Shown one piece after another: positions 1 to 64,000 of a DNA stretch of 64,000 nucleotides (its first letter is position 1; each line of letters starts with the position of its first letter). Made by a program: the position numbers and the translations under genes. The stretch lies in the NCBI RefSeq assembly GCF_900090295.1, contig NZ_LT607753.1, forward strand, positions 5,146,001 to 5,210,000. Direction: 5' to 3'. Below the pieces are notes generated by a model, which made no database searches, had not been told where the DNA came from, and was given only the letters and a program-made list of their open reading frames with translations. Origin of the DNA: Micromonospora coxensis. GTDB lineage: Bacteria; Actinomycetota; Actinomycetes; Mycobacteriales; Micromonosporaceae.

Positions 1-1
1 C

Positions 2-97
2 CGCGACCTCGGCGGCGAGGGGTCGGGCGAGGACCCGGAGCAGGTCGACCCCGGGCCGGCCCACCGCCGGCTGCGCCGATCCGGGGGCGAGCAGTGA
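2..97 (+). CDS. mnhC: C-terminal end of a probable MnhC/MrpC antiporter subunit (partial)
   Basis: The window opens inside a reading frame of 31 codons ending in TGA, with the stop overlapping the GTG start of the next gene by 4 bp (GTGA). The visible tail is hydrophilic, rich in Gly, Asp, Glu and Arg, as expected for a cytoplasmic C-terminus after the last membrane segment. The identification rests on position: the next genes are subunits D, E, F and G of a Na+/H+ antiporter, and in Mnh/Mrp operons the gene before D is C (NuoK-like). No diagnostic residue of MnhC itself is inside the window. Confidence 0.5.
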   Translation, partial: RDLGGEGSGEDPEQVDPGPAHRRLRRSGGEQ

Positions 98-1599
98 CCG
101 CCCTCGTCCCGCTGCCGGTGGTGGTGCCGCTGCTCGGGGCGGCCCTCACCCTGATCCTGGCGCCCTGGCCCCGGGCGCAGCGGACGGTCAGCGTGGTGGC
201 GCTCGCCGCCAACCTGCTCGTCGCGTCGCTGCTGCTGGTCGAGGCGTACCGGAACGGCCCGGTGGTGGTGCAGGTGGGTGGCTGGCCGGCGCCGGTGGGG
301 ATCGTGCTCATCGCTGACCAGTTGGCCGCGCTGATGCTGGTGGTCTCCTCGGCGGTGACCCTGTGCGTGCTGCTCTACTCCATCGGGCAGGGCCGCAGCG
401 AGACCAGCGAGTCGGCGCCGGTGAGCATCTTCCACCCGACCTACCTGGTGCTGACCGCCGGCATCACCAACGCCTTCCTCGCGGGTGACCTGTTCAACCT
501 CTTCGTCGGCTTCGAGATGCTGCTCGCCGCGAGCTTCGTGCTGATCACGCTGGGCGGGACCGAGACCCGGATCCGCACCGGCTCGACGTACGTCGTGGTC
601 AGCGTCCTGTCCTCGCTGATCTTCCTGGCCGCGACGGGCCTGGTGTACGCGGCCACCGGCACCCTCAACATGGCGCAGCTCGCCGCCCGGCTCGACGCGC
701 TGCCCGACGGCGTACGGCTGGGGTTGCAACTGACGCTGCTGCTCGCCTTCGGGATCAAGGCGGCGGTCTTCCCGCTCTCCGCCTGGTTGCCGGACAGCTA
801 CCCGACCGCGCCGGCCCCGGTGACCGCCGTCTTCGCCGGCCTGCTCACCAAGGTCGGCGTGTACGCCATCATCCGCACCGAGACGCTGCTCTTCCCCGGC
901 GGGGACGTCTCCGGGCTGCTCATGGTGGTCGCCGGGCTGACCATGGTGATCGGTGTGCTGGGCGCGGTGGCCCAGTCGGACCTGAAGCGGCTCTTCTCGT
1001 TCACCCTGGTCAGCCACATCGGTTACATGATCTTCGGGGTGGCGCTGAGCACCGCCGCCGCGCTCTCCGGCGCGATCTTCTACGTGGTGCACCACATCAC
1101 CGTCCAGACCACCCTCTTCCTGGTCGCCGGTCTGGTCGAGGAGCGGGCCGGCAGCACCGACCTGCGTCGGCTCGGCGGTCTGGCGCGGATCACCCCGCTG
1201 CTGGCGGTGCTCTTCTTCGTCCCCGCGATGAACCTCGCCGGCATCCCGCCCTTCTCCGGCTTCCTCGGCAAGCTGGGCCTGCTCCAGGCCGGCGTGGCCG
1301 TCGGCGGCCCGCTGCCCTGGGTGCTGGTGGCCGCCGGCACCCTGACCAGCCTGCTCACCCTCTACGCGGCGTCGCGGGTGTGGAACATCGCCTTCTGGCG
1401 GGCGCCCCGGCTGGCCACCGCCGAACCGGTGGTGCGGCTGCCGCAGCTCATGGTCGGGGCCACCGTCGCCCTGGTGGCGCTCGGACTGGTGCTCACCCTC
1501 GCCGCCGGTCCGCTCTTCCGCGTCACCGCCGACGCCGCGGCCGACCTGCGGCTGCGCACCCCGTACGTGGAGGCCGTCCTGCCGGGCGGCGCGCGGTGA
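94..1599 (+). CDS. mnhD: Na+/H+ antiporter subunit D (NuoN/NuoM-like, proton-conducting type)
   Basis: 501 residues and almost entirely hydrophobic, with about 14 predicted membrane spans, the usual size of MnhD/MrpD. It belongs to the family of complex I subunits NuoL/M/N. The segment LFNLFVGFEMLLAASFVLI near residues 132-150 carries the membrane Glu conserved in these antiporter-like subunits, and KAAVFPLSAWLPDSYPTAP near 223-241 carries the conserved Lys and the WLPD motif. In the Mnh complex it is thought to help carry protons or Na+ across the plasma membrane for pH and sodium homeostasis. GTG start, overlapping the upstream stop by 4 bp. The next gene also overlaps by 4 bp, so D-E-F-G are translationally coupled. 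Confidence 0.9.
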   Translation: MTALVPLPVVVPLLGAALTLILAPWPRAQRTVSVVALAANLLVASLLLVEAYRNGPVVVQVGGWPAPVGIVLIADQLAALMLVVSSAVTLCVLLYSIGQGRSETSESAPVSIFHPTYLVLTAGITNAFLAGDLFNLFVGFEMLLAASFVLITLGGTETRIRTGSTYVVVSVLSSLIFLAATGLVYAATGTLNMAQLAARLDALPDGVRLGLQLTLLLAFGIKAAVFPLSAWLPDSYPTAPAPVTAVFAGLLTKVGVYAIIRTETLLFPGGDVSGLLMVVAGLTMVIGVLGAVAQSDLKRLFSFTLVSHIGYMIFGVALSTAAALSGAIFYVVHHITVQTTLFLVAGLVEERAGSTDLRRLGGLARITPLLAVLFFVPAMNLAGIPPFSGFLGKLGLLQAGVAVGGPLPWVLVAAGTLTSLLTLYAASRVWNIAFWRAPRLATAEPVVRLPQLMVGATVALVALGLVLTLAAGPLFRVTADAAADLRLRTPYVEAVLPGGAR

Positions 1600-2192
1600 C
1601 CCCGCCCCCGCCGCCCGGCCGGTTCGGCCGCTGGCGGGACCAGGCGATCGCGCTGGGCTGGCTGATCGCCGTGTGGAACCTGCTCTGGGGCGAGGTCACC
1701 TGGGCCAACCTGGTGGGCGGGACGCTGGTCGGCGCGGCGGTGCTGCTCTTCTTCCCGCTCCCGCCGGTCTCCTTCGGCGGCCGGCTGCGGCCCAGGGCGC
1801 TGCTGGTCCTGGCCGGCACGTTCGTCGTCGAACTGGTCAGCGCCAGCGTCCACGTCGCCGCGATCGCGGTCCGCCCCGGCTACCGGCCCCGGGGCGCGAT
1901 CATCGGGGTACGGCTGCGGGTGCGCAGCGACCTCAACCTGGCGCTCACCGCCGAACTGCTCTCCCTGGTCCCCGGCACCCTGATCGTCGAGGTGGACCGC
2001 GACGCCGGGGTGCTCTACGTGCACGTGCTCGACGTGCGGGGGCCGCAGGACCTGACCGGCAGCCGCGACCGGGTCCTCGCCGTCGAGCAGCGTGTCGTCC
2101 GGGCGATCGGCTCCGACGCGGAGCTGCGCCAGCTCTGCACCGATCCCGCCGCCCCCTCCACCGATCCCGCCGACCGGAGGTCCGAGACATGA
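1596..2192 (+). CDS. mnhE: Na+/H+ antiporter subunit E
   Basis: 198 residues with a GTG start overlapping the mnhD stop (GTGA). The N-terminal half holds three hydrophobic stretches, including WLIAVWNLLWGEVTWANLV and a span around residue 75. The C-terminal half is a soluble domain with the MnhE-typical pattern of Ser-Leu-Val-Pro-Gly-Thr followed by VDRDAGVLYVHVLD. MnhE is a small accessory subunit of the multi-subunit antiporter and has no catalytic role on its own. Frame, size, motif and position between D and F all agree. Longer in-frame extension into mnhD is possible on paper but would mean a large gene overlap, so the coupled GTG is preferred. Confidence 0.88.
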   Translation: MTPPPPPGRFGRWRDQAIALGWLIAVWNLLWGEVTWANLVGGTLVGAAVLLFFPLPPVSFGGRLRPRALLVLAGTFVVELVSASVHVAAIAVRPGYRPRGAIIGVRLRVRSDLNLALTAELLSLVPGTLIVEVDRDAGVLYVHVLDVRGPQDLTGSRDRVLAVEQRVVRAIGSDAELRQLCTDPAAPSTDPADRRSET

Positions 2193-2452
2193 CCGTCGTC
2201 CTCGCCGTCGTGCTGACCGTGCTGCTGTCGGTCACCGCGCTGCTGGCCCTGGCCCGGATCTACCGGGGCCCGTCCCTGCTCGACCGGGTGATCGCCGCCG
2301 ACCTGCTGCTCGCCACCATGCTCGGCGCGGTGGGCGCCGAGGCGGCCGTCAACCGGCACGCCACCACACTGCCCGTGCTGGTGGTGCTCGCCATGCTCGG
2401 CTTCGTCGGCTCGGTGGCGCTGGTCCGCTTCGCCGTCCGGGAGGAGGCGTGA
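2189..2452 (+). CDS. mnhF: Na+/H+ antiporter subunit F
   Basis: 87 residues with three membrane spans. The motif IYRGPSLLDRVIAADLL at about residues 24-40 is the family hallmark (RGPS..DRV.A.D). ATG overlaps the mnhE stop by 4 bp (ATGA), and its own stop overlaps the mnhG GTG in the same way. MnhF is a small membrane subunit of the Mnh/Mrp cation/proton antiporter, and in some bacteria it has been linked to bile-salt or Na+ efflux. Here the operon context assigns it to the multi-subunit complex. Confidence 0.9.
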   Translation: MTVVLAVVLTVLLSVTALLALARIYRGPSLLDRVIAADLLLATMLGAVGAEAAVNRHATTLPVLVVLAMLGFVGSVALVRFAVREEA

Positions 2453-2790
2453 GCGCGGGCGCCGTCCTCGACTGGCTCGGCGCGGCGGCCCTGGTGGCGG
2501 GCGCCCTGCTCAGCCTCGCCGCCGGCATCGGGGTGCTGCGCTTCCCGGACGTGCTGGACCGGATGCACGCGGCCACCAAACCGCAGGTGCTCGGCGTGCT
2601 GCTGCTGCTGGTCGGGCTGGCGTTGCGGCTGCGTACCCCGACCGACCTGGGCATGATCCTGCTGGTGGGGATCTTCCAGCTGGCCACCGCGCCGGTCGCC
2701 GCGCAGATGATCGGCCGGGCCGCCTACCGGTCCGGCCGGGTCGACCGGGACCTGCTCGACGTCGACGAGCTGGCGGACCGGGGCAGATAG
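2449..2790 (+). CDS. mnhG: Na+/H+ antiporter subunit G
   Basis: 113 residues and three membrane spans. The sequence GVLRFPDVLDRMHAATKPQ at about residues 27-45 is the typical MnhG/PhaG signature (RFPD...R.HA.TK). GTG start overlapping mnhF by 4 bp. It is the last gene of the operon, with a 160-bp gap before the next long reading frame. Downstream there is only a weak GGGAC/GTCCC hairpin at about 2791-2813, so termination here is not clear from sequence. Confidence 0.9.
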   Translation: MSAGAVLDWLGAAALVAGALLSLAAGIGVLRFPDVLDRMHAATKPQVLGVLLLLVGLALRLRTPTDLGMILLVGIFQLATAPVAAQMIGRAAYRSGRVDRDLLDVDELADRGR

Positions 2791-2843
2791 GGGACGAGCA
2801 GCGCCATTGTCCCCACCTTCAGCGGGCCTTCAGCGACCGCCGA

Positions 2844-2849
2844 TAGAAT
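2844..2849 (+). promoter_or_regulatory. -10 hexamer TAGAAT of a leaderless promoter
   Basis: TAGAAT fits the actinobacterial -10 consensus TANNNT and lies 6 bp before the ATG at 2856, the spacing expected when transcription starts at or next to the start codon. Two copies of CTTCAGCG lie just upstream (about 2817-2836). No good -35 is evident. Confidence 0.55.
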
Positions 2850-2855
2850 TGCCGC

Positions 2856-2957
2856 ATGATCGACTCCTCTGCCCAGGAGGGCAGCAGTAGCCAGCCGGGT
2901 CGTGCCCGGCATCCCTTCGGCCCGACGACCCCGGGAGCCCTGAGCGACCCGTGTTGA
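2856..2957 (+). CDS. Possible 33-residue leader ORF overlapping the CNNM gene start
   Basis: ATG at 2856 opens a 33-codon frame rich in Ser, Pro and Gly that ends in Cys-stop. Its TGA (2955-2957) lies just inside the following gene, whose GTG start is at 2951. It starts 6 bp after a strong -10 (TAGAAT), so it would be the first thing translated on a leaderless mRNA. Terminating ribosomes would be placed on the CNNM start codon, which suggests translational coupling or leader-peptide control. I recognise no protein family. It could also be a chance frame, with the CNNM gene simply having a 5' leader. Confidence 0.4.
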   Translation: MIDSSAQEGSSSQPGRARHPFGPTTPGALSDPC

Positions 2958-4306
2958 TCGTCGTCGGTCTCGTACTCATCATCGTCCTCACCGCCGCCAC
3001 CGGGTACTTCGTGGCGCAGGAGTTCGGCTACGTCGCGGTGGACCGCGGCAAGCTCAAGCAACGCGCCGACGACGGTGACCCGGCGTCCGCCCGGGCGCTG
3101 GAGGTCACCGCCCGGCTCTCCTTCATGCTCTCCGGCGCCCAGCTCGGCATCACCGTCACCGCCCTGCTCGTCGGTTACGTCGCCGAGCCGTACCTGGGCG
3201 CCGGGCTGGCCGAGCTGCTCGGCGGCGCCGGGGTCTCCACGACGGTCAGCCTGCCGCTCTCGGTCGCGCTGGCCCTGACCATCGCCACCGTGGTGCAGAT
3301 GGTCCTCGGTGAGCTGGCCCCGAAGAACCTGGCCATCGCCCGCGCCGAGGGCCTGGCCCGGGCGCTGAGCCGCTCCACCCTGATCTACCTGAAGGTCGCC
3401 GGCCCGCTGATCACGCTGTTCGACCGGGCCGCGGTGCGACTGCTGCGCCGGATCGGCATCGAGCCGATCGAGGAGCTGCCCAGCGGCGCCACCCCGGAGG
3501 ACCTGGAACAGATCATCGCCGAGTCCCGCGAGGAGGGGCACCTCGACGCCGAGATGTCCGACCTGCTCGACCGGGGGCTCGACTTCCGGGAGCTGACCGC
3601 CGGGGAGGCCATGGTCCCCCGGGTCCACGTGCACACCGTACGGGCCCACGAGCCGGTCAGCCGGATCGTCGAGCTGCTCGACACCGGTCACTCCCGGTTC
3701 CCGGTGCGCGGCGCCGAGGGGGTGGACGACCTGGTCGGTGTGGTCGGCATCGCCGACGTGCTGGGCGTACCCCCGGCGCGGCGGGGCAGCACCCCGGTCA
3801 GCGCGGTGGCCGTACCCCCGTTGCTGGTGCCGGAGACCCTGCCGCTGCCGACGGTGCTGGACCGGCTGCGGTCCGGACACCGGCAGCTCGCCTGCGTGGT
3901 CGACGAGTACGGCGGCTTCGCCGGCGTGATCACGCTGGAGGACCTCGCCGAGGAGCTGGTCGGCCCGATCCGCGACGAGGACGACCCGCCGGAGCGGTCG
4001 CCCGCGCGGCAGGCCGACGGCTCCTGGATCGTGCCGGCCCGCTGGCGGATCGACGAGGTGGCCGACAGCACCGGCATCGCGCTGCCCGAGGCCCCCGAGT
4101 ACGACACCCTCTCCGGCCTGGTGATGCGTGAGCTGGGACGGGTGCCCGAGGTCGGTGACCGGCTGGAGATCACCCTGCCCGCCGACGGCGAGGAGCCGGC
4201 CGAACGGCCGAAGGCCCTCGTCGAGGTGCTCGCGGTGGACCGGCACGTCGCCGACTCGGTCCGGCTGCGGATGGCCGGCGGCACGGGGACGGAGGAGGCC
4301 CGATGA
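2951..4306 (+). CDS. CNNM transmembrane / CBS domain protein (hemolysin C-CorC family)
   Basis: 451 residues. The N-terminal CNNM membrane domain covers about residues 1-190 and includes FMLSGAQLGITVTALLVGY and the ELAPKNLAIARAE motif. A tandem CBS pair follows at about 205-340, with MVPR at its start and CVVDEYGGFAGVITLEDL in the second CBS. A CorC/HlyC C-terminal domain ends the protein (about 350-440). Family members are plasma-membrane proteins implicated in Mg2+ or Co2+ efflux, and the 'hemolysin' name is historical. GTG start. The next gene is a paralogue in the same orientation, overlapping by 4 bp (ATGA), so the two are probably made together and may heterodimerise. Confidence 0.88.
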   Translation: MLIVVGLVLIIVLTAATGYFVAQEFGYVAVDRGKLKQRADDGDPASARALEVTARLSFMLSGAQLGITVTALLVGYVAEPYLGAGLAELLGGAGVSTTVSLPLSVALALTIATVVQMVLGELAPKNLAIARAEGLARALSRSTLIYLKVAGPLITLFDRAAVRLLRRIGIEPIEELPSGATPEDLEQIIAESREEGHLDAEMSDLLDRGLDFRELTAGEAMVPRVHVHTVRAHEPVSRIVELLDTGHSRFPVRGAEGVDDLVGVVGIADVLGVPPARRGSTPVSAVAVPPLLVPETLPLPTVLDRLRSGHRQLACVVDEYGGFAGVITLEDLAEELVGPIRDEDDPPERSPARQADGSWIVPARWRIDEVADSTGIALPEAPEYDTLSGLVMRELGRVPEVGDRLEITLPADGEEPAERPKALVEVLAVDRHVADSVRLRMAGGTGTEEAR

Positions 4307-5367
4307 GCCCCACCGTCGCCCTGCTGGTCTCCGTGCTGCTGCTCGCGCTCAACGGCTTCTTCGTGGCCGCCGAGTTCGCGCTGGTGGCCGCGAAGCGCTA
4401 CCGGCTGGAGCAGTCCGCCGCCGGCGGTGGCCGGGCTGCCCGCGCCGCCCTGGACGGGGTCCGCGAGCTGTCGCTGATGCTGGCCGGCGCCCAGCTCGGC
4501 ATCACCCTGTGCACCCTGGGCCTCGGCGCCCTGGCCGAACCGGCGATCGAGCACCTGCTCAGCCCGCTGCTGCACGCGGTCGGGCTGCCGGACGCGGCCA
4601 GCCACGTGATCGCCCTGGTCCTCGCCCTCGGCTTGGTGACCTTCCTGCACCTGGTGGTCGGCGAGATGGCCCCGAAGTCGTGGGCGATCACCGACGCCGA
4701 GCGGTCGGCGCTGCTGCTGGCCCTGCCGTTCCGGGCCTTCGCCCGGATCGCCCGCCCGGTGCTGTCGGCGCTCAACGCGCTGGCGAACGCGATGCTGCGG
4801 CTGGTCGGCGTGCAGCAGCAGGACCAGCTCGCCCAGGTGCACGGCCCGGACGAGCTGCGCATCCTGCTGGAACAGTCCCGTGAGCACGGCATGCTCGGCG
4901 CCGAGCAGCACCAGCTGCTGACCAGCATGCTGGAGTTGCAGGGCACCACCGTCGCCGACGTGATGGAGCCCTTCGACCGGATCGTCACGGTCCGCCGGGA
5001 CGACTCCGCCGAGCGCATCGAGCAGGTCAGCCGCGACAGCGGCCGGTCCCGGCTCGCCGTGCTCGACCCGTCCGGCGAGGTCTGCGGCCTGGTCCACGTA
5101 CGGGAGGCGGTGCGGGCCGTCACCACCGGCCGGCCGGCGACCGCGGGTGAGCTGATGACCCGCGCGTTCACCCTGCCGGCGGCCTCGTCGGTCACCGAGG
5201 CGGTGGCCGCGATGCGGGCCGACCAGGCCCAGTTGGCGCTGGTCCGCAACGGCGGCGGCCCGACCCGGCCGATCGGGTTCGTGGCGCTGGAGGACCTGCT
5301 GGAAGAGGTCATCGGCGAGTTCGACGACGAAACCGACCCGGTGCCGCGCGGGCGGCGCATGCGCTGA
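4303..5367 (+). CDS. Second CNNM / CBS domain protein
   Basis: 354 residues and a paralogue of the preceding protein, with the same GAQLGITLCTLGLG and GEMAPKSWAITDAE membrane-domain signatures. The CBS pair at about residues 210-345 is shorter (MEPFDRIVTV..., then LVRNGGGPTRPIGFVALEDLLEEVIGEF). The CorC/HlyC C-terminal domain found in the first paralogue is missing, and the protein ends soon after the second CBS in a basic tail. The paired arrangement of one long and one short CNNM gene is common in actinobacteria. The substrate is not readable from sequence; divalent cation transport is the family expectation. Confidence 0.87.
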   Translation: MSPTVALLVSVLLLALNGFFVAAEFALVAAKRYRLEQSAAGGGRAARAALDGVRELSLMLAGAQLGITLCTLGLGALAEPAIEHLLSPLLHAVGLPDAASHVIALVLALGLVTFLHLVVGEMAPKSWAITDAERSALLLALPFRAFARIARPVLSALNALANAMLRLVGVQQQDQLAQVHGPDELRILLEQSREHGMLGAEQHQLLTSMLELQGTTVADVMEPFDRIVTVRRDDSAERIEQVSRDSGRSRLAVLDPSGEVCGLVHVREAVRAVTTGRPATAGELMTRAFTLPAASSVTEAVAAMRADQAQLALVRNGGGPTRPIGFVALEDLLEEVIGEFDDETDPVPRGRRMR

Positions 5368-5388
5368 CCCGCCCCCGTCCCTGTCCCC

Positions 5389-5425
5389 GACCGGCCGCCG
5401 GATCCCCGTGATCCGGCGGCCGGTC
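5389..5425 (+). terminator. Strong intrinsic hairpin after the CNNM pair
   Basis: A perfect 16-bp GC-rich stem (arms 5389-5404 and 5410-5425) around the 5-base loop CCCGT lies 21 bp after the CNNM stop. There is no U-tract, as usual in high-GC actinobacteria. Confidence 0.75.
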
Positions 5426-5538
5426 CGTGTCCCGGGGTCGGTCGGCGTCCCGGGGTCGGGCGGCGGGTCGATCCGGTGGCGTGCCCGGCCGGAGAGCGGG
5501 AAGACGGCCCCGTGCGGTGACGACGGGGGAGCGGCGCG

Positions 5539-6468
5539 ATGCGGTTGACCGGGGTGGCGCGGGAGTCCGGGTGGAGCGGGCTGTCGGTGAGCACCACCCT
5601 GACCAACCCGAGCACCCGGCCCGGACTGCGCCTGCCCGGGCGGGTGACGCTCACCGCAGGTCGGGACGACGTGCCCGTCCGGCGCATCCGGCTCGGGCTG
5701 GTGGCCACCGCCGAACCGGAGGATCCGGACGCCGCTCGTCGACTGGTGCAGTACCACCAGCTGTCGATCGCCGGCCGGTTCGTGGTGCCGGCCGGGCGGC
5801 GGCGGGCGGTCGACTTCGCGCTGCCGCTGCCGTGGGAGACCCCGGTGACGGTCCTCGGCGGGGTGCCGCTGATGAGCCTGCGCACGGGACTGCGTACCGA
5901 GGTCTCCGTCGACCTGGACCGGGACGTGGGCGCGATGGTGCCGGTCCTCGTCCACCCGCTCCCCCTGCAGCAGCACATCCTGGCCGCGTTGGACACGCTC
6001 GGCTTCATGCTGCGGCAGGCGGGCCTGGTGCAGGGCCGGCTGCCCGGGGTCGAGCAGGCCCTGCCGCTGCACCAACGCCTCGGGTACTGGGTGGCGCCCC
6101 TCTACGCGGGTCCCCTCACCGAGCTGGAACTGATCTTCGTGGCCAACTCGGCCGGCCTGGAGGTGCTGCTCTGGCTGGACCGCCGGCTCTCCCTGACCGG
6201 GATCAGCCACCAGAGCATCAGCCGGTTCCGAATCTGGCACGCCGACGCGGAGCGACGGGACTGGGTCGCCACCGTGGACGGCTGGCTACGGGCGGCCATC
6301 AACCGGCACGCGGCGGCGGCCGCCCACTCCGACTGGTCCGCCCGGGTCACCGAGTCCGCGCACGTCAGCCGCCCACCGGATCAGCCGGTCGCCCCCGGCT
6401 ACGGGCTGGGTGGCACCGCCGGCGGCCCGGGCATCGGCGGCGGTGGCGGTGGCGGTGACGGCACCTGA
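5539..6468 (+). CDS. Spo0M-like (SpoOM) arrestin-fold protein
   Basis: 309 residues. The first 125 resemble the Spo0M family: a beta-rich N-terminal domain with VSTTLTNPSTRPGLRLPGRV and the conserved RIRLGLV and PWETPVTVLGG-type segments. A second domain covers roughly 130-270, ending in a low-complexity Gly-rich tail (six or more Gly in a row). In Bacillus, Spo0M influences sporulation control and cell physiology. In non-endospore-forming actinobacteria the role is unknown. ATG start. It stands alone, with a terminator before it and a convergent gene after it, so it is likely monocistronic. Confidence 0.75.
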   Translation: MRLTGVARESGWSGLSVSTTLTNPSTRPGLRLPGRVTLTAGRDDVPVRRIRLGLVATAEPEDPDAARRLVQYHQLSIAGRFVVPAGRRRAVDFALPLPWETPVTVLGGVPLMSLRTGLRTEVSVDLDRDVGAMVPVLVHPLPLQQHILAALDTLGFMLRQAGLVQGRLPGVEQALPLHQRLGYWVAPLYAGPLTELELIFVANSAGLEVLLWLDRRLSLTGISHQSISRFRIWHADAERRDWVATVDGWLRAAINRHAAAAAHSDWSARVTESAHVSRPPDQPVAPGYGLGGTAGGPGIGGGGGGGDGT

Positions 6469-6606
6469 CGCCGGACGCGCCGCCACCGGCTCACAGGGCT
6501 GCCCGGCCGGGCCGCCCTGACCGGCCCGGCGCCCACCGTCGCACCGTGGGCGTGGGCAGTGACCGGCCCGCGCGGCCTTCCGCCGAGTGGTGGTCGGAGG
6601 CTCCCC

Positions 6607-6657
6607 TGCCCGGCCTGTGGTCGTGCCCGGCCTGTGGTCGTGACCGGCCTGTGGTCG
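6607..6657. repeat. Three 17-bp tandem repeats
   Basis: Three consecutive 17-bp units (TGCCCGGCCTGTGGTCG, the third with one change) start at 6607, 6624 and 6641. A partial fourth copy runs toward the stop of the convergent leuE gene. They fill the gap between two convergent genes. Confidence 0.9.
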
Positions 6658-6669
6658 TGAGCGGCCGGG

Positions 6670-7335
6670 TCAGACCGAGGCGGTGGCGAGCTTGAGGCCG
6701 AAGCCGAGGAAGAGCACCCCCACCCCGGTGGTGGCGCCCGCGGCCAGCCGCCGCCGACGCCGGAACTGGGCGGCGAGGAAGGTGCCCGCGAAGATCAGCA
6801 TGGTCAGGTAGAGCGCGCTGGTCACCTGGGCGATCAGCCCGAGCAGCAGGAACGACAGCGCCGGCCAGGCGTAGCCCGGGTCGACGAACTGGATGAAGAA
6901 CGAGATGAAGAAGAGGATCGCCTTCGGGTTGAGCAGGCTGATCACCAGCGCCTTGCGGAACGGGCTGCGCATCGCCGCCGGCTCCGCCGCGTCGATCAGG
7001 CGGGGCGCCGTCGGGTCGTTGCGGTCGCGCCAGCGCCGCCAGGCGCCGCGCAGCATCGTCAACCCGACGTAGCCGAGGTACGCCGCGCCCGCGTACTTGA
7101 TCACCAGGAAGAGCGGCGGGTACGCCTTGAGCAGCGACGCCACCCCGGCGGCGGAGAGGAACATCAGCACCCCGTCGCCGACGAACACCCCGCCGGCGGC
7201 GCGGTAACCGGCCCCCACCCCCCGCTTCGCGGCGGTGGAGAGCACGAAGAGCGAATTGGGACCCGGCAGCAGGATGATCGCCACGGTCCCCAGCACGTAC
7301 GTCCAGATGTCGGTGATGCCCAGCACGCCCGCCAT
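6670..7335 (-). CDS. leuE: LeuE-type amino-acid exporter (LysE/RhtB superfamily)
   Basis: 221 residues with six predicted membrane spans and the LysE-superfamily start VAIILLPGPNSLFVLS (about residues 17-32). The stretch GVFVGDGVLMFLSAAGVASL and the SLLNPKAILFFISFFIQFVDPG motif closely match what I recall of E. coli LeuE (YeaS), so leucine or related amino-acid efflux is the best guess. ATG at 7335 is chosen because the stop of the upstream gene (7338) lies 2 bp away, making the two genes a likely operon. The substrate is inferred from resemblance only. Confidence 0.8.
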   Translation of the reverse strand: MAGVLGITDIWTYVLGTVAIILLPGPNSLFVLSTAAKRGVGAGYRAAGGVFVGDGVLMFLSAAGVASLLKAYPPLFLVIKYAGAAYLGYVGLTMLRGAWRRWRDRNDPTAPRLIDAAEPAAMRSPFRKALVISLLNPKAILFFISFFIQFVDPGYAWPALSFLLLGLIAQVTSALYLTMLIFAGTFLAAQFRRRRRLAAGATTGVGVLFLGFGLKLATASV

Positions 7336-7337
7336 CC

Positions 7338-8582
7338 TCACCCCACCGGTGCCGTGCGGTGAAGTCGTTCCCGCAGCGCGACCTGTGCGTTCGGCCACTC
7401 GTCGACGGTCATCGCGTACTGCACGGTGTCCCGCCAGGAGCCGTCGGGGCGCTGCCGGTGCATCCGCAGCACGCCCTCCCGGGTCGCACCGAGCCGCGCG
7501 ATAGCCGCCTGCGAGCGGGTGTTGCGGATGTCGGTGTGCCAGGCCACCCGGACCGCGCCCAGCTCGTCGAAGGCGCGGGTGAGCAGCAGCAGCTTGGCCT
7601 CGGTGTTGATCCCGCTTCGCCACCACGGCCGGCCCAGCCAGGTGTGCCCGATGGCCACCGACCGCCGTTCCGGGTCGACGTCGTAGTAGGAGGTGGTGCC
7701 GACCACCGCTCCGGTGCGCGCGCAGCGCTGCACCCACGGCACCCGCTCGCCGCGCTGCCCGGCGGCGAGCGCGGCGGCGACGATCGCCCGCATGTCGGCC
7801 GGGGTCACCGGCTGCGGGTGGCCCAGGTGCGCCCAGACCTCCGGCTGCGCGGTGGCGGTGAAGAGCTCGTCGGCGTGCGCCAGGTCCAGCGGCTCCAGCA
7901 GCACGTGCGTGCCGCGCAGGGTGGCCGCCTCCCGCCACGGCGAGCCGGCGGTCCGCAGGTACGCCGGCACCGGCGCGGTCACCCCCGCGTCCGGCTCGGG
8001 CAGCCCGGCGGTCAGCCGCAGCGGCACCACCCCGGCCCAGTACGGCAGCGCGTAGTCGCCCGACTCGTCGCGGACACCGCCGCTGCGGGAGCGCACCGAC
8101 ACCTCGTGCAGTGGCAGCGCCAGCACGGCCGTCTCGGCCAGCTCCCGGCGGCTCGGCGGCCGGCTGTCGGCGCTGCGACCCGCGCCCACCTTCTCGACCA
8201 GGGCGGTCAGCATCTCGCGCTTCTCGGCCTCGTCGCCGACCAGGCGGGCGACGCCGTGCGCCACCACGGAGCGGTAGTTGGCGCTGTGGTGGAACTGCGA
8301 GCGGCCGTAGACCAGCCCGTCGAGCAGCGTGACGGTGACACAGATCCGCAGCCCGGCGTCGCCCCGGGCGGCCAGCAGCGGCCGGCTGCCGGTGGAGCCG
8401 TGCAGGTAGAGGGTGTCGCCGATGCGTACGTGCAGGGTGGGCAGCAGTCGGGGCTCGCCGTCGACGGTGAACCCCAGCACGCAGTGGTACGCCTCGTCGA
8501 GCACCGCGTGCGCCGCCGCCCGGTCGTAGCTCATCCGGTCCCGGGAGCGGCTGGCGGTCGTCCGCGCGGTCGGGGCGTACAT
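7338..8582 (-). CDS. Fusion of a PNPOx-like flavin-binding domain with a GNAT acetyltransferase domain
   Basis: 414 residues. About 18-200 form a pyridoxamine-5'-phosphate-oxidase-like split barrel (YHCVLGFTVDGEPRLLPTLHVR, then LYLHGSTGSRPL and YRSVVAHGVARLV). About 225-400 form a GNAT domain of the RimJ/RimL type (GTHVLLEPLDLAHADELF, and WRSGINTEAKLLLLTRAFDELGA split over the acetyl-CoA site, with GATREGVLR near the end). ATG at 8582 is preferred over the in-frame GTG at 8594, because AAGGTGG lies 8 bp upstream of the ATG. It is divergent from a MocR regulator that probably controls it and cotranscribed with leuE. The true substrate is unknown. Confidence 0.78.
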   Translation of the reverse strand: MYAPTARTTASRSRDRMSYDRAAAHAVLDEAYHCVLGFTVDGEPRLLPTLHVRIGDTLYLHGSTGSRPLLAARGDAGLRICVTVTLLDGLVYGRSQFHHSANYRSVVAHGVARLVGDEAEKREMLTALVEKVGAGRSADSRPPSRRELAETAVLALPLHEVSVRSRSGGVRDESGDYALPYWAGVVPLRLTAGLPEPDAGVTAPVPAYLRTAGSPWREAATLRGTHVLLEPLDLAHADELFTATAQPEVWAHLGHPQPVTPADMRAIVAAALAAGQRGERVPWVQRCARTGAVVGTTSYYDVDPERRSVAIGHTWLGRPWWRSGINTEAKLLLLTRAFDELGAVRVAWHTDIRNTRSQAAIARLGATREGVLRMHRQRPDGSWRDTVQYAMTVDEWPNAQVALRERLHRTAPVG

Positions 8583-8603
8583 GTGACATCCCACCTTCGT
8601 GCT

Positions 8604-8630
8604 AGTACAATCCTGGAACTGTGGCAGTAC
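8604..8630. promoter_or_regulatory. AGTAC direct repeats, candidate MocR operator
   Basis: AGTAC occurs at 8604-8608 and 8626-8630, exactly 22 bp apart (two helical turns), overlapping the divergent promoter region and the mocR start. MocR regulators are known to bind spaced direct repeats in such intergenic regions. Assignment to this regulator is inference. Confidence 0.4.
8606..8611 (+). promoter_or_regulatory. -10 hexamer TACAAT before the mocR gene
   Basis: TACAAT lies 9 bp before the GTG at 8621. That spacing, and the lack of a Shine-Dalgarno sequence, suggest a leaderless or nearly leaderless mRNA. The hexamer overlaps the first AGTAC repeat, which would allow autorepression. Confidence 0.5.
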
Positions 8631-9961
8631 GTTATCAGATCACCGGCGGCAGCTCCGCCGCCATCTCGGCCAGCGTGGAAACCGGCATCCGCACCGGTGC
8701 GCTGGCGGCCGGCAGCGCGCTGCCCGCCGTCCGGGCGCTCGCCGCCGAGCTGGCGGTCAGCCCGGCCACCGTCGCGAAGGCGTACCAGGAACTGCGCCGG
8801 CGGGGCCTGGTGGTCACCGCCGGCCGGCACGGCACCCGGGTCCGGCCCCGCCCGCCGGTCGCCACCCGCCGTGCCGCGTTGCGCCCCGCGCCCGCCCCCG
8901 GCGCCCGCGACCTCTCCCAGGGCCAGCCGGATCCCCGGCTGCTGCCCCCGCTCGGCCCGCACCTGGCCGCGCTCGCCGCCGAGATCGGCCCACCCGTCGG
9001 GTACGCGTCGACCGCCGTGCTCCCCGAGCTGGCCGAGGCGGCCCGCGCTCGCCTCGTGGCCGACGGGGTGCCGGCGGAGGAGATCACCGTCACCGGGGGA
9101 GCGTTGGACGGCATCGAGCGGCTGCTCGCCGCGCACCTGAGTCCCGGTGACGCGGTGGCGGTGGAGGACCCGGGCTGGGCCAACCTGCTCGACCTGGTCG
9201 CCGCGGCGGGGCTGCGCCCGATCGGCGTACCGGTGGACTCCGCCGGCCCCACCGTGGCCGGCGTGCGCGACGCCCTGGCCCTCGGCGCGCGGGCCCTGGT
9301 GGTGACCAGCCGCGCGCAGAACCCGACCGGCGCCGCCGTCGGCGCCGACCGCGCCGCCACGCTGCGTGACCTGCTCGCCGGCCGTCCCGACCTGCTGCTG
9401 ATCGAGGACGACCACGCCGCCGAACTGGCCCACCTGCCGCTGCACCCCCTCGCCGGGGCGACCCCGGCGTGGGCCTTCGTCCGGTCGGTGAGCAAACCCT
9501 TCGGGCCCGACCTGCGGCTGGCCGTGCTGACCGGCGACGAGACGACGGTGGCCCGGGTCGCCGGCCGGGCCCGGGTCGGCGCCGGCTGGGTCTCCACCGT
9601 GCTGCAACGTCTCGTGCTGTCGCTCTGGCGTGACCCGGCCACCGCCGGGCTGGTCCGCCGGGCGGGGCAGGAGTACGAGCGGCGTCGCGGCGACCTGCTC
9701 GCCGCCCTCGCCGCCCGGGGGCTGACCGCCTACGGCCGTAGCGGCATCAACGTCTGGCTCCCGGTGCCGGACGAGACCGTCGCGGTGACCGCGCTGCGGG
9801 ACGCCGGCTGGTCGGTGGCCCCGGGCGCGCTGTTCCGGATCGGGGCCGAGCCGGGCATCCGGATCACCGTCAGCTCCCTCGACGACGCCGAGGTCGGGCC
9901 CCTGGCCGACGCGGTCGCGGCCGCGCTGCGCCCCACCGGCCCGGGCGGCTTCAGCGCCTGA
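8621..9961 (+). CDS. MocR-family transcriptional regulator (GntR HTH + aminotransferase domain)
   Basis: 446 residues. Residues 1-75 are a GntR-type winged helix (ALPAVRALAAELAVSPATVAKAYQELRRRGLV, written here in its recognisable order: selection of promoter DNA by helix 2-3). Residues 95-440 are a fold-type I PLP aminotransferase-like domain, with TGGALDGIERLLA, SRAQNPTGAAV and the PLP-lysine region SVSKPFGPDLRL. MocR/PdxR/GabR regulators sense PLP or PLP-amino-acid adducts. The divergent neighbour encodes a PNPOx-like domain, which fits control linked to vitamin B6 or amines. GTG start; the transcript is probably leaderless. Confidence 0.87.
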   Translation: MAVRYQITGGSSAAISASVETGIRTGALAAGSALPAVRALAAELAVSPATVAKAYQELRRRGLVVTAGRHGTRVRPRPPVATRRAALRPAPAPGARDLSQGQPDPRLLPPLGPHLAALAAEIGPPVGYASTAVLPELAEAARARLVADGVPAEEITVTGGALDGIERLLAAHLSPGDAVAVEDPGWANLLDLVAAAGLRPIGVPVDSAGPTVAGVRDALALGARALVVTSRAQNPTGAAVGADRAATLRDLLAGRPDLLLIEDDHAAELAHLPLHPLAGATPAWAFVRSVSKPFGPDLRLAVLTGDETTVARVAGRARVGAGWVSTVLQRLVLSLWRDPATAGLVRRAGQEYERRRGDLLAALAARGLTAYGRSGINVWLPVPDETVAVTALRDAGWSVAPGALFRIGAEPGIRITVSSLDDAEVGPLADAVAAALRPTGPGGFSA

Positions 9962-10055
9962 GCGCCGCAGCGCGGGCGGACGGCGGGCGCGGGTGGCGGC
10001 GAAGGCCGCTCCGCCACGCCGGGCGGGTGCACCGCGTGACCGCCGCGGCGCGGGG

Positions 10056-10061
10056 TAGAAC
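10056..10061 (+). promoter_or_regulatory. -10 hexamer TAGAAC of a leaderless promoter
   Basis: TAGAAC lies 7 bp before the ATG of the UdgX gene, which has no Shine-Dalgarno sequence. Confidence 0.5.
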
Positions 10062-10068
10062 AGTCGGC

Positions 10069-10770
10069 ATGGCCGAGCAGACCGACGCCCCCGGTGCCCA
10101 GCAGTTCATCCCGCCACAGGCCGACACCCTGGACCAGTTGCGCGCCGCCGCCGCCGGCTGCCAGGGCTGCGAGCTGTACCGGGACGCCTCGCAGACGGTC
10201 TTCGGCCGGGGCGACGAGAGCGCCCGGGTGGTCTTCGTCGGCGAGCAGCCCGGCGACATGGAGGACCAGAAGGGGCTGCCCTTCGTCGGCCCCGCCGGAC
10301 GGCTGCTGCGCAAGGCGGTCGACGACGCCGGCATCGACCCGGGGCACATCTACCTGACCAACGCGGTCAAGCACTTCCGCTTCGAGCTGCGCGGCAGGCG
10401 GCGCATCCACCAGACCCCGGACCGGGTGCACATCACCGCCTGCCGGCCGTGGCTGGTGGCCGAGTTCTCCCGCCTGCGCCCGGAGCTGGTGGTGGTGCTC
10501 GGCGCGACCGCCGCGAAGGCGTTGCTCGGCCCGTCGTTCCGGGTCACCCGGCAGCGCGGCGAACTGCTGCCGTGGCCCGCGTCCGCGCAGCGCCCCGAGG
10601 ACTTCACCCGGGTGCCGGTGGACAGCGCCGGGAAGGTCGCCGACGCGCCCGCCGCGCGGCTGCTGGCCACCATCCACCCGTCCGCCGTGCTGCGCGCCGA
10701 CGACCAGGACGCGGCGTACGAGGGACTGGTCGCCGACCTCACCGTCGCCGCCCGGGCGCTGGCGGCCTGA
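10069..10770 (+). CDS. udgX: UdgX-type uracil-DNA glycosylase (forms a covalent uracil-DNA adduct in studied homologues)
   Basis: 233 residues. Iron-sulfur family-4-like UDG fold: C31-x2-C34 near the N-terminus, VFVGEQPGD with the catalytic motif A, GLPFVGPAGRLLRKA, ACRPWL with a third Cys, and the motif ATIHPSAVLR near the end. The decisive feature is the inserted loop GRRRIHQTP after NAVKHFRF, which matches the KRRIH loop of Mycobacterium smegmatis UdgX. Its His attacks the abasic sugar and leaves the enzyme bound to DNA. The start at 10069 is set by the leaderless-type -10. The gene stands alone; no SOS box is visible in front of it. Confidence 0.85.
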   Translation: MAEQTDAPGAQQFIPPQADTLDQLRAAAAGCQGCELYRDASQTVFGRGDESARVVFVGEQPGDMEDQKGLPFVGPAGRLLRKAVDDAGIDPGHIYLTNAVKHFRFELRGRRRIHQTPDRVHITACRPWLVAEFSRLRPELVVVLGATAAKALLGPSFRVTRQRGELLPWPASAQRPEDFTRVPVDSAGKVADAPAARLLATIHPSAVLRADDQDAAYEGLVADLTVAARALAA

Positions 10771-10799
10771 AGCCGCGCCGTCCCCGCCCCGCCAGGGCC

Positions 10800-11156
10800 T
10801 CAGCCGGATCGGGTGATCTTGCCGTAGACGTCCTTGGCGACGATCCGGCCGTCCCGGACCCGGTAGACGTCCAGGCCGCGCAGCACCGTCCCGTCCCCGG
10901 CCGGCGCCCAGGCCCATTCGCAGACCACCCGATCGCCGTCCGCCCACACCGGACCGAGCAGCGGCCCCTCGTCGGGACCGAGCTGGTCGGCGAACGCGGC
11001 GGTCACCGCCGCCCGCCCCCGGACGGTGGCGGCCGGCCCGTCCCACGCGTTCGGGCAGTAGGACACGTCCTCGGCCAGGCACGCCGACACCGTGGCCAGG
11101 TCACCCCGCTCCCAGGCGTCGTTGAACCGCTCCACCACCGCACGGGCCTGCGTCAC
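10800..11156 (-). CDS. SnoaL-like / NTF2-fold small protein
   Basis: 118 residues. Cone-shaped NTF2-like fold indicated by the opening helix AVVERFNDAWERGDLATVSACLAEDVSY, the GRAAVTAAFADQL segment and the ending VLRGLDVYRVRDGRIVAKDVYGK (here cited in parts). Such proteins include polyketide cyclases, isomerases and many with no known reaction; nothing nearby indicates a substrate. GTG at 11156 chosen because it precedes the conserved first helix by a few residues; the reading frame stays open far upstream but without coding character. Convergent with udgX and divergent from the GNAT gene. Confidence 0.68.
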   Translation of the reverse strand: MTQARAVVERFNDAWERGDLATVSACLAEDVSYCPNAWDGPAATVRGRAAVTAAFADQLGPDEGPLLGPVWADGDRVVCEWAWAPAGDGTVLRGLDVYRVRDGRIVAKDVYGKITRSG

Positions 11157-11362
11157 GCGGGAACGGTAGCGCCGAGGTCCGCTTCCCCGCTCCCCCTTTC
11201 CGCTCCATGCTGGACGGCCGGCCCTCACGCGGGCCTCGGGCCGGACACGCTGCGCCGCCCGGGCGTCCGCCGACCGCACACCGGACGGCCCCCCGACGGT
11301 GCCCGGCGGCGGACCAGCCCGGGGACGCCGTATTGGACCTGCGTCGGGGGCGGCGGGCCGCC

Positions 11363-11368
11363 TAGCGT
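11363..11368 (+). promoter_or_regulatory. -10 hexamer TAGCGT of a leaderless promoter
   Basis: TAGCGT lies 7 bp before the ATG at 11376, with no ribosome binding site between them. Confidence 0.45.
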
Positions 11369-11375
11369 GGCCGGC

Positions 11376-12128
11376 ATGGGTACCGCTCCGATCACCGCCC
11401 GGTCCGACGGGGCCGTCGACGACCTGCACCTGGCCACCCGCAACGCCGCCGCGCTCTGGACCGCGCTCGCCGAGGCCCGGGGACACGCCCTGAGCCGGCT
11501 GCCCGGTCTGCTCGCCGTCCACGGTGACGACCGCGCCGGCCTGCGGGTCCTGCTGCTGACCTCCGCGCCGTCGGCATCCGACGTGGCGGCGCTGACCGAC
11601 CTGGTACGGCGGCGGCTGCCGGGCCGGGTCGTCGTCGAGGACCCGTTCGGCGGCGTGGACCTCACCGGGGCCGGCCTCACCCGACGATCCCTGCCGATCA
11701 TGATCCGCCGGCCGGCGCCGGTCCCGCCGCCCGCCCTGGAGGTCACGCTCGCCACGACCCCGGCGCAGCTCGCCGTCGCCGAGGGCCTGGTGGTGCACGG
11801 CTTCCCGCTGGAGCCGTGGCAGCCGCACCGGCCGGGCGAGGCGTTCCCGCCCGCGCTGCTCGACCGGCCACGGGTCCGCTTCCTGGTCGCCCACCGGGGC
11901 GGGACGCCGGCCGGCGCCTGCCTGACCGTGGCCGACGACGGCGCCGGGGTCTACTGGATGACCACGCTGCCCGCGCACCGTTCCCGGGGCGTCGGCCGGG
12001 CGCTGCTGCACGCGGCGCTGACGCACCTCGGCGACCGGCCGGTGACGCTGACCGCCGCCCGGGCCGGCCGGCCGCTCTACGACTCGCTCGGGTTCGTCCC
12101 CGTCACCGACGCCATCTGGTGGAGCTGA
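11376..12128 (+). CDS. GNAT-family N-acetyltransferase
   Basis: 250 residues. The N-terminal 120 residues are a variable domain. The C-terminal half is a GNAT fold, with VRFLVAHRGGTPAGACLTVAD, GVYWMTTLPAHRSRGVGRALL (acetyl-CoA pyrophosphate loop R-x2-G-x-G/A, about residues 190-210) and the terminal ARAGRPLYDSLGFVPV typical of strand 7. The substrate cannot be told. ATG start, probably leaderless. It is followed by a tandem-repeat region rather than a cotranscribed gene. Confidence 0.78.
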   Translation: MGTAPITARSDGAVDDLHLATRNAAALWTALAEARGHALSRLPGLLAVHGDDRAGLRVLLLTSAPSASDVAALTDLVRRRLPGRVVVEDPFGGVDLTGAGLTRRSLPIMIRRPAPVPPPALEVTLATTPAQLAVAEGLVVHGFPLEPWQPHRPGEAFPPALLDRPRVRFLVAHRGGTPAGACLTVADDGAGVYWMTTLPAHRSRGVGRALLHAALTHLGDRPVTLTAARAGRPLYDSLGFVPVTDAIWWS

Positions 12129-12485
12129 GCGGCCGCCGCGCCACCGCTCCGCCAGGTTGCGTGCCGCCGCCCGCCAGGTCGCGTGCCACGGCTCCGCCGG
12201 GTCGTGTGCCGCGGCTCCGCCAGGTCGCGTGCCACGGCAGGGCAGGTCGCGTGCCGCCGCGGGCCGGTGACCTGCGTGCTGCCGCACGGGCACGTCACGC
12301 GCCGGCGCGGGCCGTACCGTCGCACGGGCCCGGCGCGGGCCGGCGACGGGTGTGCCACGTGGCCCGGTGCGGGTGCGCCCCGCCCTGGCCGGGGCGGATG
12401 CGGCTCGGGGGAGAACACCCGTGCGCCGCCGCGGCCGGGTGCGCAAGGATGGGGCAGCCCGTCACCCCTTACCCAGGAGCATCCG
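12129..12485. other. 357-bp gap with short tandem repeats and the MFS gene leader
   Basis: The first 140 bp are the 22-23-bp repeats listed separately. The remainder is very GC-rich, with GGCACGTCACGC-like words and no credible coding frame. The last 15 bp carry the AGGAG ribosome binding site of the MFS gene. Confidence 0.6.
12151..12263. repeat. Five imperfect 22-23-bp tandem repeats
   Basis: The core GCCAGGTCGCGTGCC begins at 12151, 12173, 12196, 12219 and 12241 (spacing 22, 23, 23, 22), with a GCCGC or ACGGC(T) filler. Copies differ by one to three bases. They lie just after the stop of the GNAT gene. Confidence 0.85.
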
Positions 12486-13793
12486 ATGGCCACCGACCTG
12501 ACCGCGCCGGCGTTCACCCGGTCGGACGTCGCCCCGATCCAGCGGCGCACGCTGCGGCTGCTCTTCGGGACCCAGATCATCGGCGGCATCGGCGTCACCA
12601 TCGGGCTGTCCGTCGGGGCGCTGCTCGCCGCCCGGGTCGCCGGGACGGCGGTGGCCGGGCTCGCGCAGAGCGCCGGGGTGGTCGGCGCGGCGTTGCTCGC
12701 GATCCCGGTCACCCGGGTGATGACCGGGCACGGCCGCCGGCCGGGGCTGGTGCTGGCGTACCTCGTCGGCGCGGTCGGCGGAGTGCTGGTGGTGCTCGCC
12801 GCGGTCACCGGCTGGGTGCCCCTGCTCTTCCTCGGCATGCTGCTCTTCGGCGGCGGCACCGCCGCCAACCTCCAGGCCCGCTACACCGCGGTGGATCTCG
12901 CCGAGCCGGCCCGGCGCGCCCGCCAGTTGTCGCTGATCGTCTGGGCCACCACCATCGGCGCGGTGGCCGCGCCGAACTTCGCCGCGCTCGCCGACCGCGT
13001 CACCCACGGCTGGGGGCTCCCAGCGCTGTCCGGGCCGTTCGCGTTCAGCGCGGCGGCCTTCGTGCTGGCGGCGGTCGTCCTGTTGGTGCTGCTGCGGCCC
13101 GACCCGCTGCTCACCGCGCGCCGGCTCGCGCCGGCCGGGTCGGTGGCCACCGGGTCCCCGGCGACCGCCGGGCCGCGTGCGGCCGGCATGCGCGCGGCCT
13201 GGCGGGTGGTCGCCGCCCGTCCGGCCGCCCGGCTCGGCATCGCCGCCGTCGCGGTCGGCCACCTGGTGATGGTCGCGGTGATGACGATGACCCCGGTACG
13301 CCTCGGCGAGTCGCACGCCGACGTGGACGTGCTGCGCGTGGTCGGCATCGTGCTGAGCCTGCACATCGCCGGCATGTACGCGCTCTCCCCGGTGGTGGGC
13401 TGGCTCACCGACCGGGTCGGCCGGCGCGCGGTGATCCTCGGCGGGGTGGGCACCCTGCTGGCCGCCTGCGCGGTCGCCGGGACGGCCGGGCACCACACGC
13501 CGCTGCTCTCGGTCGGCCTGGTCCTGCTCGGGCTGGGCTGGTCGGGCACCATGGTCGCCGGCTCGACCCTGCTGTCGGAGTCGGTGCCGACCGGGGTCCG
13601 GCCGAGCGTGCAGGGGTTGTCGGACCTGACCATGGGACTGGCCGGGGCCGGTGCGGCGGCGGCCAGCGGGTTTGTCGTGCGGTTGGCCGGTTATCCGACG
13701 CTCACCCTGCTGGCCGCGATCGCGGTGGTGCCCCTGGTGGCGCTAGCGTTGCGTCCGGCGCCGCCGTCCGGGGCGTCCGACGAGGAGGACTGA
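12486..13793 (+). CDS. MFS transporter
   Basis: 435 residues with about 12 membrane spans. A long loop after span 6 (around residues 210-230) separates the two halves. The MFS motif GWLTDRVGRRAVILGG follows span 8 (around residue 305), with a weaker equivalent in the first half. The general drug/sugar porter type is clear; the substrate is not. The start is supported by AGGAG 7-8 bp upstream of ATG. The stop lies 4 bp before the DUF3046 gene, so the two may be cotranscribed. Confidence 0.83.
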   Translation: MATDLTAPAFTRSDVAPIQRRTLRLLFGTQIIGGIGVTIGLSVGALLAARVAGTAVAGLAQSAGVVGAALLAIPVTRVMTGHGRRPGLVLAYLVGAVGGVLVVLAAVTGWVPLLFLGMLLFGGGTAANLQARYTAVDLAEPARRARQLSLIVWATTIGAVAAPNFAALADRVTHGWGLPALSGPFAFSAAAFVLAAVVLLVLLRPDPLLTARRLAPAGSVATGSPATAGPRAAGMRAAWRVVAARPAARLGIAAVAVGHLVMVAVMTMTPVRLGESHADVDVLRVVGIVLSLHIAGMYALSPVVGWLTDRVGRRAVILGGVGTLLAACAVAGTAGHHTPLLSVGLVLLGLGWSGTMVAGSTLLSESVPTGVRPSVQGLSDLTMGLAGAGAAAASGFVVRLAGYPTLTLLAAIAVVPLVALALRPAPPSGASDEED

Positions 13794-13797
13794 TCAC

Positions 13798-13998
13798 GTG
13801 CGGCTGACCGACTTCTGGACCCGGCTGGAGGAGGCCTTCGGGCCGGGTTACGCGGCCAGCATCGCCAGCGACCAGGTGCTCTCCGAGTTGGGTGGGCGGA
13901 CCATCACGCAGGCGCTCGCCGAGGGTGAGCAGACGCACGTGGTGTGGCGGGCGGTCGTCGCCGCCTATCCCGACCGGGTTCCCGCCCGGCTACGCTGA
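13798..13998 (+). CDS. DUF3046 small protein
   Basis: 66 residues beginning [15 protein letters not shown] and containing [20 protein letters not shown], which matches the actinobacterial DUF3046 family. These genes characteristically sit directly before recA, as here. The function is unknown. GTG start, 4 bp after the MFS stop. Confidence 0.88.
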
Positions 13999-14035
13999 GC
14001 AGCCCTTTCGTCACTTCCGCGTGTCGCTTGCCGAG

Positions 14036-14051
14036 TCGTACACCTGTTCGG
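14036..14051. promoter_or_regulatory. SOS box (LexA site) upstream of recA
   Basis: TCGTACACCTGTTCGG matches the actinobacterial SOS box TCGAAC-N4-GTTCGA with two mismatches. It is followed at 14053-14058 by TATTGT, a plausible -10, so bound LexA would block the promoter. RecA starts 133 bp downstream. Confidence 0.75.
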
Positions 14052-14183
14052 CTATTGTCCACAGCGGGGCGCTCGTCCACAGCTCACGGCCGGTCGGCTG
14101 GTTTTCTGTCGGACCCAGCGCCTAGCGTGTCCCGCGTGACGCGAAGCTCAGGAAAGACGCCGGCGAAGGCAGGGGTGGCAAAC

Positions 14184-15230
14184 ATGGCCGCAGGGCCCGA
14201 CCGGGAGAAGGCACTCGACCTTGCTCTCGCTCAGATCGACAAGCAGTTCGGCAAGGGTTCGGTGATGCGGCTGGGGGAGCGGCCGGTCATCCAGACCTCG
14301 GTGATCCCCACCGGCTCGATCGCGCTCGACGTGGCGCTCGGCGTGGGCGGTCTGCCCCGGGGCCGGGTCGTCGAGATCTACGGTCCCGAGTCCAGCGGTA
14401 AGACCACGGTCGCCCTGCACGCGGTGGCCAACGCCCAGCGGGCCGGCGGCATCGCCGCCTTCGTCGACGCCGAGCACGCGCTCGACCCGGAGTACGCGAA
14501 GGCCCTCGGCGTCGACACGGACGCCCTGCTGGTCTCCCAGCCGGACACCGGCGAGCAGGCGCTGGAGATCGCCGACATGCTGGTCCGCTCCGGCGCGATC
14601 GACATCATCGTGATCGACTCGGTGGCCGCGCTGGTGCCGCGCGCCGAGATCGAGGGCGAGATGGGCGACAGCCACGTGGGCCTCCAGGCCCGGCTGATGA
14701 GCCAGGCGCTGCGGAAGATCACCGGTGTGCTCAACAACACCGGCACCACGGCGATCTTCATCAACCAGCTCCGCGAGAAGATCGGCGTGATGTTCGGCAG
14801 CCCGGAGACCACCACCGGTGGTCGGGCGCTGAAGTTCTACGCCTCGGTCCGGCTCGACGTGCGCCGCATCGAGAGCCTCAAGGACGGCACCGACGTGGTC
14901 GGTAACCGCACCCGGGTCAAGGTCGTGAAGAACAAGGTCGCCGCGCCGTTCAAGCAGGCCGAGTTCGACATCATGTACGGCAAGGGCATCTCCCGCGAAG
15001 GCTCGCTGATCGACGTCGGCGTCGAGCAGGCGATCATCCGCAAGTCCGGCGCCTGGTACACCTACGACGGCGACCAGCTCGGCCAGGGCAAGGAGAAGGC
15101 CCGGGAGTTCCTCAAGGAGAACCCGGACGTGGCCGCCGAGATCGAGAAGAAGATCCTGGAGAAGCTCGGCGTCGGGGTCGGCGCGGGCGACGCCGCCGGT
15201 GGCCCGGAGCTGCCGCCGGTCGACTTCTGA
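14184..15230 (+). CDS. recA: RecA recombinase
   Basis: 348 residues, the standard length. Walker A is [12 protein letters not shown] (about residues 65-76). MAW-type sequence, the L1/L2 loops and the conserved [19 protein letters not shown] are all present. RecA forms filaments on single-stranded DNA, catalyses strand exchange and triggers LexA self-cleavage. ATG at 14184 fits the family start ([18 protein letters not shown]) and has AGGGGTGG upstream; an in-frame GTG at 14136 would add 16 atypical residues. It is preceded by an SOS box and followed 14 bp later by recX. Confidence 0.98.
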
Positions 15231-15244
15231 CCGGTCGCTGAGTC

Positions 15245-15943
15245 GTGGCAGGACGACGCGCTCGCACGGGGCGCGGCTGGGACGCCAGTCCGCCCCGTGC
15301 GGGTGACGCCACCAGCCCGCCCCGCCCTCGCCGAGGTCGCCGGTCGCGGGCCGACGACACCGATCCGGAGGCACCCGCCGCCCCGCCGCGCGACGAGGCC
15401 GAGGAGGCCCGGGAGATCTGCCTGCGGCAGCTCGCGGTGCGTCCCCGTACCCGGGCGGAGCTGGCCGGGGCGCTGGCCAGGCGAGGCATCTCCGACGAGG
15501 TGTCGGCCCAGGTGCTCGACCGGTACGACGAGGTCGGCATCATCGACGACGCCGCCTTCGCCCGCGCCTGGGTCTCCAGCCGTCACGCCGGTCGTGGGCT
15601 GGCCCGACGCGCCCTCGCCAACGAGCTGCGCCAGCGTGGCGTGGACGGTGAGGTGGCGAGCGAGGCCCTCGGCGAGTTGGACGAGGAGACCGAGGCGGAG
15701 ACCGCCCGCGCGCTGGTGGAGCGGAAGCTGCGGACGGCCCGGGGTGAGCCCGACGCGGTCTTCCGCCGGCTGGTCGGCATGCTGGCCCGCAAGGGCTACC
15801 CGCCGGGGGTGGCGATCCGTGCGGTGAAGGACGCCCTGGCCGCCCAGAGCGCCGAGGCGGCCGAGTTCGCCGACCAGATCGACGCGGACGCCCTCGCCGA
15901 GGCCGAGGGTGAACTCGACCGGGACACCCGCCCCCTCGACTGA
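15245..15943 (+). CDS. recX: RecX, regulator of RecA
   Basis: 232 residues. About 60-210 carry the three-helix RecX repeats (REICLRQLAVRPRTRAEL, then ISDEVSAQVLDRYDEVGIIDDAAFARAW and LARRALANELRQRGVD). The first 55 residues are a basic, Pro/Arg-rich extension common in actinobacterial RecX. RecX binds RecA filaments and inhibits or reshapes them. GTG start 14 bp after recA; cotranscription with recA under LexA control is expected. Confidence 0.92.
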   Translation: MAGRRARTGRGWDASPPRAGDATSPPRPRRGRRSRADDTDPEAPAAPPRDEAEEAREICLRQLAVRPRTRAELAGALARRGISDEVSAQVLDRYDEVGIIDDAAFARAWVSSRHAGRGLARRALANELRQRGVDGEVASEALGELDEETEAETARALVERKLRTARGEPDAVFRRLVGMLARKGYPPGVAIRAVKDALAAQSAEAAEFADQIDADALAEAEGELDRDTRPLD

Positions 15944-16137
15944 CGCGGTACCGCGACGACGCCCTGAGGAAGCGGCCCGACGACCCAGGCGGGTGCCGCG
16001 ACGTCCAGAGTGGCTACGGCGATGACCGGGCAGGTTGGTACGACGACCACCCCTTTGCGGTACCGAACCGCCATGTCTGGTGCCAACGGCACCGGACCGG
16101 GCCGGCCCCGGTCTGCCGCAGCGGTGATGATGGTGCG

Positions 16138-16842
16138 GTGTTGAAGGCGTGTCTCAACGGTGGCCGGCGTCGTGACGTCCATCCCGCCGTACCGGTCAGC
16201 CCCGCCGAACTCGCCGCCGCCGCGGCGCGCTGTGCCGACCTCGGGGTCACCGCCGTGCACGTGCACCCGCGCGACGCCACCGGTGCCGAGTCGCTGACCG
16301 CGTCGGCGGTCGCCGGGGCGGTGACCGCCCTGCGGGCCGTCCGGCCGAGGCTGGCCGTCGGGGTGACCACGGGCGCCTGGGTCGAGCCCGATCCGGCGGC
16401 CCGGGTCGCCGCCGTCCGCGCCTGGACGGTGCTGCCCGACTTCGCCTCGGTGAACGTGCACGAGCCGGGGGCCGAGCAGGTCGCCACCGTCCTGCACGAG
16501 CGGGGCGTCATGGTGGAGGCGGGTGTCTGGGCCCCCGGGGACGTGCCCGCGTACCGGCGGTGGCGGGTGCCGGCCGGGCGGATCCTCGTCGAGTGCACCC
16601 CGGACGACCCGGCCGAGGCGCTGGTCGACGCGGCCGCGATGCTCACCCTGCTCACCCCGGCCGACCCGCCGCTACTGCTGCACGGTGAGGGCGCCGCCAC
16701 CTGGCCGGTGCTCGCCGAGGCGGTCCGCCGTGGCCTGGACACCCGGATCGGCCTGGAGGACACCCTCCACCTGCCGGACGGGACACCGGCGCCCGACAAC
16801 GCCGCCCTGGTGCTGGCCGCGCGCGCCCTCGGCGCCGCCTGA
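16138..16842 (+). CDS. BKACE-family (DUF849) beta-keto acid cleavage enzyme
   Basis: 234 residues with the family start LKACLNGGRRRDVHPAVPVS and the Zn-ligand motif VHVHPRD (about residues 39-45). A VECTP-type segment and GLEDTLHLPDGTPAPDN near the end are also typical. BKACE enzymes use Zn2+ to condense a beta-keto acid with acetyl-CoA. This copy is shorter than most (about 270-310), lacking part of the usual C-terminal region, and may be a divergent subfamily. GTG start. Its last Ala-Ala-stop codons form the first unit of a 16-bp tandem repeat. Confidence 0.7.
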   Translation: MLKACLNGGRRRDVHPAVPVSPAELAAAAARCADLGVTAVHVHPRDATGAESLTASAVAGAVTALRAVRPRLAVGVTTGAWVEPDPAARVAAVRAWTVLPDFASVNVHEPGAEQVATVLHERGVMVEAGVWAPGDVPAYRRWRVPAGRILVECTPDDPAEALVDAAAMLTLLTPADPPLLLHGEGAATWPVLAEAVRRGLDTRIGLEDTLHLPDGTPAPDNAALVLAARALGAA

Positions 16843-16975
16843 CCCCGGAGCCGCCTGACCTCAGGGCCGCCTCACCCCGGCGCCGCGCGCCCTCGGGGCC
16901 GCCTGCCCTCGGGGCCGCCTGACCCCGGGGCCGCGCCCTCGCGGCCGCCTGCCCCCGGGGCTGCCTGACCCGGAC
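16834..16975. repeat. 16-bp tandem repeat starting at the BKACE stop codon
   Basis: The unit GCCGCCTGACCCCGGG recurs with a 16-bp period. GCCGCCT occurs at 16834, 16850, 16866, 16898, 16914 and 16944, with degenerate copies at 16882, 16930 and 16960. The first copy includes the gene's final Ala-Ala-TGA. Confidence 0.85.
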
Positions 16976-17499
16976 GCGGCCGACGGACGGCGAGGTTTGT
17001 CCCCTGGTGTCCGGCCTGACATCACCATCGGGTGACGGCTCAACTTCTCTCCGTTCGGGGGGTTTGATCATGAGTCCTTGACCGAACGGCCGTCCGCGAC
17101 CTAGCCTCGCCATACAGGCTCACAGTGCCCGACCAGCGCAGGCTAAGCGCACAACATAGATCGCGTAACAGAACAGCATCACTTTGGCCAGCTCCACCGG
17201 CCTGTGACGGCGACTCCGGACGGCCGGTCCGGAGTGGTCCGACAACTGCAACCGGCTGTCGACGGTGCCGCCGGCACCGCCGACGGAGAGCTGTACCCAC
17301 GGCCAGCCGCTCGGTCGGGCGTCCAGGGCCGCGGCGGTTCGTGCCCGAGGCACGGTTCGCCGCGGCGTCGACGTTCAGGGGAGGCGGCCATGGCGGGGCG
17401 GCACAGGGACCACGGGTCCCGAGGGGGTGTCGGCGGGCGCGGACCAGCCGGCGAAGCGCGACGCCCCCGTTCCGCGGTGCGGTGCGACGGGGCGCGGTC
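16843..17499. other. 657-bp non-coding stretch before RNase Y
   Basis: The first 130 bp are the 16-bp repeats. About 16980-17210 has more A/T and words such as TTTGATCATGAG and GCGTAACAGAACAGCATCAC, so promoters for rny (or on the opposite strand) may lie there. About 17210-17499 is GC-rich and stays open in the rny frame, but the translation lacks family similarity. I see no gene or structured RNA I can name. Confidence 0.55.
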
Positions 17500-19266
17500 A
17501 TGAGTGCCGTCGAGGTGGTGCTGCTCGTCGCGGTGGTGCTCCTCTCCGTGATCGTCGTCGGCGCCGTCCTGTTCGGGGTGCGGGTGGTGCGGCAGCTCGG
17601 CGCGGCGCCCCGGCCGGAGGATCCGGCGTTCATCGCCGAGAAGGACCGCCAGGAGCAGTCCCTGGCCGCGCTGCGCACCGCGGCCGACGAGGCCAACAGC
17701 ACCATCGACGTGGCGAAGTCCGCCGCGGCGGCGGCCCGCGCCGAGGCGGCTGCCGCGAAGGCCGAGGCGAAGGCGGCCCGGGCCGAGGCCAGGCGGGTGC
17801 TCGACGACGCCCGGGCCGAGGCCGACACCATCCTGGAGCGGGCCCACAAGCAGGCCGAGGTGGACGCCGAGCAGTTGCGCACCACCGCCCGGCGCAGCGG
17901 CGAGCGGGAGGTCGCGGTCCTCGCCGCCACCACCCGTGAGCAGGCCGCCGAGGTGGAGCGCCGGGCGGCCCGGATGGACGAGCGCGAGCGGTTGCACACC
18001 GAGGAGGTGGAGCGCCTCGCCGAACGGGAGCGGCAGCTCACCGCGGCCAGCGCCGCCCTGGCCGAACGCGAGGGCGCCCTGGTCGAGCGGGAGGCCGCGC
18101 TGGCCGCCGCCGAGGAGCAGCGCCGCCGCGAGCTGGAGCGGATCGCCGGGCTGACCGCCGAGTCCGCCCGCGCCGAGCTGATCGAGGTGATCGAGACGCA
18201 GGCCAAGCGGGAGGCCGCGCTGCTGGTCCGGGACATCGAGTCGGACGCCCGGAACACCGCCGAGCAGCGGGCCCGGCACATCGTGGTGGACGCGATCCAA
18301 CGGGTGGCCAGCGAGCAGACCGCGGAGAGCGTGGTCAGCGTCCTGCACCTGCCCGGGGACGAGATGAAGGGGCGGATCATCGGCCGGGAGGGGCGCAACA
18401 TCCGCGCCTTCGAGTCGGTGACCGGGGTCAACCTGATCATCGACGACACCCCCGAGGCGGTGCTGCTCTCCTGCTTCGACCCGGTACGCCGGGAGGTCGG
18501 CCGGCTCACCCTGGAGAAGCTGGTCCTCGACGGCCGGATCCACCCGCACCGGATCGAGGAGGTGCACGAGCTGGCCCGGCAGGAGGTGGAGGAGCTCTGC
18601 CACCGGGCGGCCGAGGACGCCCTGGTCGAGGTCGGCATCACCGAGATCCACCCCGAGCTGGTCACCCTGCTCGGCCGGCTGCGCTACCGCACCTCGTACG
18701 GGCAGAACGTGCTCAAGCACCTGGTGGAGACCGCGCACATCGCCGGCATCATGGCCGCCGAGCTGCGGCTGGACGTGCCGACCATCAAGCGCTGCGCGTT
18801 CCTGCACGACATCGGCAAGGCGCTCACCCACGAGGTGGAGGGCAGCCACGCCATCATCGGTGCGGACCTGGCCCGCAAGTACGGCGAGAACGAGGACGTG
18901 GTGCACGCCATCGAGGCGCACCACAACGAGGTGCCGCCGCAGACCATCGAGGCGGTGCTCACCCAGGCCTCCGACGCCTGCTCGGGCGGGCGGCCGGGGG
19001 CCCGGCGGGAGAGCCTGGAGGCGTACGTCAAGCGGCTGGAGCGGATCGAGGAGATCGCGGCCGGCAAGCTCGGCGTGGAGAAGGTCTTCGCCATGCAGGC
19101 GGGCCGGGAGATCCGGGTGATGGTCAAGCCGGACGACGTCGACGACATCGGCGCGGCGGTGCTCGCGCGGGACGTGGCGAAGCAGATCGAGGAGGAGCTG
19201 ACCTACCCCGGCCAGATCCGGGTGACCGTGGTCCGGGAGTCCCGGGTCACCGAGATCGCCCGCTGA
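17500..19266 (+). CDS. rny: Ribonuclease Y (membrane-anchored endoribonuclease)
   Basis: 588 residues. One N-terminal membrane span ([20 protein letters not shown], about residues 5-24) is followed by a long Ala/Glu/Arg-rich coiled coil (about 60-270). Next are a KH domain ([15 protein letters not shown], about 290-304) and an HD domain with [10 protein letters not shown] and the downstream HH pair in EAHHNEVPP. RNase Y starts decay of many mRNAs at the membrane. ATG at 17500 places the membrane span at the very N-terminus as in the family; the upstream open frame is not conserved-looking. The gene ends in a strong hairpin shared with gluD. Confidence 0.92.
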
Positions 19267-19272
19267 CGGACA

Positions 19273-19309
19273 CGACGAAGGGCCGGCCGCGATGGCCGGC
19301 CCTTCGTCG
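19273..19309. terminator. Bidirectional terminator between rny and gluD
   Basis: A perfect 16-bp stem (19273-19288 with 19294-19309) and a 5-base loop lie in the 51-bp gap between the convergent rny and gluD stops. Confidence 0.85.
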
Positions 19310-19317
19310 TACGAGGA

Positions 19318-20286
19318 TCAGACGCCGTGGCCGGTGGACTCGGACTGGGAGGCCAGCGCGGCGGGTGGGGTCTGGGCCGGGACGCCGGTCGACTTGCGGC
19401 CCTGGGAGAGCCGGCGCTGCACGTACTGCGCCAGCTTGGACAGCGAGTAGTTCACCACGATGAACAGCACGCCGATCACCACGTACACCTGGATCGGGTT
19501 GCCGAGCACGCCGATGATCTGCTTGCCGATGTTCAGGGTCTCCTCGTAGCTGATGATGAAGCCCAGCGAGGTGTCCTTGAGCACCACGACGAGCTGGCTG
19601 ATCAGCGCCGGGAGCATGATCCGGAAGGCCTGCGGCAGCAGGATCATCCGGGTGGTCTGCATCGGCGAGAGGCCGATCGCGGCGGCGGCCTCCGCCTGTC
19701 CGCCGGGCAGCCCCTCCATGCCGGAGCGCAGGATCTCGGCGATGACCACCGCGTTGTAGATGGTCAGGCCGATGACCAGGTACCAGAGGGTGTCGAAGGT
19801 GATGCCGAACTCGGGGAAGCCGCGGGCCACGAAGAAGATCGTGATGACCACCGGCAGGCCCCGGAACACCTCGACGCAGACCCGGGTGACCGCGGACAGC
19901 GTCAGGCTCAGCCCGCGCAGCAGGTACGCCACCGGCGTGGCGAGCCCGGTGAACCGTCGCTGGGTCAGGCTCTTGAGCTGGATCCGCAGCACGGCGAGCA
20001 GGGTGCCGACGACCAGGGACGCGACGATGGCCAGCGCCGCCGCGATCAGGGTGTTCTTCAGGCCGATGCCGATCCGGTCCCAGACCAGCGGGAAGTTCTC
20101 GTTGGCGGGGTCGACCAGCGGCCCCCACAGCTCCATCGAGAACTGGCCCTTGTCGTCCAGCGGTCGGTAGATCAGGAAGTACGCCCCGACGGCCAGCACC
20201 ACCGTGGCGACGATGCTGCTGATCAGGGTGATCCGCCGCTGGCGGGGGCCGGGGACGTCGTAGAGGACGCTGGTCTGCTGACTCAT
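19318..20286 (-). CDS. gluD: Glutamate ABC transporter permease GluD
   Basis: 322 residues. An N-terminal span (TLISSIVATVVLAVGAYFLI) is followed by a soluble insert, then the HisM-type permease domain with about five spans. The EAA loop is GGQAEAAAAIGLSPMQTTRMILLPQA, cited in part, which contacts the ATPase. The long N-terminal insert is typical of GluD relative to GluC. The ATG overlaps the gluC stop by 4 bp (ATGA). It forms a heteromeric channel with GluC for glutamate and related acidic amino acids in the plasma membrane. Confidence 0.88.
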   Translation of the reverse strand: MSQQTSVLYDVPGPRQRRITLISSIVATVVLAVGAYFLIYRPLDDKGQFSMELWGPLVDPANENFPLVWDRIGIGLKNTLIAAALAIVASLVVGTLLAVLRIQLKSLTQRRFTGLATPVAYLLRGLSLTLSAVTRVCVEVFRGLPVVITIFFVARGFPEFGITFDTLWYLVIGLTIYNAVVIAEILRSGMEGLPGGQAEAAAAIGLSPMQTTRMILLPQAFRIMLPALISQLVVVLKDTSLGFIISYEETLNIGKQIIGVLGNPIQVYVVIGVLFIVVNYSLSKLAQYVQRRLSQGRKSTGVPAQTPPAALASQSESTGHGV

Positions 20287-20990
20287 CGGGCCACCGCCTG
20301 TCGCTTCTCCAGCCGGTCCAGCAGGGCGCCGAGCGGCACGGTCATGATCAGGTAGCCGATCGAGATGCCGATGGCGACCGGGATGAAGGCGTAGCCCTCG
20401 GCTCCGGTGAGCTGGTCGGCCGTGGCCGACAGGTCCCCGACGACGCCGAAAAAGCCGATCAGCGCGGAGTTCTTGATCATCGCGATGATGACCGAGCCGA
20501 GCGGGACCACCGACGCCTTCCAGGACTGCGGCAGCACCACGTACCGCAGGTTCTGGCCGAAGGTGAGGCCGAGCGACCGGGCGGCCTCGGCCTGCCCGGC
20601 CGGCACCGCGTTCACGCCGGAGCGCAGCGCCTCGCAGACGAACGCCGCGGTGTAGAGCACCAGGGCGATCAGCGCGAACCGGAAGTACGGCAGGTCCGTG
20701 TCGAGCCGGCTGAAGATCGCGTCCAGCCCGGGGACGCGCAGGAAGTCGGCGTTGGAGCCGAGCGCCGGCAGGCCGAACGCGGCGAAGAACATCACCACCG
20801 TCAGCGGCATGTTCCGGAAGACGTTCACGTAGCCGGTGCCGAGCGCGCGCAGCGGCGGCACCGGAGAGATGCGCAGCACCGCCACGACGGCGCCCAGGAT
20901 CAGGGCGCCGATCGCGGCGAGCACGCAGATCTGGAGGGTGAGCCAGAAGCCACCCGCAAAGACGTCGAACTTGTCGATGAGCACGTTCAC
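20283..20990 (-). CDS. gluC: Glutamate ABC transporter permease GluC
   Basis: 235 residues with about five membrane spans. The HisM/GlnP-type permease domain has NVFRNMPLTVVMFFAAFGLP and the EAA loop AGQAEAARSLGLTFGQNLRY. It begins with GTG at 20990, 39 bp after gluB, and overlaps gluD. Partner of GluD in the importer's membrane channel. Confidence 0.88.
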   Translation of the reverse strand: MNVLIDKFDVFAGGFWLTLQICVLAAIGALILGAVVAVLRISPVPPLRALGTGYVNVFRNMPLTVVMFFAAFGLPALGSNADFLRVPGLDAIFSRLDTDLPYFRFALIALVLYTAAFVCEALRSGVNAVPAGQAEAARSLGLTFGQNLRYVVLPQSWKASVVPLGSVIIAMIKNSALIGFFGVVGDLSATADQLTGAEGYAFIPVAIGISIGYLIMTVPLGALLDRLEKRQAVAR

Positions 20991-21029
20991 GGGTCGGTGT
21001 TCCTCCCCACCCTCCAGATCAGCGGTCGG

Positions 21030-21905
21030 TCAGTAGCGGTTGACGGTCGGAGCGGCGCCCAGCTCCGCGCCGAACTTGCCGGCGGTGTCGTCCCACGCCT
21101 TCTTCCAGCTGCCGTCGGCGAACGCCTTCTCCAGCGTGTCGTTGATGAAGGTGCGGAAGGCCGCGTCCTCCTTCTTGACCCCGATGCCGTACGGCTCCTT
21201 GGTGAAGTTGTCGCCGGCCAGCTTGAAGGACGCCTCGTCCTTGGCGATGTAGCCGAGCAGGATCACGTTGTCCGTGGTGACCGCGTCCACCTGGCCGCCC
21301 TTGAGGGCGTCGCGGCACTTGTCGTACGTGTCGAAGAGGACCACCTGGGTGGCGACGTCCTTGACGTACTTCTTGATCTCCTCGGCCGGGGTCGAGCCGG
21401 TCACCGAGCAGACCTTCTTGGTGCCGTCCTTGAACGAGTCCGGACCGGTGATCGTGGTGTCGTCCTTCTTGACCAGGATGTTCTGGCCGGCCTCGTAGTA
21501 CGGGCCCGCGAAGGCGATGCGCTCCTTGCGCTTGTCGTTGATCGTGTAGGTCGCCGCGACCAGGTCGACGGTGCCGTTGACGATGACGTCCTCACGGACC
21601 TTCGACGGCGTCTCGACGTACTCGATCTTGTCCTCGGGGATGCCGAGCTCCTTGACGATGATCTTCGCGATCTCGACGTCGAAGCCCTCGGGCTTACCCG
21701 ACAGGCCCTTCTGGCCGAAGCCCGGCTGGTCGAACTTGGTGCCGACCTTGATCTTCTGGGCCTTGTTGAGCTTCTCCATGGTGCTGCCGGCCGGGAAGGA
21801 CTTGCTGCCGGCGCCGGTGCCCTCTTCGGCGTCGCCACCGCAGGCGGCCAGGCCGAGCGCCAGGGTCGCCGCTGCGGCGACCGCCGCCACGCGCTTGAAA
21901 CGCAT
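21030..21905 (-). CDS. gluB: Glutamate-binding lipoprotein GluB
   Basis: 291 residues. A lipoprotein signal peptide ends in the lipobox LAAC (Cys near residue 22). The mature part is an SBP_bac_3 solute-binding fold, with KIKVGTKFDQPGFGQKG, GFDVEIAKIIVKELG, VAATYTINDKRKERIAFAGPYYEAG and the C-terminal helices. It captures glutamate outside the membrane and delivers it to GluCD. The second ATG (21905) is chosen because AAGGAG lies 6 bp upstream of it; the ATG two codons earlier would directly abut the ribosome binding site. Confidence 0.9.
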   Translation of the reverse strand: MRFKRVAAVAAAATLALGLAACGGDAEEGTGAGSKSFPAGSTMEKLNKAQKIKVGTKFDQPGFGQKGLSGKPEGFDVEIAKIIVKELGIPEDKIEYVETPSKVREDVIVNGTVDLVAATYTINDKRKERIAFAGPYYEAGQNILVKKDDTTITGPDSFKDGTKKVCSVTGSTPAEEIKKYVKDVATQVVLFDTYDKCRDALKGGQVDAVTTDNVILLGYIAKDEASFKLAGDNFTKEPYGIGVKKEDAAFRTFINDTLEKAFADGSWKKAWDDTAGKFGAELGAAPTVNRY

Positions 21906-21962
21906 ACTCATCTCCTTCTTGGACGGAACCCACCGGGGGACGGCGCGGTCCACTACGGACGC

Positions 21963-22718
21963 CTAGTGCGTGAGGATCTTGGAAAGGAAGTCCCGGGCCC
22001 GCTCGCTGCGCGGGTTGGCGAAGAACTCCGCCGGCGGGGCGTCCTCGACGAGCTGCCCGTCGGCCATGAAGATGACCCGGTTGGCGGCGTGCCGGGCGAA
22101 GCCCATCTCGTGGGTCACCACGACCATGGTCATGCCGTCGCGCGCCAGCGAGGTCATCACGTCGAGCACCTCGCCGACCATCTCCGGGTCCAGCGCGCTG
22201 GTCGGCTCGTCGAAGAGCATCGCCTTGGGCTGCATGGCCAGCGCGCGGGCGATCGCGGCCCGCTGCTGCTGGCCGCCGGAGAGCTGGGCCGGGTACTTGT
22301 CGGCCTGGTTGGCGATGCCGACCCGGTCGAGCAGGGCCAGGCCGCGCTCGCGGGCGACGGACGCCTTCTCCTTGCGGACCTTCACCGGGCCGAGGGTGAC
22401 GTTCTCCAGGATGGTCTTGTGCGCGAAGAGGTTGAACGACTGGAAGACCATCCCGACCTCGCTGCGCAGCTTCGCCAGCGCCTTGCCCTCGGCCGGCAGT
22501 GGCTGCCCGTCGAAGGTGATGGTCCCGGAGTTGATCGGCTCCAGCCGGTTGATCGTCCGGCACAGCGTCGACTTGCCGGAGCCGGAGGGCCCGATCACCA
22601 CGACGACCTCACCCTTGCCGACGGAGAGTGACACGTCGTCGAGCACGTGCAGGGGGCCGAACCACTTGTTGACCCCGTCCAGCACGATGAGCGGTTCGCC
22701 CGTCGCCACGTCGTCCAC
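21963..22718 (-). CDS. gluA: Glutamate ABC transporter ATP-binding protein GluA
   Basis: 251 residues, a complete polar amino-acid ABC ATPase. Walker A is GPSGSGKST (about residues 43-51), the Q-loop is VFQSFNLF, the signature is LSGGQQQR, Walker B is [12 protein letters not shown] and the switch His is in VVTHEMGFA. It energises import by GluBCD. First gene of the gluABCD operon; GTG start. A GTCAC-N6-GTAAC box lies about 92 bp upstream. Confidence 0.93.
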
Positions 22719-22809
22719 CGTCCCTGTCGTCGTCCCGGAAAGCGGGGTCGGTCGACCCCCGGTTTGGGCAACTGTAGGCGGGGTGACGTGGCGGAACGCA
22801 ACTCAGATG

Positions 22810-22825
22810 GTCACGGAGCGGTAAC
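22810..22825. promoter_or_regulatory. GTCAC-N6-GTAAC box upstream of gluABCD
   Basis: The 16-mer GTCACGGAGCGGTAAC fits the half-site pair of GlnR boxes (gTnAC-N6-GaAAC) and also resembles MtrA sites, which share targets with GlnR in Streptomyces. It lies between the divergent gluA and selD. A second copy is at 24086. Confidence 0.5.
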
Positions 22826-22916
22826 ACCGGGGCGCGCCGTCCCGGGGCGTCCGAATTCCGCCATTCGGCGGCGCGCTCCGGTGGCGGGCGGCACGTCCGA
22901 CGGAGATCATGTGGGG

Positions 22917-23906
22917 ATGACCGAGCGGCTCCGCCTGACCGATTACGCCCGGGGTGGCGGCTGCGCCTGCAAGATCCCTCCCGGCGAGCTGGAGACGATG
23001 GTCGCCGGGCTCGCCCCGGCCGTCGGCGCCGCCGAGCTGCTGGTCGGGCTGGAGCACGGCGACGACGCGGCCGTGGTCCGGCTGGACGAGCGCACCGGTC
23101 TGGTCAGCACCGCCGACTTCTTCACCCCGGTCGTCGACGACCCGTACGACTGGGGCCGGATCGCCGCGGCCAACGCGCTCTCCGACGTGTACGCCATGGG
23201 CGGCACCCCGCTGGTCGCGCTCAACCTGCTCTGCTGGCCGCGCGAGGTGCTCCCGCTGGAGTTGGCGCGGGAGGTGCTGCGCGGCGGTCAGGACGTCGCC
23301 CGGGAGGCCGGCTGCCACCTGGCCGGTGGGCACAGCGTCGACGACGACGGCCCGAAGTACGGCCTCGCCGTCACCGGCGTGGTCCGCCCGGACGAGCTGA
23401 TCACCCTGGACGCGGGCCGGGCCGGCCTGCCGCTGTCGCTGACCAAGCCGCTCGGCGTCGGCGTGCTCAACACCCGCCACAAGCGCACCGGCGAGCGGTT
23501 CGACGCGGCGGTCGCCACGATGACCACGCTGAACCGGGACGCGGCCCGCGCGGCGGTCGCCGCCGGGGTGCGCTGCGGCACCGACGTGACCGGCTTCGGG
23601 CTGCTCGGGCACGCCGCGAAGCTGGCCCGGGCGAGCCGGCTGACGGTCGCTATCGACATCGCCCGGGTGCCGTACCTGCCGGGGGCGCGCGAGGCGGTCC
23701 GGGACGGGTACGTCAGCGGCGGCACCCGCCGCAACCTGGACTGGGTGTCCCCGTGGACCGACGCCGGCCCGGCCGACGAGGCGGAGCGGCTGCTGCTGGC
23801 CGACGCCCAGACCTCCGGCGGGCTGCTGGTGGCCGCGGAGGTGCCGGGCGGCACCGTGATCGGCGAGCTGCTGCCCCGGGGCGAGCACCTGGTCGTGCTG
23901 CGCTGA
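22917..23906 (+). CDS. selD: Selenide, water dikinase
   Basis: 329 residues, usual length. It makes selenophosphate from selenide and ATP for selenocysteine, selenouridine or selenium cofactors. The N-terminal active site is GGGCACKIPPGEL, with Cys (not Sec) at the catalytic position and the essential Lys. AIR-synthase-fold motifs follow: the STADFFTPVVDDPYDWGRIAAANALSD type segment, GGHSVDDDGPKYGLAVTG and GTDVTGFGLLGHA. ATG 22917 is used; an in-frame GTG at 22911 has the better-spaced GGAG and is a real alternative. No selA, selB, selC or mnmH is in the window. Confidence 0.92.
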   Translation: MTERLRLTDYARGGGCACKIPPGELETMVAGLAPAVGAAELLVGLEHGDDAAVVRLDERTGLVSTADFFTPVVDDPYDWGRIAAANALSDVYAMGGTPLVALNLLCWPREVLPLELAREVLRGGQDVAREAGCHLAGGHSVDDDGPKYGLAVTGVVRPDELITLDAGRAGLPLSLTKPLGVGVLNTRHKRTGERFDAAVATMTTLNRDAARAAVAAGVRCGTDVTGFGLLGHAAKLARASRLTVAIDIARVPYLPGAREAVRDGYVSGGTRRNLDWVSPWTDAGPADEAERLLLADAQTSGGLLVAAEVPGGTVIGELLPRGEHLVVLR

Positions 23907-24085
23907 CCGTCGCCGCCGGGCCCCGCCGAGTCGCCGGTGCGGCACCCGGTGCACGAGGCCCGCCGGTGAGGTGACCGGTGCGCCACGCGCGGGCGGGGGT
24001 CCGCCGGAGTGGGCACCATACCCGATAAACTGTCACCTTCCCGCTACTCGGAGCAATGGCGCTCCAGGAAATTTTGCCCGGAATG

Positions 24086-24101
24086 GTCACAGACCGGTAA
24101 C
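24086..24101. promoter_or_regulatory. Second GTCAC-N6-GTAAC box
   Basis: GTCACAGACCGGTAAC at 24086-24101 has the same architecture as the site at 22810. It sits in an unusually A/T-rich stretch (about 24017-24110, with GATAAACTGTCACC at its start), 89 bp before the next gene's GTG. Confidence 0.45.
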
Positions 24102-24189
24102 TTGCCCCCGGCTGAGGTCATATGCACCCCACCATCGTCTGTAAGGCCCGATCCGGAGGCCGGTGGGACGAACGCAGCGAGGAGGCGGC

Positions 24190-24669
24190 GTGACCGAGCT
24201 GTGGAACTGGAGAATCGACCGGGCGGCACCCGTGGAGGTGTACCCGGCGCTGGCCGAGGCGCTCGGCCGGGTGGTGATGCCCCTCGCCATCGCCGACCCG
24301 GCGCGGCTGCCCACGTACGCGGTGGTCTGCGACGTGTGGGAGGCGCCGGGGGAGTTCGGCACGGTGGTGGACTGCTACGGGGTGCCGGAGTCGCTGAACG
24401 AGCAGCGCGCGATCGCGGCGCTGGCCCGGCTGCTCGACCGCAACTGCCTGATGGCCGACGACACCCTCGACGCGGGCCGGCACCTGCTGGTCGCGCCGGA
24501 CGGCACGATCCGCCCGGTGCACTTCGACGTGACCGAGACCGACGACGGCGAGGTGCTGACCGGCCGGCGGCTCTGCACGCTGACCCACCCCGGCTGCCGG
24601 GGCTGGTCCCGCTGCCACCGGTCGAGGTGGGCCCCCGACTCGGTCAACCCGGCCCTCGCCGCCGCCTGA
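24190..24669 (+). CDS. Unrecognised small protein
   Basis: 159 residues and soluble, with no signal peptide or membrane span. It has good actinobacterial codon bias and a GAGG ribosome binding site before the GTG. The C-terminal region is distinctive, with Cys-rich LCTLTHPGCRGWSRCHRSRW (three Cys, two Trp, two His), which could bind metal, but I cannot name a family. The middle (EQRAIAALARLLDRNCLMADDTL) reads as helical. It is preceded by the GTCAC-N6-GTAAC box and A/T-rich leader, so it may be controlled like gluABCD. It ends Ala-Ala-Ala-stop in another tandem-repeat tract. Confidence 0.6.
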   Translation: MTELWNWRIDRAAPVEVYPALAEALGRVVMPLAIADPARLPTYAVVCDVWEAPGEFGTVVDCYGVPESLNEQRAIAALARLLDRNCLMADDTLDAGRHLLVAPDGTIRPVHFDVTETDDGEVLTGRRLCTLTHPGCRGWSRCHRSRWAPDSVNPALAAA

Positions 24670-24715
24670 CCCGGGCCGCCCCTGACCCGGCGTCGGCCCT
24701 GACCCGGGGTCGGCC
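24661..24715. repeat. Three-copy 16-17-bp tandem repeat at a stop codon
   Basis: CTGACCCGG recurs at about 24665, 24682 and 24698 within a CCG(C/G)(C/G)CCTGACCCGG-like unit. The first copy contains the stop of the upstream gene. The unit resembles that at 16834. Confidence 0.7.
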
Positions 24716-24742
24716 CGGAGGCGGGCCGCCGAACCCCGACGG

Positions 24743-24970
24743 TCAGCGGGTGGCGGCGGGGCGGGAGCCCCGGACCTGCAACTGCTCCAGCAGGGTGGCG
24801 GTGGCGGCGGCCACGGCGCGTACCGCGGCGTCGAAGGCCTCGGCGTTGTGGGCGGCAGGGGCGCGGAACCCGGAGATCTTCCGGACGTACTGCAACGCCG
24901 CCGCCTCGACGTCGGCCTGGGTCACCTGCGGCACGTACGGTTCGCGCAGGGTCTTGATGCTCCGGCACAT
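24743..24970 (-). CDS. DUF2277 small protein
   Basis: 75 residues beginning [34 protein letters not shown] (cited in outline: an N-terminal Cys-Arg-Ser-Ile-Lys-Thr-Leu start and a helical arm), which matches the DUF2277 family. The family's function is unknown. ATG at 24970 is supported by GAGGAG about 6 bp upstream. Divergent from miaB, with a 53-bp shared promoter region. Confidence 0.82.
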
Positions 24971-25023
24971 GGGCTGCTCCTCGTTCGGGGGATCCCGGTC
25001 CATCCGGATACGCTGTGCACGTC

Positions 25024-26523
25024 ATGACTACCGCAGCCGAGCGCAGCCCGCGCACCTATCAGGTGCGCACCTACGGCTGCCAGATGAACGTGCACGACTC
25101 CGAGCGCATCTCCGGCCTGCTGGAGCAGGCAGGTTACGTCCGCGCCGGCGAGGTCGACGACAACCCGGACGTGGTGGTGTTCAACACCTGCGCCGTCCGG
25201 GAGAACGCCGACAACCGGCTCTACGGCAACCTCGGTCATCTGCGCCCCGTGAAGGACAAGCACCCCGGGATGCAGATCGCCGTGGGCGGCTGCCTGGCCC
25301 AGAAGGACCGCGGCGACATCGTCCGCAAGGCCCCCTGGGTGGACGTGGTCTTCGGCACGCACAACATCGGCTCACTGCCGGTGCTGCTGGAGCGGGCCCG
25401 GCACAACGCCGCCGCCGAGGTGGAGATCCTGGAGTCCCTCGACGTCTTCCCCTCCACGCTGCCGACCCGGCGCGAGTCCACGTACGCCGGCTGGGTGTCG
25501 ATCTCGGTCGGCTGCAACAACACCTGCACGTTCTGCATCGTGCCCTCCCTGCGCGGCAAGGAGAAGGACCGCCGCCCCGGCGACATCCTCTCCGAGGTGC
25601 GCGCCCTGGTCGACGAGGGCGTGCTGGAGGTGACCCTGCTCGGGCAGAACGTCAACTCCTACGGCGTCGAGTTCGGCGACCGGTACGCCTTCGGCAAGCT
25701 GCTGCGTGCCTGCGGCGACATCGACGGGCTGGAGCGGGTCCGGTTCACCAGCCCGCACCCGAAGGACTTCACCGACGACGTGATCGCCGCGATGGCCGAG
25801 ACGCCGAACGTCTGCCACTCGCTGCACATGCCGTTGCAGTCCGGCTCCGACGACGTGCTCAAGGCGATGCGCCGGTCGTACCGGTCGGAGCGCTACCTGG
25901 GGATCATCGAGAAGGTCCGGGCGGCGATGCCGGACGCGGCGATCACCACCGACATCATCGTCGGCTTCCCCGGCGAGACCGAGGCCGACTTCCAGCGCAC
26001 CCTGGACGTGGTGCGCGAGGCCCGGTTCTCCTCGGCGTTCACCTTCCAGTACTCCAAGCGCCCCGGCACCCCGGCCGCCACCATGGACGGCCAACTCCCC
26101 AAGCAGGTCGTGCAGGAGCGCTACGAGCGGCTGATCGCCTGCGTGGAGGAGATCACCTGGGCGGAGAACAAGCGCCTGGTGGGGGAGACCGTCGAGGTGC
26201 TGGTCGCCGTCGGCGAGGGACGCAAGGACGAGCGCACCGGCCGGATGTCCGGCCGGGCCCGCGACGGCCGCCTGGTGCACTTCGACGCGGGCAGCCTGGT
26301 CGGGCAGATCCGCCCCGGCGACATCGTGCACACCACGGTCACCTACGCCGCGCCGCACCACCTCAACGCCGACGGCGAGCCGCTGTCGCACCGGCGTACC
26401 CGGGCCGGTGACGCGGCCGAGGCGGGGCGCTCCCCGCGTACCCCCGGGGTGCTGCTCGGGCTGCCCACGGTCGGTGCGCCGGCCGCGACGCCCGCGCCGA
26501 CGACCGGCTGCGCCGCCCACTGA
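25024..26523 (+). CDS. miaB: tRNA-2-methylthio-N6-dimethylallyladenosine synthase
   Basis: 499 residues. UPF0004 N-terminal domain with three cluster Cys ([21 protein letters not shown]). Radical SAM domain with CNNTCTFC (about residues 163-170). TRAM domain near 375-440 ([13 protein letters not shown]). It adds a methylthio group to i6A37 of tRNAs, acting after MiaA, which is encoded at 31761. The last 60 residues are a Pro/Ala-rich tail seen in actinobacteria. ATG 25024 is chosen; in-frame upstream GTG 25015 is possible. Confidence 0.95.
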
Positions 26524-26833
26524 CGCGAGGTCGGGGCTCGCCACGCCGGCGGGCCCCGACCGCTTCCTCCCCCGGACGCTCAGACCGAGATCCGGCCCGC
26601 GCGTGGAGGCCACGCCGTAGCCGCCGTTGTTGCGGTAGTAGTTGTTGAACACGTGCACCGGGTTGCCGAAGCGGACCGTCGAACCAGTTGTGGTGGTCGA
26701 TCCAGATGTTGGTCGCCGACTCCTGCACGTTGATCGCGTCGTCGTTCCAGTTCCGCACCCCGTTCCCACCTGGACAGAGATCGGCGGCCGCCACCCTCCT
26801 GGTGACGGCCGCCGATCACGGAGACGGTGGTGC
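26524..26833. other. 310-bp gap holding a pectate lyase relic and the cellulase terminator region
   Basis: Between the miaB stop and the cellulase stop there is no intact gene. The middle (about 26600-26770) is the decayed pectate lyase fragment listed separately. GGCGGCCGCC...GGCGGCCGCCGATC near 26785-26815 can pair as a hairpin at the end of the cellulase gene. Confidence 0.6.
26600..26768 (-). pseudogene. Remnant of a polysaccharide lyase family 1 pectate lyase
   Basis: On the minus strand one frame reads NWNDDAINVQESATNIWIDH, followed after a frame change near 26684 by VRFGNPVHVFNNYYRNNGGY. These are the two best-conserved blocks of PL1 pectate lyases (the DAI...WIDH active-site strand and the RFG-VHVFNNYY strand). 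They are normally well over 60 residues apart but here are directly fused and out of frame, so an internal deletion plus frameshift is evident. Both ends of the gene are also missing. It neighbours an intact secreted cellulase in the same orientation, suggesting a former plant-polymer cluster. Confidence 0.8.
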
Positions 26834-28543
<1,710 letters not shown>

Positions 28544-28745
28544 TCATCGGGTACGCGGACGAGCGTCAACGGGCCGTGTCACGTGGACGGCCACTCGCGG
28601 ACAGTGCCGGCGACCTCCGACGGCGCCCCGCGCCGCCGGTGCCCTCGCGCCGGTGATCGACCTGACTCTGCGCCCATTCTGATCAGCGCACCTCGATGCG
28701 TCAACCGGCCCGACCAGCCTCGACCCAGGACGACGCTTTCCTGCC

Positions 28746-28802
28746 CACGCGGCCCGGCACCGCACCGCTCGCCTCACGCGGCCCGGCACCGCACCGCTCG
28801 CC
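28746..28802. repeat. Direct repeat, two 28-bp copies
   Basis: Two identical copies, 28746-28773 and 28775-28802, each starting CACGCGGCCCGGCACC and separated by one T. Confidence 0.9.
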
Positions 28803-28883
28803 GCCCCCGCCCACCCGTGCTCCCCGCTCCGCCGCCCCGCGCCCGTGCTCCTCCGCGCCGCCGCCCCTCACGGTGAGCGCCGC

Positions 28884-28943
28884 GCACTTTCAGAGAATGA
28901 GTGCCTATTCCACGTCGAATAGGCACTCGTTCTCTGAAAGTGC
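28884..28943. repeat. Long intergenic palindrome (27-bp arms)
   Basis: The left arm (28884-28910) starts GCACTTTCAGAGAA and the right arm (28917-28943) is its reverse complement with a single T/C difference, which is still G-U pairable in RNA. The spacer is CACGTC. The element is clearly richer in A/T than its flanks. It sits between two same-strand genes, far from either stop. It looks like a REP- or MITE-like unit rather than a normal terminator. Confidence 0.85.
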
Positions 28944-28993
28944 ACGCGCGAGGGGGGTGGGGGGCGGGGTGCGGGGGTGGGGTGGGGGAAGGG

Positions 28994-29029
28994 GCGAGCC
29001 CTCGGTCCCGGGTGGGGCCGAGGGCTCGC
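28994..29029 (-). terminator. Terminator of the DUF349 gene
   Basis: A perfect 12-bp stem (28994-29005 with 29018-29029) lies 13 bp after the DUF349 stop. A G-rich tract on the plus strand (C-rich in the transcript) follows. Confidence 0.75.
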
Positions 29030-29042
29030 GGGAGTGGTCGGG

Positions 29043-30251
29043 TCAGCCGGCCTGCTCGGCCAGCTGGAGGAACTGCCGCTTGGAGGCGAGGGCCTGCTCG
29101 GCCTCCTTGATCCGGCGGGCGTCCCCGGCGGCCTGGGCGCGGGCCAGCCGCTCCTCCGCCTCGGCGACCTGCGCCCGCATCTGGGCGAGCAGCGGGTTGT
29201 CCTGCGGGGTGGTGCGCCGCCAGGCCGAGTCCATGACCTCGCGGACCTTGTCGTCGACGGCGCGCAGCCGCCGCTCCAGCCCGGCGGCGGCCTCGCGCGG
29301 CACCCGGCCGGCCTCGTGCCACTGCGCCTGGATCTCCCGCAGCTTGGCCTGCGCGCCCTTCGGGTCACCCTCGACGTCGAGCGCCTCGGCCTCGGCGAGC
29401 AGCGCCTGCTTGCGCTCCAGGTTGGCCCGCTGCTCGTTGTCCCGGGCGGAGAAGACCTCACTGCGCCGGCTGAAGAACGCGTCCTGCGCGGCGCGGAACC
29501 GTTCCCAGAGCTTCTGCTCGGCCTCCTTGGAGGCGCGCGGGGCGGCCTTCCACTGGTTCATCAGGTCCTTGAGCTGGTTGGCGGTGGCCGCCCACTCGGT
29601 GGAGTCCTTCAGCTTCTCCGCCTCGGCGACCAGCTCCTCCTTGACCGTCTGCGCCTGCTTGCGCTGCTGGTCGAGGGAGGCGAAGTGGGCGCCCCGGCGG
29701 CGGGTGAAGCCGTCCCGGGCGGCGGCGAACCGCTTCCACAGCTCACCGTCGATCTTCTTGTCGACCCCGCGGATGGTCTTCCACTCGTCGAGGATCTCCT
29801 TGAGCCGGTCCCCGGCGGTCTTCCAGCCGGTCGACTCGGCGGCGAGCTTCTCCGCCTCCTCGACCAGGGCGGTCTTGCGGGCGAGCGCCTCGACCCGGGC
29901 CGCGTCCTTGGCGGCGCGTGCCTCGCCGGCCTTCTCCTCGGCGACGGCGGCGAGCTTGTCCAGCCGCGCGGCCAGCGCGTCGATGTCGCCGACGACGTGC
30001 GCCTCGGCCAGTGAGGCGCGGATCCGGCGGATCGTGGTCAGCGAGTGGCCGGCGTCCGCCGCGCCCGAGTTGAGCCGGGCCTCGGTGAGGTCCACCTCGG
30101 TCACCAGGTCGGCGAAGCGCCGGGCGAAGTGGGCCAGCCCTTCCTCCGGGGCTCCCGCCTGCCAGGATCCGACCACCCGCTCGCCCTCGGCGGTCTTGAC
30201 GTACACGGTGCCGTCCGCGTCCACCCGTCCGAAGGCAGTCCAGTCGCTCAT
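29043..30251 (-). CDS. DUF349 domain-containing protein
   Basis: 402 residues. After a short N-terminal domain (SDWTAFGRVDADGTVYVKTAEG), the rest is Ala/Glu/Lys-rich and almost wholly helical. It contains several DUF349 repeats, each with a W in a pattern such as LKEILDEWKTIRGVDKKIDGELWKRF or LKDLMNQWKAAPRASKEAEQ (cited in outline). The family function is unknown; the protein looks like an elongated helical bundle. No signal peptide. ATG at 30251. It has its own terminator and is divergent from the next gene. Confidence 0.85.
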   Translation of the reverse strand: MSDWTAFGRVDADGTVYVKTAEGERVVGSWQAGAPEEGLAHFARRFADLVTEVDLTEARLNSGAADAGHSLTTIRRIRASLAEAHVVGDIDALAARLDKLAAVAEEKAGEARAAKDAARVEALARKTALVEEAEKLAAESTGWKTAGDRLKEILDEWKTIRGVDKKIDGELWKRFAAARDGFTRRRGAHFASLDQQRKQAQTVKEELVAEAEKLKDSTEWAATANQLKDLMNQWKAAPRASKEAEQKLWERFRAAQDAFFSRRSEVFSARDNEQRANLERKQALLAEAEALDVEGDPKGAQAKLREIQAQWHEAGRVPREAAAGLERRLRAVDDKVREVMDSAWRRTTPQDNPLLAQMRAQVAEAEERLARAQAAGDARRIKEAEQALASKRQFLQLAEQAG

Positions 30252-30437
30252 GTGCCCATCCTCGTTCTCCCGGCGTCGACGGGACAGCCCCCTCGATCGC
30301 CGCCACGGCGCAGCCAAGTTGCTCTCGGCATTGTCACAGGTCCGACCCCGTCCGCGTCGAGCGCCTGTCTCTGACCGTGACCATACGGTGTCCTAGCACC
30401 CACAGACAGGCTTCCTGGGGGGAGTGTCGCAATCGGA

Positions 30438-30462
30438 CGTACGATGTACGGTACAACGTACG
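30438..30462. promoter_or_regulatory. Inverted-repeat operator candidate
   Basis: Arms CGTACGATGTAC (30438-30449) and GTACAACGTACG (30451-30462) are reverse complements with one mismatch around a central G. The form is typical of TetR-family operators. It ends 41 bp before the chosen start of the SnoaL-like gene. No regulator gene is adjacent. Confidence 0.55.
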
Positions 30463-30503
30463 AGGTGCCGGACGCACGGATCCGGCCCGCCGAGGAGGAG
30501 CAG

Positions 30504-30953
30504 ATGACGCAGTCCCGCAGCCGGATGACGCCCCCGGTCGACGAGGGGTTCGTGCCCGACGCGGCCGACCTGGCCGCGCTCGACGAGTGGTTCCGCCGGT
30601 ACGACGCGCTCGCCGAGGCGGGCGACGTGGCCGGCACCGCCGAGCTGGCGATGTTCCCGCTCAACACGGTCACCGACGACGCGGCCGGGGAGGGCTCCGC
30701 CCGCCAGCTCGACCGCGCGGCGTACCTGGAGATGATGGGCGGAGTGCTCGGTGGCGGGGGCGACCTGCGGATGGAGTCGCGGCGGACGCCGTACTTCCTC
30801 ACCCGCAGCCTCGCCGTCGTCCTCACCGAGGCCGAGTTCACCGTCGACGGCGAGCGGCAGCGGGTGCGCTACGCCGACCTGCTGGTCAAGGTCGACGGCC
30901 AGTGGCGGTTCCAGACCATGGTGCAGGGCGGCTGGGGCGGCCAGGCGGGCTGA
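30504..30953 (+). CDS. SnoaL/NTF2-like protein
   Basis: 149 residues. DLAALDEWFRRYDALAEAGD, a long insert and then VRYADLLVKVDGQWRFQTMVQGGW give the NTF2-like pattern (opening helix, final pair of strands). The reaction is unknown. ATG at 30504 is chosen because GAGGAGGAG lies 4-6 bp upstream; an earlier ATG at 30444 lies inside the palindromic operator, making it unlikely. The operator suggests inducible expression. Confidence 0.65.
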   Translation: MTQSRSRMTPPVDEGFVPDAADLAALDEWFRRYDALAEAGDVAGTAELAMFPLNTVTDDAAGEGSARQLDRAAYLEMMGGVLGGGGDLRMESRRTPYFLTRSLAVVLTEAEFTVDGERQRVRYADLLVKVDGQWRFQTMVQGGWGGQAG

Positions 30954-31032
30954 CCATCGGCGGCGACCCGGCGACCCGGCGCCCCGCCGGCCCGGACCGC
31001 CGGGCCAGGGGCGCCGGGCGCCACCGGGCCGA

Positions 31033-31038
31033 TACGGT
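31033..31038 (+). promoter_or_regulatory. -10 hexamer TACGGT of a leaderless promoter
   Basis: TACGGT lies 6 bp before the GTG at 31045; there is no ribosome binding site. Confidence 0.4.
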
Positions 31039-31044
31039 TGCCGG

Positions 31045-31764
31045 GTGCCCCTGGTCGCCGCCGCCGTCTGCCCCCACCCGCCGCTGATCGTCCCCGAGCT
31101 GGCCGGCGCCGCCGCGCCGGAGCTGGACGACCTGCGTACCGCCTGCGACGCCGCCGTCGCCGGGCTCCTGGACTCGGGCGCCCGCCGGATCGTGGTGGTC
31201 GGTGACGGGCCGGCGACCCGCTCCTACGGCCTGCCCTTCCACGGTTCGCTCGCCCCGTGGGGGGCCGACGTCGAGGTCTGTCTCGGCAGCCCGCGCCCGG
31301 ACCGGCCGGACCTGCTGCCGCTGAGCCTGACCATCGGGGCGTGGCTGCTGCGCCGCAGCCCGACCGGGCCGTCCTCGGTGGCCCGGATGCACGCCCTGGC
31401 CGCCGACGCCGACCCGGCCGACTGCGCCGCGCTGGGCGGCGGCTTCCGCGCCGACGTCGACTGGGGGCTGCTGGTGATGGGCGACGGGTCGGCCTGTCGC
31501 GGCCCGAAGTCGCCCGGCTACGACGACCCGCGCGCCGAGGCGTACGACGACGGGGTCGCCCGGGCCCTGGCCGACGCGGACGCCGCGGCCCTGCTCGACC
31601 TGGACCCGGCGCTCTCGGCGGAGCTGAAGGCCGCCGGGCGGGCGCCCTGGCAGGTGCTGGCCGGCGCGGCCCGCGCGGCGGGCGGCGAGTGGCGCGGCGA
31701 GCTGCGCCACTACTCGGCCCCCTACGGCGTTGCCTACTTCGTGGCGTCCTGGGAGCGGGTGTGA
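31045..31764 (+). CDS. LigB-like class III extradiol dioxygenase family protein
   Basis: 239 residues. AAAVCPHPPLIVPELAG at the start has the metal-binding His pair pattern of the LigB superfamily. The middle contains RIVVVGDGPATRSYG and SLAPWGADVEV, and DWGLLVMGDGSACRGPKSPGYDD is also typical. In actinobacteria this gene regularly precedes miaA. Whether it still opens aromatic rings is doubtful; a role linked to tRNA modification is unproven. GTG start; its stop overlaps the miaA GTG by 4 bp. Confidence 0.75.
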   Translation: MPLVAAAVCPHPPLIVPELAGAAAPELDDLRTACDAAVAGLLDSGARRIVVVGDGPATRSYGLPFHGSLAPWGADVEVCLGSPRPDRPDLLPLSLTIGAWLLRRSPTGPSSVARMHALAADADPADCAALGGGFRADVDWGLLVMGDGSACRGPKSPGYDDPRAEAYDDGVARALADADAAALLDLDPALSAELKAAGRAPWQVLAGAARAAGGEWRGELRHYSAPYGVAYFVASWERV

Positions 31765-32672
31765 GCGGCACCGTCGTGGCCGTGGTCGGGCCGACCGCGG
31801 CCGGGAAGTCGGCGCTGAGCATCGCCCTCGCGCACGCCCTCGACGGCGAGGTGGTCAACGCCGACTCGATGCAGCTCTACCGGGGCATGGACATCGGCAC
31901 GGCGAAGCTGACCCCGGCCGAGCGGGAGGGCGTGCCGCACCACCTGCTCGACATCTGGGAGGTGACCGAGCCGGCCAGCGTCGCCGAGTACCAGAAGCTG
32001 GCCCGCGCCGCGGTCGACGACATCCTGGCCCGGGGCAAGGTGCCGCTGCTGGTCGGCGGCTCGGGGCTCTACGTGCGGGCGGTGCTGGAGCAGTTCGAGT
32101 TCCCCGGCACCGACCCGGCGGTGCGGGAGCGGCTGGAGGGGGAGTTGGCGGCCGTCGGCCCCGCCCCGCTGTACGAGCGGCTGCGCGAGGCCGACCCGGC
32201 CGCGGCGGCGAGCATCCTGCCCGGCAACGGCCGGCGGATCGTGCGGGCCCTGGAGGTGATCGAGCTGACCGGCGCGCCGTTCACCGCCTCCCTGCCGCAG
32301 CCCACGCCGTACTACCCGGCGGTGCAGCTCGGCGTCGACCTGGACACCGCGCTGCTGGACGAGCGGATCGCGCTGCGGGTGGACCGGATGTGGACCGACG
32401 GGCTGGTCGACGAGACGCGGGCGCTGCTCGGGCGCGGCCTGGCCGAGGGACGTACCGCCAGCCGGGCGCTCGGCTACCAGCAGGTGCTGCGCTTCCTCGC
32501 CGGCGAGACGACCGAGGCCGAGGCGCACGACGAGACGGTCCGGGCCACCCGCCGGTTCGTCCGCCGGCAGCGCTCCTGGTTCCGCCGCGACCCGCGCGTC
32601 CACTGGCTGGACTCGGCCGCGCCGTCGTTCACCGACACTGCCCTGCGAACGGTGGCCGCGCATCGGGGATGA
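31761..32672 (+). CDS. miaA: tRNA dimethylallyltransferase
   Basis: 303 residues. P-loop GPTAAGKSALS (about residues 9-19), NADSMQLYRGMDIGTAKL, PHHLLDIWEV, LVGGSGLYVRA and RALGYQQVLRFL are all IPP-transferase motifs. It attaches the dimethylallyl group to A37 of tRNAs reading UNN codons, the substrate for MiaB. GTG overlaps the upstream stop by 4 bp; dapF follows after 7 bp. Confidence 0.96.
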   Translation: MSGTVVAVVGPTAAGKSALSIALAHALDGEVVNADSMQLYRGMDIGTAKLTPAEREGVPHHLLDIWEVTEPASVAEYQKLARAAVDDILARGKVPLLVGGSGLYVRAVLEQFEFPGTDPAVRERLEGELAAVGPAPLYERLREADPAAAASILPGNGRRIVRALEVIELTGAPFTASLPQPTPYYPAVQLGVDLDTALLDERIALRVDRMWTDGLVDETRALLGRGLAEGRTASRALGYQQVLRFLAGETTEAEAHDETVRATRRFVRRQRSWFRRDPRVHWLDSAAPSFTDTALRTVAAHRG

Positions 32673-32679
32673 TGGGGGC

Positions 32680-33525
32680 GTGGAGTTCACCAAGGGCCAC
32701 GGCACCGGCAACGACTTCGTCATCCTGCCCGACCCGGACGGCACGCTGGACCTGACGCCGGGGCTGGTCGCCGCGATCTGCGACCGGCGGCGCGGCGTCG
32801 GCGGCGACGGCGTGCTGCGCGTCGTCCGGGCCGGTAAGCATCCCGAGGGCGCCGGCCTGGCCGGCGAGGCCGAGTGGTTCATGGACTACTGGAACTCCGA
32901 CGGCTCGTTCGCCGAGATGTGCGGCAACGGGGCCCGGGTCTTCGTCCGCTACCTGCTGGAGACCGGGCTGGCCACGCCGTCCGGCGCGGCGCTGCCGGTG
33001 GCCACCCGGGCCGGCGTCGTGCGCGCGCGGGTCGGGGCCGACGCCATCGCCGTCGAGATGCGCCGCCCCCGGGTGTACGACGCGTCGACCGCGACCCTGG
33101 GCGGGCTGACCCTGCCCGGCGCGGCGGTGGACGTCGGCAACCCGCACCTGGTCTGCGCGCTCCCCGCCGGGCTGGACCTGGCCGGCCTCGACCTCACCCG
33201 CGCGCCCGAGTTCGATCCGACGGTCTTCCCGGCCGGGGTGAACGTCGAGTTCACCGCCCCGGGCGAGCCGGTCGCCGGCGCCGACGGGCACGTGCTCATG
33301 CGGGTGTACGAGCGCGGCTCCGCCGAGACGCTCTCCTGCGGCACCGGGGCGTGCGCGGTCGGCGCGGTGGCGCTGCGCGACGCCGGCCTCGACACCGGCA
33401 CCGTGGCGGTGGACGTCCCCGGTGGCCGCCTCACCGTCACCGTGACCGACGACTCCTGCTGGCTCTCGGGCCCGGCCGTCCTGGTAGCCACCGGCGAACT
33501 GGTCCCGGCGGCGCTGCACCCCTGA
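32680..33525 (+). CDS. dapF: Diaminopimelate epimerase
   Basis: 281 residues. It begins with the family motif FTKGHGTGNDFV. The catalytic Cys pair is in AEMCGNGARVF (about residue 80) and LSCGTGACAVGA (about residue 220). It converts LL- to meso-diaminopimelate for lysine and peptidoglycan synthesis. GTG at 32680, 7 bp after miaA. Part of the LigB-miaA-dapF operon, ending at the hairpin at 33579. Confidence 0.96.
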   Translation: MEFTKGHGTGNDFVILPDPDGTLDLTPGLVAAICDRRRGVGGDGVLRVVRAGKHPEGAGLAGEAEWFMDYWNSDGSFAEMCGNGARVFVRYLLETGLATPSGAALPVATRAGVVRARVGADAIAVEMRRPRVYDASTATLGGLTLPGAAVDVGNPHLVCALPAGLDLAGLDLTRAPEFDPTVFPAGVNVEFTAPGEPVAGADGHVLMRVYERGSAETLSCGTGACAVGAVALRDAGLDTGTVAVDVPGGRLTVTVTDDSCWLSGPAVLVATGELVPAALHP

Positions 33526-33578
33526 ACTCCGGCCCCGGCCACCCGGCCGGACCGCCCGCCCCGGTCGCCCGCTGTGCG

Positions 33579-33638
33579 GTGATCAAGAAGTTTGCGTCCC
33601 TCCCGCCGCCGATCGCGTCCCCAAACCTCTTGATCACC
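33579..33638. terminator. Palindrome between convergent dapF and malic enzyme genes
   Basis: Arms 33579-33595 (starting GGTGATCAAGAAG) and 33622-33638 pair over 17 bp with one mismatch; the loop is 26 bp. The arms are A/T-richer than the surroundings. It can serve both convergent genes as terminator but also looks like a recurrent REP-like sequence. Confidence 0.65.
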
Positions 33639-33695
33639 GGAGCGAGGCCGCGGTGCGGCGGGCGGTGCAGGCGGGGAGGGGGCGCGGTGGGGCGG

Positions 33696-35168
33696 TCAGG
33701 GGGTGGCGGAGGCGTTGGCGGCGATCTCGGGGAGGTCGGCAGGGCCCGGGTCGGCCGCGGGGGGCGGGGTGGACGCCGGGTTCTGGGCCGCCGCGCGGAC
33801 GGCCGCCGCGACCGCCGGGGCGACCCGGGAGTCGAAGACGCTCGGCACGATCACCGTCGGATTGATCTTGTCCTCGCCGACCACGTCCGCGATCGCCCGG
33901 GCGGCGGCGATCGCCATCTCCTCGGTGAACTCCTCGGCGTGCGCGTCCAGCATGCCCCGGAACACGCCGGGGAAGGCGAGCACGTTGTTGATCTGGTTCG
34001 GCTGGTCCGAGCGGCCGGTGGCGACCACGGCGGCGTGCTTGCGCGCCTCCCGGGGGTCGACCTCCGGGTCGGGGTTGGCCAGCGCGAAGACGATCGCGTC
34101 CTTGGCCATGGTGGCGATGTCGTCACCGGTGAGCAGGTTCGGCGCGCTCACCCCGATGAAGACGTCCGCGTCCCGGACCGCCCCGGGCAGGTCACCGGAG
34201 TAGTTGTCCCTGTTGGTGTTCTCCGCCAGCCACTGCCAGGCCGGGTTGAGCCCGCTCTGGCCGCGGTGCAGGGCGCCCTGCCGGTCGTACGCGATGATGT
34301 CGCCCACGCCCTGGCGCAGCAGCAGCTTCATGATCGCGGTGCCGGCCGCGCCGGCCCCGGAGACCACCACCCGGACGTCGGCGAGCTGCTTGCCCACGAC
34401 GCGCAGCGCGTTGGTCAGCGCGGCGAGCACGCAGATCGCGGTGCCGTGCTGGTCGTCGTGGAAGACCGGGATGTCCAGCGCCTCGCGCAGCCGGGCCTCG
34501 ATCTCGAAGCAGCGCGGCGCGGCGATGTCCTCCAGGTTGATCCCGCCGTACGCGGGGGCGATCGCCTTGACGATCTGCACGATCTCGTCGGTGTCCTGGG
34601 TGTCCAGGACCACCGGCCAGGCGTCCACCCCGCCGAAGCGCTTGAACAGCGCCGCCTTGCCCTCCATCACCGGCAGCGACGCCGCCGGCCCGAGGTTGCC
34701 CAGGCCCAGCACCGCCGAGCCGTCGCTGACCACGGCGACGGTGTTGCGCTTGATGGTCAGCCGCCGGGCGTCCGCCGGGTTCTCCGCGATCGCCATGCAG
34801 ACCCGGGCCACCCCGGGGGTGTACGCCCGCGACAGCTCGTCCCGGGTGCGCAGGGACACCTTCGAGTGCACCTCGATCTTGCCGCCGAGGTGCAGCAGGA
34901 AGGTGCGGTCGGAGACCTTGCGCACGTCCACCCCGTCGAGCGCGGTCAGCGCGTCGACCACCTGGTCGGCGTGGCCGGTGTCGGCGGTGTCACAGGTGAG
35001 GTCGACGATCACGTGGGTCGGGTCGGAGTCGACCACGTCCAGCGCGGTGACGATCGCGCCGGCCTCGCCGACGGAGGTGGTCAACCGGCCGATGGAGGAG
35101 GCGTCCGCGGGCACCGCGATCCGGATCGTGATCGAGAATCCGGCACTCGGAAGTCGGGTGATGGCCAC
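33696..35168 (-). CDS. NAD-dependent malic enzyme with N-terminal ACT domain
   Basis: 490 residues. An ACT-like regulatory domain at about 10-85 (SITIRIAVPADASSIGRLTTSVGEAG, cited in part). Malic enzyme domain with the catalytic Tyr in YTPGVARVC, the Lys in TIKRNTVAVVSDGSAVLG, the metal ligands in FEIEARLREALDIPVFHDDQ and the Rossmann motif VVSGAGAAGTAI. It oxidatively decarboxylates malate to pyruvate. The family is the short bacterial type; NAD use is the common case but is not certain. ATG at 35168, divergent from hflX. Confidence 0.9.
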   Translation of the reverse strand: MAITRLPSAGFSITIRIAVPADASSIGRLTTSVGEAGAIVTALDVVDSDPTHVIVDLTCDTADTGHADQVVDALTALDGVDVRKVSDRTFLLHLGGKIEVHSKVSLRTRDELSRAYTPGVARVCMAIAENPADARRLTIKRNTVAVVSDGSAVLGLGNLGPAASLPVMEGKAALFKRFGGVDAWPVVLDTQDTDEIVQIVKAIAPAYGGINLEDIAAPRCFEIEARLREALDIPVFHDDQHGTAICVLAALTNALRVVGKQLADVRVVVSGAGAAGTAIMKLLLRQGVGDIIAYDRQGALHRGQSGLNPAWQWLAENTNRDNYSGDLPGAVRDADVFIGVSAPNLLTGDDIATMAKDAIVFALANPDPEVDPREARKHAAVVATGRSDQPNQINNVLAFPGVFRGMLDAHAEEFTEEMAIAAARAIADVVGEDKINPTVIVPSVFDSRVAPAVAAAVRAAAQNPASTPPPAADPGPADLPEIAANASATP

Positions 35169-35343
35169 GCGGTTCCCTCCGTCGACGCTGAGCGGCTCGC
35201 CAGCATTTCTACTCGCCCACCCGGGCCGACGGGCAGCCGGCCCCGTATTTGCGGGGGTCCGTCACGGGCATATAGCGGGTGCGCCGGGCGTTGGCACATG
35301 TCAGGATTGCTTCCTACGTGACCAAACGGACAGGAGACTCAGT

Positions 35344-36795
35344 TTGCGAGACCAGGAGACCTACGTCCCCTTCGAGGACGACGAGCTCGACACCACCACC
35401 GGTGAGTTCGAGCTGTCGGAGCGGCAGGCGCTACGGCGGGTCCCCGGCCTCTCCACCGAGCTCACCGACATCACCGAGGTCGAGTACCGCCAGCTGCGGC
35501 TGGAGCGGGTCGTCCTGGTCGGTGTCTGGACCGAGGGCACCCAGGACGACGCCGACAACTCCCTCACCGAGCTGGCGGCGCTGGCCGAGACGGCCGGCTC
35601 GCAGGTGCTCGAAGGGCTGATCCAGCGTCGCAACCGGCCCGACCCGGCCACCTACATCGGCCGGGGCAAGGTCGACGACCTCGGTGCGGTGGTCCTGCAC
35701 ACCGGCGCCGACACGGTGATCTGCGACGGTGAGCTGTCCCCGTCGCAGCTGCGGAACCTGGAGCAGCGCACCAAGGTCAAGGTGGTCGACCGCACCGCGC
35801 TGATCCTCGACATCTTCGCCCAGCACGCCAAGAGCAAGGAAGGTAAGGCGCAGGTCGAGCTGGCCCAGCTCGAGTACCTGCTGCCGCGCCTGCGCGGTTG
35901 GGGTGAGACGCTGTCCCGGCAGACCGGTGGTTCCGGTCGAGGCGGCGGCGCCGGCGGCGGCGTGGGCCTGCGCGGTCCCGGTGAGACCAAGCTGGAGACC
36001 GACCGGCGCCGGATCCGCACCCGGATCTCCCGGCTGCGCCGCGAGATCAAGGGCATGAAGACGGTACGCCAGACCAAGCGCGCCCGTCGCTCCCGCAACG
36101 CCGTCCCGGCGGTGGCGATCGCCGGTTACACCAACGCCGGCAAGTCGAGCCTGCTCAACCGGCTGACCGGGGCGGGTGTGCTGGTCGAGAACGCGCTCTT
36201 CGCCACCCTGGACCCGACCACCCGCAAGGCCACCACCTCCGACGGCCGGCTCTACACCCTGTCCGACACCGTCGGCTTCGTCCGGCACCTGCCGCACCAG
36301 ATCGTCGAGGCGTTCCGCTCGACGCTGGAGGAGGTCGCCGAGTCCGACCTGGTGGTGCACGTGGTGGACGGCACCCACCCCGATCCGGAGGAGCAGGTCC
36401 GCGCGGTCCGCGAGGTCCTCTCCGAGGTCGGCGCCGACCGGCTGCCGGAGCTGCTGGTGGTCAACAAGACCGACGCCACCGACGAGGAGACGCTGCTGCG
36501 GCTCAAGCGGCTCTGGCCGGAGGCGGTCTTCGTCTCCGCGCACAGCGGGCGCGGGATCGACGGGCTGCGTCAGGCCATCGAGGAGCGGCTGCCCCGCCCG
36601 GCGGTGGAGATCCGCGTGGTGCTCCCGTACGACCGGGGCGACCTGGTCGCCCGGGTGCACCGGCAGGGTGAGGTGCTTAGCACCTCCCACCTGCCCGAGG
36701 GCACCCTGCTGCACGTACGCGTCGGTGAGGCGCTCGCCGCCGAGCTGGCCCCGTACGCGGCGGCGGCGGAGCATGCGGTCGCCGGGGCGCGATAG
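35344..36795 (+). CDS. hflX: GTPase HflX
   Basis: 483 residues. HflX N-terminal domain (LVGVWTEGTQDDADNSLTELA, DPATYIGRGKVDDL), a coiled linker with GLRGPGETKLETDRR, and the GTPase domain: G1 AGYTNAGKSSLLN, G3 DTVGFVRHLP, G4 NKTD. It splits and rescues stalled or heat-damaged 70S ribosomes. TTG at 35344 is chosen because GGAG lies 7 bp upstream. The frame is open far upstream but across the divergent malic enzyme gene. Confidence 0.93.
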   Translation: MRDQETYVPFEDDELDTTTGEFELSERQALRRVPGLSTELTDITEVEYRQLRLERVVLVGVWTEGTQDDADNSLTELAALAETAGSQVLEGLIQRRNRPDPATYIGRGKVDDLGAVVLHTGADTVICDGELSPSQLRNLEQRTKVKVVDRTALILDIFAQHAKSKEGKAQVELAQLEYLLPRLRGWGETLSRQTGGSGRGGGAGGGVGLRGPGETKLETDRRRIRTRISRLRREIKGMKTVRQTKRARRSRNAVPAVAIAGYTNAGKSSLLNRLTGAGVLVENALFATLDPTTRKATTSDGRLYTLSDTVGFVRHLPHQIVEAFRSTLEEVAESDLVVHVVDGTHPDPEEQVRAVREVLSEVGADRLPELLVVNKTDATDEETLLRLKRLWPEAVFVSAHSGRGIDGLRQAIEERLPRPAVEIRVVLPYDRGDLVARVHRQGEVLSTSHLPEGTLLHVRVGEALAAELAPYAAAAEHAVAGAR

Positions 36796-36844
36796 CGCTC
36801 CCGGCGTCATCCGGACGCAACACGAGGCATGCGACACTGGCGCA

Positions 36845-38662
36845 ATGCGCCGCGCTGTTTCCTCGGCCACGGTTGCCCTCAGCCTGCTGGGGGCGATCGT
36901 GGCGTGTCCCGGTGCCGCCACGGCGGCGCAGGCCGCCCCCGCGCCCAAGAAGCGTTGCACCGTCGAGGACCCGCGGCTGGACGAGTTGTCCGGGCTGGTC
37001 GCCACGAAGACCGGCTACATCGTGATCAACGACGGCTCGTTGCAGGAGAACCGCAAGCGGGTCTTCTACCTCGACAGCAAGTGCAAGATCGACAAGGAGC
37101 CGGTCCGCTACTCGGGGGCCGGCCCTTTCGACACCGAGGACCTCGCCCTCTCACCGGACGGCAAGACCCTCTGGATCGCCGACATCGGTGACAACCCGGG
37201 CAAGGAGCGGCGCAGCCGGATCGCGGTCTGGACCATGCCGGTCGGCGGCGGCAAGCAGCCGGTGCTGCACCGGTTGACGTACCCGGAGCAGAAGCCGCAC
37301 GACGCCGAGGCGCTGCTCGTCGGCGCCGACAACCTGCCCCTGGTGATCACCAAGGTGCCCAGCGGCAAGGCGGAGATCTACACCCCGACCGCGAAGCTGA
37401 AGAGCGGCGGCGACACCGAGCCGGTGCCGATGAAGAAGGTCGGCGAGATCGCGCTGCCGGAGACCAACACCGACAACCCGCTGAACATCTTCGGCCGGGT
37501 GGCGATCACCGGCGCGGCCCGGTCGCCCGACGGCACGAAGGTGGTGGTGCGCACCTACGCCGACGCCTTCGAGTACGACGTCACCGGTGACGACCTCGTC
37601 GGGGCGCTGACCACCGGCAAGCCCCGGGTGACCCCGCTGGCCGACCCGTTCGGCGAGGCCATCGCGTACAGCCCGGACGGCAAGACCTTCCTCACCGTCT
37701 CCGACGCCGGGGAACTGGCCGCCGACGACCCGATCGACATCCTGGCGTACACGCCGTCGACCTCCGGGGCGGAGGCGTTGGCCGGGGCCGGCGACGCAGA
37801 GAAGCCGGCGGCGGAGAAGTCCTGGTTCGACACGCTCAGCCTGGACCAGATCACGTACCTGATCGCCGCGGTCGGTGTGCTCGGCGCGCTCCTGGTCGGC
37901 GCGGGCATCGTCGGGATCCTGCGGGCCCGCCGCCGGCCCGCCCCGGCCGACACCGGACGCGACGCCGACGATCCGGAGCGCGACGACCCGTTCTCGTCCG
38001 GCGCGATCGACCGGGGCGACGACGGCGCCGGCGGCGCGCGGGGCGGTGTCTACGGCGGTGCGCCCGCCGCCGGTGTCTACGGCGCCCCACCGGCAGCCGG
38101 TGGGCCCGTCCGCGCGCCGGCCGGTGGCGGTGTCTACGGCGGCGGCGCCCGTCCCGGTGGCCCGGCTCCCGGCGGCGCGCGACCCGCGGCGGCCGGCGCG
38201 CCCGGCGGCGGCGCCCCGGGTGGCCGTCCCGGTGGCGGCGTGTACGGCGGCGCCCGTCCGGCCGGTGGTGGCGTCTACGGCGGCGCGGCGGGTGGCCCGC
38301 CTCCGGGCGGTGGTGCTCCGCGTGGTGGCGCTCCGGCCGGTCCGCCCGGTCCGCCCGGTGCCGGCCCGCGTGGTGGCGTCCCGGCCGGTCCGCCCGGCGC
38401 CGCCCCGCGTGGTGGCGTCCCGGCCGGTCCGCCCGGCGCCGGCCCGCGTGGTGGTGGCCCCGCCGGTCCGCGCGGTGGCGCGCCGAACGGGGCCGCGCCC
38501 CGGGGCGGTGGCGTGTACGGCGGGGGTGGCCGGGCCGAGCCGCCGCGCCGTGAGCCCGGCCCGCGCGATCCCCGAGCCGCCCAACGCCGCGACGAGGGGT
38601 ACGACGACCGGCACGGCTACGGCCAGCCGCCCGGCCGGGAGCACCGGGGCGAGCGGTACTAG
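36845..38662 (+). CDS. Secreted/membrane beta-propeller-like protein with Gly-rich cytoplasmic tail
   Basis: 605 residues. A signal peptide (about 1-32) precedes an extracytoplasmic domain (about 38-300) with propeller-like repeats: DTEDLALSPDGKTLWIADIGDN, ARSPDGTKVVVRTYADAFEYD and AIAYSPDGKTFLTVSDAGEL, cited in outline. One membrane span (YLIAAVGVLGALLVGAGIVGIL, about 339-360) follows. The C-terminal 240 residues are low-complexity Gly/Pro/Ala/Arg with about ten GGVYGG or G-x-YG units. No enzyme signature is seen. ATG start about 50 bp after hflX. Function unknown; a sensor or scaffold is only a guess. Confidence 0.75.
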   Translation: MRRAVSSATVALSLLGAIVACPGAATAAQAAPAPKKRCTVEDPRLDELSGLVATKTGYIVINDGSLQENRKRVFYLDSKCKIDKEPVRYSGAGPFDTEDLALSPDGKTLWIADIGDNPGKERRSRIAVWTMPVGGGKQPVLHRLTYPEQKPHDAEALLVGADNLPLVITKVPSGKAEIYTPTAKLKSGGDTEPVPMKKVGEIALPETNTDNPLNIFGRVAITGAARSPDGTKVVVRTYADAFEYDVTGDDLVGALTTGKPRVTPLADPFGEAIAYSPDGKTFLTVSDAGELAADDPIDILAYTPSTSGAEALAGAGDAEKPAAEKSWFDTLSLDQITYLIAAVGVLGALLVGAGIVGILRARRRPAPADTGRDADDPERDDPFSSGAIDRGDDGAGGARGGVYGGAPAAGVYGAPPAAGGPVRAPAGGGVYGGGARPGGPAPGGARPAAAGAPGGGAPGGRPGGGVYGGARPAGGGVYGGAAGGPPPGGGAPRGGAPAGPPGPPGAGPRGGVPAGPPGAAPRGGVPAGPPGAGPRGGGPAGPRGGAPNGAAPRGGGVYGGGGRAEPPRREPGPRDPRAAQRRDEGYDDRHGYGQPPGREHRGERY

Positions 38663-38730
38663 GGCGTGTGTCGGAGTCCTCGGCCGGCCAGGGACTTCGA
38701 CGCACGCCTGGCCCTGCGGGCACGGACACG

Positions 38731-38769
38731 ACGACGGGGTGGTCGCTTCGGCAGCGGCCACCCCGTCGT
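38731..38769. terminator. Terminator between the convergent Gly-rich protein and lexA genes
   Basis: The stem 38731-38745 / 38754-38769 (ACGACGGGGTGG against its complement, one T/C difference) encloses a short loop. It lies between the two convergent stops. Confidence 0.7.
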
Positions 38770-38781
38770 GTCGGGTACGGG

Positions 38782-39564
38782 TCAGATCCGGCGCAGCACC
38801 GCGACGACCCGCCCCATGATGGTGGCGTCGTCGCCGGGGATCGGGTCGAAGGCCGGGTTCTGCGGCATCAGCCAGACGTGCCCGTCGCGCCGGCGGTACG
38901 TCTTGACCGTCGCCTCGCCGTCGAGCATGGCGGCCACGATGTCGCCGGCCTCGGCGGTCGGCTGCTGGCGGACCACCACCCAGTCGCCGTCGCAGATCGC
39001 CGCGTCGAGCATCGAGTCGCCCTTGACCTGGAGCATGAAGACCTCGCCCTCACCCACCAGCTCGCGGGGGAGCGGGAAGACGTCCTCCACCGCCTGCTCG
39101 GCGAGGATCGGCCCACCGGCGGCGATCCGGCCCAGCATCGGCACGTACGCCGGGGTGGGGCGCTGCGAGCGGCTCAGCTCGTCGTCGGCGTCGCTGGGGG
39201 CACGGACGTCCACCGCGCGCGGCCGGTTGGGGTCGCGGCGCAGGAAGCCCTTCTTCTCCAGCTCCTTGAGCTGGTAGGCGACGCTGGACGGGGAGACCAG
39301 GCCGACGGCCTCGCCGATCTCGCGCACGCTCGGCGGGTAGCCCTGGCGCTCGACCCAACTGCGGATGAACTCCAGGATCCGCCGCTGACGGGCGGTCAGG
39401 TCGACGGTGGCCGGGTCGGGGAAGCTGCTGACCACCGGGGTGACCGGGCGCACCGCCGGCTGCGCGGCGCGGCTGCGCGTGGTGCGGGGACGCCGAGTGG
39501 CCGGCGGACCCGCCTCGGCGATCGGCTGCGGGTTCTTCTGCCGGCTGGCCCGGTCCTCGGTCAC
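38782..39564 (-). CDS. lexA: LexA repressor, SOS regulator
   Basis: 260 residues. The N-terminal winged helix ([20 protein letters not shown], then [19 protein letters not shown]) follows a 50-residue basic extension. S24 domain: cleavage site Ala-Gly in [11 protein letters not shown], catalytic Ser in VKGDSMLDA and Lys in EATVKTYRR. RecA filaments trigger self-cleavage. GTG at 39564 with GGGAGG upstream. A near-perfect SOS box at 39747 gives autoregulation. Confidence 0.96.
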
Positions 39565-39746
39565 GTCCGTCCTCCCTGGTCGGCGCTGGGTGCCTTGGCG
39601 GCTCGTGGTGCGTGCGGGGGTGTCGCGGGTCCGGGCCCGACGTCGTGCGACGCGCCCGGTCGTTCATGACCGTATAGGTGAGATCGGTCATTTTCAAACA
39701 TCTGTACGACCTGCCGTCGGCGTGTCGGTGCGGAAATCCTGGAAAC

Positions 39747-39762
39747 TCGAACGCGCGTTCTG
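39747..39762. promoter_or_regulatory. SOS box upstream of lexA
   Basis: TCGAACGCGCGTTCTG matches TCGAAC-N4-GTTCGA in 14 of 16 positions including all core GAAC/GTTC bases. It lies 183 bp before the lexA start, implying a long 5' leader. Confidence 0.85.
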
Positions 39763-39970
39763 ATAAATGGTACGTCCTCGTCGAACTCGTGTTCGACCGG
39801 TAGGCCCTTTCGGCTCCGCCGTCCGTTTTCCGGGTCCGGACCGGACGGGCGGTAACCTCCGGCGCGCCCCGGCGGTTGGGTCTGTCGGCGGCGCGGCGGA
39901 GTGATCATCGAGGTGACGCGCCGGACACGCCGCCCAACTTGACCGCGCTCGGTCGGCCGCCTACGGTCAA

Positions 39971-39986
39971 CCCCTAGATGTAGTAG
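39971..39986. promoter_or_regulatory. NrdR box 1
   Basis: The core CTAGATGTAG (39974-39983) fits the NrdR consensus CwATATATwG. A second, weaker box lies 32 bp downstream, the helically phased spacing known for NrdR operators. Confidence 0.65.
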
Positions 39987-40002
39987 TCACATGGGCGTAA
40001 GT

Positions 40003-40018
40003 CGCCTACAGGTTGGGT
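40003..40018. promoter_or_regulatory. NrdR box 2
   Basis: The core CTACAGGTTG (40006-40015) is a degenerate match to CwATATATwG. It starts exactly 32 bp after box 1. Confidence 0.5.
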
Positions 40019-40144
40019 TCGACTACCGACCGCACTCCCGTACCGTCGACGACGGCGACGGTCACCGAAGGTGGCCCCGCCGGGTCGACGCGTGCCCGGA
40101 GGCGGGCGGCCCGGACCCGTGGTCGATCAAAGGAGGTCAGGCGA

Positions 40145-40636
40145 ATGCGGTGTCCGTACTGCCGACACGCCGACTCCCGGGTGGTCGACTCCCGCGAGGC
40201 CGACGACGGTCAGCTGATCCGCCGCCGCCGGTCCTGCCCGGAGTGCGGTAAGCGGTTCACCACCGTCGAGGAGGCGGTGCTGGCCGTGGTCAAGCGCAGC
40301 GGGGTGACCGAGCCGTTCAGCCGGACGAAGATCGTCGGCGGGGTGCGCAAGGCGTGCCAGGGCCGGCCGGTCGACGAGGACTCGATCGCGCTGCTCGCGC
40401 AGAAGGTCGAGGAGACGGTGCGGGCCAAGGGGGCGGCCGAGATCCCGAGCCACGAGGTGGGGCTGGCGATCCTGGGCCCGCTGCGGGACCTGGACGAGGT
40501 CGCCTACCTCCGCTTCGCCAGCGTCTACCGGTCCTTCGACTCGCTCGCCGACTTCGAGCGCGAGATCGAGACGCTGCGGGCCGCCGCGCGGGCCCGGGCG
40601 GCCGACGCGGTCGAGGCCGCCGGCCGTACCAGTTGA
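40145..40636 (+). CDS. nrdR: NrdR, repressor of ribonucleotide reductase genes
   Basis: 163 residues. Zinc ribbon C3-x2-C6 ... C31-x2-C34 (MRCPYC..., SCPECG), followed by an ATP-cone domain (about 45-135, with [20 protein letters not shown]). It senses ATP/dATP and represses ribonucleotide reductase operons through paired NrdR boxes. ATG with a strong AAAGGAGGT upstream. It precedes nrdJ by 66 bp, the arrangement known from Streptomyces. Confidence 0.96.
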
Positions 40637-40702
40637 TTTTTTCTGATTTCTGACAAGTGACGACGCGCGGCGGGTGACCGCGCAGACGAGGGGGCGGATG
40701 AG

Positions 40703-43600
40703 ATGGCGGGGGACGGCGTGACAACGAGCCGGTCGCGGGCGGCCAGGAACGGCGCGGCGGTGACGGGGTTGAAGGTGCAGCGGGTCTGGACGACCGAGGG
40801 CGTGCACCCGTACGACGAGGTGGCGTGGGAGCGCCGCGACGTCGTGATGACGAACTGGCGGGACGGCTCGATCAACTTCGAGCAGCGCGGGGTCGAGTTC
40901 CCCGAGTCCTGGAGCGTCAACGCGGCGAACATCGTGACCACCAAGTACTTCCGGGGCGCGGTGGGGACCCCGCAGCGGGAGTGGTCGCTCAAGCAGCTCA
41001 TCGACCGGGTGGTCAGCACCTACCGCAAGGCCGGTGAGGAGCACGGCTACTTCGCCTCCCCGGCGGACGCGGAGGTCTTCGCCCACGAGCTGACCTGGAT
41101 GCTGCTGCACCAGGTGTTCAGCTTCAACTCGCCGGTCTGGTTCAACGTCGGCACGCCGTCGCCGCAGCAGGTCAGCGCCTGCTTCATCCTGGCGGTCGAC
41201 GACTCGATGGACTCCATCCTGGACTGGTACAAGGAGGAGGGGCGGATCTTCCAGGGCGGCTCCGGCGCCGGGGTCAACCTCTCCCGCATCCGCTCCTCGA
41301 AGGAACTGCTCTCCTCCGGCGGCACCGCCTCCGGCCCGGTCAGCTTCATGCGCGGCGCGGACGCCTCCGCCGGCACCATCAAGTCCGGTGGCGCCACCCG
41401 GCGGGCGGCCAAGATGGTCATCCTCGACGTGGACCACCCGGACATCGAGGAGTTCGTGGCGACCAAGGCGCGCGAGGAGGACAAGATCCGCGCGCTGCGG
41501 GACGCCGGCTTCGACATGGACCTGGGCGGCGCGGACATCGTCAGCGTGCAGTACCAGAACGCCAACAACTCGGTGCGGGTCTCCGACGAGTTCATGACGG
41601 CGGTGGAGAACGGCGGCGGCTTCGACCTGCGCGGCCGGCTCGACGGGCAGACCATCGAGACGATCGACGCCAAGAACCTGTTCCGCACCATCGCCCAGGC
41701 CGCCTGGGAGTGCGCCGACCCGGGCCTGCAGTACGACGACACCATCAACGACTGGCACACCTGCCCGGAGACCGGGCGGATCACCGCGTCGAACCCGTGC
41801 TCGGAGTACCTGCACCTGGACAACTCCTCGTGCAACCTGGCCTCGCTGAACCTGATGAAGTTCCTCCGCGCCGACGGCGGCTTCGAGGTGGAGAAGTTCG
41901 TCAAGTCGGTCGAGTTCGTCATCACCGCGATGGACATCTCGATCTGCTTCGCCGACTTCCCGACCGAGAAGATCGGCGAGACCACCCGCGCCTACCGGCA
42001 GCTCGGCATCGGGTACGCCAACCTGGGCGCGCTGCTGATGGCCTCCGGCCTGCCGTACGACTCGGAGCAGGGCCGCTCGGTCGCCGCGGCGATCACCTCG
42101 CTGATGACCGGCACCGCGTACCGCCGCTCGGCCGAGCTGGCCGGCATCGTCGGCGCGTACGAGGGCTACGCCCGCAACGCCGAGCCGCACAAGCGGGTCA
42201 TGCGCAAGCACGCCGCCGCCAACGACGCGATCAAGCCGGCCGGCACCGTCGCCACCGCCATCCAGCGGGAGGCGACCAAGCAGTGGACCGAGGGCAACAA
42301 GGTCGGTGACAAGCACGGCTGGCGCAACTCGCAGGCCAGCGTGCTCGCCCCGACCGGCACCATCGGCCTGATGATGGACTGCGACACCACCGGCGTCGAG
42401 CCGGACCTGGCGCTGGTCAAGTTCAAGAAGCTGGTCGGCGGCGGCTCGATGCAGATCGTCAACCAGACCGTGCCGCGCGCCCTGCGCAGCCTCGGCTACC
42501 CCGAGGAGCAGGTCGAGGCGATCGTCGAGCACATCGCCGACCACGGCCACGTGGTGGACGCCCCCGGCCTGAAGCCCGAGCACTACCCGGTCTTCGACTG
42601 CGCCATGGGCGAGCGGTCCATCGCCCCGATGGGTCACGTGCGGATGATGGCGGCGGTGCAGCCGTTCATCTCCGGCGCCATCTCCAAGACGGTCAACATG
42701 CCGGAGCAGGCCACCGTCGAGGACGTCGAGAAGATCTACTTCGAGGGCTGGAAGCTCGGCCTCAAGGCGCTGGCGATCTACCGGGACAACTGCAAGGTCG
42801 GCCAGCCGCTCTCGGTCGCCAAGCCGAACAAGGCCGCCACCTCCGTCGAGGCCCCGGCCGAGGCGGAGAAGGTGGTCGAGAAGGTCGTCGAGTACCGCCC
42901 GGTGCGCAAGCGGCTGCCGAAGAAGCGCCCGTCGCAGACGGTCAGCTTCTCCGTCGGCGGCGCCGAGGGTTACCTCACCGCCTCGTCCTACCCGGACGAC
43001 GGCCTCGGCGAGGTCTTCCTCAAGATGTCGAAGCAGGGCTCCACCCTGGCCGGCGTGATGGACGCCTTCTCGGTGGCCATCTCCATCGGCCTGCAGTACG
43101 GCGTCCCGCTGGAGACGTACGTCAGCAAGTTCACCAACATGCGCTTCGAGCCGGCCGGCATGACCGACGACCCGGACGTGCGGATGGCGGCCTCGGTGAT
43201 GGACTACATCTTCCGTCGCCTGGCGCTGGACTTCCTGCCGTACGAGCGTCGCGCCGAGCTGGGCATCTTCACCGCCAAGGAGCGGGCCGCCCAGCTGCGG
43301 GCCGAGGCCGAGGCGGAGGCCGGCACGGTCAGCGGTGCGGACCTCACCGCGATGGCCTCCTCGGCCCCGGTCGAGACCCCGGAGCCGAAGACCGGCCCGG
43401 TCGCCCAGCCGGCCCAGGAGGTCGCCGACGTCGCCGCCGTCAAGCCGGCGCCGGCCGTGGGCTCCTCCACCGAGCTGCTGGAGGCCGTGATCGGCAAGGC
43501 CGCCGACGCGCCGCTCTGCTTCACCTGCGGCACGAAGATGCGCCCCGCCGGCAGCTGCTACGTCTGCGAGGGCTGCGGCTCGACCAGCGGCTGCAGCTGA
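40703..43600 (+). CDS. nrdJ: Vitamin B12-dependent (class II) ribonucleotide reductase
   Basis: 965 residues, usual actinobacterial NrdJ length. The barrel motif NPCSEYLHLDNSSCNLASLNL (cited in outline; NPCSE active-site loop near residue 365), the first redox Cys in QQVSACFILAVDDS (about 160), and the C-terminal Cys-rich tail CFTCGTKMRPAGSCYVCEGC, which reloads the active site, are present. It reduces ribonucleotides using adenosylcobalamin. ATG at 40703; an ATG in another frame lies 5 bp earlier. No cobalamin riboswitch is seen in the 66-bp gap after nrdR. Confidence 0.97.
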   Translation: MAGDGVTTSRSRAARNGAAVTGLKVQRVWTTEGVHPYDEVAWERRDVVMTNWRDGSINFEQRGVEFPESWSVNAANIVTTKYFRGAVGTPQREWSLKQLIDRVVSTYRKAGEEHGYFASPADAEVFAHELTWMLLHQVFSFNSPVWFNVGTPSPQQVSACFILAVDDSMDSILDWYKEEGRIFQGGSGAGVNLSRIRSSKELLSSGGTASGPVSFMRGADASAGTIKSGGATRRAAKMVILDVDHPDIEEFVATKAREEDKIRALRDAGFDMDLGGADIVSVQYQNANNSVRVSDEFMTAVENGGGFDLRGRLDGQTIETIDAKNLFRTIAQAAWECADPGLQYDDTINDWHTCPETGRITASNPCSEYLHLDNSSCNLASLNLMKFLRADGGFEVEKFVKSVEFVITAMDISICFADFPTEKIGETTRAYRQLGIGYANLGALLMASGLPYDSEQGRSVAAAITSLMTGTAYRRSAELAGIVGAYEGYARNAEPHKRVMRKHAAANDAIKPAGTVATAIQREATKQWTEGNKVGDKHGWRNSQASVLAPTGTIGLMMDCDTTGVEPDLALVKFKKLVGGGSMQIVNQTVPRALRSLGYPEEQVEAIVEHIADHGHVVDAPGLKPEHYPVFDCAMGERSIAPMGHVRMMAAVQPFISGAISKTVNMPEQATVEDVEKIYFEGWKLGLKALAIYRDNCKVGQPLSVAKPNKAATSVEAPAEAEKVVEKVVEYRPVRKRLPKKRPSQTVSFSVGGAEGYLTASSYPDDGLGEVFLKMSKQGSTLAGVMDAFSVAISIGLQYGVPLETYVSKFTNMRFEPAGMTDDPDVRMAASVMDYIFRRLALDFLPYERRAELGIFTAKERAAQLRAEAEAEAGTVSGADLTAMASSAPVETPEPKTGPVAQPAQEVADVAAVKPAPAVGSSTELLEAVIGKAADAPLCFTCGTKMRPAGSCYVCEGCGSTSGCS

Positions 43601-43612
43601 CGTACGACGACA

Positions 43613-43645
43613 AGGCGCCCCGCACCCGTCCGGTGCGGGGCGCCT
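43613..43645 (+). terminator. nrdRJ terminator
   Basis: A perfect 14-bp GC-rich stem (43613-43626 with 43632-43645) and 5-base loop begin 12 bp after the nrdJ stop. Confidence 0.85.
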
Positions 43646-43731
43646 CGCTGTCCGCCTGCTCCCGACCACGCCCGCCGTGAGGTGCGTGACAGAGCGGACC
43701 CGCTCGGCTCGCGCACTGCCAGCATCAGGAG

Positions 43732-44667
43732 ATGACGACCTCAGCCGCGTACGCGGACTTCGCCGCCCGGGAGGCCCACGGCGTGTCCCCGACGTACGAG
43801 CGGCTCGCCCTGGCCGTGTCCCGGGACGACGCGCTGCTCGCTCTGCTCGACACGCTGCCACCGGCGAAACGGCAGCCCAACCTGCTGTTCGGTGTCGTCC
43901 GGCTGCTCGGCGGGCCGGTCCACGACCCGGCCGCGTTCCGGGACTTCACGGAGTCGAACTGGCCGGCGGTCGCCGCCGGCTGCCGTTCCCGGGCCACCCA
44001 GACGAACGAGGCCGGCCGGTGCGCGGTCCTGCTGCCGGTGCTCGCCGCGCTGCCGCAGCCGCTGGCACTGCTGGAGGTGGGCGCGTCCGCCGGCCTGAAC
44101 CTCTACCCCGACCGGTACGCCTACCGGTACGGCGAGCACCGGCTCGGCGCGGGCGGGCCGGTGCTCGACTGCGACCTCACCGGTACCGCCCCACCGGCCC
44201 GCCGGCCCGAGGTGGTGTGGCGGGCGGGCCTCGACCTGAACCCCCTCGACGTGACGGACCCCGCCGACGTCAGGTGGCTGGACGCGCTCATCTGGCCCGA
44301 GCACGCCCGGCGCCGCGAACGGCTGCGCGCCGCCGCGGCCGTCGCCGCCGCCGACCCGCCGTCACTGGTCCGCGGTGACCTGGTGGACGACCTCCCGGCG
44401 CTGGCCGCCCAGGCCCCACCCGACGCGACGCTGGTGGTGTTCCACACCTCCGTGCTGTACCAGGTGCCGCAACCGCGGCGGGAGGCGTTCGCGCAGGTGG
44501 TGCGGGGACTGCCCGGACACTGGGTCGCGAACGAGGCCCCGCAGGTGCTGCGCTACGAGGGGCTGCCCGAGCCGCCGGACGCCGCGCTGCGCAACGTGCT
44601 CGCGCTGGACGGCAGGCCGCTGGCCTGGACCTGGCCGCACGGTCAGGCGGCCACCTGGTTCGCGTGA
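43732..44667 (+). CDS. DUF2332 family protein
   Basis: 311 residues, the full family length. Typical segments are RQPNLLFGVVRLLGG, the SAM-binding-like motif ALLEVGASAGLNLYPDRYAY, GLDLNPLDVTDPADVRWLDALIWPE (in outline), and LVVFHTSVLYQVP. The fold resembles a methyltransferase, but no activity is established for the family. ATG at 43732; the AGGAG directly abuts it, so initiation may use a different signal. Confidence 0.82.
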   Translation: MTTSAAYADFAAREAHGVSPTYERLALAVSRDDALLALLDTLPPAKRQPNLLFGVVRLLGGPVHDPAAFRDFTESNWPAVAAGCRSRATQTNEAGRCAVLLPVLAALPQPLALLEVGASAGLNLYPDRYAYRYGEHRLGAGGPVLDCDLTGTAPPARRPEVVWRAGLDLNPLDVTDPADVRWLDALIWPEHARRRERLRAAAAVAAADPPSLVRGDLVDDLPALAAQAPPDATLVVFHTSVLYQVPQPRREAFAQVVRGLPGHWVANEAPQVLRYEGLPEPPDAALRNVLALDGRPLAWTWPHGQAATWFA

Positions 44668-44879
44668 CGCCCCCGCGTCAGCCGGAGCCCGCCGCCCGCC
44701 CGGCCGCCCCGTGGCCCGGCCGTGCCGTCGTCTGGCCGCCTGGCCGCCCCGCCGTCCCGTCGGGCTGACGGGTGCGCGCCGGCCCGCCTCGTCGCCGCTC
44801 TCCGTCACCGCCTCGGGGCAGCGGGTGAGATCGATCTTCACTAGGCTGACGGTCCAGACGACTCCCCGGTGAGGTGTCC

Positions 44880-46514
44880 ATGGCGAAGCCGTCCCGTCGT
44901 GCCCTGCTGCTCCTCGCGGCGCTCATCCCGGCCGGCTGGGGTCTGGTCGTCGGCTGGTGGACACCGCGCGGCCCCGGCGGCAACCTCGACGCCGTCGTCT
45001 CGGTCCTGGCCAGCCTCGCCGTCGGGCTGCTCGCCGGCCGGCTGGGCCGGTCCCGTTGGGCGATGCTGGCCGCGCCGGTGCTCTTCGCGCTCGCCGTGGA
45101 ACTGGCTCGGATTCCGCTGCGCGGGCCGACCGTGGACGCCCCGCACCTGAGCGGCTTCGGCGTCGCCGCCCTGGTGCTCGGCCGAGGGCTGCACGGCCTG
45201 TTCACCCTGCTGCCGCTGCTGGTCGGGGCCGCGTACGGCGCGGGGCTGGCCCGCCGTGCCACCCGGCGGGCAGCCGCCGTGCCGCCGGTGACGGGCGCGG
45301 CGGGCGACGGCCGACAGACGCCCGAGCCGGCGACGGGCGCAGCGGACGGCAGTCGGCACACGCCCGAGCCGGCGACGTCGACCGGTGACGCCCGTGCGGC
45401 CACCGACGTGCGGACCGGTGGGCCCGCTGTCGGCGGCGCGCCAATGCGTCGCCGTCCCGGGTGGACCTGGGCGGGCCGGGTGGTGGTGGGCCTGCTCGCC
45501 GCCGTCGTCGCCCTGGTCACCGTCGCGGCGGCGGTGCCGGCGCGCACCGCCCCCGTCCCGGGCGGGATCGCCGAGCTGACCAGCGTCCGCAGCGGCGATC
45601 GCGAACTCGGGCTGACGTTGCGCGGCGCCGACCGGAACGCCCCGGTGCTGCTCTTCCTGCCCGGCGGGCCCGGCTCCTCGGAGGTCGGCTCGGTCCGCCG
45701 GCACCTCGTCGGCCTGGAACGGCACGTCGTCCTGGCCACCCTGGACCGGCGCGGCGGGGCGAGGTCCTGGGCCGCCTTCGCGCCGTCGTCGTCGTTCACC
45801 CTGGACAGCGAGGTCGCCGACGTGATCGCGGTGGTGGAGCACCTGCGGCAGCGGTTCCGGCAGGACCGGGTGTACCTGATGGGCCACTCCGGCGGCTCGC
45901 TGGTCGGGGTGACCGCCGTGCAGCGCCGCCCCGAGCTGTTCCACGCGTACGTCGGGGTCGGGCAGGCCGTCGACCTGCGGGCGGCCGACATCAGCCAGTA
46001 CGCCGACACCGTCGCCTGGGCCCGCCGCACCGGCCGTGCCGACCTGGCGGACCAGCTCACCCGCCTGGGTCCGCCGCCGTACCCGGACCTGTACACCTAC
46101 GAGCCGCTGCTGGCCAACGAGGCCGGGGCGTTCGACTTCGACCGCACCGGCAACGCCGAGGGCCGCGACGGGGTGGCGGAGAACCTGGACGTGCCGGAGT
46201 ACACCCTGCTGGAGAAGGCGCACGCGCTCAGCGGCAACCTCGACGGCTGGGACGTGCTCTACCCGCAGCTCCAGCAACTCGACCTGCGCCGGGATGTGCG
46301 CCGGCTCGACGTGCCGGTGTACCTCGTGGACGGGGCCCACGAGGTGCCCGGCCGGCTCGCCCTGACCCGCGAGTGGTACGCAAGGCTGGAGGCGCCCCGC
46401 AAGGAGCACGTCGTCCTCGACGGGGCCGGGCACCGATCCCTGTTCCAGCGGCCCGGCCCCGTCACCGACCTGCTGACCCGGATGCTCACCGAGACCCGCG
46501 GCCCCGGCGTCTGA
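44880..46514 (+). CDS. Membrane-anchored alpha/beta hydrolase
   Basis: 544 residues. The N-terminal 125 residues form about four membrane spans. A linker (about 130-185) holds two copies of a T-G-A-A...TPEPA unit, followed by a further span (VVVGLLAAVVALVTVAAAV, about 200-218). The C-terminal hydrolase domain (about 230-540) has the oxyanion segment FLPGGPGSSE, the nucleophile elbow MGHSGGSLVG and the terminal His in GAGHRSLFQ. Similar to proline-iminopeptidase-type hydrolases, and probably faces outside. ATG at 44880 has GGTGAGG 5 bp upstream; GTG at 44874 is possible. Substrate unknown. Confidence 0.78.
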   Translation: MAKPSRRALLLLAALIPAGWGLVVGWWTPRGPGGNLDAVVSVLASLAVGLLAGRLGRSRWAMLAAPVLFALAVELARIPLRGPTVDAPHLSGFGVAALVLGRGLHGLFTLLPLLVGAAYGAGLARRATRRAAAVPPVTGAAGDGRQTPEPATGAADGSRHTPEPATSTGDARAATDVRTGGPAVGGAPMRRRPGWTWAGRVVVGLLAAVVALVTVAAAVPARTAPVPGGIAELTSVRSGDRELGLTLRGADRNAPVLLFLPGGPGSSEVGSVRRHLVGLERHVVLATLDRRGGARSWAAFAPSSSFTLDSEVADVIAVVEHLRQRFRQDRVYLMGHSGGSLVGVTAVQRRPELFHAYVGVGQAVDLRAADISQYADTVAWARRTGRADLADQLTRLGPPPYPDLYTYEPLLANEAGAFDFDRTGNAEGRDGVAENLDVPEYTLLEKAHALSGNLDGWDVLYPQLQQLDLRRDVRRLDVPVYLVDGAHEVPGRLALTREWYARLEAPRKEHVVLDGAGHRSLFQRPGPVTDLLTRMLTETRGPGV

Positions 46515-46615
46515 CCGCGCCGGCGGCGGTGACCGTCGCCGCCGGCGGCGAGTCGGGCCGGATCACCGCAGGCGATCACGGTTCGACGGGACGGCGGTGG
46601 CCGGATCGTCTCGCG

Positions 46616-46621
46616 TAGGGT
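46616..46621 (+). promoter_or_regulatory. -10 hexamer TAGGGT of a leaderless promoter
   Basis: TAGGGT lies 7 bp before the GTG of the asparaginase gene, which has no Shine-Dalgarno sequence. Confidence 0.5.
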
Positions 46622-46628
46622 CGCCGGC

Positions 46629-47618
46629 GTGAGCATCGCCCTCTTCACCCTCGGCGGGACCATCGCGATGGCCGGGGTCGGCCCGGGGGAGCGGCCGGTG
46701 GTCACCCGGCTGACCGGGGCGGACCTGCTCGCCGCCGTACCCGGGCTCGACAGCGTCGGCGAGGAGCTGGACGTGCGCGACGCGCTCGCCGTACCCAGCG
46801 CCGACCTGACGTACCGGCGGCTGCTGGATGTGGTCGACGCCGCGTCGCAGGCGGTGGCCGGCGGCGCGACCGGCGTCGTCGTCACCCAGGGCACCGACAC
46901 CCTGGAGGAGACCGCGTACCTGGCCGACCTGGTCTGGCCGCACGCCGCGCCGCTGGTCGTCACCGGCGCCATGCGCAACGCCACCCTGGCCGGGGCCGAC
47001 GGCCCGGCCAACCTGCTCGCGGCGGTCCGGGTCGCCGCGTCCGCCGAGGCCCGCGACCTGGGGGTGCTGGTCGTCGCCAACGACGAGATCCACGCCGCCC
47101 GCTGGGTCCGCAAGACCCACAGCACCAGTACGGCCACCTTCGCCTCCCCGAACGCCGGGCCGCTCGGCCACGTCGCGGAGGGACGGGTACGCCTGCTCAC
47201 CCGGCCGCCCCGGCACGCGCCGCTGCCGCCGGTGGATCCGGCGCGGCTGGACGCCACCCGGGTCGCCCTGCACACCGTCACCCTCGACGACGACGGCTGG
47301 CTGCTCGACGGGCTGGCCGACCGCCGGCACGGCCTGGTCGTCGCCGGGTACGGGGTGGGGCACGTGCCGTCCGCGCTCGCCCCGGTGCTCGGCGCGCTCA
47401 CCGATCGGATGCCGGTGGTGCTGACCTCCCGCACCGGCGCCGGCCCGGTGCTGCGGCACACCTACGGCGCGGTCGGCTCGGAGACCGACCTGCAACGGCG
47501 GGGCCTGGTCAACGGCGGGCTGCTCGACCCGTACAAGGCGGTGGTGCTGCTGCGGACGCTGCTCGCCGCCGGCGCGGGACGCGACGAGGTGGCCGCCGCC
47601 TTTGCCCGGCACGGCTGA
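46629..47618 (+). CDS. L-asparaginase family amidohydrolase
   Basis: 329 residues, typical type I/II asparaginase length. The first catalytic Thr is in FTLGGTIAM (about residues 6-14), the second in VVTQGTDTLEETAY (TDT, about 87-100); a SxxNATLAG segment and the C-terminal domain HTVTLDDDGW...VVAGYGVGHVP follow. Hydrolyses asparagine (or glutamine) to ammonia. No signal peptide, so probably cytoplasmic. GTG start, leaderless. Confidence 0.87.
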   Translation: MSIALFTLGGTIAMAGVGPGERPVVTRLTGADLLAAVPGLDSVGEELDVRDALAVPSADLTYRRLLDVVDAASQAVAGGATGVVVTQGTDTLEETAYLADLVWPHAAPLVVTGAMRNATLAGADGPANLLAAVRVAASAEARDLGVLVVANDEIHAARWVRKTHSTSTATFASPNAGPLGHVAEGRVRLLTRPPRHAPLPPVDPARLDATRVALHTVTLDDDGWLLDGLADRRHGLVVAGYGVGHVPSALAPVLGALTDRMPVVLTSRTGAGPVLRHTYGAVGSETDLQRRGLVNGGLLDPYKAVVLLRTLLAAGAGRDEVAAAFARHG

Positions 47619-47685
47619 CCGGCGGCGACGCCCACCGGGACGGTGGAGCGCCCGCCCGGCGACCGGGCCAGCGCGGCCGGCTCCG

Positions 47686-47691
47686 TAGACT
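47686..47691 (+). promoter_or_regulatory. -10 hexamer TAGACT of a leaderless promoter
   Basis: TAGACT lies 8 bp before the ATG at 47700. Confidence 0.45.
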
Positions 47692-47699
47692 CGCCGCCG

Positions 47700-47942
47700 A
47701 TGAGTGGCGAGCGACGACCCCTGGCGGACCGGCCGTTGACCGAGCCGCACCCGTCGCGGCTGCCGCCCGAGCACCCCGACCGGGCGCGGATCCTCGCCGC
47801 GCACGCCGCCGCGCTGGCCGCCGGGGAGGCCGGCTACCTCGACCCGTCCACCGGGCTCTTCGTGCTCAGCGCCGCCTTCCTCGCCCGCCGGGGCACCTGC
47901 TGCGGCCGGGGCTGCCGGCACTGCCCGTACGTCGACGACTGA
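47700..47942 (+). CDS. DUF5522 small Cys-rich protein
   Basis: 80 residues. The C-terminal part GTCCGRGCRHCPY has four Cys and a His, likely a metal or Fe-S site. The middle has GYLDPSTGLFVLSAAFLA, the DUF5522 hallmark (GY-DP-TG..V.T..YL.). Family function unknown. ATG at 47700 with a leaderless -10. Confidence 0.82.
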   Translation: MSGERRPLADRPLTEPHPSRLPPEHPDRARILAAHAAALAAGEAGYLDPSTGLFVLSAAFLARRGTCCGRGCRHCPYVDD

Positions 47943-48059
47943 CGGGCGGGGTCGGTTAACCGGGTGACCGACCGGGGCCTGTCCACCTAGGTTGGCGCTG
48001 CCGGGCCGTCGGCCCGGTGACGGTCGTGGCGGCCGTCCGACCGGCGGCAGGTGGCGTCC

Positions 48060-49352
48060 GTGACCGAGCAACTCGCCTCCCCACCGCCCGCGGCGCGCGT
48101 GCCGTTGTGGCGGCACCGGGACTTCGCCCTCTTCTGGGGCGGCCAGACGGCCGGTGAACTCGGCATCCGCGTCAGCGGGGTGGCGCTGCCACTGATCGCC
48201 GCCGACACCCTCGGCGCCGGTGTCCTCCAGGTCTCCCTGCTGACTTCCCTGGCCTGGCTGCCGTACCTGCTCCTCTCGCTGCCCGCGGGGCTGCTCGTCG
48301 ACCGGGTAAATCCGCGGCGGCTGATGGTCGGGTGCGACCTGGGGCGGGCCGCGCTGATGCTCGCGGTGCCGGTGGCCGCCCTGCTCGGCCACCTCACCCT
48401 GCCCCTCCTGTACGCCGTGGTCGGGCTATCCGGGGCGCTGACCGTGCTGTTCACCGTGGCGTACAAGACCGTCCTGCCGCGCCTGGTGGCGCCGGAGCAG
48501 CTGGTGGCGGGCAACGCCCGGCTCTCCGTCAGCCAGGACGCCGCCCAGCTCGTGGGACCGACCGTCGGCGGGGCGCTGACCGGGCTGGTCGGCGGGGCCC
48601 GGACCGTCGTCGGCACCGCGCTCACCTTCGTGGTCAGCGCGGTGACGCTGCTGCTCGTCCGGCTGCCGGCGCAGGCGGAGCCCGCCGCGTCGGCGCGCGT
48701 CCCGGCGCGGGCCGCGCTGACCGAGGGGCTGGGATTCGTCCGGCGGCACCCGATCCTGCTGCGGATCCTGGCCTGCGTCACCACGTCCAACTTCTTCGCC
48801 GTCGCCACGCAGTCGCTGGAGGTCGTCTACCTCGTCCGCGAGCTGGACGCCTCCCCGGCGGTGGTCGGTGCGGTGTTCTCCCTCGGCGCGGTCGGGGGAC
48901 TGGTCACCGGCGCGCTCGCCGACCGGATCTCCCGCCGGATCGGCTCGGCCCGGGTGATCTGGGTGGCGATGGCCGTACCCGGTCCGCTCTACCTGCTCGT
49001 CCCGCTGGCCCGGCCTGGCTGGGGGCTGCTGCTCTACGCCGTCGGCCTCGCCGCGTTCTCCGCCAACGCGGTGCTGTTCAACATCGCCATCCTGTCGTAC
49101 CGGCAGCGGGTGACCCCGCCGGAGCTGCTCGGCCGGGTCACCGCCGCGTTTCTGTGGATCTGCTTCGGGGCGGTCCCGCTGGGCGCGCTGTTCGGCGGCA
49201 CGCTGGGCAGCGGGTGGGGGCTGCGGCCGGCGCTGGTGGTCTGCGCGCTGGGGACGTGGAGCGCCGCGCTCTGGGTGGTGTGCTCTCCACTGCGGAGGAT
49301 GCGCGACCTCCCGATCGATGACCAGGCAGGGACGAGAAGCTGGGAGCGGTGA
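48060..49352 (+). CDS. MFS exporter (EntS/macrolide-efflux type)
   Basis: 430 residues with about 12 spans. RHRDFALFWGGQTAGELG at the start, the LPAGLLVDRVNPRRLMVGCDLGRA motif after span 2 (cited in outline) and QDAAQLVGPTVGGAL in span 5 mark the MFS_3/EntS type, which includes siderophore and drug exporters. GTG 48060 has GGCAGG about 8 bp upstream and is chosen over GTG 48051. No siderophore genes are nearby, so the substrate is open. Confidence 0.83.
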   Translation: MTEQLASPPPAARVPLWRHRDFALFWGGQTAGELGIRVSGVALPLIAADTLGAGVLQVSLLTSLAWLPYLLLSLPAGLLVDRVNPRRLMVGCDLGRAALMLAVPVAALLGHLTLPLLYAVVGLSGALTVLFTVAYKTVLPRLVAPEQLVAGNARLSVSQDAAQLVGPTVGGALTGLVGGARTVVGTALTFVVSAVTLLLVRLPAQAEPAASARVPARAALTEGLGFVRRHPILLRILACVTTSNFFAVATQSLEVVYLVRELDASPAVVGAVFSLGAVGGLVTGALADRISRRIGSARVIWVAMAVPGPLYLLVPLARPGWGLLLYAVGLAAFSANAVLFNIAILSYRQRVTPPELLGRVTAAFLWICFGAVPLGALFGGTLGSGWGLRPALVVCALGTWSAALWVVCSPLRRMRDLPIDDQAGTRSWER

Positions 49353-49488
49353 CCTACCGCAATACACGACGCGCGTTTGTCCGGATCGATGCCTGTACGT
49401 GCTGACAGTTTGTACACGAGCCTTTACGCAGCGACCTGTCGATCTCTACAGTTCCCTGGCTGTCCATGGACGAACACGGGGGACCGTC

Positions 49489-52400
49489 ATGACTGTGTCG
49501 TGGAGACGTCATGCCTTCATCTGGCTGACGTCGATCAGTGCTGTCGTCTCCGGCACCGGATTCGTGGCCGAGGTGCCCGCCGCCAGTGCCGCCCCAGGAC
49601 CGTCCGAGCAGGCTGCCTGCGTCACCGAGGCGCCGGACGAGGCGGCGGCGGCCAGGCTTGCCGCGCGGTGCGGCCGTGCCGTCGAGGTGCTCAGCGAGCG
49701 CACCGAGTACGCGCAGGTCACCGTCGGCCCGGACGGTGTCCGGAAGTTGGTGGCCTCCGTCGCACCGCAGCGGGTACGCCGCGCCAACGGCACGTGGGCT
49801 GCCATCGATCCGAGCCTGCGGCCCAAGGACGGCAGGCTGGTCCCCGCCGCGTCCCTCGCCGACGTGTCGTTCTCCACGGGCGGCACCGGGCCACTGGTCA
49901 CCTGGCGGGAAGCCGGCTCCAGCTTCACCCTCGAATGGCCGCTGGGTCCGCTGCCGGCGCCCCGGGTGGACGGCGCCACCGCGGTGTACCCGTCCGTCCT
50001 CAAGGACGTCAACCTGCACGTGACCGCGACTGCTGAGGGCTATACCCACGTGGTGGAGGTGCTCACCCCGGAGGCGGCGGCGCAGCCGGCGATCCGCGCG
50101 CTCCGCTTCCGCACCGGTGGGGACATGAAGGTCACCCGGGACGCGACCGGAACCGTGCGGCTCGCCACTGCCGGCGGCGTGCCGGTGGCCAACTCCGCGC
50201 CGGCCAGGATGTGGGACTCGTCCACGGACCCGTCCCGGGCCGGCGAGGTGCTGGCCTCGGCAGAGGCACGCGGCCTCGCCGTCCCGGCCGGCGAGCGGGC
50301 CACTGCCGAGGAGGCGGCGGTCACCTCCCGCAGCGCCCGCGTCGGTGTGGCGCTCTCCGGAGCGGAGCTCACCATCACGCCCGATGCGAAGTTGATGGCC
50401 GATCCCGGCCTCACATACCCGATCTTCATCGACCCGGAGTTCGAGAAGCAGCGGTCGAAGTGGGCGTACGCGACCAGCAACGGGGAGAACAACGACACCA
50501 CTGTGGCCCGGGTCGGGCGGCAGCCGTACCCCGAGGGTGGGAACGGGGAGCGGTACCACTCCTTCTACGACTTCCCGATCAGTGGGCTCAAGGGCAAGCA
50601 GATCCTCGGCAGCACGGTGCGGATCACCCTCGACCACTCGTGGTCCTGCACGCCGACCTGGGTCCACGCGTACCGGACGAGCGCCATCACGGTGGCCAGT
50701 GGCGGCCGGATGGGCTGGACCACTCGCCCACTGCCGTCGAACCACCTGGACGCATGGGAGGGCAGCGCCAACGAGGCGGGCGGCTGCGGCAGTGTCCAAC
50801 CCGACGTCGATGCCGAGTTCGCCAGCGAGGCGTTCCGCAACGACCTTCAGTACGCGGTCAACAAGGCGTGGCCCACCTACACCGTTGGCCTGTGTGCCTG
50901 CAACGACGCCGGGGAGGGGGAGGACCTCGAGAGCCGATGGAAGAAGTTCTACACCGACAAGGCGTGGATCGAGGTCACGTACAACTCGAAGCCGAGCGTG
51001 CCGACCAAACTCACCACGTCCGACCAGGCGTGCGGGGCGACGATCGGCACCGCGTCCCCGGTGTTCGAGGCCTTCTACGGGGACGCGGACGGCACCGGGG
51101 ACAGCCTGACCGGCTACTTCGAGTACATGTTCATCGGTTACAGCGGCGTCGGTACCAAGACCGGGCAGACCAAGCCGGGCAACAGCTTCGGCGACTCCGG
51201 CATCGTCAGTCTGGGGAGCCTGGCCGAGGGCAGAACCTACCAGTGGCGGGTCCAGACCCGGGACAAGGCCGGCTCCTACTCCGACTGGTCCGGTTGGTGC
51301 AGCTTCACCGTCGACCTGGACAAGCCGCTGCCGCCGGCCGTCAGCTCCACCGACTACCCGGCCGACGGAGTCGCCCACGGCGGCCCAGGTATCGCGGGTA
51401 CGTTCACCTTCGCCCCCAGGTCCACGGACGTGGCCAAGCACGTCTACGGATGGAGCGGTCAGGCCGGTCCCCTCACCACCATCGTCGCGGGTTCCCGGAA
51501 TACGGTGACGTTGACGCCGCCGCGGTTCGGATTCAACGTGCTCGAGGTCTACAGCATCGACGGCGCCAACAAGCAGAGTGACACCACCCGCTACAAGTTC
51601 CTGGTCGAGGCGCCGTCTGCGCCGATCGCCCACTGGCCGCTCGACAGGGTCGACTCCCATGACCTCAAGGAGGCGTCCGGCGGGCCCAGCCTCACTGTGA
51701 ACGGCACCGAGGCATGGGCCGAGAACAGCCGGATCTACGGTGACGCCACGCCCTCCTTCAACCTGGACACTCATCTGGCCGCGAACGTGCCGTTGGACAC
51801 GGCGAAGTCTTTCGGTGTAGCGGTGTGGGTCAATCTCGGTGATGCCACCCGTGAAGACCCCGAGCCGGTTCTGTCGCCGGGAAACTGGACGGCCGTGAGC
51901 AAGTTCGGCACGAAGGTGAGTGGGTTCTATCTCGGCTACCGTCTGTCCAACGGGCCCCGATGGAGCTTCATGATGCCGGGGGCTGACGCCGCAAGCAGCG
52001 TCAATACTTTTGTCGCGGTGGAGTCACCGATCACCTTGACCACAAAGGACGTGGGCAAGTGGGCACATCTCGCCGCCTCCTATGATGCGGCGACCCGCGA
52101 AATGGTCCTCTACGTGAACGGGAAGCGCGTCGCCTCCGGCGTCCGTCCAGCCGCCGGTTGGAATGCCGGCGGTCCGGTGGTCATCAGTGGGGCACAGTGG
52201 TCGGAGAACCCGACGGATCCGACTCAGATCGCGGACCACTGGCTCGGTCATATCACCGACGTCCGACTCTGGAACCGGGCGCTCACCCAGGACGACCTGA
52301 CCGGCACCGACGTGAACCCGGAAATGGGGACCGAGGCGGTTCCCGGCATCATCCAGCCGATCCAGGTGGCGAACTGGGACTTCAGCGGTGGGCTCGATTC

Positions 52401-53091
52401 CGCCTGCGGCTCGGCGGCGAGTTACGACTACTGGGGGCGCTCCCTCGACCTCTACGGCTGCACCGATCCCTACTCGGAGAGCCAGACCGTCGGGTACACC
52501 GGTGACGGCTACGACGACAGTGAGGCGCTGTGGTTCAACACTGCCCAGCCGGATGGCTGGGGCGGCACGTCGACCAGAACCGGGTACGCCGCCACCACCG
52601 ATCCGGTGGTCAACACCGGGCAGTCGTTGACGGTCTCCGCCGCCGTCCGCGTCCGTGAACTCAACGGACAGGAGCAGGTCTTCGTCCGACAAGGCGCAGG
52701 CAACGCCCAGGAGGGGGCCGTCAAGCTGTACATGGAACAGAACGGCAACCTGAGGTTCGCGGTGCTCACCCCTGACGGTGCGGGTGGCGTGAGTTGGGCG
52801 GCGGCCGTGTCGGACAGCCCCGTGACCGCAGCTACCGTTCAGGCGAAGGAATGGGTCCACCTCACCGGTGTATTCGACGTCGGAACAGGCGAGGTGCGCC
52901 TGTACGTCGACGGTCGACCCCAAGCCGCTCGAGGCGTCGGCGCCGTCGGCAAGGCATCGTCTCACCCACTGTTCGTCGGAAGCGTCTCCGGCGTGAACAG
53001 CTTCCTCCTGGGCGACATCGACCAGATCAAGGTCTACGCCGGCGCGATGAACGATCGCGAAGCGGCGGCCCTCTACCGCGATTCTCGGTGA
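49489..53091 (+). CDS. Secreted LamG-like (concanavalin-fold) giant protein
   Basis: 1200 residues. A signal peptide ends near residue 35 (PAASAA). About 50-310 form a domain usual in actinobacterial partners of RHS proteins (RVRRANGTWAAIDPSLRP, GLTYPIFIDPEF). About 330-510 form a DNRLRE-like beta domain (SKWAYATSNGENNDTTVARVG). Fibronectin-like segments span about 510-720. Two LamG-like domains follow at about 720-930 (HWPLDRVDSHDL ... MVLYVNGKRVASG ... DVRLWNRALTQDDL) and 960-1200 (VRLYVDGRPQAARG ... IDQIKVYAGAMNDREAAALY). It precedes the RHS toxin gene in the same orientation, so it is probably secreted with or bound to it. Its true role is unknown. Confidence 0.82.
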   Translation: MTVSWRRHAFIWLTSISAVVSGTGFVAEVPAASAAPGPSEQAACVTEAPDEAAAARLAARCGRAVEVLSERTEYAQVTVGPDGVRKLVASVAPQRVRRANGTWAAIDPSLRPKDGRLVPAASLADVSFSTGGTGPLVTWREAGSSFTLEWPLGPLPAPRVDGATAVYPSVLKDVNLHVTATAEGYTHVVEVLTPEAAAQPAIRALRFRTGGDMKVTRDATGTVRLATAGGVPVANSAPARMWDSSTDPSRAGEVLASAEARGLAVPAGERATAEEAAVTSRSARVGVALSGAELTITPDAKLMADPGLTYPIFIDPEFEKQRSKWAYATSNGENNDTTVARVGRQPYPEGGNGERYHSFYDFPISGLKGKQILGSTVRITLDHSWSCTPTWVHAYRTSAITVASGGRMGWTTRPLPSNHLDAWEGSANEAGGCGSVQPDVDAEFASEAFRNDLQYAVNKAWPTYTVGLCACNDAGEGEDLESRWKKFYTDKAWIEVTYNSKPSVPTKLTTSDQACGATIGTASPVFEAFYGDADGTGDSLTGYFEYMFIGYSGVGTKTGQTKPGNSFGDSGIVSLGSLAEGRTYQWRVQTRDKAGSYSDWSGWCSFTVDLDKPLPPAVSSTDYPADGVAHGGPGIAGTFTFAPRSTDVAKHVYGWSGQAGPLTTIVAGSRNTVTLTPPRFGFNVLEVYSIDGANKQSDTTRYKFLVEAPSAPIAHWPLDRVDSHDLKEASGGPSLTVNGTEAWAENSRIYGDATPSFNLDTHLAANVPLDTAKSFGVAVWVNLGDATREDPEPVLSPGNWTAVSKFGTKVSGFYLGYRLSNGPRWSFMMPGADAASSVNTFVAVESPITLTTKDVGKWAHLAASYDAATREMVLYVNGKRVASGVRPAAGWNAGGPVVISGAQWSENPTDPTQIADHWLGHITDVRLWNRALTQDDLTGTDVNPEMGTEAVPGIIQPIQVANWDFSGGLDSACGSAASYDYWGRSLDLYGCTDPYSESQTVGYTGDGYDDSEALWFNTAQPDGWGGTSTRTGYAATTDPVVNTGQSLTVSAAVRVRELNGQEQVFVRQGAGNAQEGAVKLYMEQNGNLRFAVLTPDGAGGVSWAAAVSDSPVTAATVQAKEWVHLTGVFDVGTGEVRLYVDGRPQAARGVGAVGKASSHPLFVGSVSGVNSFLLGDIDQIKVYAGAMNDREAAALYRDSR

Positions 53092-53098
53092 GCGGACG

Positions 53099-53127
53099 GG
53101 CTCACGCGCCCTGAGGCCGCGTGAGCC
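53099..53127 (+). terminator. Hairpin between the LamG and RHS genes
   Basis: A perfect 10-bp stem (53099-53108 with 53118-53127) and a 9-base loop begin 8 bp after the LamG stop. It may reduce read-through into the RHS gene. Confidence 0.6.
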
Positions 53128-53182
53128 GATTCGCCTCTTCCTTCCATCATCCCGCCCACCCCCTCGACGGCGGAGGTTGTCG

Positions 53183-56100
53183 ATGTCCGTAGGTATGCCG
53201 CCGGTCTCTCCGACCCGGCACGATCCGCGATCCCGATTCTGGCTCCCCGGCAGCCGCCTGCGACTCGGCCTGTCAGCCGCGTTGACACCTGTCGTACTGG
53301 CGTCCCTGCTGGCCGCCACGCCGCAACCGGCCAAGGCCGCCGACCCGACCCACCTGACGCTCAGCCAACCGAAGGCCGTGACGACCAAGGACGTGCTGGC
53401 GAAGCCCCGACCGGCTGACATGTCGCAGGGCGCGGACAGCGTCACCGCCACGACGCTGAGTTGGCCCGCCGCCGGCACGGCGGAGGCGTCCGTCCCGGCG
53501 GAGATCGCGCGGAGGGCGGCCGCCGCCAAGGCGCCCGCGACGAGCACCAGGGTCGGCAAGCTTCCCGTGTGGGTCGGTCCAGCGGACGGTGCCGGAGCTC
53601 GGGTTGCCGCCTCCACCGCTCCCGTGGGGCGAGCCAAGGTCGAGGTGCTCGACCGGGCGAAGGTGGCACCGGGTTGGCGCAACGGGCTCGTCCTCCGAGT
53701 CGCACGCGCCGATGGTGTGGCGCGCGGTGGGCGGATGAGTGTCGGTGTCGGCTACGCGGGCTTCGAGTCGGCGTTCGGTGCGGACTGGTCGACCCGTCTG
53801 CGCCTGGTCGCGCTGCCGGAGTGCGCGCTCACCACGCCGGACCTGCCCCAGTGCAGCGGCCGTCCGCTGCCCTCGCACAACGATCCTGCCTCGAAGCGGG
53901 TCTCGGCGGAGATCGACGTACAGCCCGGTGCCACCGGTGCCAAGGCGCTGTCGGCGGGCGGAGCCACGCTGGTCGCCCTCACGGCCGCCCCCTCCGGCTC
54001 GGCCGGCGACTACTCCGCGACCCCACTCCAGGCGTCCTCCAGCTGGACCGCGGGCGGATCGAGCGGTGACTTCTCCTGGTCGTATCCCATCCGGGTTCCC
54101 CAGGCCACCGGGCCGGCGCCGAAGGTGAGCCTCGCCTACTCGTCGAGTGCCGTCGACGGACGCAGCGACGCCTCGAACAACCAGCCCTCGTGGGTCGGCG
54201 AAGGCTTCGAATACCACCCGGGTTTCATCGAGCGGCGGTACGTGCCGTGCTTCGACGACACCGCGAACGGCGCGACCAACAACGACCAGATCGGTGACCA
54301 GTGCTGGGGCACCGACAACGCCGTCCTGTCGCTCAACGGCCGTTCGACCGAGTTGGTCAAGGACGGGACCACCGGTGAGTGGCGGCCGAAGAGCGACGAC
54401 GCGTCCAAGGTCGAGAAGCTGACCGGCGGCTCGAACGGCGACGACAACGGTGAGTACTGGAAGGTCACCACCGCCGACGGCACCCAGTACTTCTTCGGCC
54501 GCGACGACCTGCCGGGGCAGACCAGCGACACGGCCTCCACCGACACCGTCCGGGTCTACGGCAACCACCAGGACGAGCCCTGCTACAACGCCTCCTTCGC
54601 CTCGGCCCACTGCAACCAGGCGTGGCGGTGGAACCTCGACTACGTCGTCGACACCCACGGCGGCACGATGTCGTTCTGGTACAGCCAGGAGACCAACAAG
54701 TACGCGGCCAACGTCACCGACAGCAACGAGGTTTCCTACGTCCGGGCGTCGAACCTGACCCGGATCGACTACGGCACCTGGGACCGGGGGGACACCGACC
54801 GGTCCGTGACCCCGACGGCACAGGTATTCTTCACCACCTCGGACCGGTGCAAGTCGGACTGCGCCACGCACGACGAGGCCCACTGGCCCGACACGCCGTG
54901 GGACCAGGAGTGCACCGGCACGACCTGCGAGGGCAAGTACTCACCGACCTTCTGGTCGACGCGCCGGCTCACGGCGATCACGACGAAGGTCGCCGGAGTC
55001 GCCGGTGACGTGGAGAGGTGGAGCCTCGACCACAACTTCCCCAAGAACGGCGACGGTTCGCGGGACGGCATGTGGCTGGAGTCGATCCGGCACACCGGCT
55101 ACATCGGCGAGAGGGTGGACCTGCCGGAGGTCAACTTCGACTGGGTGCAGCGCCCCAACCGGGTCGACAAGACCGACGACGGCAAGCCTCCGATGCACTG
55201 GATGCGGCTGAACACGATCTGGACCGAGACCGGCGGAAGGATCGTGGTCGAGTACTCCGACCCGGAATGCGACACCGACGGGCCGATGCCGGCCTCTCCG
55301 GAGACCAACACCCTCCGCTGCTACCCGGTGCTGACGGAGAACCCCTTCACCAAGGCCATCGAGACCGACTACTTCCACAAGTACGTGGTGAAGCAGGTCT
55401 TCGAGTCCGACTGGACCGGTGGCGGGACCGACGTCATCACCGCCTACGAGTACCTCGACGGCGCCGCCTGGCACCACGCCGACGACGACGGCATGACCAA
55501 GGACAAGTTCCGCACCTGGTCGGACTACCGGGGCTACGGTCGAATCAGGGTCCGGAAGGGCACCGACGGTCAGGAAACCCTGTCCGAGACCCGCTACTAC
55601 CGCGGCATGCACGGCGACAAGGCCGCGCCCAGCGGGGGCACCCGTACCGTCACCCTGCGCGGGGTGGACCTGAACGGGGACGGTGACGTGGTCGACGTGG
55701 CCGACGCCGGCCAGGTCAACGACCACGACGCGCTGGCCGGGCAGGTGCGGGAGCAGATCACCTACAACGGTGTCGACACCGACATCGTGTCGCGCTCCGT
55801 CAACCAGGGCTGGCAGTCGCCGCACACCGCGATGCGGGACATGGGGACCACCACCACGTACGCCCGCTACACCGGCGTGGACACGTCCTGGAACGCGGTG
55901 AAGCTGGACGCCGGTCGCGGATGGCGGGTCGTCAAGAGTTCCAGCACCTTCGACTCGTACGGCATGGAGACCACCTCCACCGGCCTGGGTGACGTCGCGG
56001 CCGGCGGTGACGAGAAGTGCATCCGCACCACCTACGCCCGCAACACCGGGCTGAACATCCTGTCCACGGCAGTGCGGGTGGAGACCTTCGCCCTGCCGTG

Positions 56101-59100
56101 CGGCACAGCGCCGAAGACCACAGATGACGTCATCAGCGACGTGCGGACCTCGTACGACGGTGAGGCGTACGGCGTCGCGCCCACGGAGGGCGACCCCACC
56201 AGGGTGGAGACCCTGAAGGGGTGGTCGGAGTCCGGGGGCACCGACTGGCTGACGACCGGGACGACTGTCTACGACGACCACGGCCGGGTCGTCGAGTCCA
56301 CCGACGTCCGTAACAACAAGACCATCACGACGTACACCCCGACGGTGGGCGGTCCGGTCACGAAGGTGGAGACCACCAACCACCTGAGTTGGAAATCGAC
56401 CCAGGAGATGGACCCGGCCTGGGGGCTGCCGAAGCGCACGGTCGATGCCAACGGCAAGATCACCGATCTGCGGTACGACGGCCTCGGCCGGCTGCGGAAG
56501 GTGTGGCTGCCGAACCGCTCGATCGGGCTGGATCCCGCCAACCCGACGAGCACCCCCTCCACCGAGTACACGTACACGCTGCGCCACAGCGGCGGCGTCA
56601 ACGCGGTCACGACGCGGTCCTTGAGCGCCGAGGGCAGCTACCTCACCAGCTACGCGCTCTACGACGGGTTGCTCCGACCCCGGCAGACCCAGGTGTCGGC
56701 AGCGTCCGGCGGCGGAACCGTGTTCAGCGAGTCGGTGTACGACGCCGCCGGGCGGGTCGCCTACGCCAACGCCAGTCACCGTGACCCCAACGTCGCGCCC
56801 GGCACGACACTCAGGTCGATCGCGGCGTGGGAAGCGAACATCCAGACGGTCAACCACTACGACCGGACTGGCCGGGTGACCGCGAGCATCCAGACCACCA
56901 GCGGCCAGGAGAAGTGGCGAACCACCACGGCCTACGGCGGTGACCGGGTGTACGTCACCCCGCCGGAGGGCGGCACCGCGACCACCTCGATCAGCGACGC
57001 CCGCGGCAACACCGTGGAGGTCCGTCAGCACGCCGGCCGCACCATCACCGGCCCCTACGACGCCAGCACGTACACCTACAACCGCAAGAACCAGTTGACC
57101 TCCGTCAAGGATCCTGCCGGTAACCAGTGGTCCTACGAGTACGACATCCGGGGCCGGCAGCGGATTGCCGTCGATCCCGACAAGGGCAGCACGGAGTCCA
57201 AGTACGCCGACAACGGTGACCTCGAATTCACGGTGGACGGTCGCCAGCAGAAGCTGGTCTACCACTACGACAGCCTGGGCCGTAAGGACGCGGTCTACCA
57301 GGGGTCGATTGCTACGGCGAACCTACGGGCCAGTTGGACGTACGACCCGACGGGCGCGAAGGGGATGCCCGCCTCCAGCAGCCGGTGGACCGACAACGGC
57401 ACCACCGAGTACAAGGTGCGGGTCCGGGGCTACAGCCCGCTCTACCGGTCCTTGGGCGAGGACTTCGTCATTCCGGCCACCGAGACAGGGCTGAGCGGCA
57501 CCTACAGCTTCACCCGGAGCTACAAGGCCGACGGCGTCTCGCTCGGCTCCGCGACGTACCCGAGCACCGGCGGTCTCGGCGCCGAGCAGCTCACCTTCAC
57601 CTACGACTCGACGACCGGCCTGGCGGAGCAGGTCAAGACCAACTGGCCCAACGCAGGGCAGTACGTCACCGACACCAGCTACAACGCGTTCGGTCAGGTC
57701 GGTCTGGTCCAGTACCAGCAGACGGCACAGAACTTCCTCGAGCGCGCCTGGAACTACGAGGACACCACGGGCCGGCTGGCGAATGCCGTGACGAGCCGGC
57801 AGATCGCCCCGCAGATGGTGGCAGACGTCAACTACACGTACGACCCCGCCGGCAACATCCTCCGAATCGCGGACACTCCGGCGGGCGGCACCGTCGACGT
57901 ACAGTGCTTCGGCCACGACTACGCCAGGCGTCTCACCCAGGCATGGACGCCGACGTCGGGGAACTGCGGCCCGGCGCCGACGGTGACGGACCTCGGTGGC
58001 CCGGCACCCTACTGGCACTCCTGGGCCTTCGAGCCGGTCGGCAAGTCGTCCGGTAACCGGGTCACGGAGACCAAGCACGGCACGGCGAACACCGAATCCA
58101 CCTACAAGTACCCGAACCTCGGCAGCGCCCAGCCGCACGGCGTCCAGCAGGTGATCACCACCGGAAACGGCGCGGGCACCCGCAACTACCAGTACGACGC
58201 CGCGGGCAACATGACGTGCCGTCCGACGGCGACCGCGGTGAACAACACCTGCCCCGGCGGCACAGGCAGCCAGACCCTGACCTGGGACAGCGAGAACAAG
58301 CTCGTCGGCCTCACCGACGGCGGCAAGACCCACTCCTACCTGTACGACCCCGAGGGCAACCGCCTCATCGCGCGGGATCCCACCGGCAAGACGCTGTACC
58401 TGCCCGGAATGGAGATCCGGTACACGAGCAACGGCGGCTCCAAGGCGGCGACCCGGTACTACAGCCACCTCGGCCAGTTGATCGGCATGCGGATGCCGGG
58501 GACCGGGATCACCTGGCTGGTCACCGACCACCAGGGCACCCAGGAACTGAGCATCGCCTCCGGCAACCAGGCGATCACCCAGCGGCGGCAGACCCCGTAC
58601 GGCGGCTCCCGCAGCACGCCCCCGCCGGCCTGGCCCAACCAGCTCGGCTTCGTCGGCGGCACGATCGACGGCGGTGCCGACGTCACGGGCCTGACCAACA
58701 TCGGTGCCCGGCCGTACGACTCCGCGATCGGCAAGTTCATCGCGGTCGACCCGATCATGGACATGGCCGACCCGGAGCAGTGGAACGGCTACGCGTACGC
58801 GGGCAACTCCCCGATCACGAGCAGCGATCCGACCGGGTTGATCGAGGAAGACTGCGCGATCCACGACTGCGACTATCGCCCAGGGGATGAAGAGGGAAAC
58901 AAAGACGCCAAGAAGAACAACAGTTGTTGGCCGGCGTCCTGCGGCGGAAACGGCGAGGAGAGCTCCGACGACCCTAGAACCTGGACGGGCAAGCACAAGG
59001 ACGACGGCCGCCCGATGCCGGGCCCCGGCCATCTGACCCTTGAGCAGGATGCGCAGTTCCGATACTACACTCACACGACGAATCTCGATATTTTTCAGCG

Positions 59101-60088
59101 CGAGGTCGTCGAGGACGAGGTTTTCTGTTACAACAACTCGGAAGTGTGCGCTGCCCTAGCGAAGGCCAAGGTCAAGCAGTCACGCAAGGCCCTTTTGGAT
59201 CTGCTCGGGGTCACCGATTTTCAGGAGTGCACGAAGGGCAAGGCAACGGGATGTATCTGGACGGCCGTTGGCCTGATTCCCGCTGGCAAACTAGTAGGAC
59301 CGGTTGGGAAATCCCTCCTTCGGAAGGGTATTAAGACCGCGTGTAGCTTCAGCGGTGACACCGAGGTCCTGATGGCTGACGGCAGTACCACGCCAATGAG
59401 TCAGATTAATGCGGGTGACGAGGTGTTAGCCACCGACCCCGCGACTGGTGAATCAGGGCGCCGGAAGGTTACAAAGCTGTGGGTGCACGAGGACCAACTC
59501 TACGTGCTGGAAACCGAAAGTGGCGAGGTGGCCACCACGGAGGATCATCCGTTCTGGAATGAGTCCGACCTGGCCTGGCAGGGTGCTGAGACCCTCGATC
59601 CTGGCGACTTGCTGCGTACGCCCACCGGCGTGACCGCCGTCATCTCCTTCGATATTGAAGCTGCCACGGTTGCTGCGGCATACAACCTCACCGTCGATGA
59701 CCTCCACACGTACTATGTGATGGTCGGAAACACGCCGGTTCTGGTACACAATGCTAACGATTGCTCGATCTCCGGCTCTGCCGGTGGGCAGAAGTTGGCT
59801 GACCAACTCCGTGCGGCATCGGCGAAGTCGATGTTCACGCCGGGTGGAGGCCTTACGCGCCAAGCTATTGATGAATCCCAACTGATTATTCGTGGCAGTG
59901 ACCTGGGCAACCAGCAGTTGCGGGCTCACCTGACCCGCGATGGCAGCGATATTGCGGACTGGGGTAAATACACGACGAGGACGCATCAGAGCTCCTACGG
60001 GGACTTTCAGGTCCATTACTACTATAATTCGAGAACTGGAAATGTTGCCTACGACTACGACTACAAAGTTGTGATGAACGCGAGGTAG
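53183..60088 (+). CDS. RHS/YD-repeat polymorphic toxin with Hint domain and C-terminal toxin tip
   Basis: 2301 residues. Signal peptide (about 20-52). N-terminal beta region, with VSLAYSSSAVDGRSDASNN and GEGFEYHPGFIERRY (about 315-355). Many YD repeats follow (about 950-1830, e.g. YDGLGRLRKV, YDSLGRKDAV, YEYDIRGRQR). The RHS core ends at GARPYDSAIGKFIAVDP...DPTGL (about 1840-1886). The Hint domain runs from Cys2054 (CSFSGDTEVLMADGS) through TTEDHPFW to VLVHN2190, a self-cleavage module. The 111-residue tip (2191-2301: DIADWGKYTT, FQVHYYYN, VAYDYDYK) is of a type I cannot name. ATG 53183 has GGAGG 6 bp upstream. From about 59040 the base composition becomes visibly A/T-richer, indicating an exchanged tip. 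Confidence 0.88.
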   Translation: MSVGMPPVSPTRHDPRSRFWLPGSRLRLGLSAALTPVVLASLLAATPQPAKAADPTHLTLSQPKAVTTKDVLAKPRPADMSQGADSVTATTLSWPAAGTAEASVPAEIARRAAAAKAPATSTRVGKLPVWVGPADGAGARVAASTAPVGRAKVEVLDRAKVAPGWRNGLVLRVARADGVARGGRMSVGVGYAGFESAFGADWSTRLRLVALPECALTTPDLPQCSGRPLPSHNDPASKRVSAEIDVQPGATGAKALSAGGATLVALTAAPSGSAGDYSATPLQASSSWTAGGSSGDFSWSYPIRVPQATGPAPKVSLAYSSSAVDGRSDASNNQPSWVGEGFEYHPGFIERRYVPCFDDTANGATNNDQIGDQCWGTDNAVLSLNGRSTELVKDGTTGEWRPKSDDASKVEKLTGGSNGDDNGEYWKVTTADGTQYFFGRDDLPGQTSDTASTDTVRVYGNHQDEPCYNASFASAHCNQAWRWNLDYVVDTHGGTMSFWYSQETNKYAANVTDSNEVSYVRASNLTRIDYGTWDRGDTDRSVTPTAQVFFTTSDRCKSDCATHDEAHWPDTPWDQECTGTTCEGKYSPTFWSTRRLTAITTKVAGVAGDVERWSLDHNFPKNGDGSRDGMWLESIRHTGYIGERVDLPEVNFDWVQRPNRVDKTDDGKPPMHWMRLNTIWTETGGRIVVEYSDPECDTDGPMPASPETNTLRCYPVLTENPFTKAIETDYFHKYVVKQVFESDWTGGGTDVITAYEYLDGAAWHHADDDGMTKDKFRTWSDYRGYGRIRVRKGTDGQETLSETRYYRGMHGDKAAPSGGTRTVTLRGVDLNGDGDVVDVADAGQVNDHDALAGQVREQITYNGVDTDIVSRSVNQGWQSPHTAMRDMGTTTTYARYTGVDTSWNAVKLDAGRGWRVVKSSSTFDSYGMETTSTGLGDVAAGGDEKCIRTTYARNTGLNILSTAVRVETFALPCGTAPKTTDDVISDVRTSYDGEAYGVAPTEGDPTRVETLKGWSESGGTDWLTTGTTVYDDHGRVVESTDVRNNKTITTYTPTVGGPVTKVETTNHLSWKSTQEMDPAWGLPKRTVDANGKITDLRYDGLGRLRKVWLPNRSIGLDPANPTSTPSTEYTYTLRHSGGVNAVTTRSLSAEGSYLTSYALYDGLLRPRQTQVSAASGGGTVFSESVYDAAGRVAYANASHRDPNVAPGTTLRSIAAWEANIQTVNHYDRTGRVTASIQTTSGQEKWRTTTAYGGDRVYVTPPEGGTATTSISDARGNTVEVRQHAGRTITGPYDASTYTYNRKNQLTSVKDPAGNQWSYEYDIRGRQRIAVDPDKGSTESKYADNGDLEFTVDGRQQKLVYHYDSLGRKDAVYQGSIATANLRASWTYDPTGAKGMPASSSRWTDNGTTEYKVRVRGYSPLYRSLGEDFVIPATETGLSGTYSFTRSYKADGVSLGSATYPSTGGLGAEQLTFTYDSTTGLAEQVKTNWPNAGQYVTDTSYNAFGQVGLVQYQQTAQNFLERAWNYEDTTGRLANAVTSRQIAPQMVADVNYTYDPAGNILRIADTPAGGTVDVQCFGHDYARRLTQAWTPTSGNCGPAPTVTDLGGPAPYWHSWAFEPVGKSSGNRVTETKHGTANTESTYKYPNLGSAQPHGVQQVITTGNGAGTRNYQYDAAGNMTCRPTATAVNNTCPGGTGSQTLTWDSENKLVGLTDGGKTHSYLYDPEGNRLIARDPTGKTLYLPGMEIRYTSNGGSKAATRYYSHLGQLIGMRMPGTGITWLVTDHQGTQELSIASGNQAITQRRQTPYGGSRSTPPPAWPNQLGFVGGTIDGGADVTGLTNIGARPYDSAIGKFIAVDPIMDMADPEQWNGYAYAGNSPITSSDPTGLIEEDCAIHDCDYRPGDEEGNKDAKKNNSCWPASCGGNGEESSDDPRTWTGKHKDDGRPMPGPGHLTLEQDAQFRYYTHTTNLDIFQREVVEDEVFCYNNSEVCAALAKAKVKQSRKALLDLLGVTDFQECTKGKATGCIWTAVGLIPAGKLVGPVGKSLLRKGIKTACSFSGDTEVLMADGSTTPMSQINAGDEVLATDPATGESGRRKVTKLWVHEDQLYVLETESGEVATTEDHPFWNESDLAWQGAETLDPGDLLRTPTGVTAVISFDIEAATVAAAYNLTVDDLHTYYVMVGNTPVLVHNANDCSISGSAGGQKLADQLRAASAKSMFTPGGGLTRQAIDESQLIIRGSDLGNQQLRAHLTRDGSDIADWGKYTTRTHQSSYGDFQVHYYYNSRTGNVAYDYDYKVVMNAR

Positions 60089-60090
60089 GG

Positions 60091-60456
60091 ATGAGAGTGA
60101 AGTATGCGGCCCGATGGCTGGAGGGTGTGTCCCGGCAAGGGGTTGCAGCTCTTTCCGAGGGGCGTGAGTATGTGGTCCTTGAGATCTCGTCGCTTGCCGA
60201 TCGGCCCTCTTACTTTCGAATTGAGGCTGTTAGTGGTGAGCCGCCGGCGCTATTCGATGTACGCCTCTTTAAAATTGCCTCGCCAATAATTCCCCCAAAC
60301 TGGACGGGCTCGCTTGACGATTCCGGGCTGCTGACGATCGGGCCAAAAGCGTGGAGAGAGCGCGACTTTTGGGAGGCATATCTAGGGCGACAGGAGTGGG
60401 CGGTTGCTGCATACGAGAGGGAGCTCAAGGTGATACTGTCGGCCGGAATGGAATGA
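60091..60456 (+). CDS. Probable immunity protein of the RHS toxin
   Basis: 121 residues with its ATG only 2 bp after the toxin stop, no signal peptide, and A/T-rich codon use matching the toxin tip rather than the genome. Segments such as VRLFKIASPIIPPNWTGSLD, LTIGPKAWRERDFWEAYLG and AAYERELK resemble a widespread class of small proteins encoded next to polymorphic toxins (IP-NW ... GP-W ... FWE-Y pattern); this is recollection, not a search result. It is expected to stay in the cytoplasm and neutralise the tip. Confidence 0.65.
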   Translation: MRVKYAARWLEGVSRQGVAALSEGREYVVLEISSLADRPSYFRIEAVSGEPPALFDVRLFKIASPIIPPNWTGSLDDSGLLTIGPKAWRERDFWEAYLGRQEWAVAAYERELKVILSAGME

Positions 60457-61219
60457 GGTCGTGAGGATCGGTCGCTTGGTCGCATCTGGCGTAACACTTC
60501 CTGCGCTGCCTGAGCGGTCTTGGTTACCGAGGTGGCCGTGAGGCCTGCGGTTGGTAGTCGTTATCTCGGCTACCGTCACGATCTCCGCCGGAGATCGATA
60601 ATGCGTGGTAATCGCTGTGTCTCTCTGTCTCGCAATCGTGGCGGGCAAGTTAGCTGCGCGACAACTGACACCGACTCTCATTGCGCTAAAATATCGGCAT
60701 TGTCAGGCGTTGTGGGCGGTGGCGAATATGCCGATGCCTGAGGCGGGAGCCCCTACTCGGAATTCTGTTGCGGGCTACGGAGACGACATCAATGCGGGCG
60801 TAGTCGGGAGCACCATGATCGCGGCCACTCTGGCGCCTGCTTGCCCTTAAGGGAAGTGGGTGGCGCAGTGATAGAGGTAATGGGCGACCGAATAGGACAC
60901 GAGGTCGGTTTGCGGTGCGATGTGCTCGACGTAGGGAGACGGTTGGTTGGATGATCCGGCCCTACTTTCACGGGTGAGTACAGGTGTAGCTGCTGCCGCT
61001 GGACAGCGGCGGCGAGCTGGTCTCTGGTTTTCGTACGCCGTTGGTCGACGTCGGCCCTCGCTTGGCTGTACTCCTCAGAGAGCGTTCTGCTCTGAGGCTT
61101 GGCCGGTACGCCGCCACGATTCTCGGTGGTCATGGCGTCTTCCATAAGACCTGATACACCCCGTACGGTGTCCGACGGACAACCGGCGGGCGCGCTCGCC
61201 GACGATCGCGGAGGTTCCC
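60457..61219. other. 763-bp low-GC debris after the toxin-immunity pair
   Basis: Base composition stays lower than the genome to about 61100. Short plus-strand frames (60520-60741, 60605-60850) have no family features or good start signals. A minus-strand fragment (60848-61133) looks like a decayed gene. No terminal repeats or transposase are seen. The region resembles the graveyard of older toxin tips and immunity genes often found behind such loci. Confidence 0.5.
60848..61133 (-). pseudogene. Possible frameshifted small gene
   Basis: From ATG 61133 a frame reads about 57 plausible residues (TTENRGGVPAKPQS, SEEYSQARADVDQRR, KTRDQLAAAVQRQQ), a helical Gln/Arg/Ala-rich start. After about 60965 the frame becomes Ser/Thr/Pro-rich and unlikely. 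Another frame then gives a coherent ending, SPYVEHIAPQTDLVSYSVAH and so on, to a stop at 60848. This suggests one gene broken by a frameshift. No family is recognised; it could also be two chance frames. Confidence 0.3.
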
Positions 61220-61765
61220 GTGCGTGTGCGGATTTGGCTGGGCGCCGCAGCAACCCTGCTGACCGCCGGCTGCGCCGGTGATCCCGCGCCGGTGGCCGTA
61301 CCACCCGTGGAGCCGGTGACCGTCGAGGTGGCCGCCGCCTCCTCCGGCGGGGCGTGCACAATCCTCGACTTCGGCGTGATCGAGGAGCACACCGGCGTCC
61401 GCTTCGACGTGGCGGCGGCGAGCGACCGCAAGGACACCCGCACCTGCGTGGTCCGCGCCGAGGGCGCCACCCTGCCCGAGCTGACCCTGACCGTCACCGA
61501 CACCTCGATCGACGTGGCGACCTTCACCGCCGACGTGCAGCCGGAGGGCGCGGCGAAGGTGTCGAAGCTGGGCCGGGCCGCCTACCGCCGGACGGTGGCG
61601 AAGACGGCCAAGCAGGGGCCGGCCGCCGAGGTGGGCTGGCTCGTCGAGGGTCGGCTGGCCACCCTGCGCTGGACGTGTGAGCGCGGCGCGGCGAAGGCCG
61701 ACGCCGAGGAGTTGACCGGCAAGCTGGTCGACCTGGCCAGGAAGCTCGACACCCGGGCCGGGTGA
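61220..61765 (+). CDS. Putative lipoprotein
   Basis: 181 residues. A short signal peptide with lipobox LTAGC (Cys near residue 18) predicts a membrane-anchored lipoprotein. The mature part has two Cys in matched positions (GGACTILDFGVIEEHTG and DTRTCVVRAEG) and a third in LRWTCERG, broadly like the DUF3558 type of actinobacterial lipoproteins. No known activity. GTG at 61220 with GAGG 7-8 bp upstream. Confidence 0.7.
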   Translation: MRVRIWLGAAATLLTAGCAGDPAPVAVPPVEPVTVEVAAASSGGACTILDFGVIEEHTGVRFDVAAASDRKDTRTCVVRAEGATLPELTLTVTDTSIDVATFTADVQPEGAAKVSKLGRAAYRRTVAKTAKQGPAAEVGWLVEGRLATLRWTCERGAAKADAEELTGKLVDLARKLDTRAG

Positions 61766-61836
61766 GGCCCGGCGGTCGGTCACGCCGGGAGGCGGCCGGC
61801 TGCACCGGGCGAGCGTGACGGCCGAGCCGCCACCCG

Positions 61837-62526
61837 TCAGTGCGCGGCGACGAAGACCCGGGACGCGACCTCGCGGGGCAGCCGGATCCGCTCACCGGAG
61901 CGGTCGATCGACACCCCGTCCCGCTCCTGGGCGACGGTGACCGTGGCGCCCGGGTCGATGCCGGCGGCGTGCAGCTGGCGCAGCACGTCCGAGTCGGTCT
62001 GCACGCTCTCGCAGATCCGCTGGACCACGACCTGGCCGGAGAGGCCGGGGAAAGCGAGGTTGCGTTCGGCCTCGACGGTGTCGGCGGCTGCGGGCTCGGG
62101 CGAGCCCAGCTCCTCCAGCCCCGGGATCGGGTTGCCGTACGGCGAGCGGGTCGGCCGGTTGAGCAGGTCGTAGACCCGCTTCTCGACGGCGTCGCTCATC
62201 ACGTGCTCCCAGCGGCAGGCCTCCTCGTGGGCCTCCTCGTAGGGCATCCCGATGACGTTGACCAGCAGCAGCTCGGCGAGGCGGTGCTTGCGCATCACGG
62301 AGACGGCGCTGCTGCGGCCCAGCGGGGTCAGCGCCAGGTGCCGGTCGCCCTCGACGGTGAGCAGGCCGTCGCGCTCCATCCGGGCGACGGTCTGGCTGAC
62401 GGTGGGCCCGCTCTGCCGCAGCCGCTCGGCGATCCGCGCGCGCAGCGGCGGCACACCCTCCTCCTCCAGTTCGAGGATGGTGCGAAGGTACATCTCGGTC
62501 GTGTCGACAAGATCATGTCGGGCCAT
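61837..62526 (-). CDS. ideR: Iron-dependent regulator, DtxR/IdeR family
   Basis: 229 residues. Winged helix with DLVDTTEMYLRTILELEEEGV (cited in outline) and LRQSGPTVSQTVARMERDGLL. Metal ligands are all visible: Met of TTEMYL, KHRLAE, and CRWEHVMS (C-x2-E-H). The dimerisation domain and a C-terminal SH3-like domain (GATVTVAQERDGVSIDR) complete the IdeR length. With Fe2+ bound it represses iron-uptake genes. ATG 62526 has AGAGG 8 bp upstream. No IdeR box (TTAGGTTAGGCTAACCTAA type) was seen in the window. Confidence 0.92.
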   Translation of the reverse strand: MARHDLVDTTEMYLRTILELEEEGVPPLRARIAERLRQSGPTVSQTVARMERDGLLTVEGDRHLALTPLGRSSAVSVMRKHRLAELLLVNVIGMPYEEAHEEACRWEHVMSDAVEKRVYDLLNRPTRSPYGNPIPGLEELGSPEPAAADTVEAERNLAFPGLSGQVVVQRICESVQTDSDVLRQLHAAGIDPGATVTVAQERDGVSIDRSGERIRLPREVASRVFVAAH

Positions 62527-62686
62527 CGTTACCACCTCTCCTCGGAGGTGACTACGCCCTCAATCGTGTCGATCAGATCGTGTTCCACGTCAGCGGCCCT
62601 CCGGTGCACGATGCTACCCCGGCCGTCCGACGGACCGTCGGTGCCGAACCGCGAGGTCGCTGCCCGGATGGTGTTGACTGGACGCC

Positions 62687-63544
62687 ATGTCCGGAACCGA
62701 GACGCCGCTGATCGAGTCCGGACAGCTCGCCGCCGAGCTGTCCGGGCCCGAGCCGCCCACCCTGCTCGACGTACGCTGGCGGCTCGCCGGCCCGCCCGGG
62801 CGTGACGACTACGCCGCCGGCCACCTGCCCGGCGCGGTCTTCGTCGACCTGGACACCGCGCTCTGCGGCCCGCCCGGCGCCGCTGGCCGGCACCCGCTGC
62901 CCGACCCGGCCGCACTGCAGGCCGCGCTGCGGGCCGCCGGCGTGCGCGCCGGTCACCCCGTCGTCGTGTACGACGGCGGCGACGGCATGGCCGCCGCCCG
63001 CGCCTGGTGGACCCTGCGCTGGGCCGGCCACCGGCAGGTACGCCTGCTGCACGGCGGCTGGCCGGCCTGGCTCGCCGCCGGGCTGCCTACCTCCACCGAG
63101 GTGCCGACCCCGGCCCCGGGCGACGTGGCCGTCCGCCCCGGTGCCCTGCCGGTGCTGGACACCGCCGCCGCGGCGGCTCTGGCGGCGGCCGACGAGGGGG
63201 TGCTGCTGGACGTGCGGGCCGCGCCCCGCTACCGGGGTGAGATGGAGCCGATCGACCCGGTCGCCGGGCACGTGCCCGGCGCGGTGAACCTCCCCGCGCC
63301 GCAGTACGTCACCGACGGTCGTTTCCCGTCCGCCGAGGCGCTGCGCGAGCGGTTCGCCGCCGTCGGGGTGACCGGGGACGCCCCGGTCGGGGCGTACTGC
63401 GGGTCGGGGGTGACCGCCGCGCAGGCGGTGCTCGCCCTGCACCTGGCCGGCCGGCCGGACGCCGCGCTCTACGTCGGCTCGTGGAGTGAGTGGGTGGCCG
63501 ACCCGTCCCGTCCGGTGGCGACGGGGGAGACGCCACGGCCGTGA
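62687..63544 (+). CDS. sseA: 3-mercaptopyruvate / thiosulfate sulfurtransferase
   Basis: 285 residues with two rhodanese domains. The first (about 5-140) contains DVRWRLAGPPGRDDYAAGHL-type features and is inactive. The second (about 155-280) has the active loop AYCGSGVTAAQAVLAL; CGSGVT is the signature of 3-mercaptopyruvate sulfurtransferases rather than classical rhodaneses. It transfers sulfur to thiols or cyanide. ATG 62687, divergent from ideR. Confidence 0.88.
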   Translation: MSGTETPLIESGQLAAELSGPEPPTLLDVRWRLAGPPGRDDYAAGHLPGAVFVDLDTALCGPPGAAGRHPLPDPAALQAALRAAGVRAGHPVVVYDGGDGMAAARAWWTLRWAGHRQVRLLHGGWPAWLAAGLPTSTEVPTPAPGDVAVRPGALPVLDTAAAAALAAADEGVLLDVRAAPRYRGEMEPIDPVAGHVPGAVNLPAPQYVTDGRFPSAEALRERFAAVGVTGDAPVGAYCGSGVTAAQAVLALHLAGRPDAALYVGSWSEWVADPSRPVATGETPRP

Positions 63545-63593
63545 GCCCGCGCGTGCCGTCGGCGGCCGACGGCGCTCGTGCGACGATGACCTC

Positions 63594-64000
63594 ATGTCGG
63601 ACGACACGGTGGTGGTGTGGGACGAGTCCCTGCTCGCCTACGACATGGGCGAGCACCCGCTGGATCCGGTCCGGGTCGAGCTGACCGTCGCGCTCGCCCG
63701 CGAGCTGGGCGTGCTCGACCGGCCGGGGGTCCGGCTGGTCCGGCCCGAGCCGGCCGCCGACGCGCTGCTCACCCGGGTGCACCTGCCCGACTACCTGGAC
63801 GCGGTCCGGGTCGCCCCGCACGACCCGCTCTTCGCCGGGTACGGGCTGGGCACCTCGGACAACCCGGTCTTCGCCGGGATGCACGAGTCCAGCGCCTTGA
63901 TCACCGGGGCCAGCGTGGCCGCCGCCGAGGCGGTCTGGCGGGGCGAGGCCCGTCGCGCGGTCAACGTCGCCGGTGGGCTGCACCACGCCATGCCCGACCG
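63594..64000 (+). CDS. acuC: AcuC-like histone deacetylase family protein (5' part)
   Basis: The first 135 residues are visible and the frame runs off the window. VVVWDESLLAYDMGEHPLDPVR at the start (in outline), VHLPDYLDAV, FAGYGLGTSDNPVFAGMHE and NVAGGLHHAMPD (the catalytic HH pair) are hallmarks of class I HDAC/AcuC proteins. These deacetylate lysines, in acetoin-utilisation loci notably on acetyl-CoA synthetase. ATG 63594. Confidence 0.88.
   Translation, partial: MSDDTVVVWDESLLAYDMGEHPLDPVRVELTVALARELGVLDRPGVRLVRPEPAADALLTRVHLPDYLDAVRVAPHDPLFAGYGLGTSDNPVFAGMHESSALITGASVAAAEAVWRGEARRAVNVAGGLHHAMPD

Follow-up and report, generated by a model that had tools for sequence, protein, structure and literature searches.

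Architecture of the RHS locus

The window, by which we mean the whole 64,000-nucleotide stretch of Micromonospora coxensis DNA analysed here, comes from a host genome of 6.77 Mb held in a single contig. Towards its end it carries a long RHS gene followed almost immediately by a small gene, and the features on which our analysis turned are these.

49318..53091, + strand: LamG-domain open reading frame upstream of the RHS gene
53183..60088, + strand: RHS polymorphic toxin, 2301 aa (ATG 53183, TAG 60088)
53183..53338, + strand: probable Sec signal peptide, residues 1-52, site AKA/A, hydrophobic run 30-44
58592..58840, + strand: RHS core domain TIGR03696, residues 1804-1886 (NCBIfam match)
58880..60456, left edge approximate, + strand: low-GC3 cassette (linker, Hint, tip, partner)
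59342..59752, + strand: Hint domain (PT-HINT), Cys2054-Asn2190, with predicted self-cleavage after Asn2190
59705..59752, + strand: Hint tail HTYYVMVGNTPVLVHN, a possible recombination anchor; in relatives, two orphan cassettes start with the matching 16 codons
59753..60085, + strand: C-terminal toxin tip, 111 aa, residues 2191-2301, without a library family name
60091..60456, + strand: predicted immunity protein, 121 aa

A sequence-only reading of this locus had described a 2301-residue RHS protein with a Hint domain running from Cys2054 to Asn2190, and library searches bear out this anatomy. RHS repeats (PF05593, E 5.1e-13, Pfam) and the RHS core (TIGR03696, E 1.3e-14, NCBIfam) both score above their cutoffs in the open reading frame 53183-60088, and PT-HINT (PF07591, Pfam) matches residues 2065-2191 with an E value of 2.2e-16 and 60.8 bits, against a cutoff of 27.7; both named Hint residues could be placed. 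A SpvB/Tc-type toxin body was considered and rejected, its model PF03534 reaching 19.4 bits, under the cutoff of 22. At the N-terminus, the stretch 30-44 together with the AKA/A site looks like a Sec signal. The border between Hint domain and tip reads VLVHN/A, that is, Asn2190 and then Ala; His-Asn2190 followed by Ala at the end of the Hint domain is an arrangement that we take to suit cleavage, not splicing. The small gene begins where it had been placed, its ATG at 60091 lying two bases past the RHS stop, and a GAGG sits five bases ahead of this ATG, within the end of the toxin gene.

The same reading had noted lower-GC codon use in the tip and the small gene than in the RHS body. The difference is real (in-frame GC3 of 0.649 for the tip and 0.603 for the partner, against 0.918 for the body, whose minimum over 111-codon windows is 0.793), but it is not confined to these two segments, as the linker (0.680) and the Hint domain (0.701) are also low. 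The drop starts soon after the RHS core, at about 58880, and not at the tip. In both relatives compared, G185 (82%) and G355 (68%), this RHS body is likewise preceded by a LamG open reading frame, whose product is possibly a surface or delivery partner of the RHS protein.

Exchange of the tip at the Hint junction

The closest RHS bodies in the genus, those of G185 and G355, end in unrelated tips. G185 (L070) retains the whole architecture, with the LamG gene at 82%, the RHS body at 88.5% and the linker plus Hint domain at 76.5% identity, and its DNA alignment with the window spans window positions 58863-59751, ending inside the Asn2190 codon. The protein comparison (L040), in blocks of 50 residues, shows 82-92% identity for residues 1401-1850 and 56-86% for residues 1851-2200, followed by 22% and 8%. 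Tip exchange is in this way located to a base or two at the Hint junction. The replacement tip of G185 (L070 1279-1596, minus strand) has a weak match to Ntox35, with an E value of 0.0085 and a score below the cutoff.

Another way to view the junction is from genomes that share the tip. G061 has window positions 59681-60594 in common with the window and Salinispora has 59704-60530, each at 81% DNA identity and each comprising Hint tail, tip and partner. Ahead of the common segment the Hint domain of G061 is just 44% identical, and in Salinispora the Hint tail alone stands ahead of the tip. From the extents common to the window, G061 and Salinispora, the unit starts with the Hint tail and ends about 75-140 bp past the partner's stop. 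Behind the partner, the remnants at 60457-61219 were compared with the open frames of the collected loci and, among the matches listed, recovered the window's own copies only. Judged from these alignments, the tip is a mobile module.

Tips also occur detached from an RHS body of their own. In G061 (L069) a Hint-tip-partner unit has its frame open from 8984 and its partner extending to 10377, with no RHS body detected within 14 kb, and another tip-like frame, distinct from the first, opens at 11816. The tip-partner pair of Salinispora (L003) starts 3.1 kb past the stop of an RHS gene, and that gene ends in a different tip. Two orphans, L003 5944-6333 and L069 11810-12130, begin with the 16 codons that close the Hint domain, HTYYVxAGxTPVLVHN, and in both these codons start two codons past an in-frame stop. 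The orphan cassettes look like silent spare tips and could be donors for exchange, with the 16-codon Hint tail as a putative recombination anchor; since they are known in two cases only, we advance the anchor as a hypothesis. In the genome that the window comes from, a DNA search at E 0.01 turned up no second Hint tail.

Linkage and spread of tip and partner

We used a partner profile, which combined the window's partner with eight sequences retrieved solely by their similarity to it, to ask how regularly the small gene accompanies the tip, running it on the open frames of all loci collected by then. In 27 of 28 distinct tip loci (the window, L002-L026, L028 and L029) a partner match lies on the strand of the tip frame and abuts or overlaps it, the sole miss being L024, whose tip is itself fragmented. 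Because the window's partner match is built into the profile, linkage excluding the window is 26 of 27, and because many of the tip loci are close Streptomyces relatives, the loci represent fewer independent cases than 28. The association of tip and small gene proposed from the window extends to related genomes, and also to a Campylobacter plasmid described below. By comparison, no partner match was found, even at E 1, in any of 29 genus RHS loci with other tips (L039-L067), a control limited by short flanks in that at least 250 bp lie behind the RHS stop in 16 of the 29; true pairs trimmed to 250 bp still yielded the partner in 20 of 23 cases, and those trimmed to 150 bp in 12 of 23.

Over 21 loci, the pairwise identities of tips and partners correlate with r 0.879, a value reached by none of 2000 permutations, though shared ancestry alone would also lead one to expect such a correlation. 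In these loci tips average 52% pairwise identity and partners 33%, the partner being the lower in 210 of 210 pairs. The pair is uncommon in the window's own family. Among 300 genomes of the family, three have the tip, with the partner adjoining in each of the three, and eight have the partner; an RHS core is present in 102 of 151 genomes of the genus. Diverged partner-like genes without a tip occur in five family genomes (L033-L037), at least one of them with internal stops. These are perhaps orphan immunity genes, some of which look decayed.

Relatives of the tip were found in five phyla (Actinomycetota, Chloroflexi, Gemmatimonadetes, Pseudomonadota and Campylobacterota), on carriers that include RHS proteins, T7SS-named proteins and hemagglutinin-named proteins. 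Tip identity to the window is 93% in Micromonospora sp. KC207 and 78% in Micromonospora sp. NBC_00362. One scan of genome contigs gave 24 tip loci; loci from named taxa come from Salinispora, Streptomyces, Kribbella, Cellulomonas, Paraburkholderia, Pararobbsia and Herbaspirillum, and others from metagenome-assembled genomes labelled Chloroflexi, Gemmatimonadetes, Propionibacteriaceae, Actinomycetota and Proteobacteria. PT-HINT is present, according to precomputed Pfam domains, in two of 21 long proteins that contain the tip, namely the window's and that of NBC_00362; a Plantactinospora RHS protein bears the tip without PT-HINT, and many Streptomyces carriers are labelled putative T7SS-secreted protein by their source. 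A tip-profile search of short proteins returned 136 matches, including Moraxella, Acinetobacter and Cupriavidus, and six of the 120 listed among these 136 are named filamentous hemagglutinin. On a Campylobacter concisus plasmid, a tip gene overlaps a partner-like gene by 4 bp and lies about 0.7 kb and one gene downstream of a filamentous hemagglutinin gene; among eight proteins from this stretch the tip profile matched at E 6.9e-28 and the partner profiles at 1.6e-7 (nine-member) and 6e-14 (23-member). Plasmids searched with the Moraxella protein gave no match at 1e-4, phages gave none at E 0.01, and a scan of viral contigs yielded 29 pattern stretches with no relative among them.

Some members of the family depart from the common form. 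The tip of Streptomyces sp. AW19M42 (L010 6001-6330) has Thr at the almost invariant K72 and may be a naturally inactive copy. Two successive tip-like matches, at least partly decayed, are found both in a Cellulomonas contig (L022 3905-5011 and 5944-6186) and in an actinomycete metagenome-assembled genome (L024 1894-2082 and 2357-2542).

Tip chemistry and relation to known toxins

Searched singly, tip and partner matched nothing significantly in Pfam, NCBIfam or PDB sequences, and the same was found when 22 tips and 23 partners were run as sets against the libraries. The tip set had no significant match in PADLOC or PHROGs, nor did ten further tip relatives in Pfam, and a 36-member tip set of chosen sequences (A5) matched no named toxin family above the curated cutoff in NCBIfam or PDB. 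(Sets A3 and A4 omit the loci of the genome search and broken tips, L022, L024 and L026 in A3 and L010 and L024 in A4.) An intein C-terminal model matches one of the 36 members (E 2.5e-6), which presumably still includes Hint sequence. As the earlier reading had it, then, the tip can be assigned to no named toxin family of these libraries; having no significant library match at all, it also matches no non-toxic domain in them. The further epithet 'undescribed' stands for the libraries and the literature searched, with no wider support: a description of the tip family was not found in that literature, which is weak evidence of absence, as text cannot be queried with a sequence and the search took in neither preprints nor most subscription papers. 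We conclude that tip and partner very probably make a genuine effector-immunity pair whose family has no name in these libraries, the RHS/Hint kind of toxin being already known.

The predicted models have pLDDT values of 86.7 for the tip and 91.7 for the partner, and comparison of the tip model with PDB folds gave no convincing match. Foldseek, run with the tip against viral structures, ranked first a 'putative hemagglutinin' from Indivirus ILV1, a giant virus (E 5.3e-3, probability 1.00, TMq 0.51, though with an rmsd of 13.3); on these models, a giant virus may have a domain related to the tip. Within the tip, K72, H88, Y90, D103 and K105 are invariant in the 36 chosen sequences, T75 and N92 are also conserved and D69 is near-invariant (the conservation count kept 141 of 156 distinct rows, those of at least 70 letters). 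The conserved K72, H88, Y90, D103 and K105 may point towards a metal-independent RNase, and as the likeliest chemistry we would give about an even chance to the tip being a small metal-independent ribonuclease, perhaps BECR-like, for which fold support is weak.

The exchange of the tip, its linkage to the partner, the co-variation of the two and their spread over phyla and carriers make an effector-immunity pair the most likely reading, and we are fairly sure that the RHS tip and the 121-aa protein form such a pair of the polymorphic-toxin type. The sequence-only proposal of a pair is thus supported, with neither a non-toxic match for the tip nor missing linkage having come to light. Were the tip instead a structural or adhesive RHS C-terminus with an unrelated neighbour behind it, one would not look for its exchange at the end of the Hint domain, a linked partner gene in 27 of 28 loci, orphan cassettes of tip and partner, and occurrence on unrelated carriers; that explanation, whose one point in favour is that the pair is known from sequence alone, we find scarcely credible. 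Two others accept the pair and differ on chemistry alone. A non-nuclease enzyme (NAD-consuming, ADP-ribosylating or another modifier), or a new fold and chemistry, would accord with the want of a convincing PDB fold match and with strongly conserved polar residues that could suit other chemistry; we nevertheless think it unlikely, since small alpha+beta domains with conserved Lys, His, Tyr and Thr are, as a matter of general knowledge, usual in RNase tips, and no named NADase or deaminase family matched the tip. A metal-dependent PD-(D/E)XK nuclease acting on DNA or tRNA seems to us a slim prospect. Its D-x-K would lie at the model's last strand with nothing behind it (by secondary structure only), unlike the usual PD-(D/E)XK core as generally known; K72, H88 and Y90 lie outside the motif; and no PD-(D/E)XK chain is among the listed PDB fold matches of the tip, all of which are unconvincing. 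In its favour are the invariant D103-x-K105, the near-invariant D69 and the standing of PD-(D/E)XK as the second main class among CDI toxins of known structure (excerpted text of PMC9086364).

Returning to the effector-immunity pair, the RHS protein would be secreted bearing the toxin tip, and the Hint domain would free the tip by cutting after Asn2190. The tip would then cut tRNA or other RNA in competing bacteria by means of K72, T75, H88, Y90 and D103/K105, and the 121-aa protein, probably co-transcribed with the toxin gene, would bind the tip and shield the producer and its kin. We infer secretion, cleavage, toxicity and neutralisation, the last two from the genetics of the pair. A bolder proposal, which we think rather doubtful, is that the tip belongs to a toxin superfamily not yet recognised, whose fold and active site (W-x-K-x2-T ... 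Q-x-H-x-Y-x-N ... D-x-K) would differ from those of both BECR and PD-(D/E)XK and which would be borne by carriers of the RHS, T7SS and CDI types in five phyla or more; actinobacteria would in addition keep silent tip-immunity cassettes whose first codons are the final 16 of the Hint domain, and a single recombination in this tail would swap the tip in frame exactly at the cleavage site. Most interesting in our view is the generality over carriers and phyla together with the sharp exchange point. The locus offers a sharply bounded, testable toxin-antidote pair and one more family for the catalogue of antibacterial toxins, its Hint tail suggests a simple anchor for tip exchange, and it raises a defined substrate question, namely which RNA, if any.

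Among known systems, the RHS/Hint polymorphic toxins have the same RHS body, PT-HINT domain, variable C-terminal tip and adjoining immunity gene, and their tip diversity arises via recombination with standalone cassettes (Zhang et al. 2012, PMC3482391, in the parts of that paper covered here). The present tip and partner differ in that they match no Pfam model; the 2012 tables were compared by motif description only. Ntox14 (PF15522) matched one of 22 tip members at E 0.073, which is not significant. A protein of Acinetobacter sp. V91_7 (P0147) is a relative of the tip. For the CDI systems of Acinetobacter, De Gregorio et al. (2019, PMC6336857) report, in the portion covered, many CT regions with an unknown toxin domain. 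Weak fold similarity links the tip to two BECR proteins, CdiA-CT of Klebsiella pneumoniae 342 (PDB 6cp9) over 69 residues and RelE (1wmi) over 64 residues, and the active-site residues of both are of a similar kind to those of the tip. The active site of the Kp342 tRNase is listed as K, Y, H, R and T (excerpted text of PMC9086364); in the tip, K72, T75, H88, Y90, N92 and K105 are conserved in the comparison with BECR-type active sites, but D69 and D103 are conserved too.
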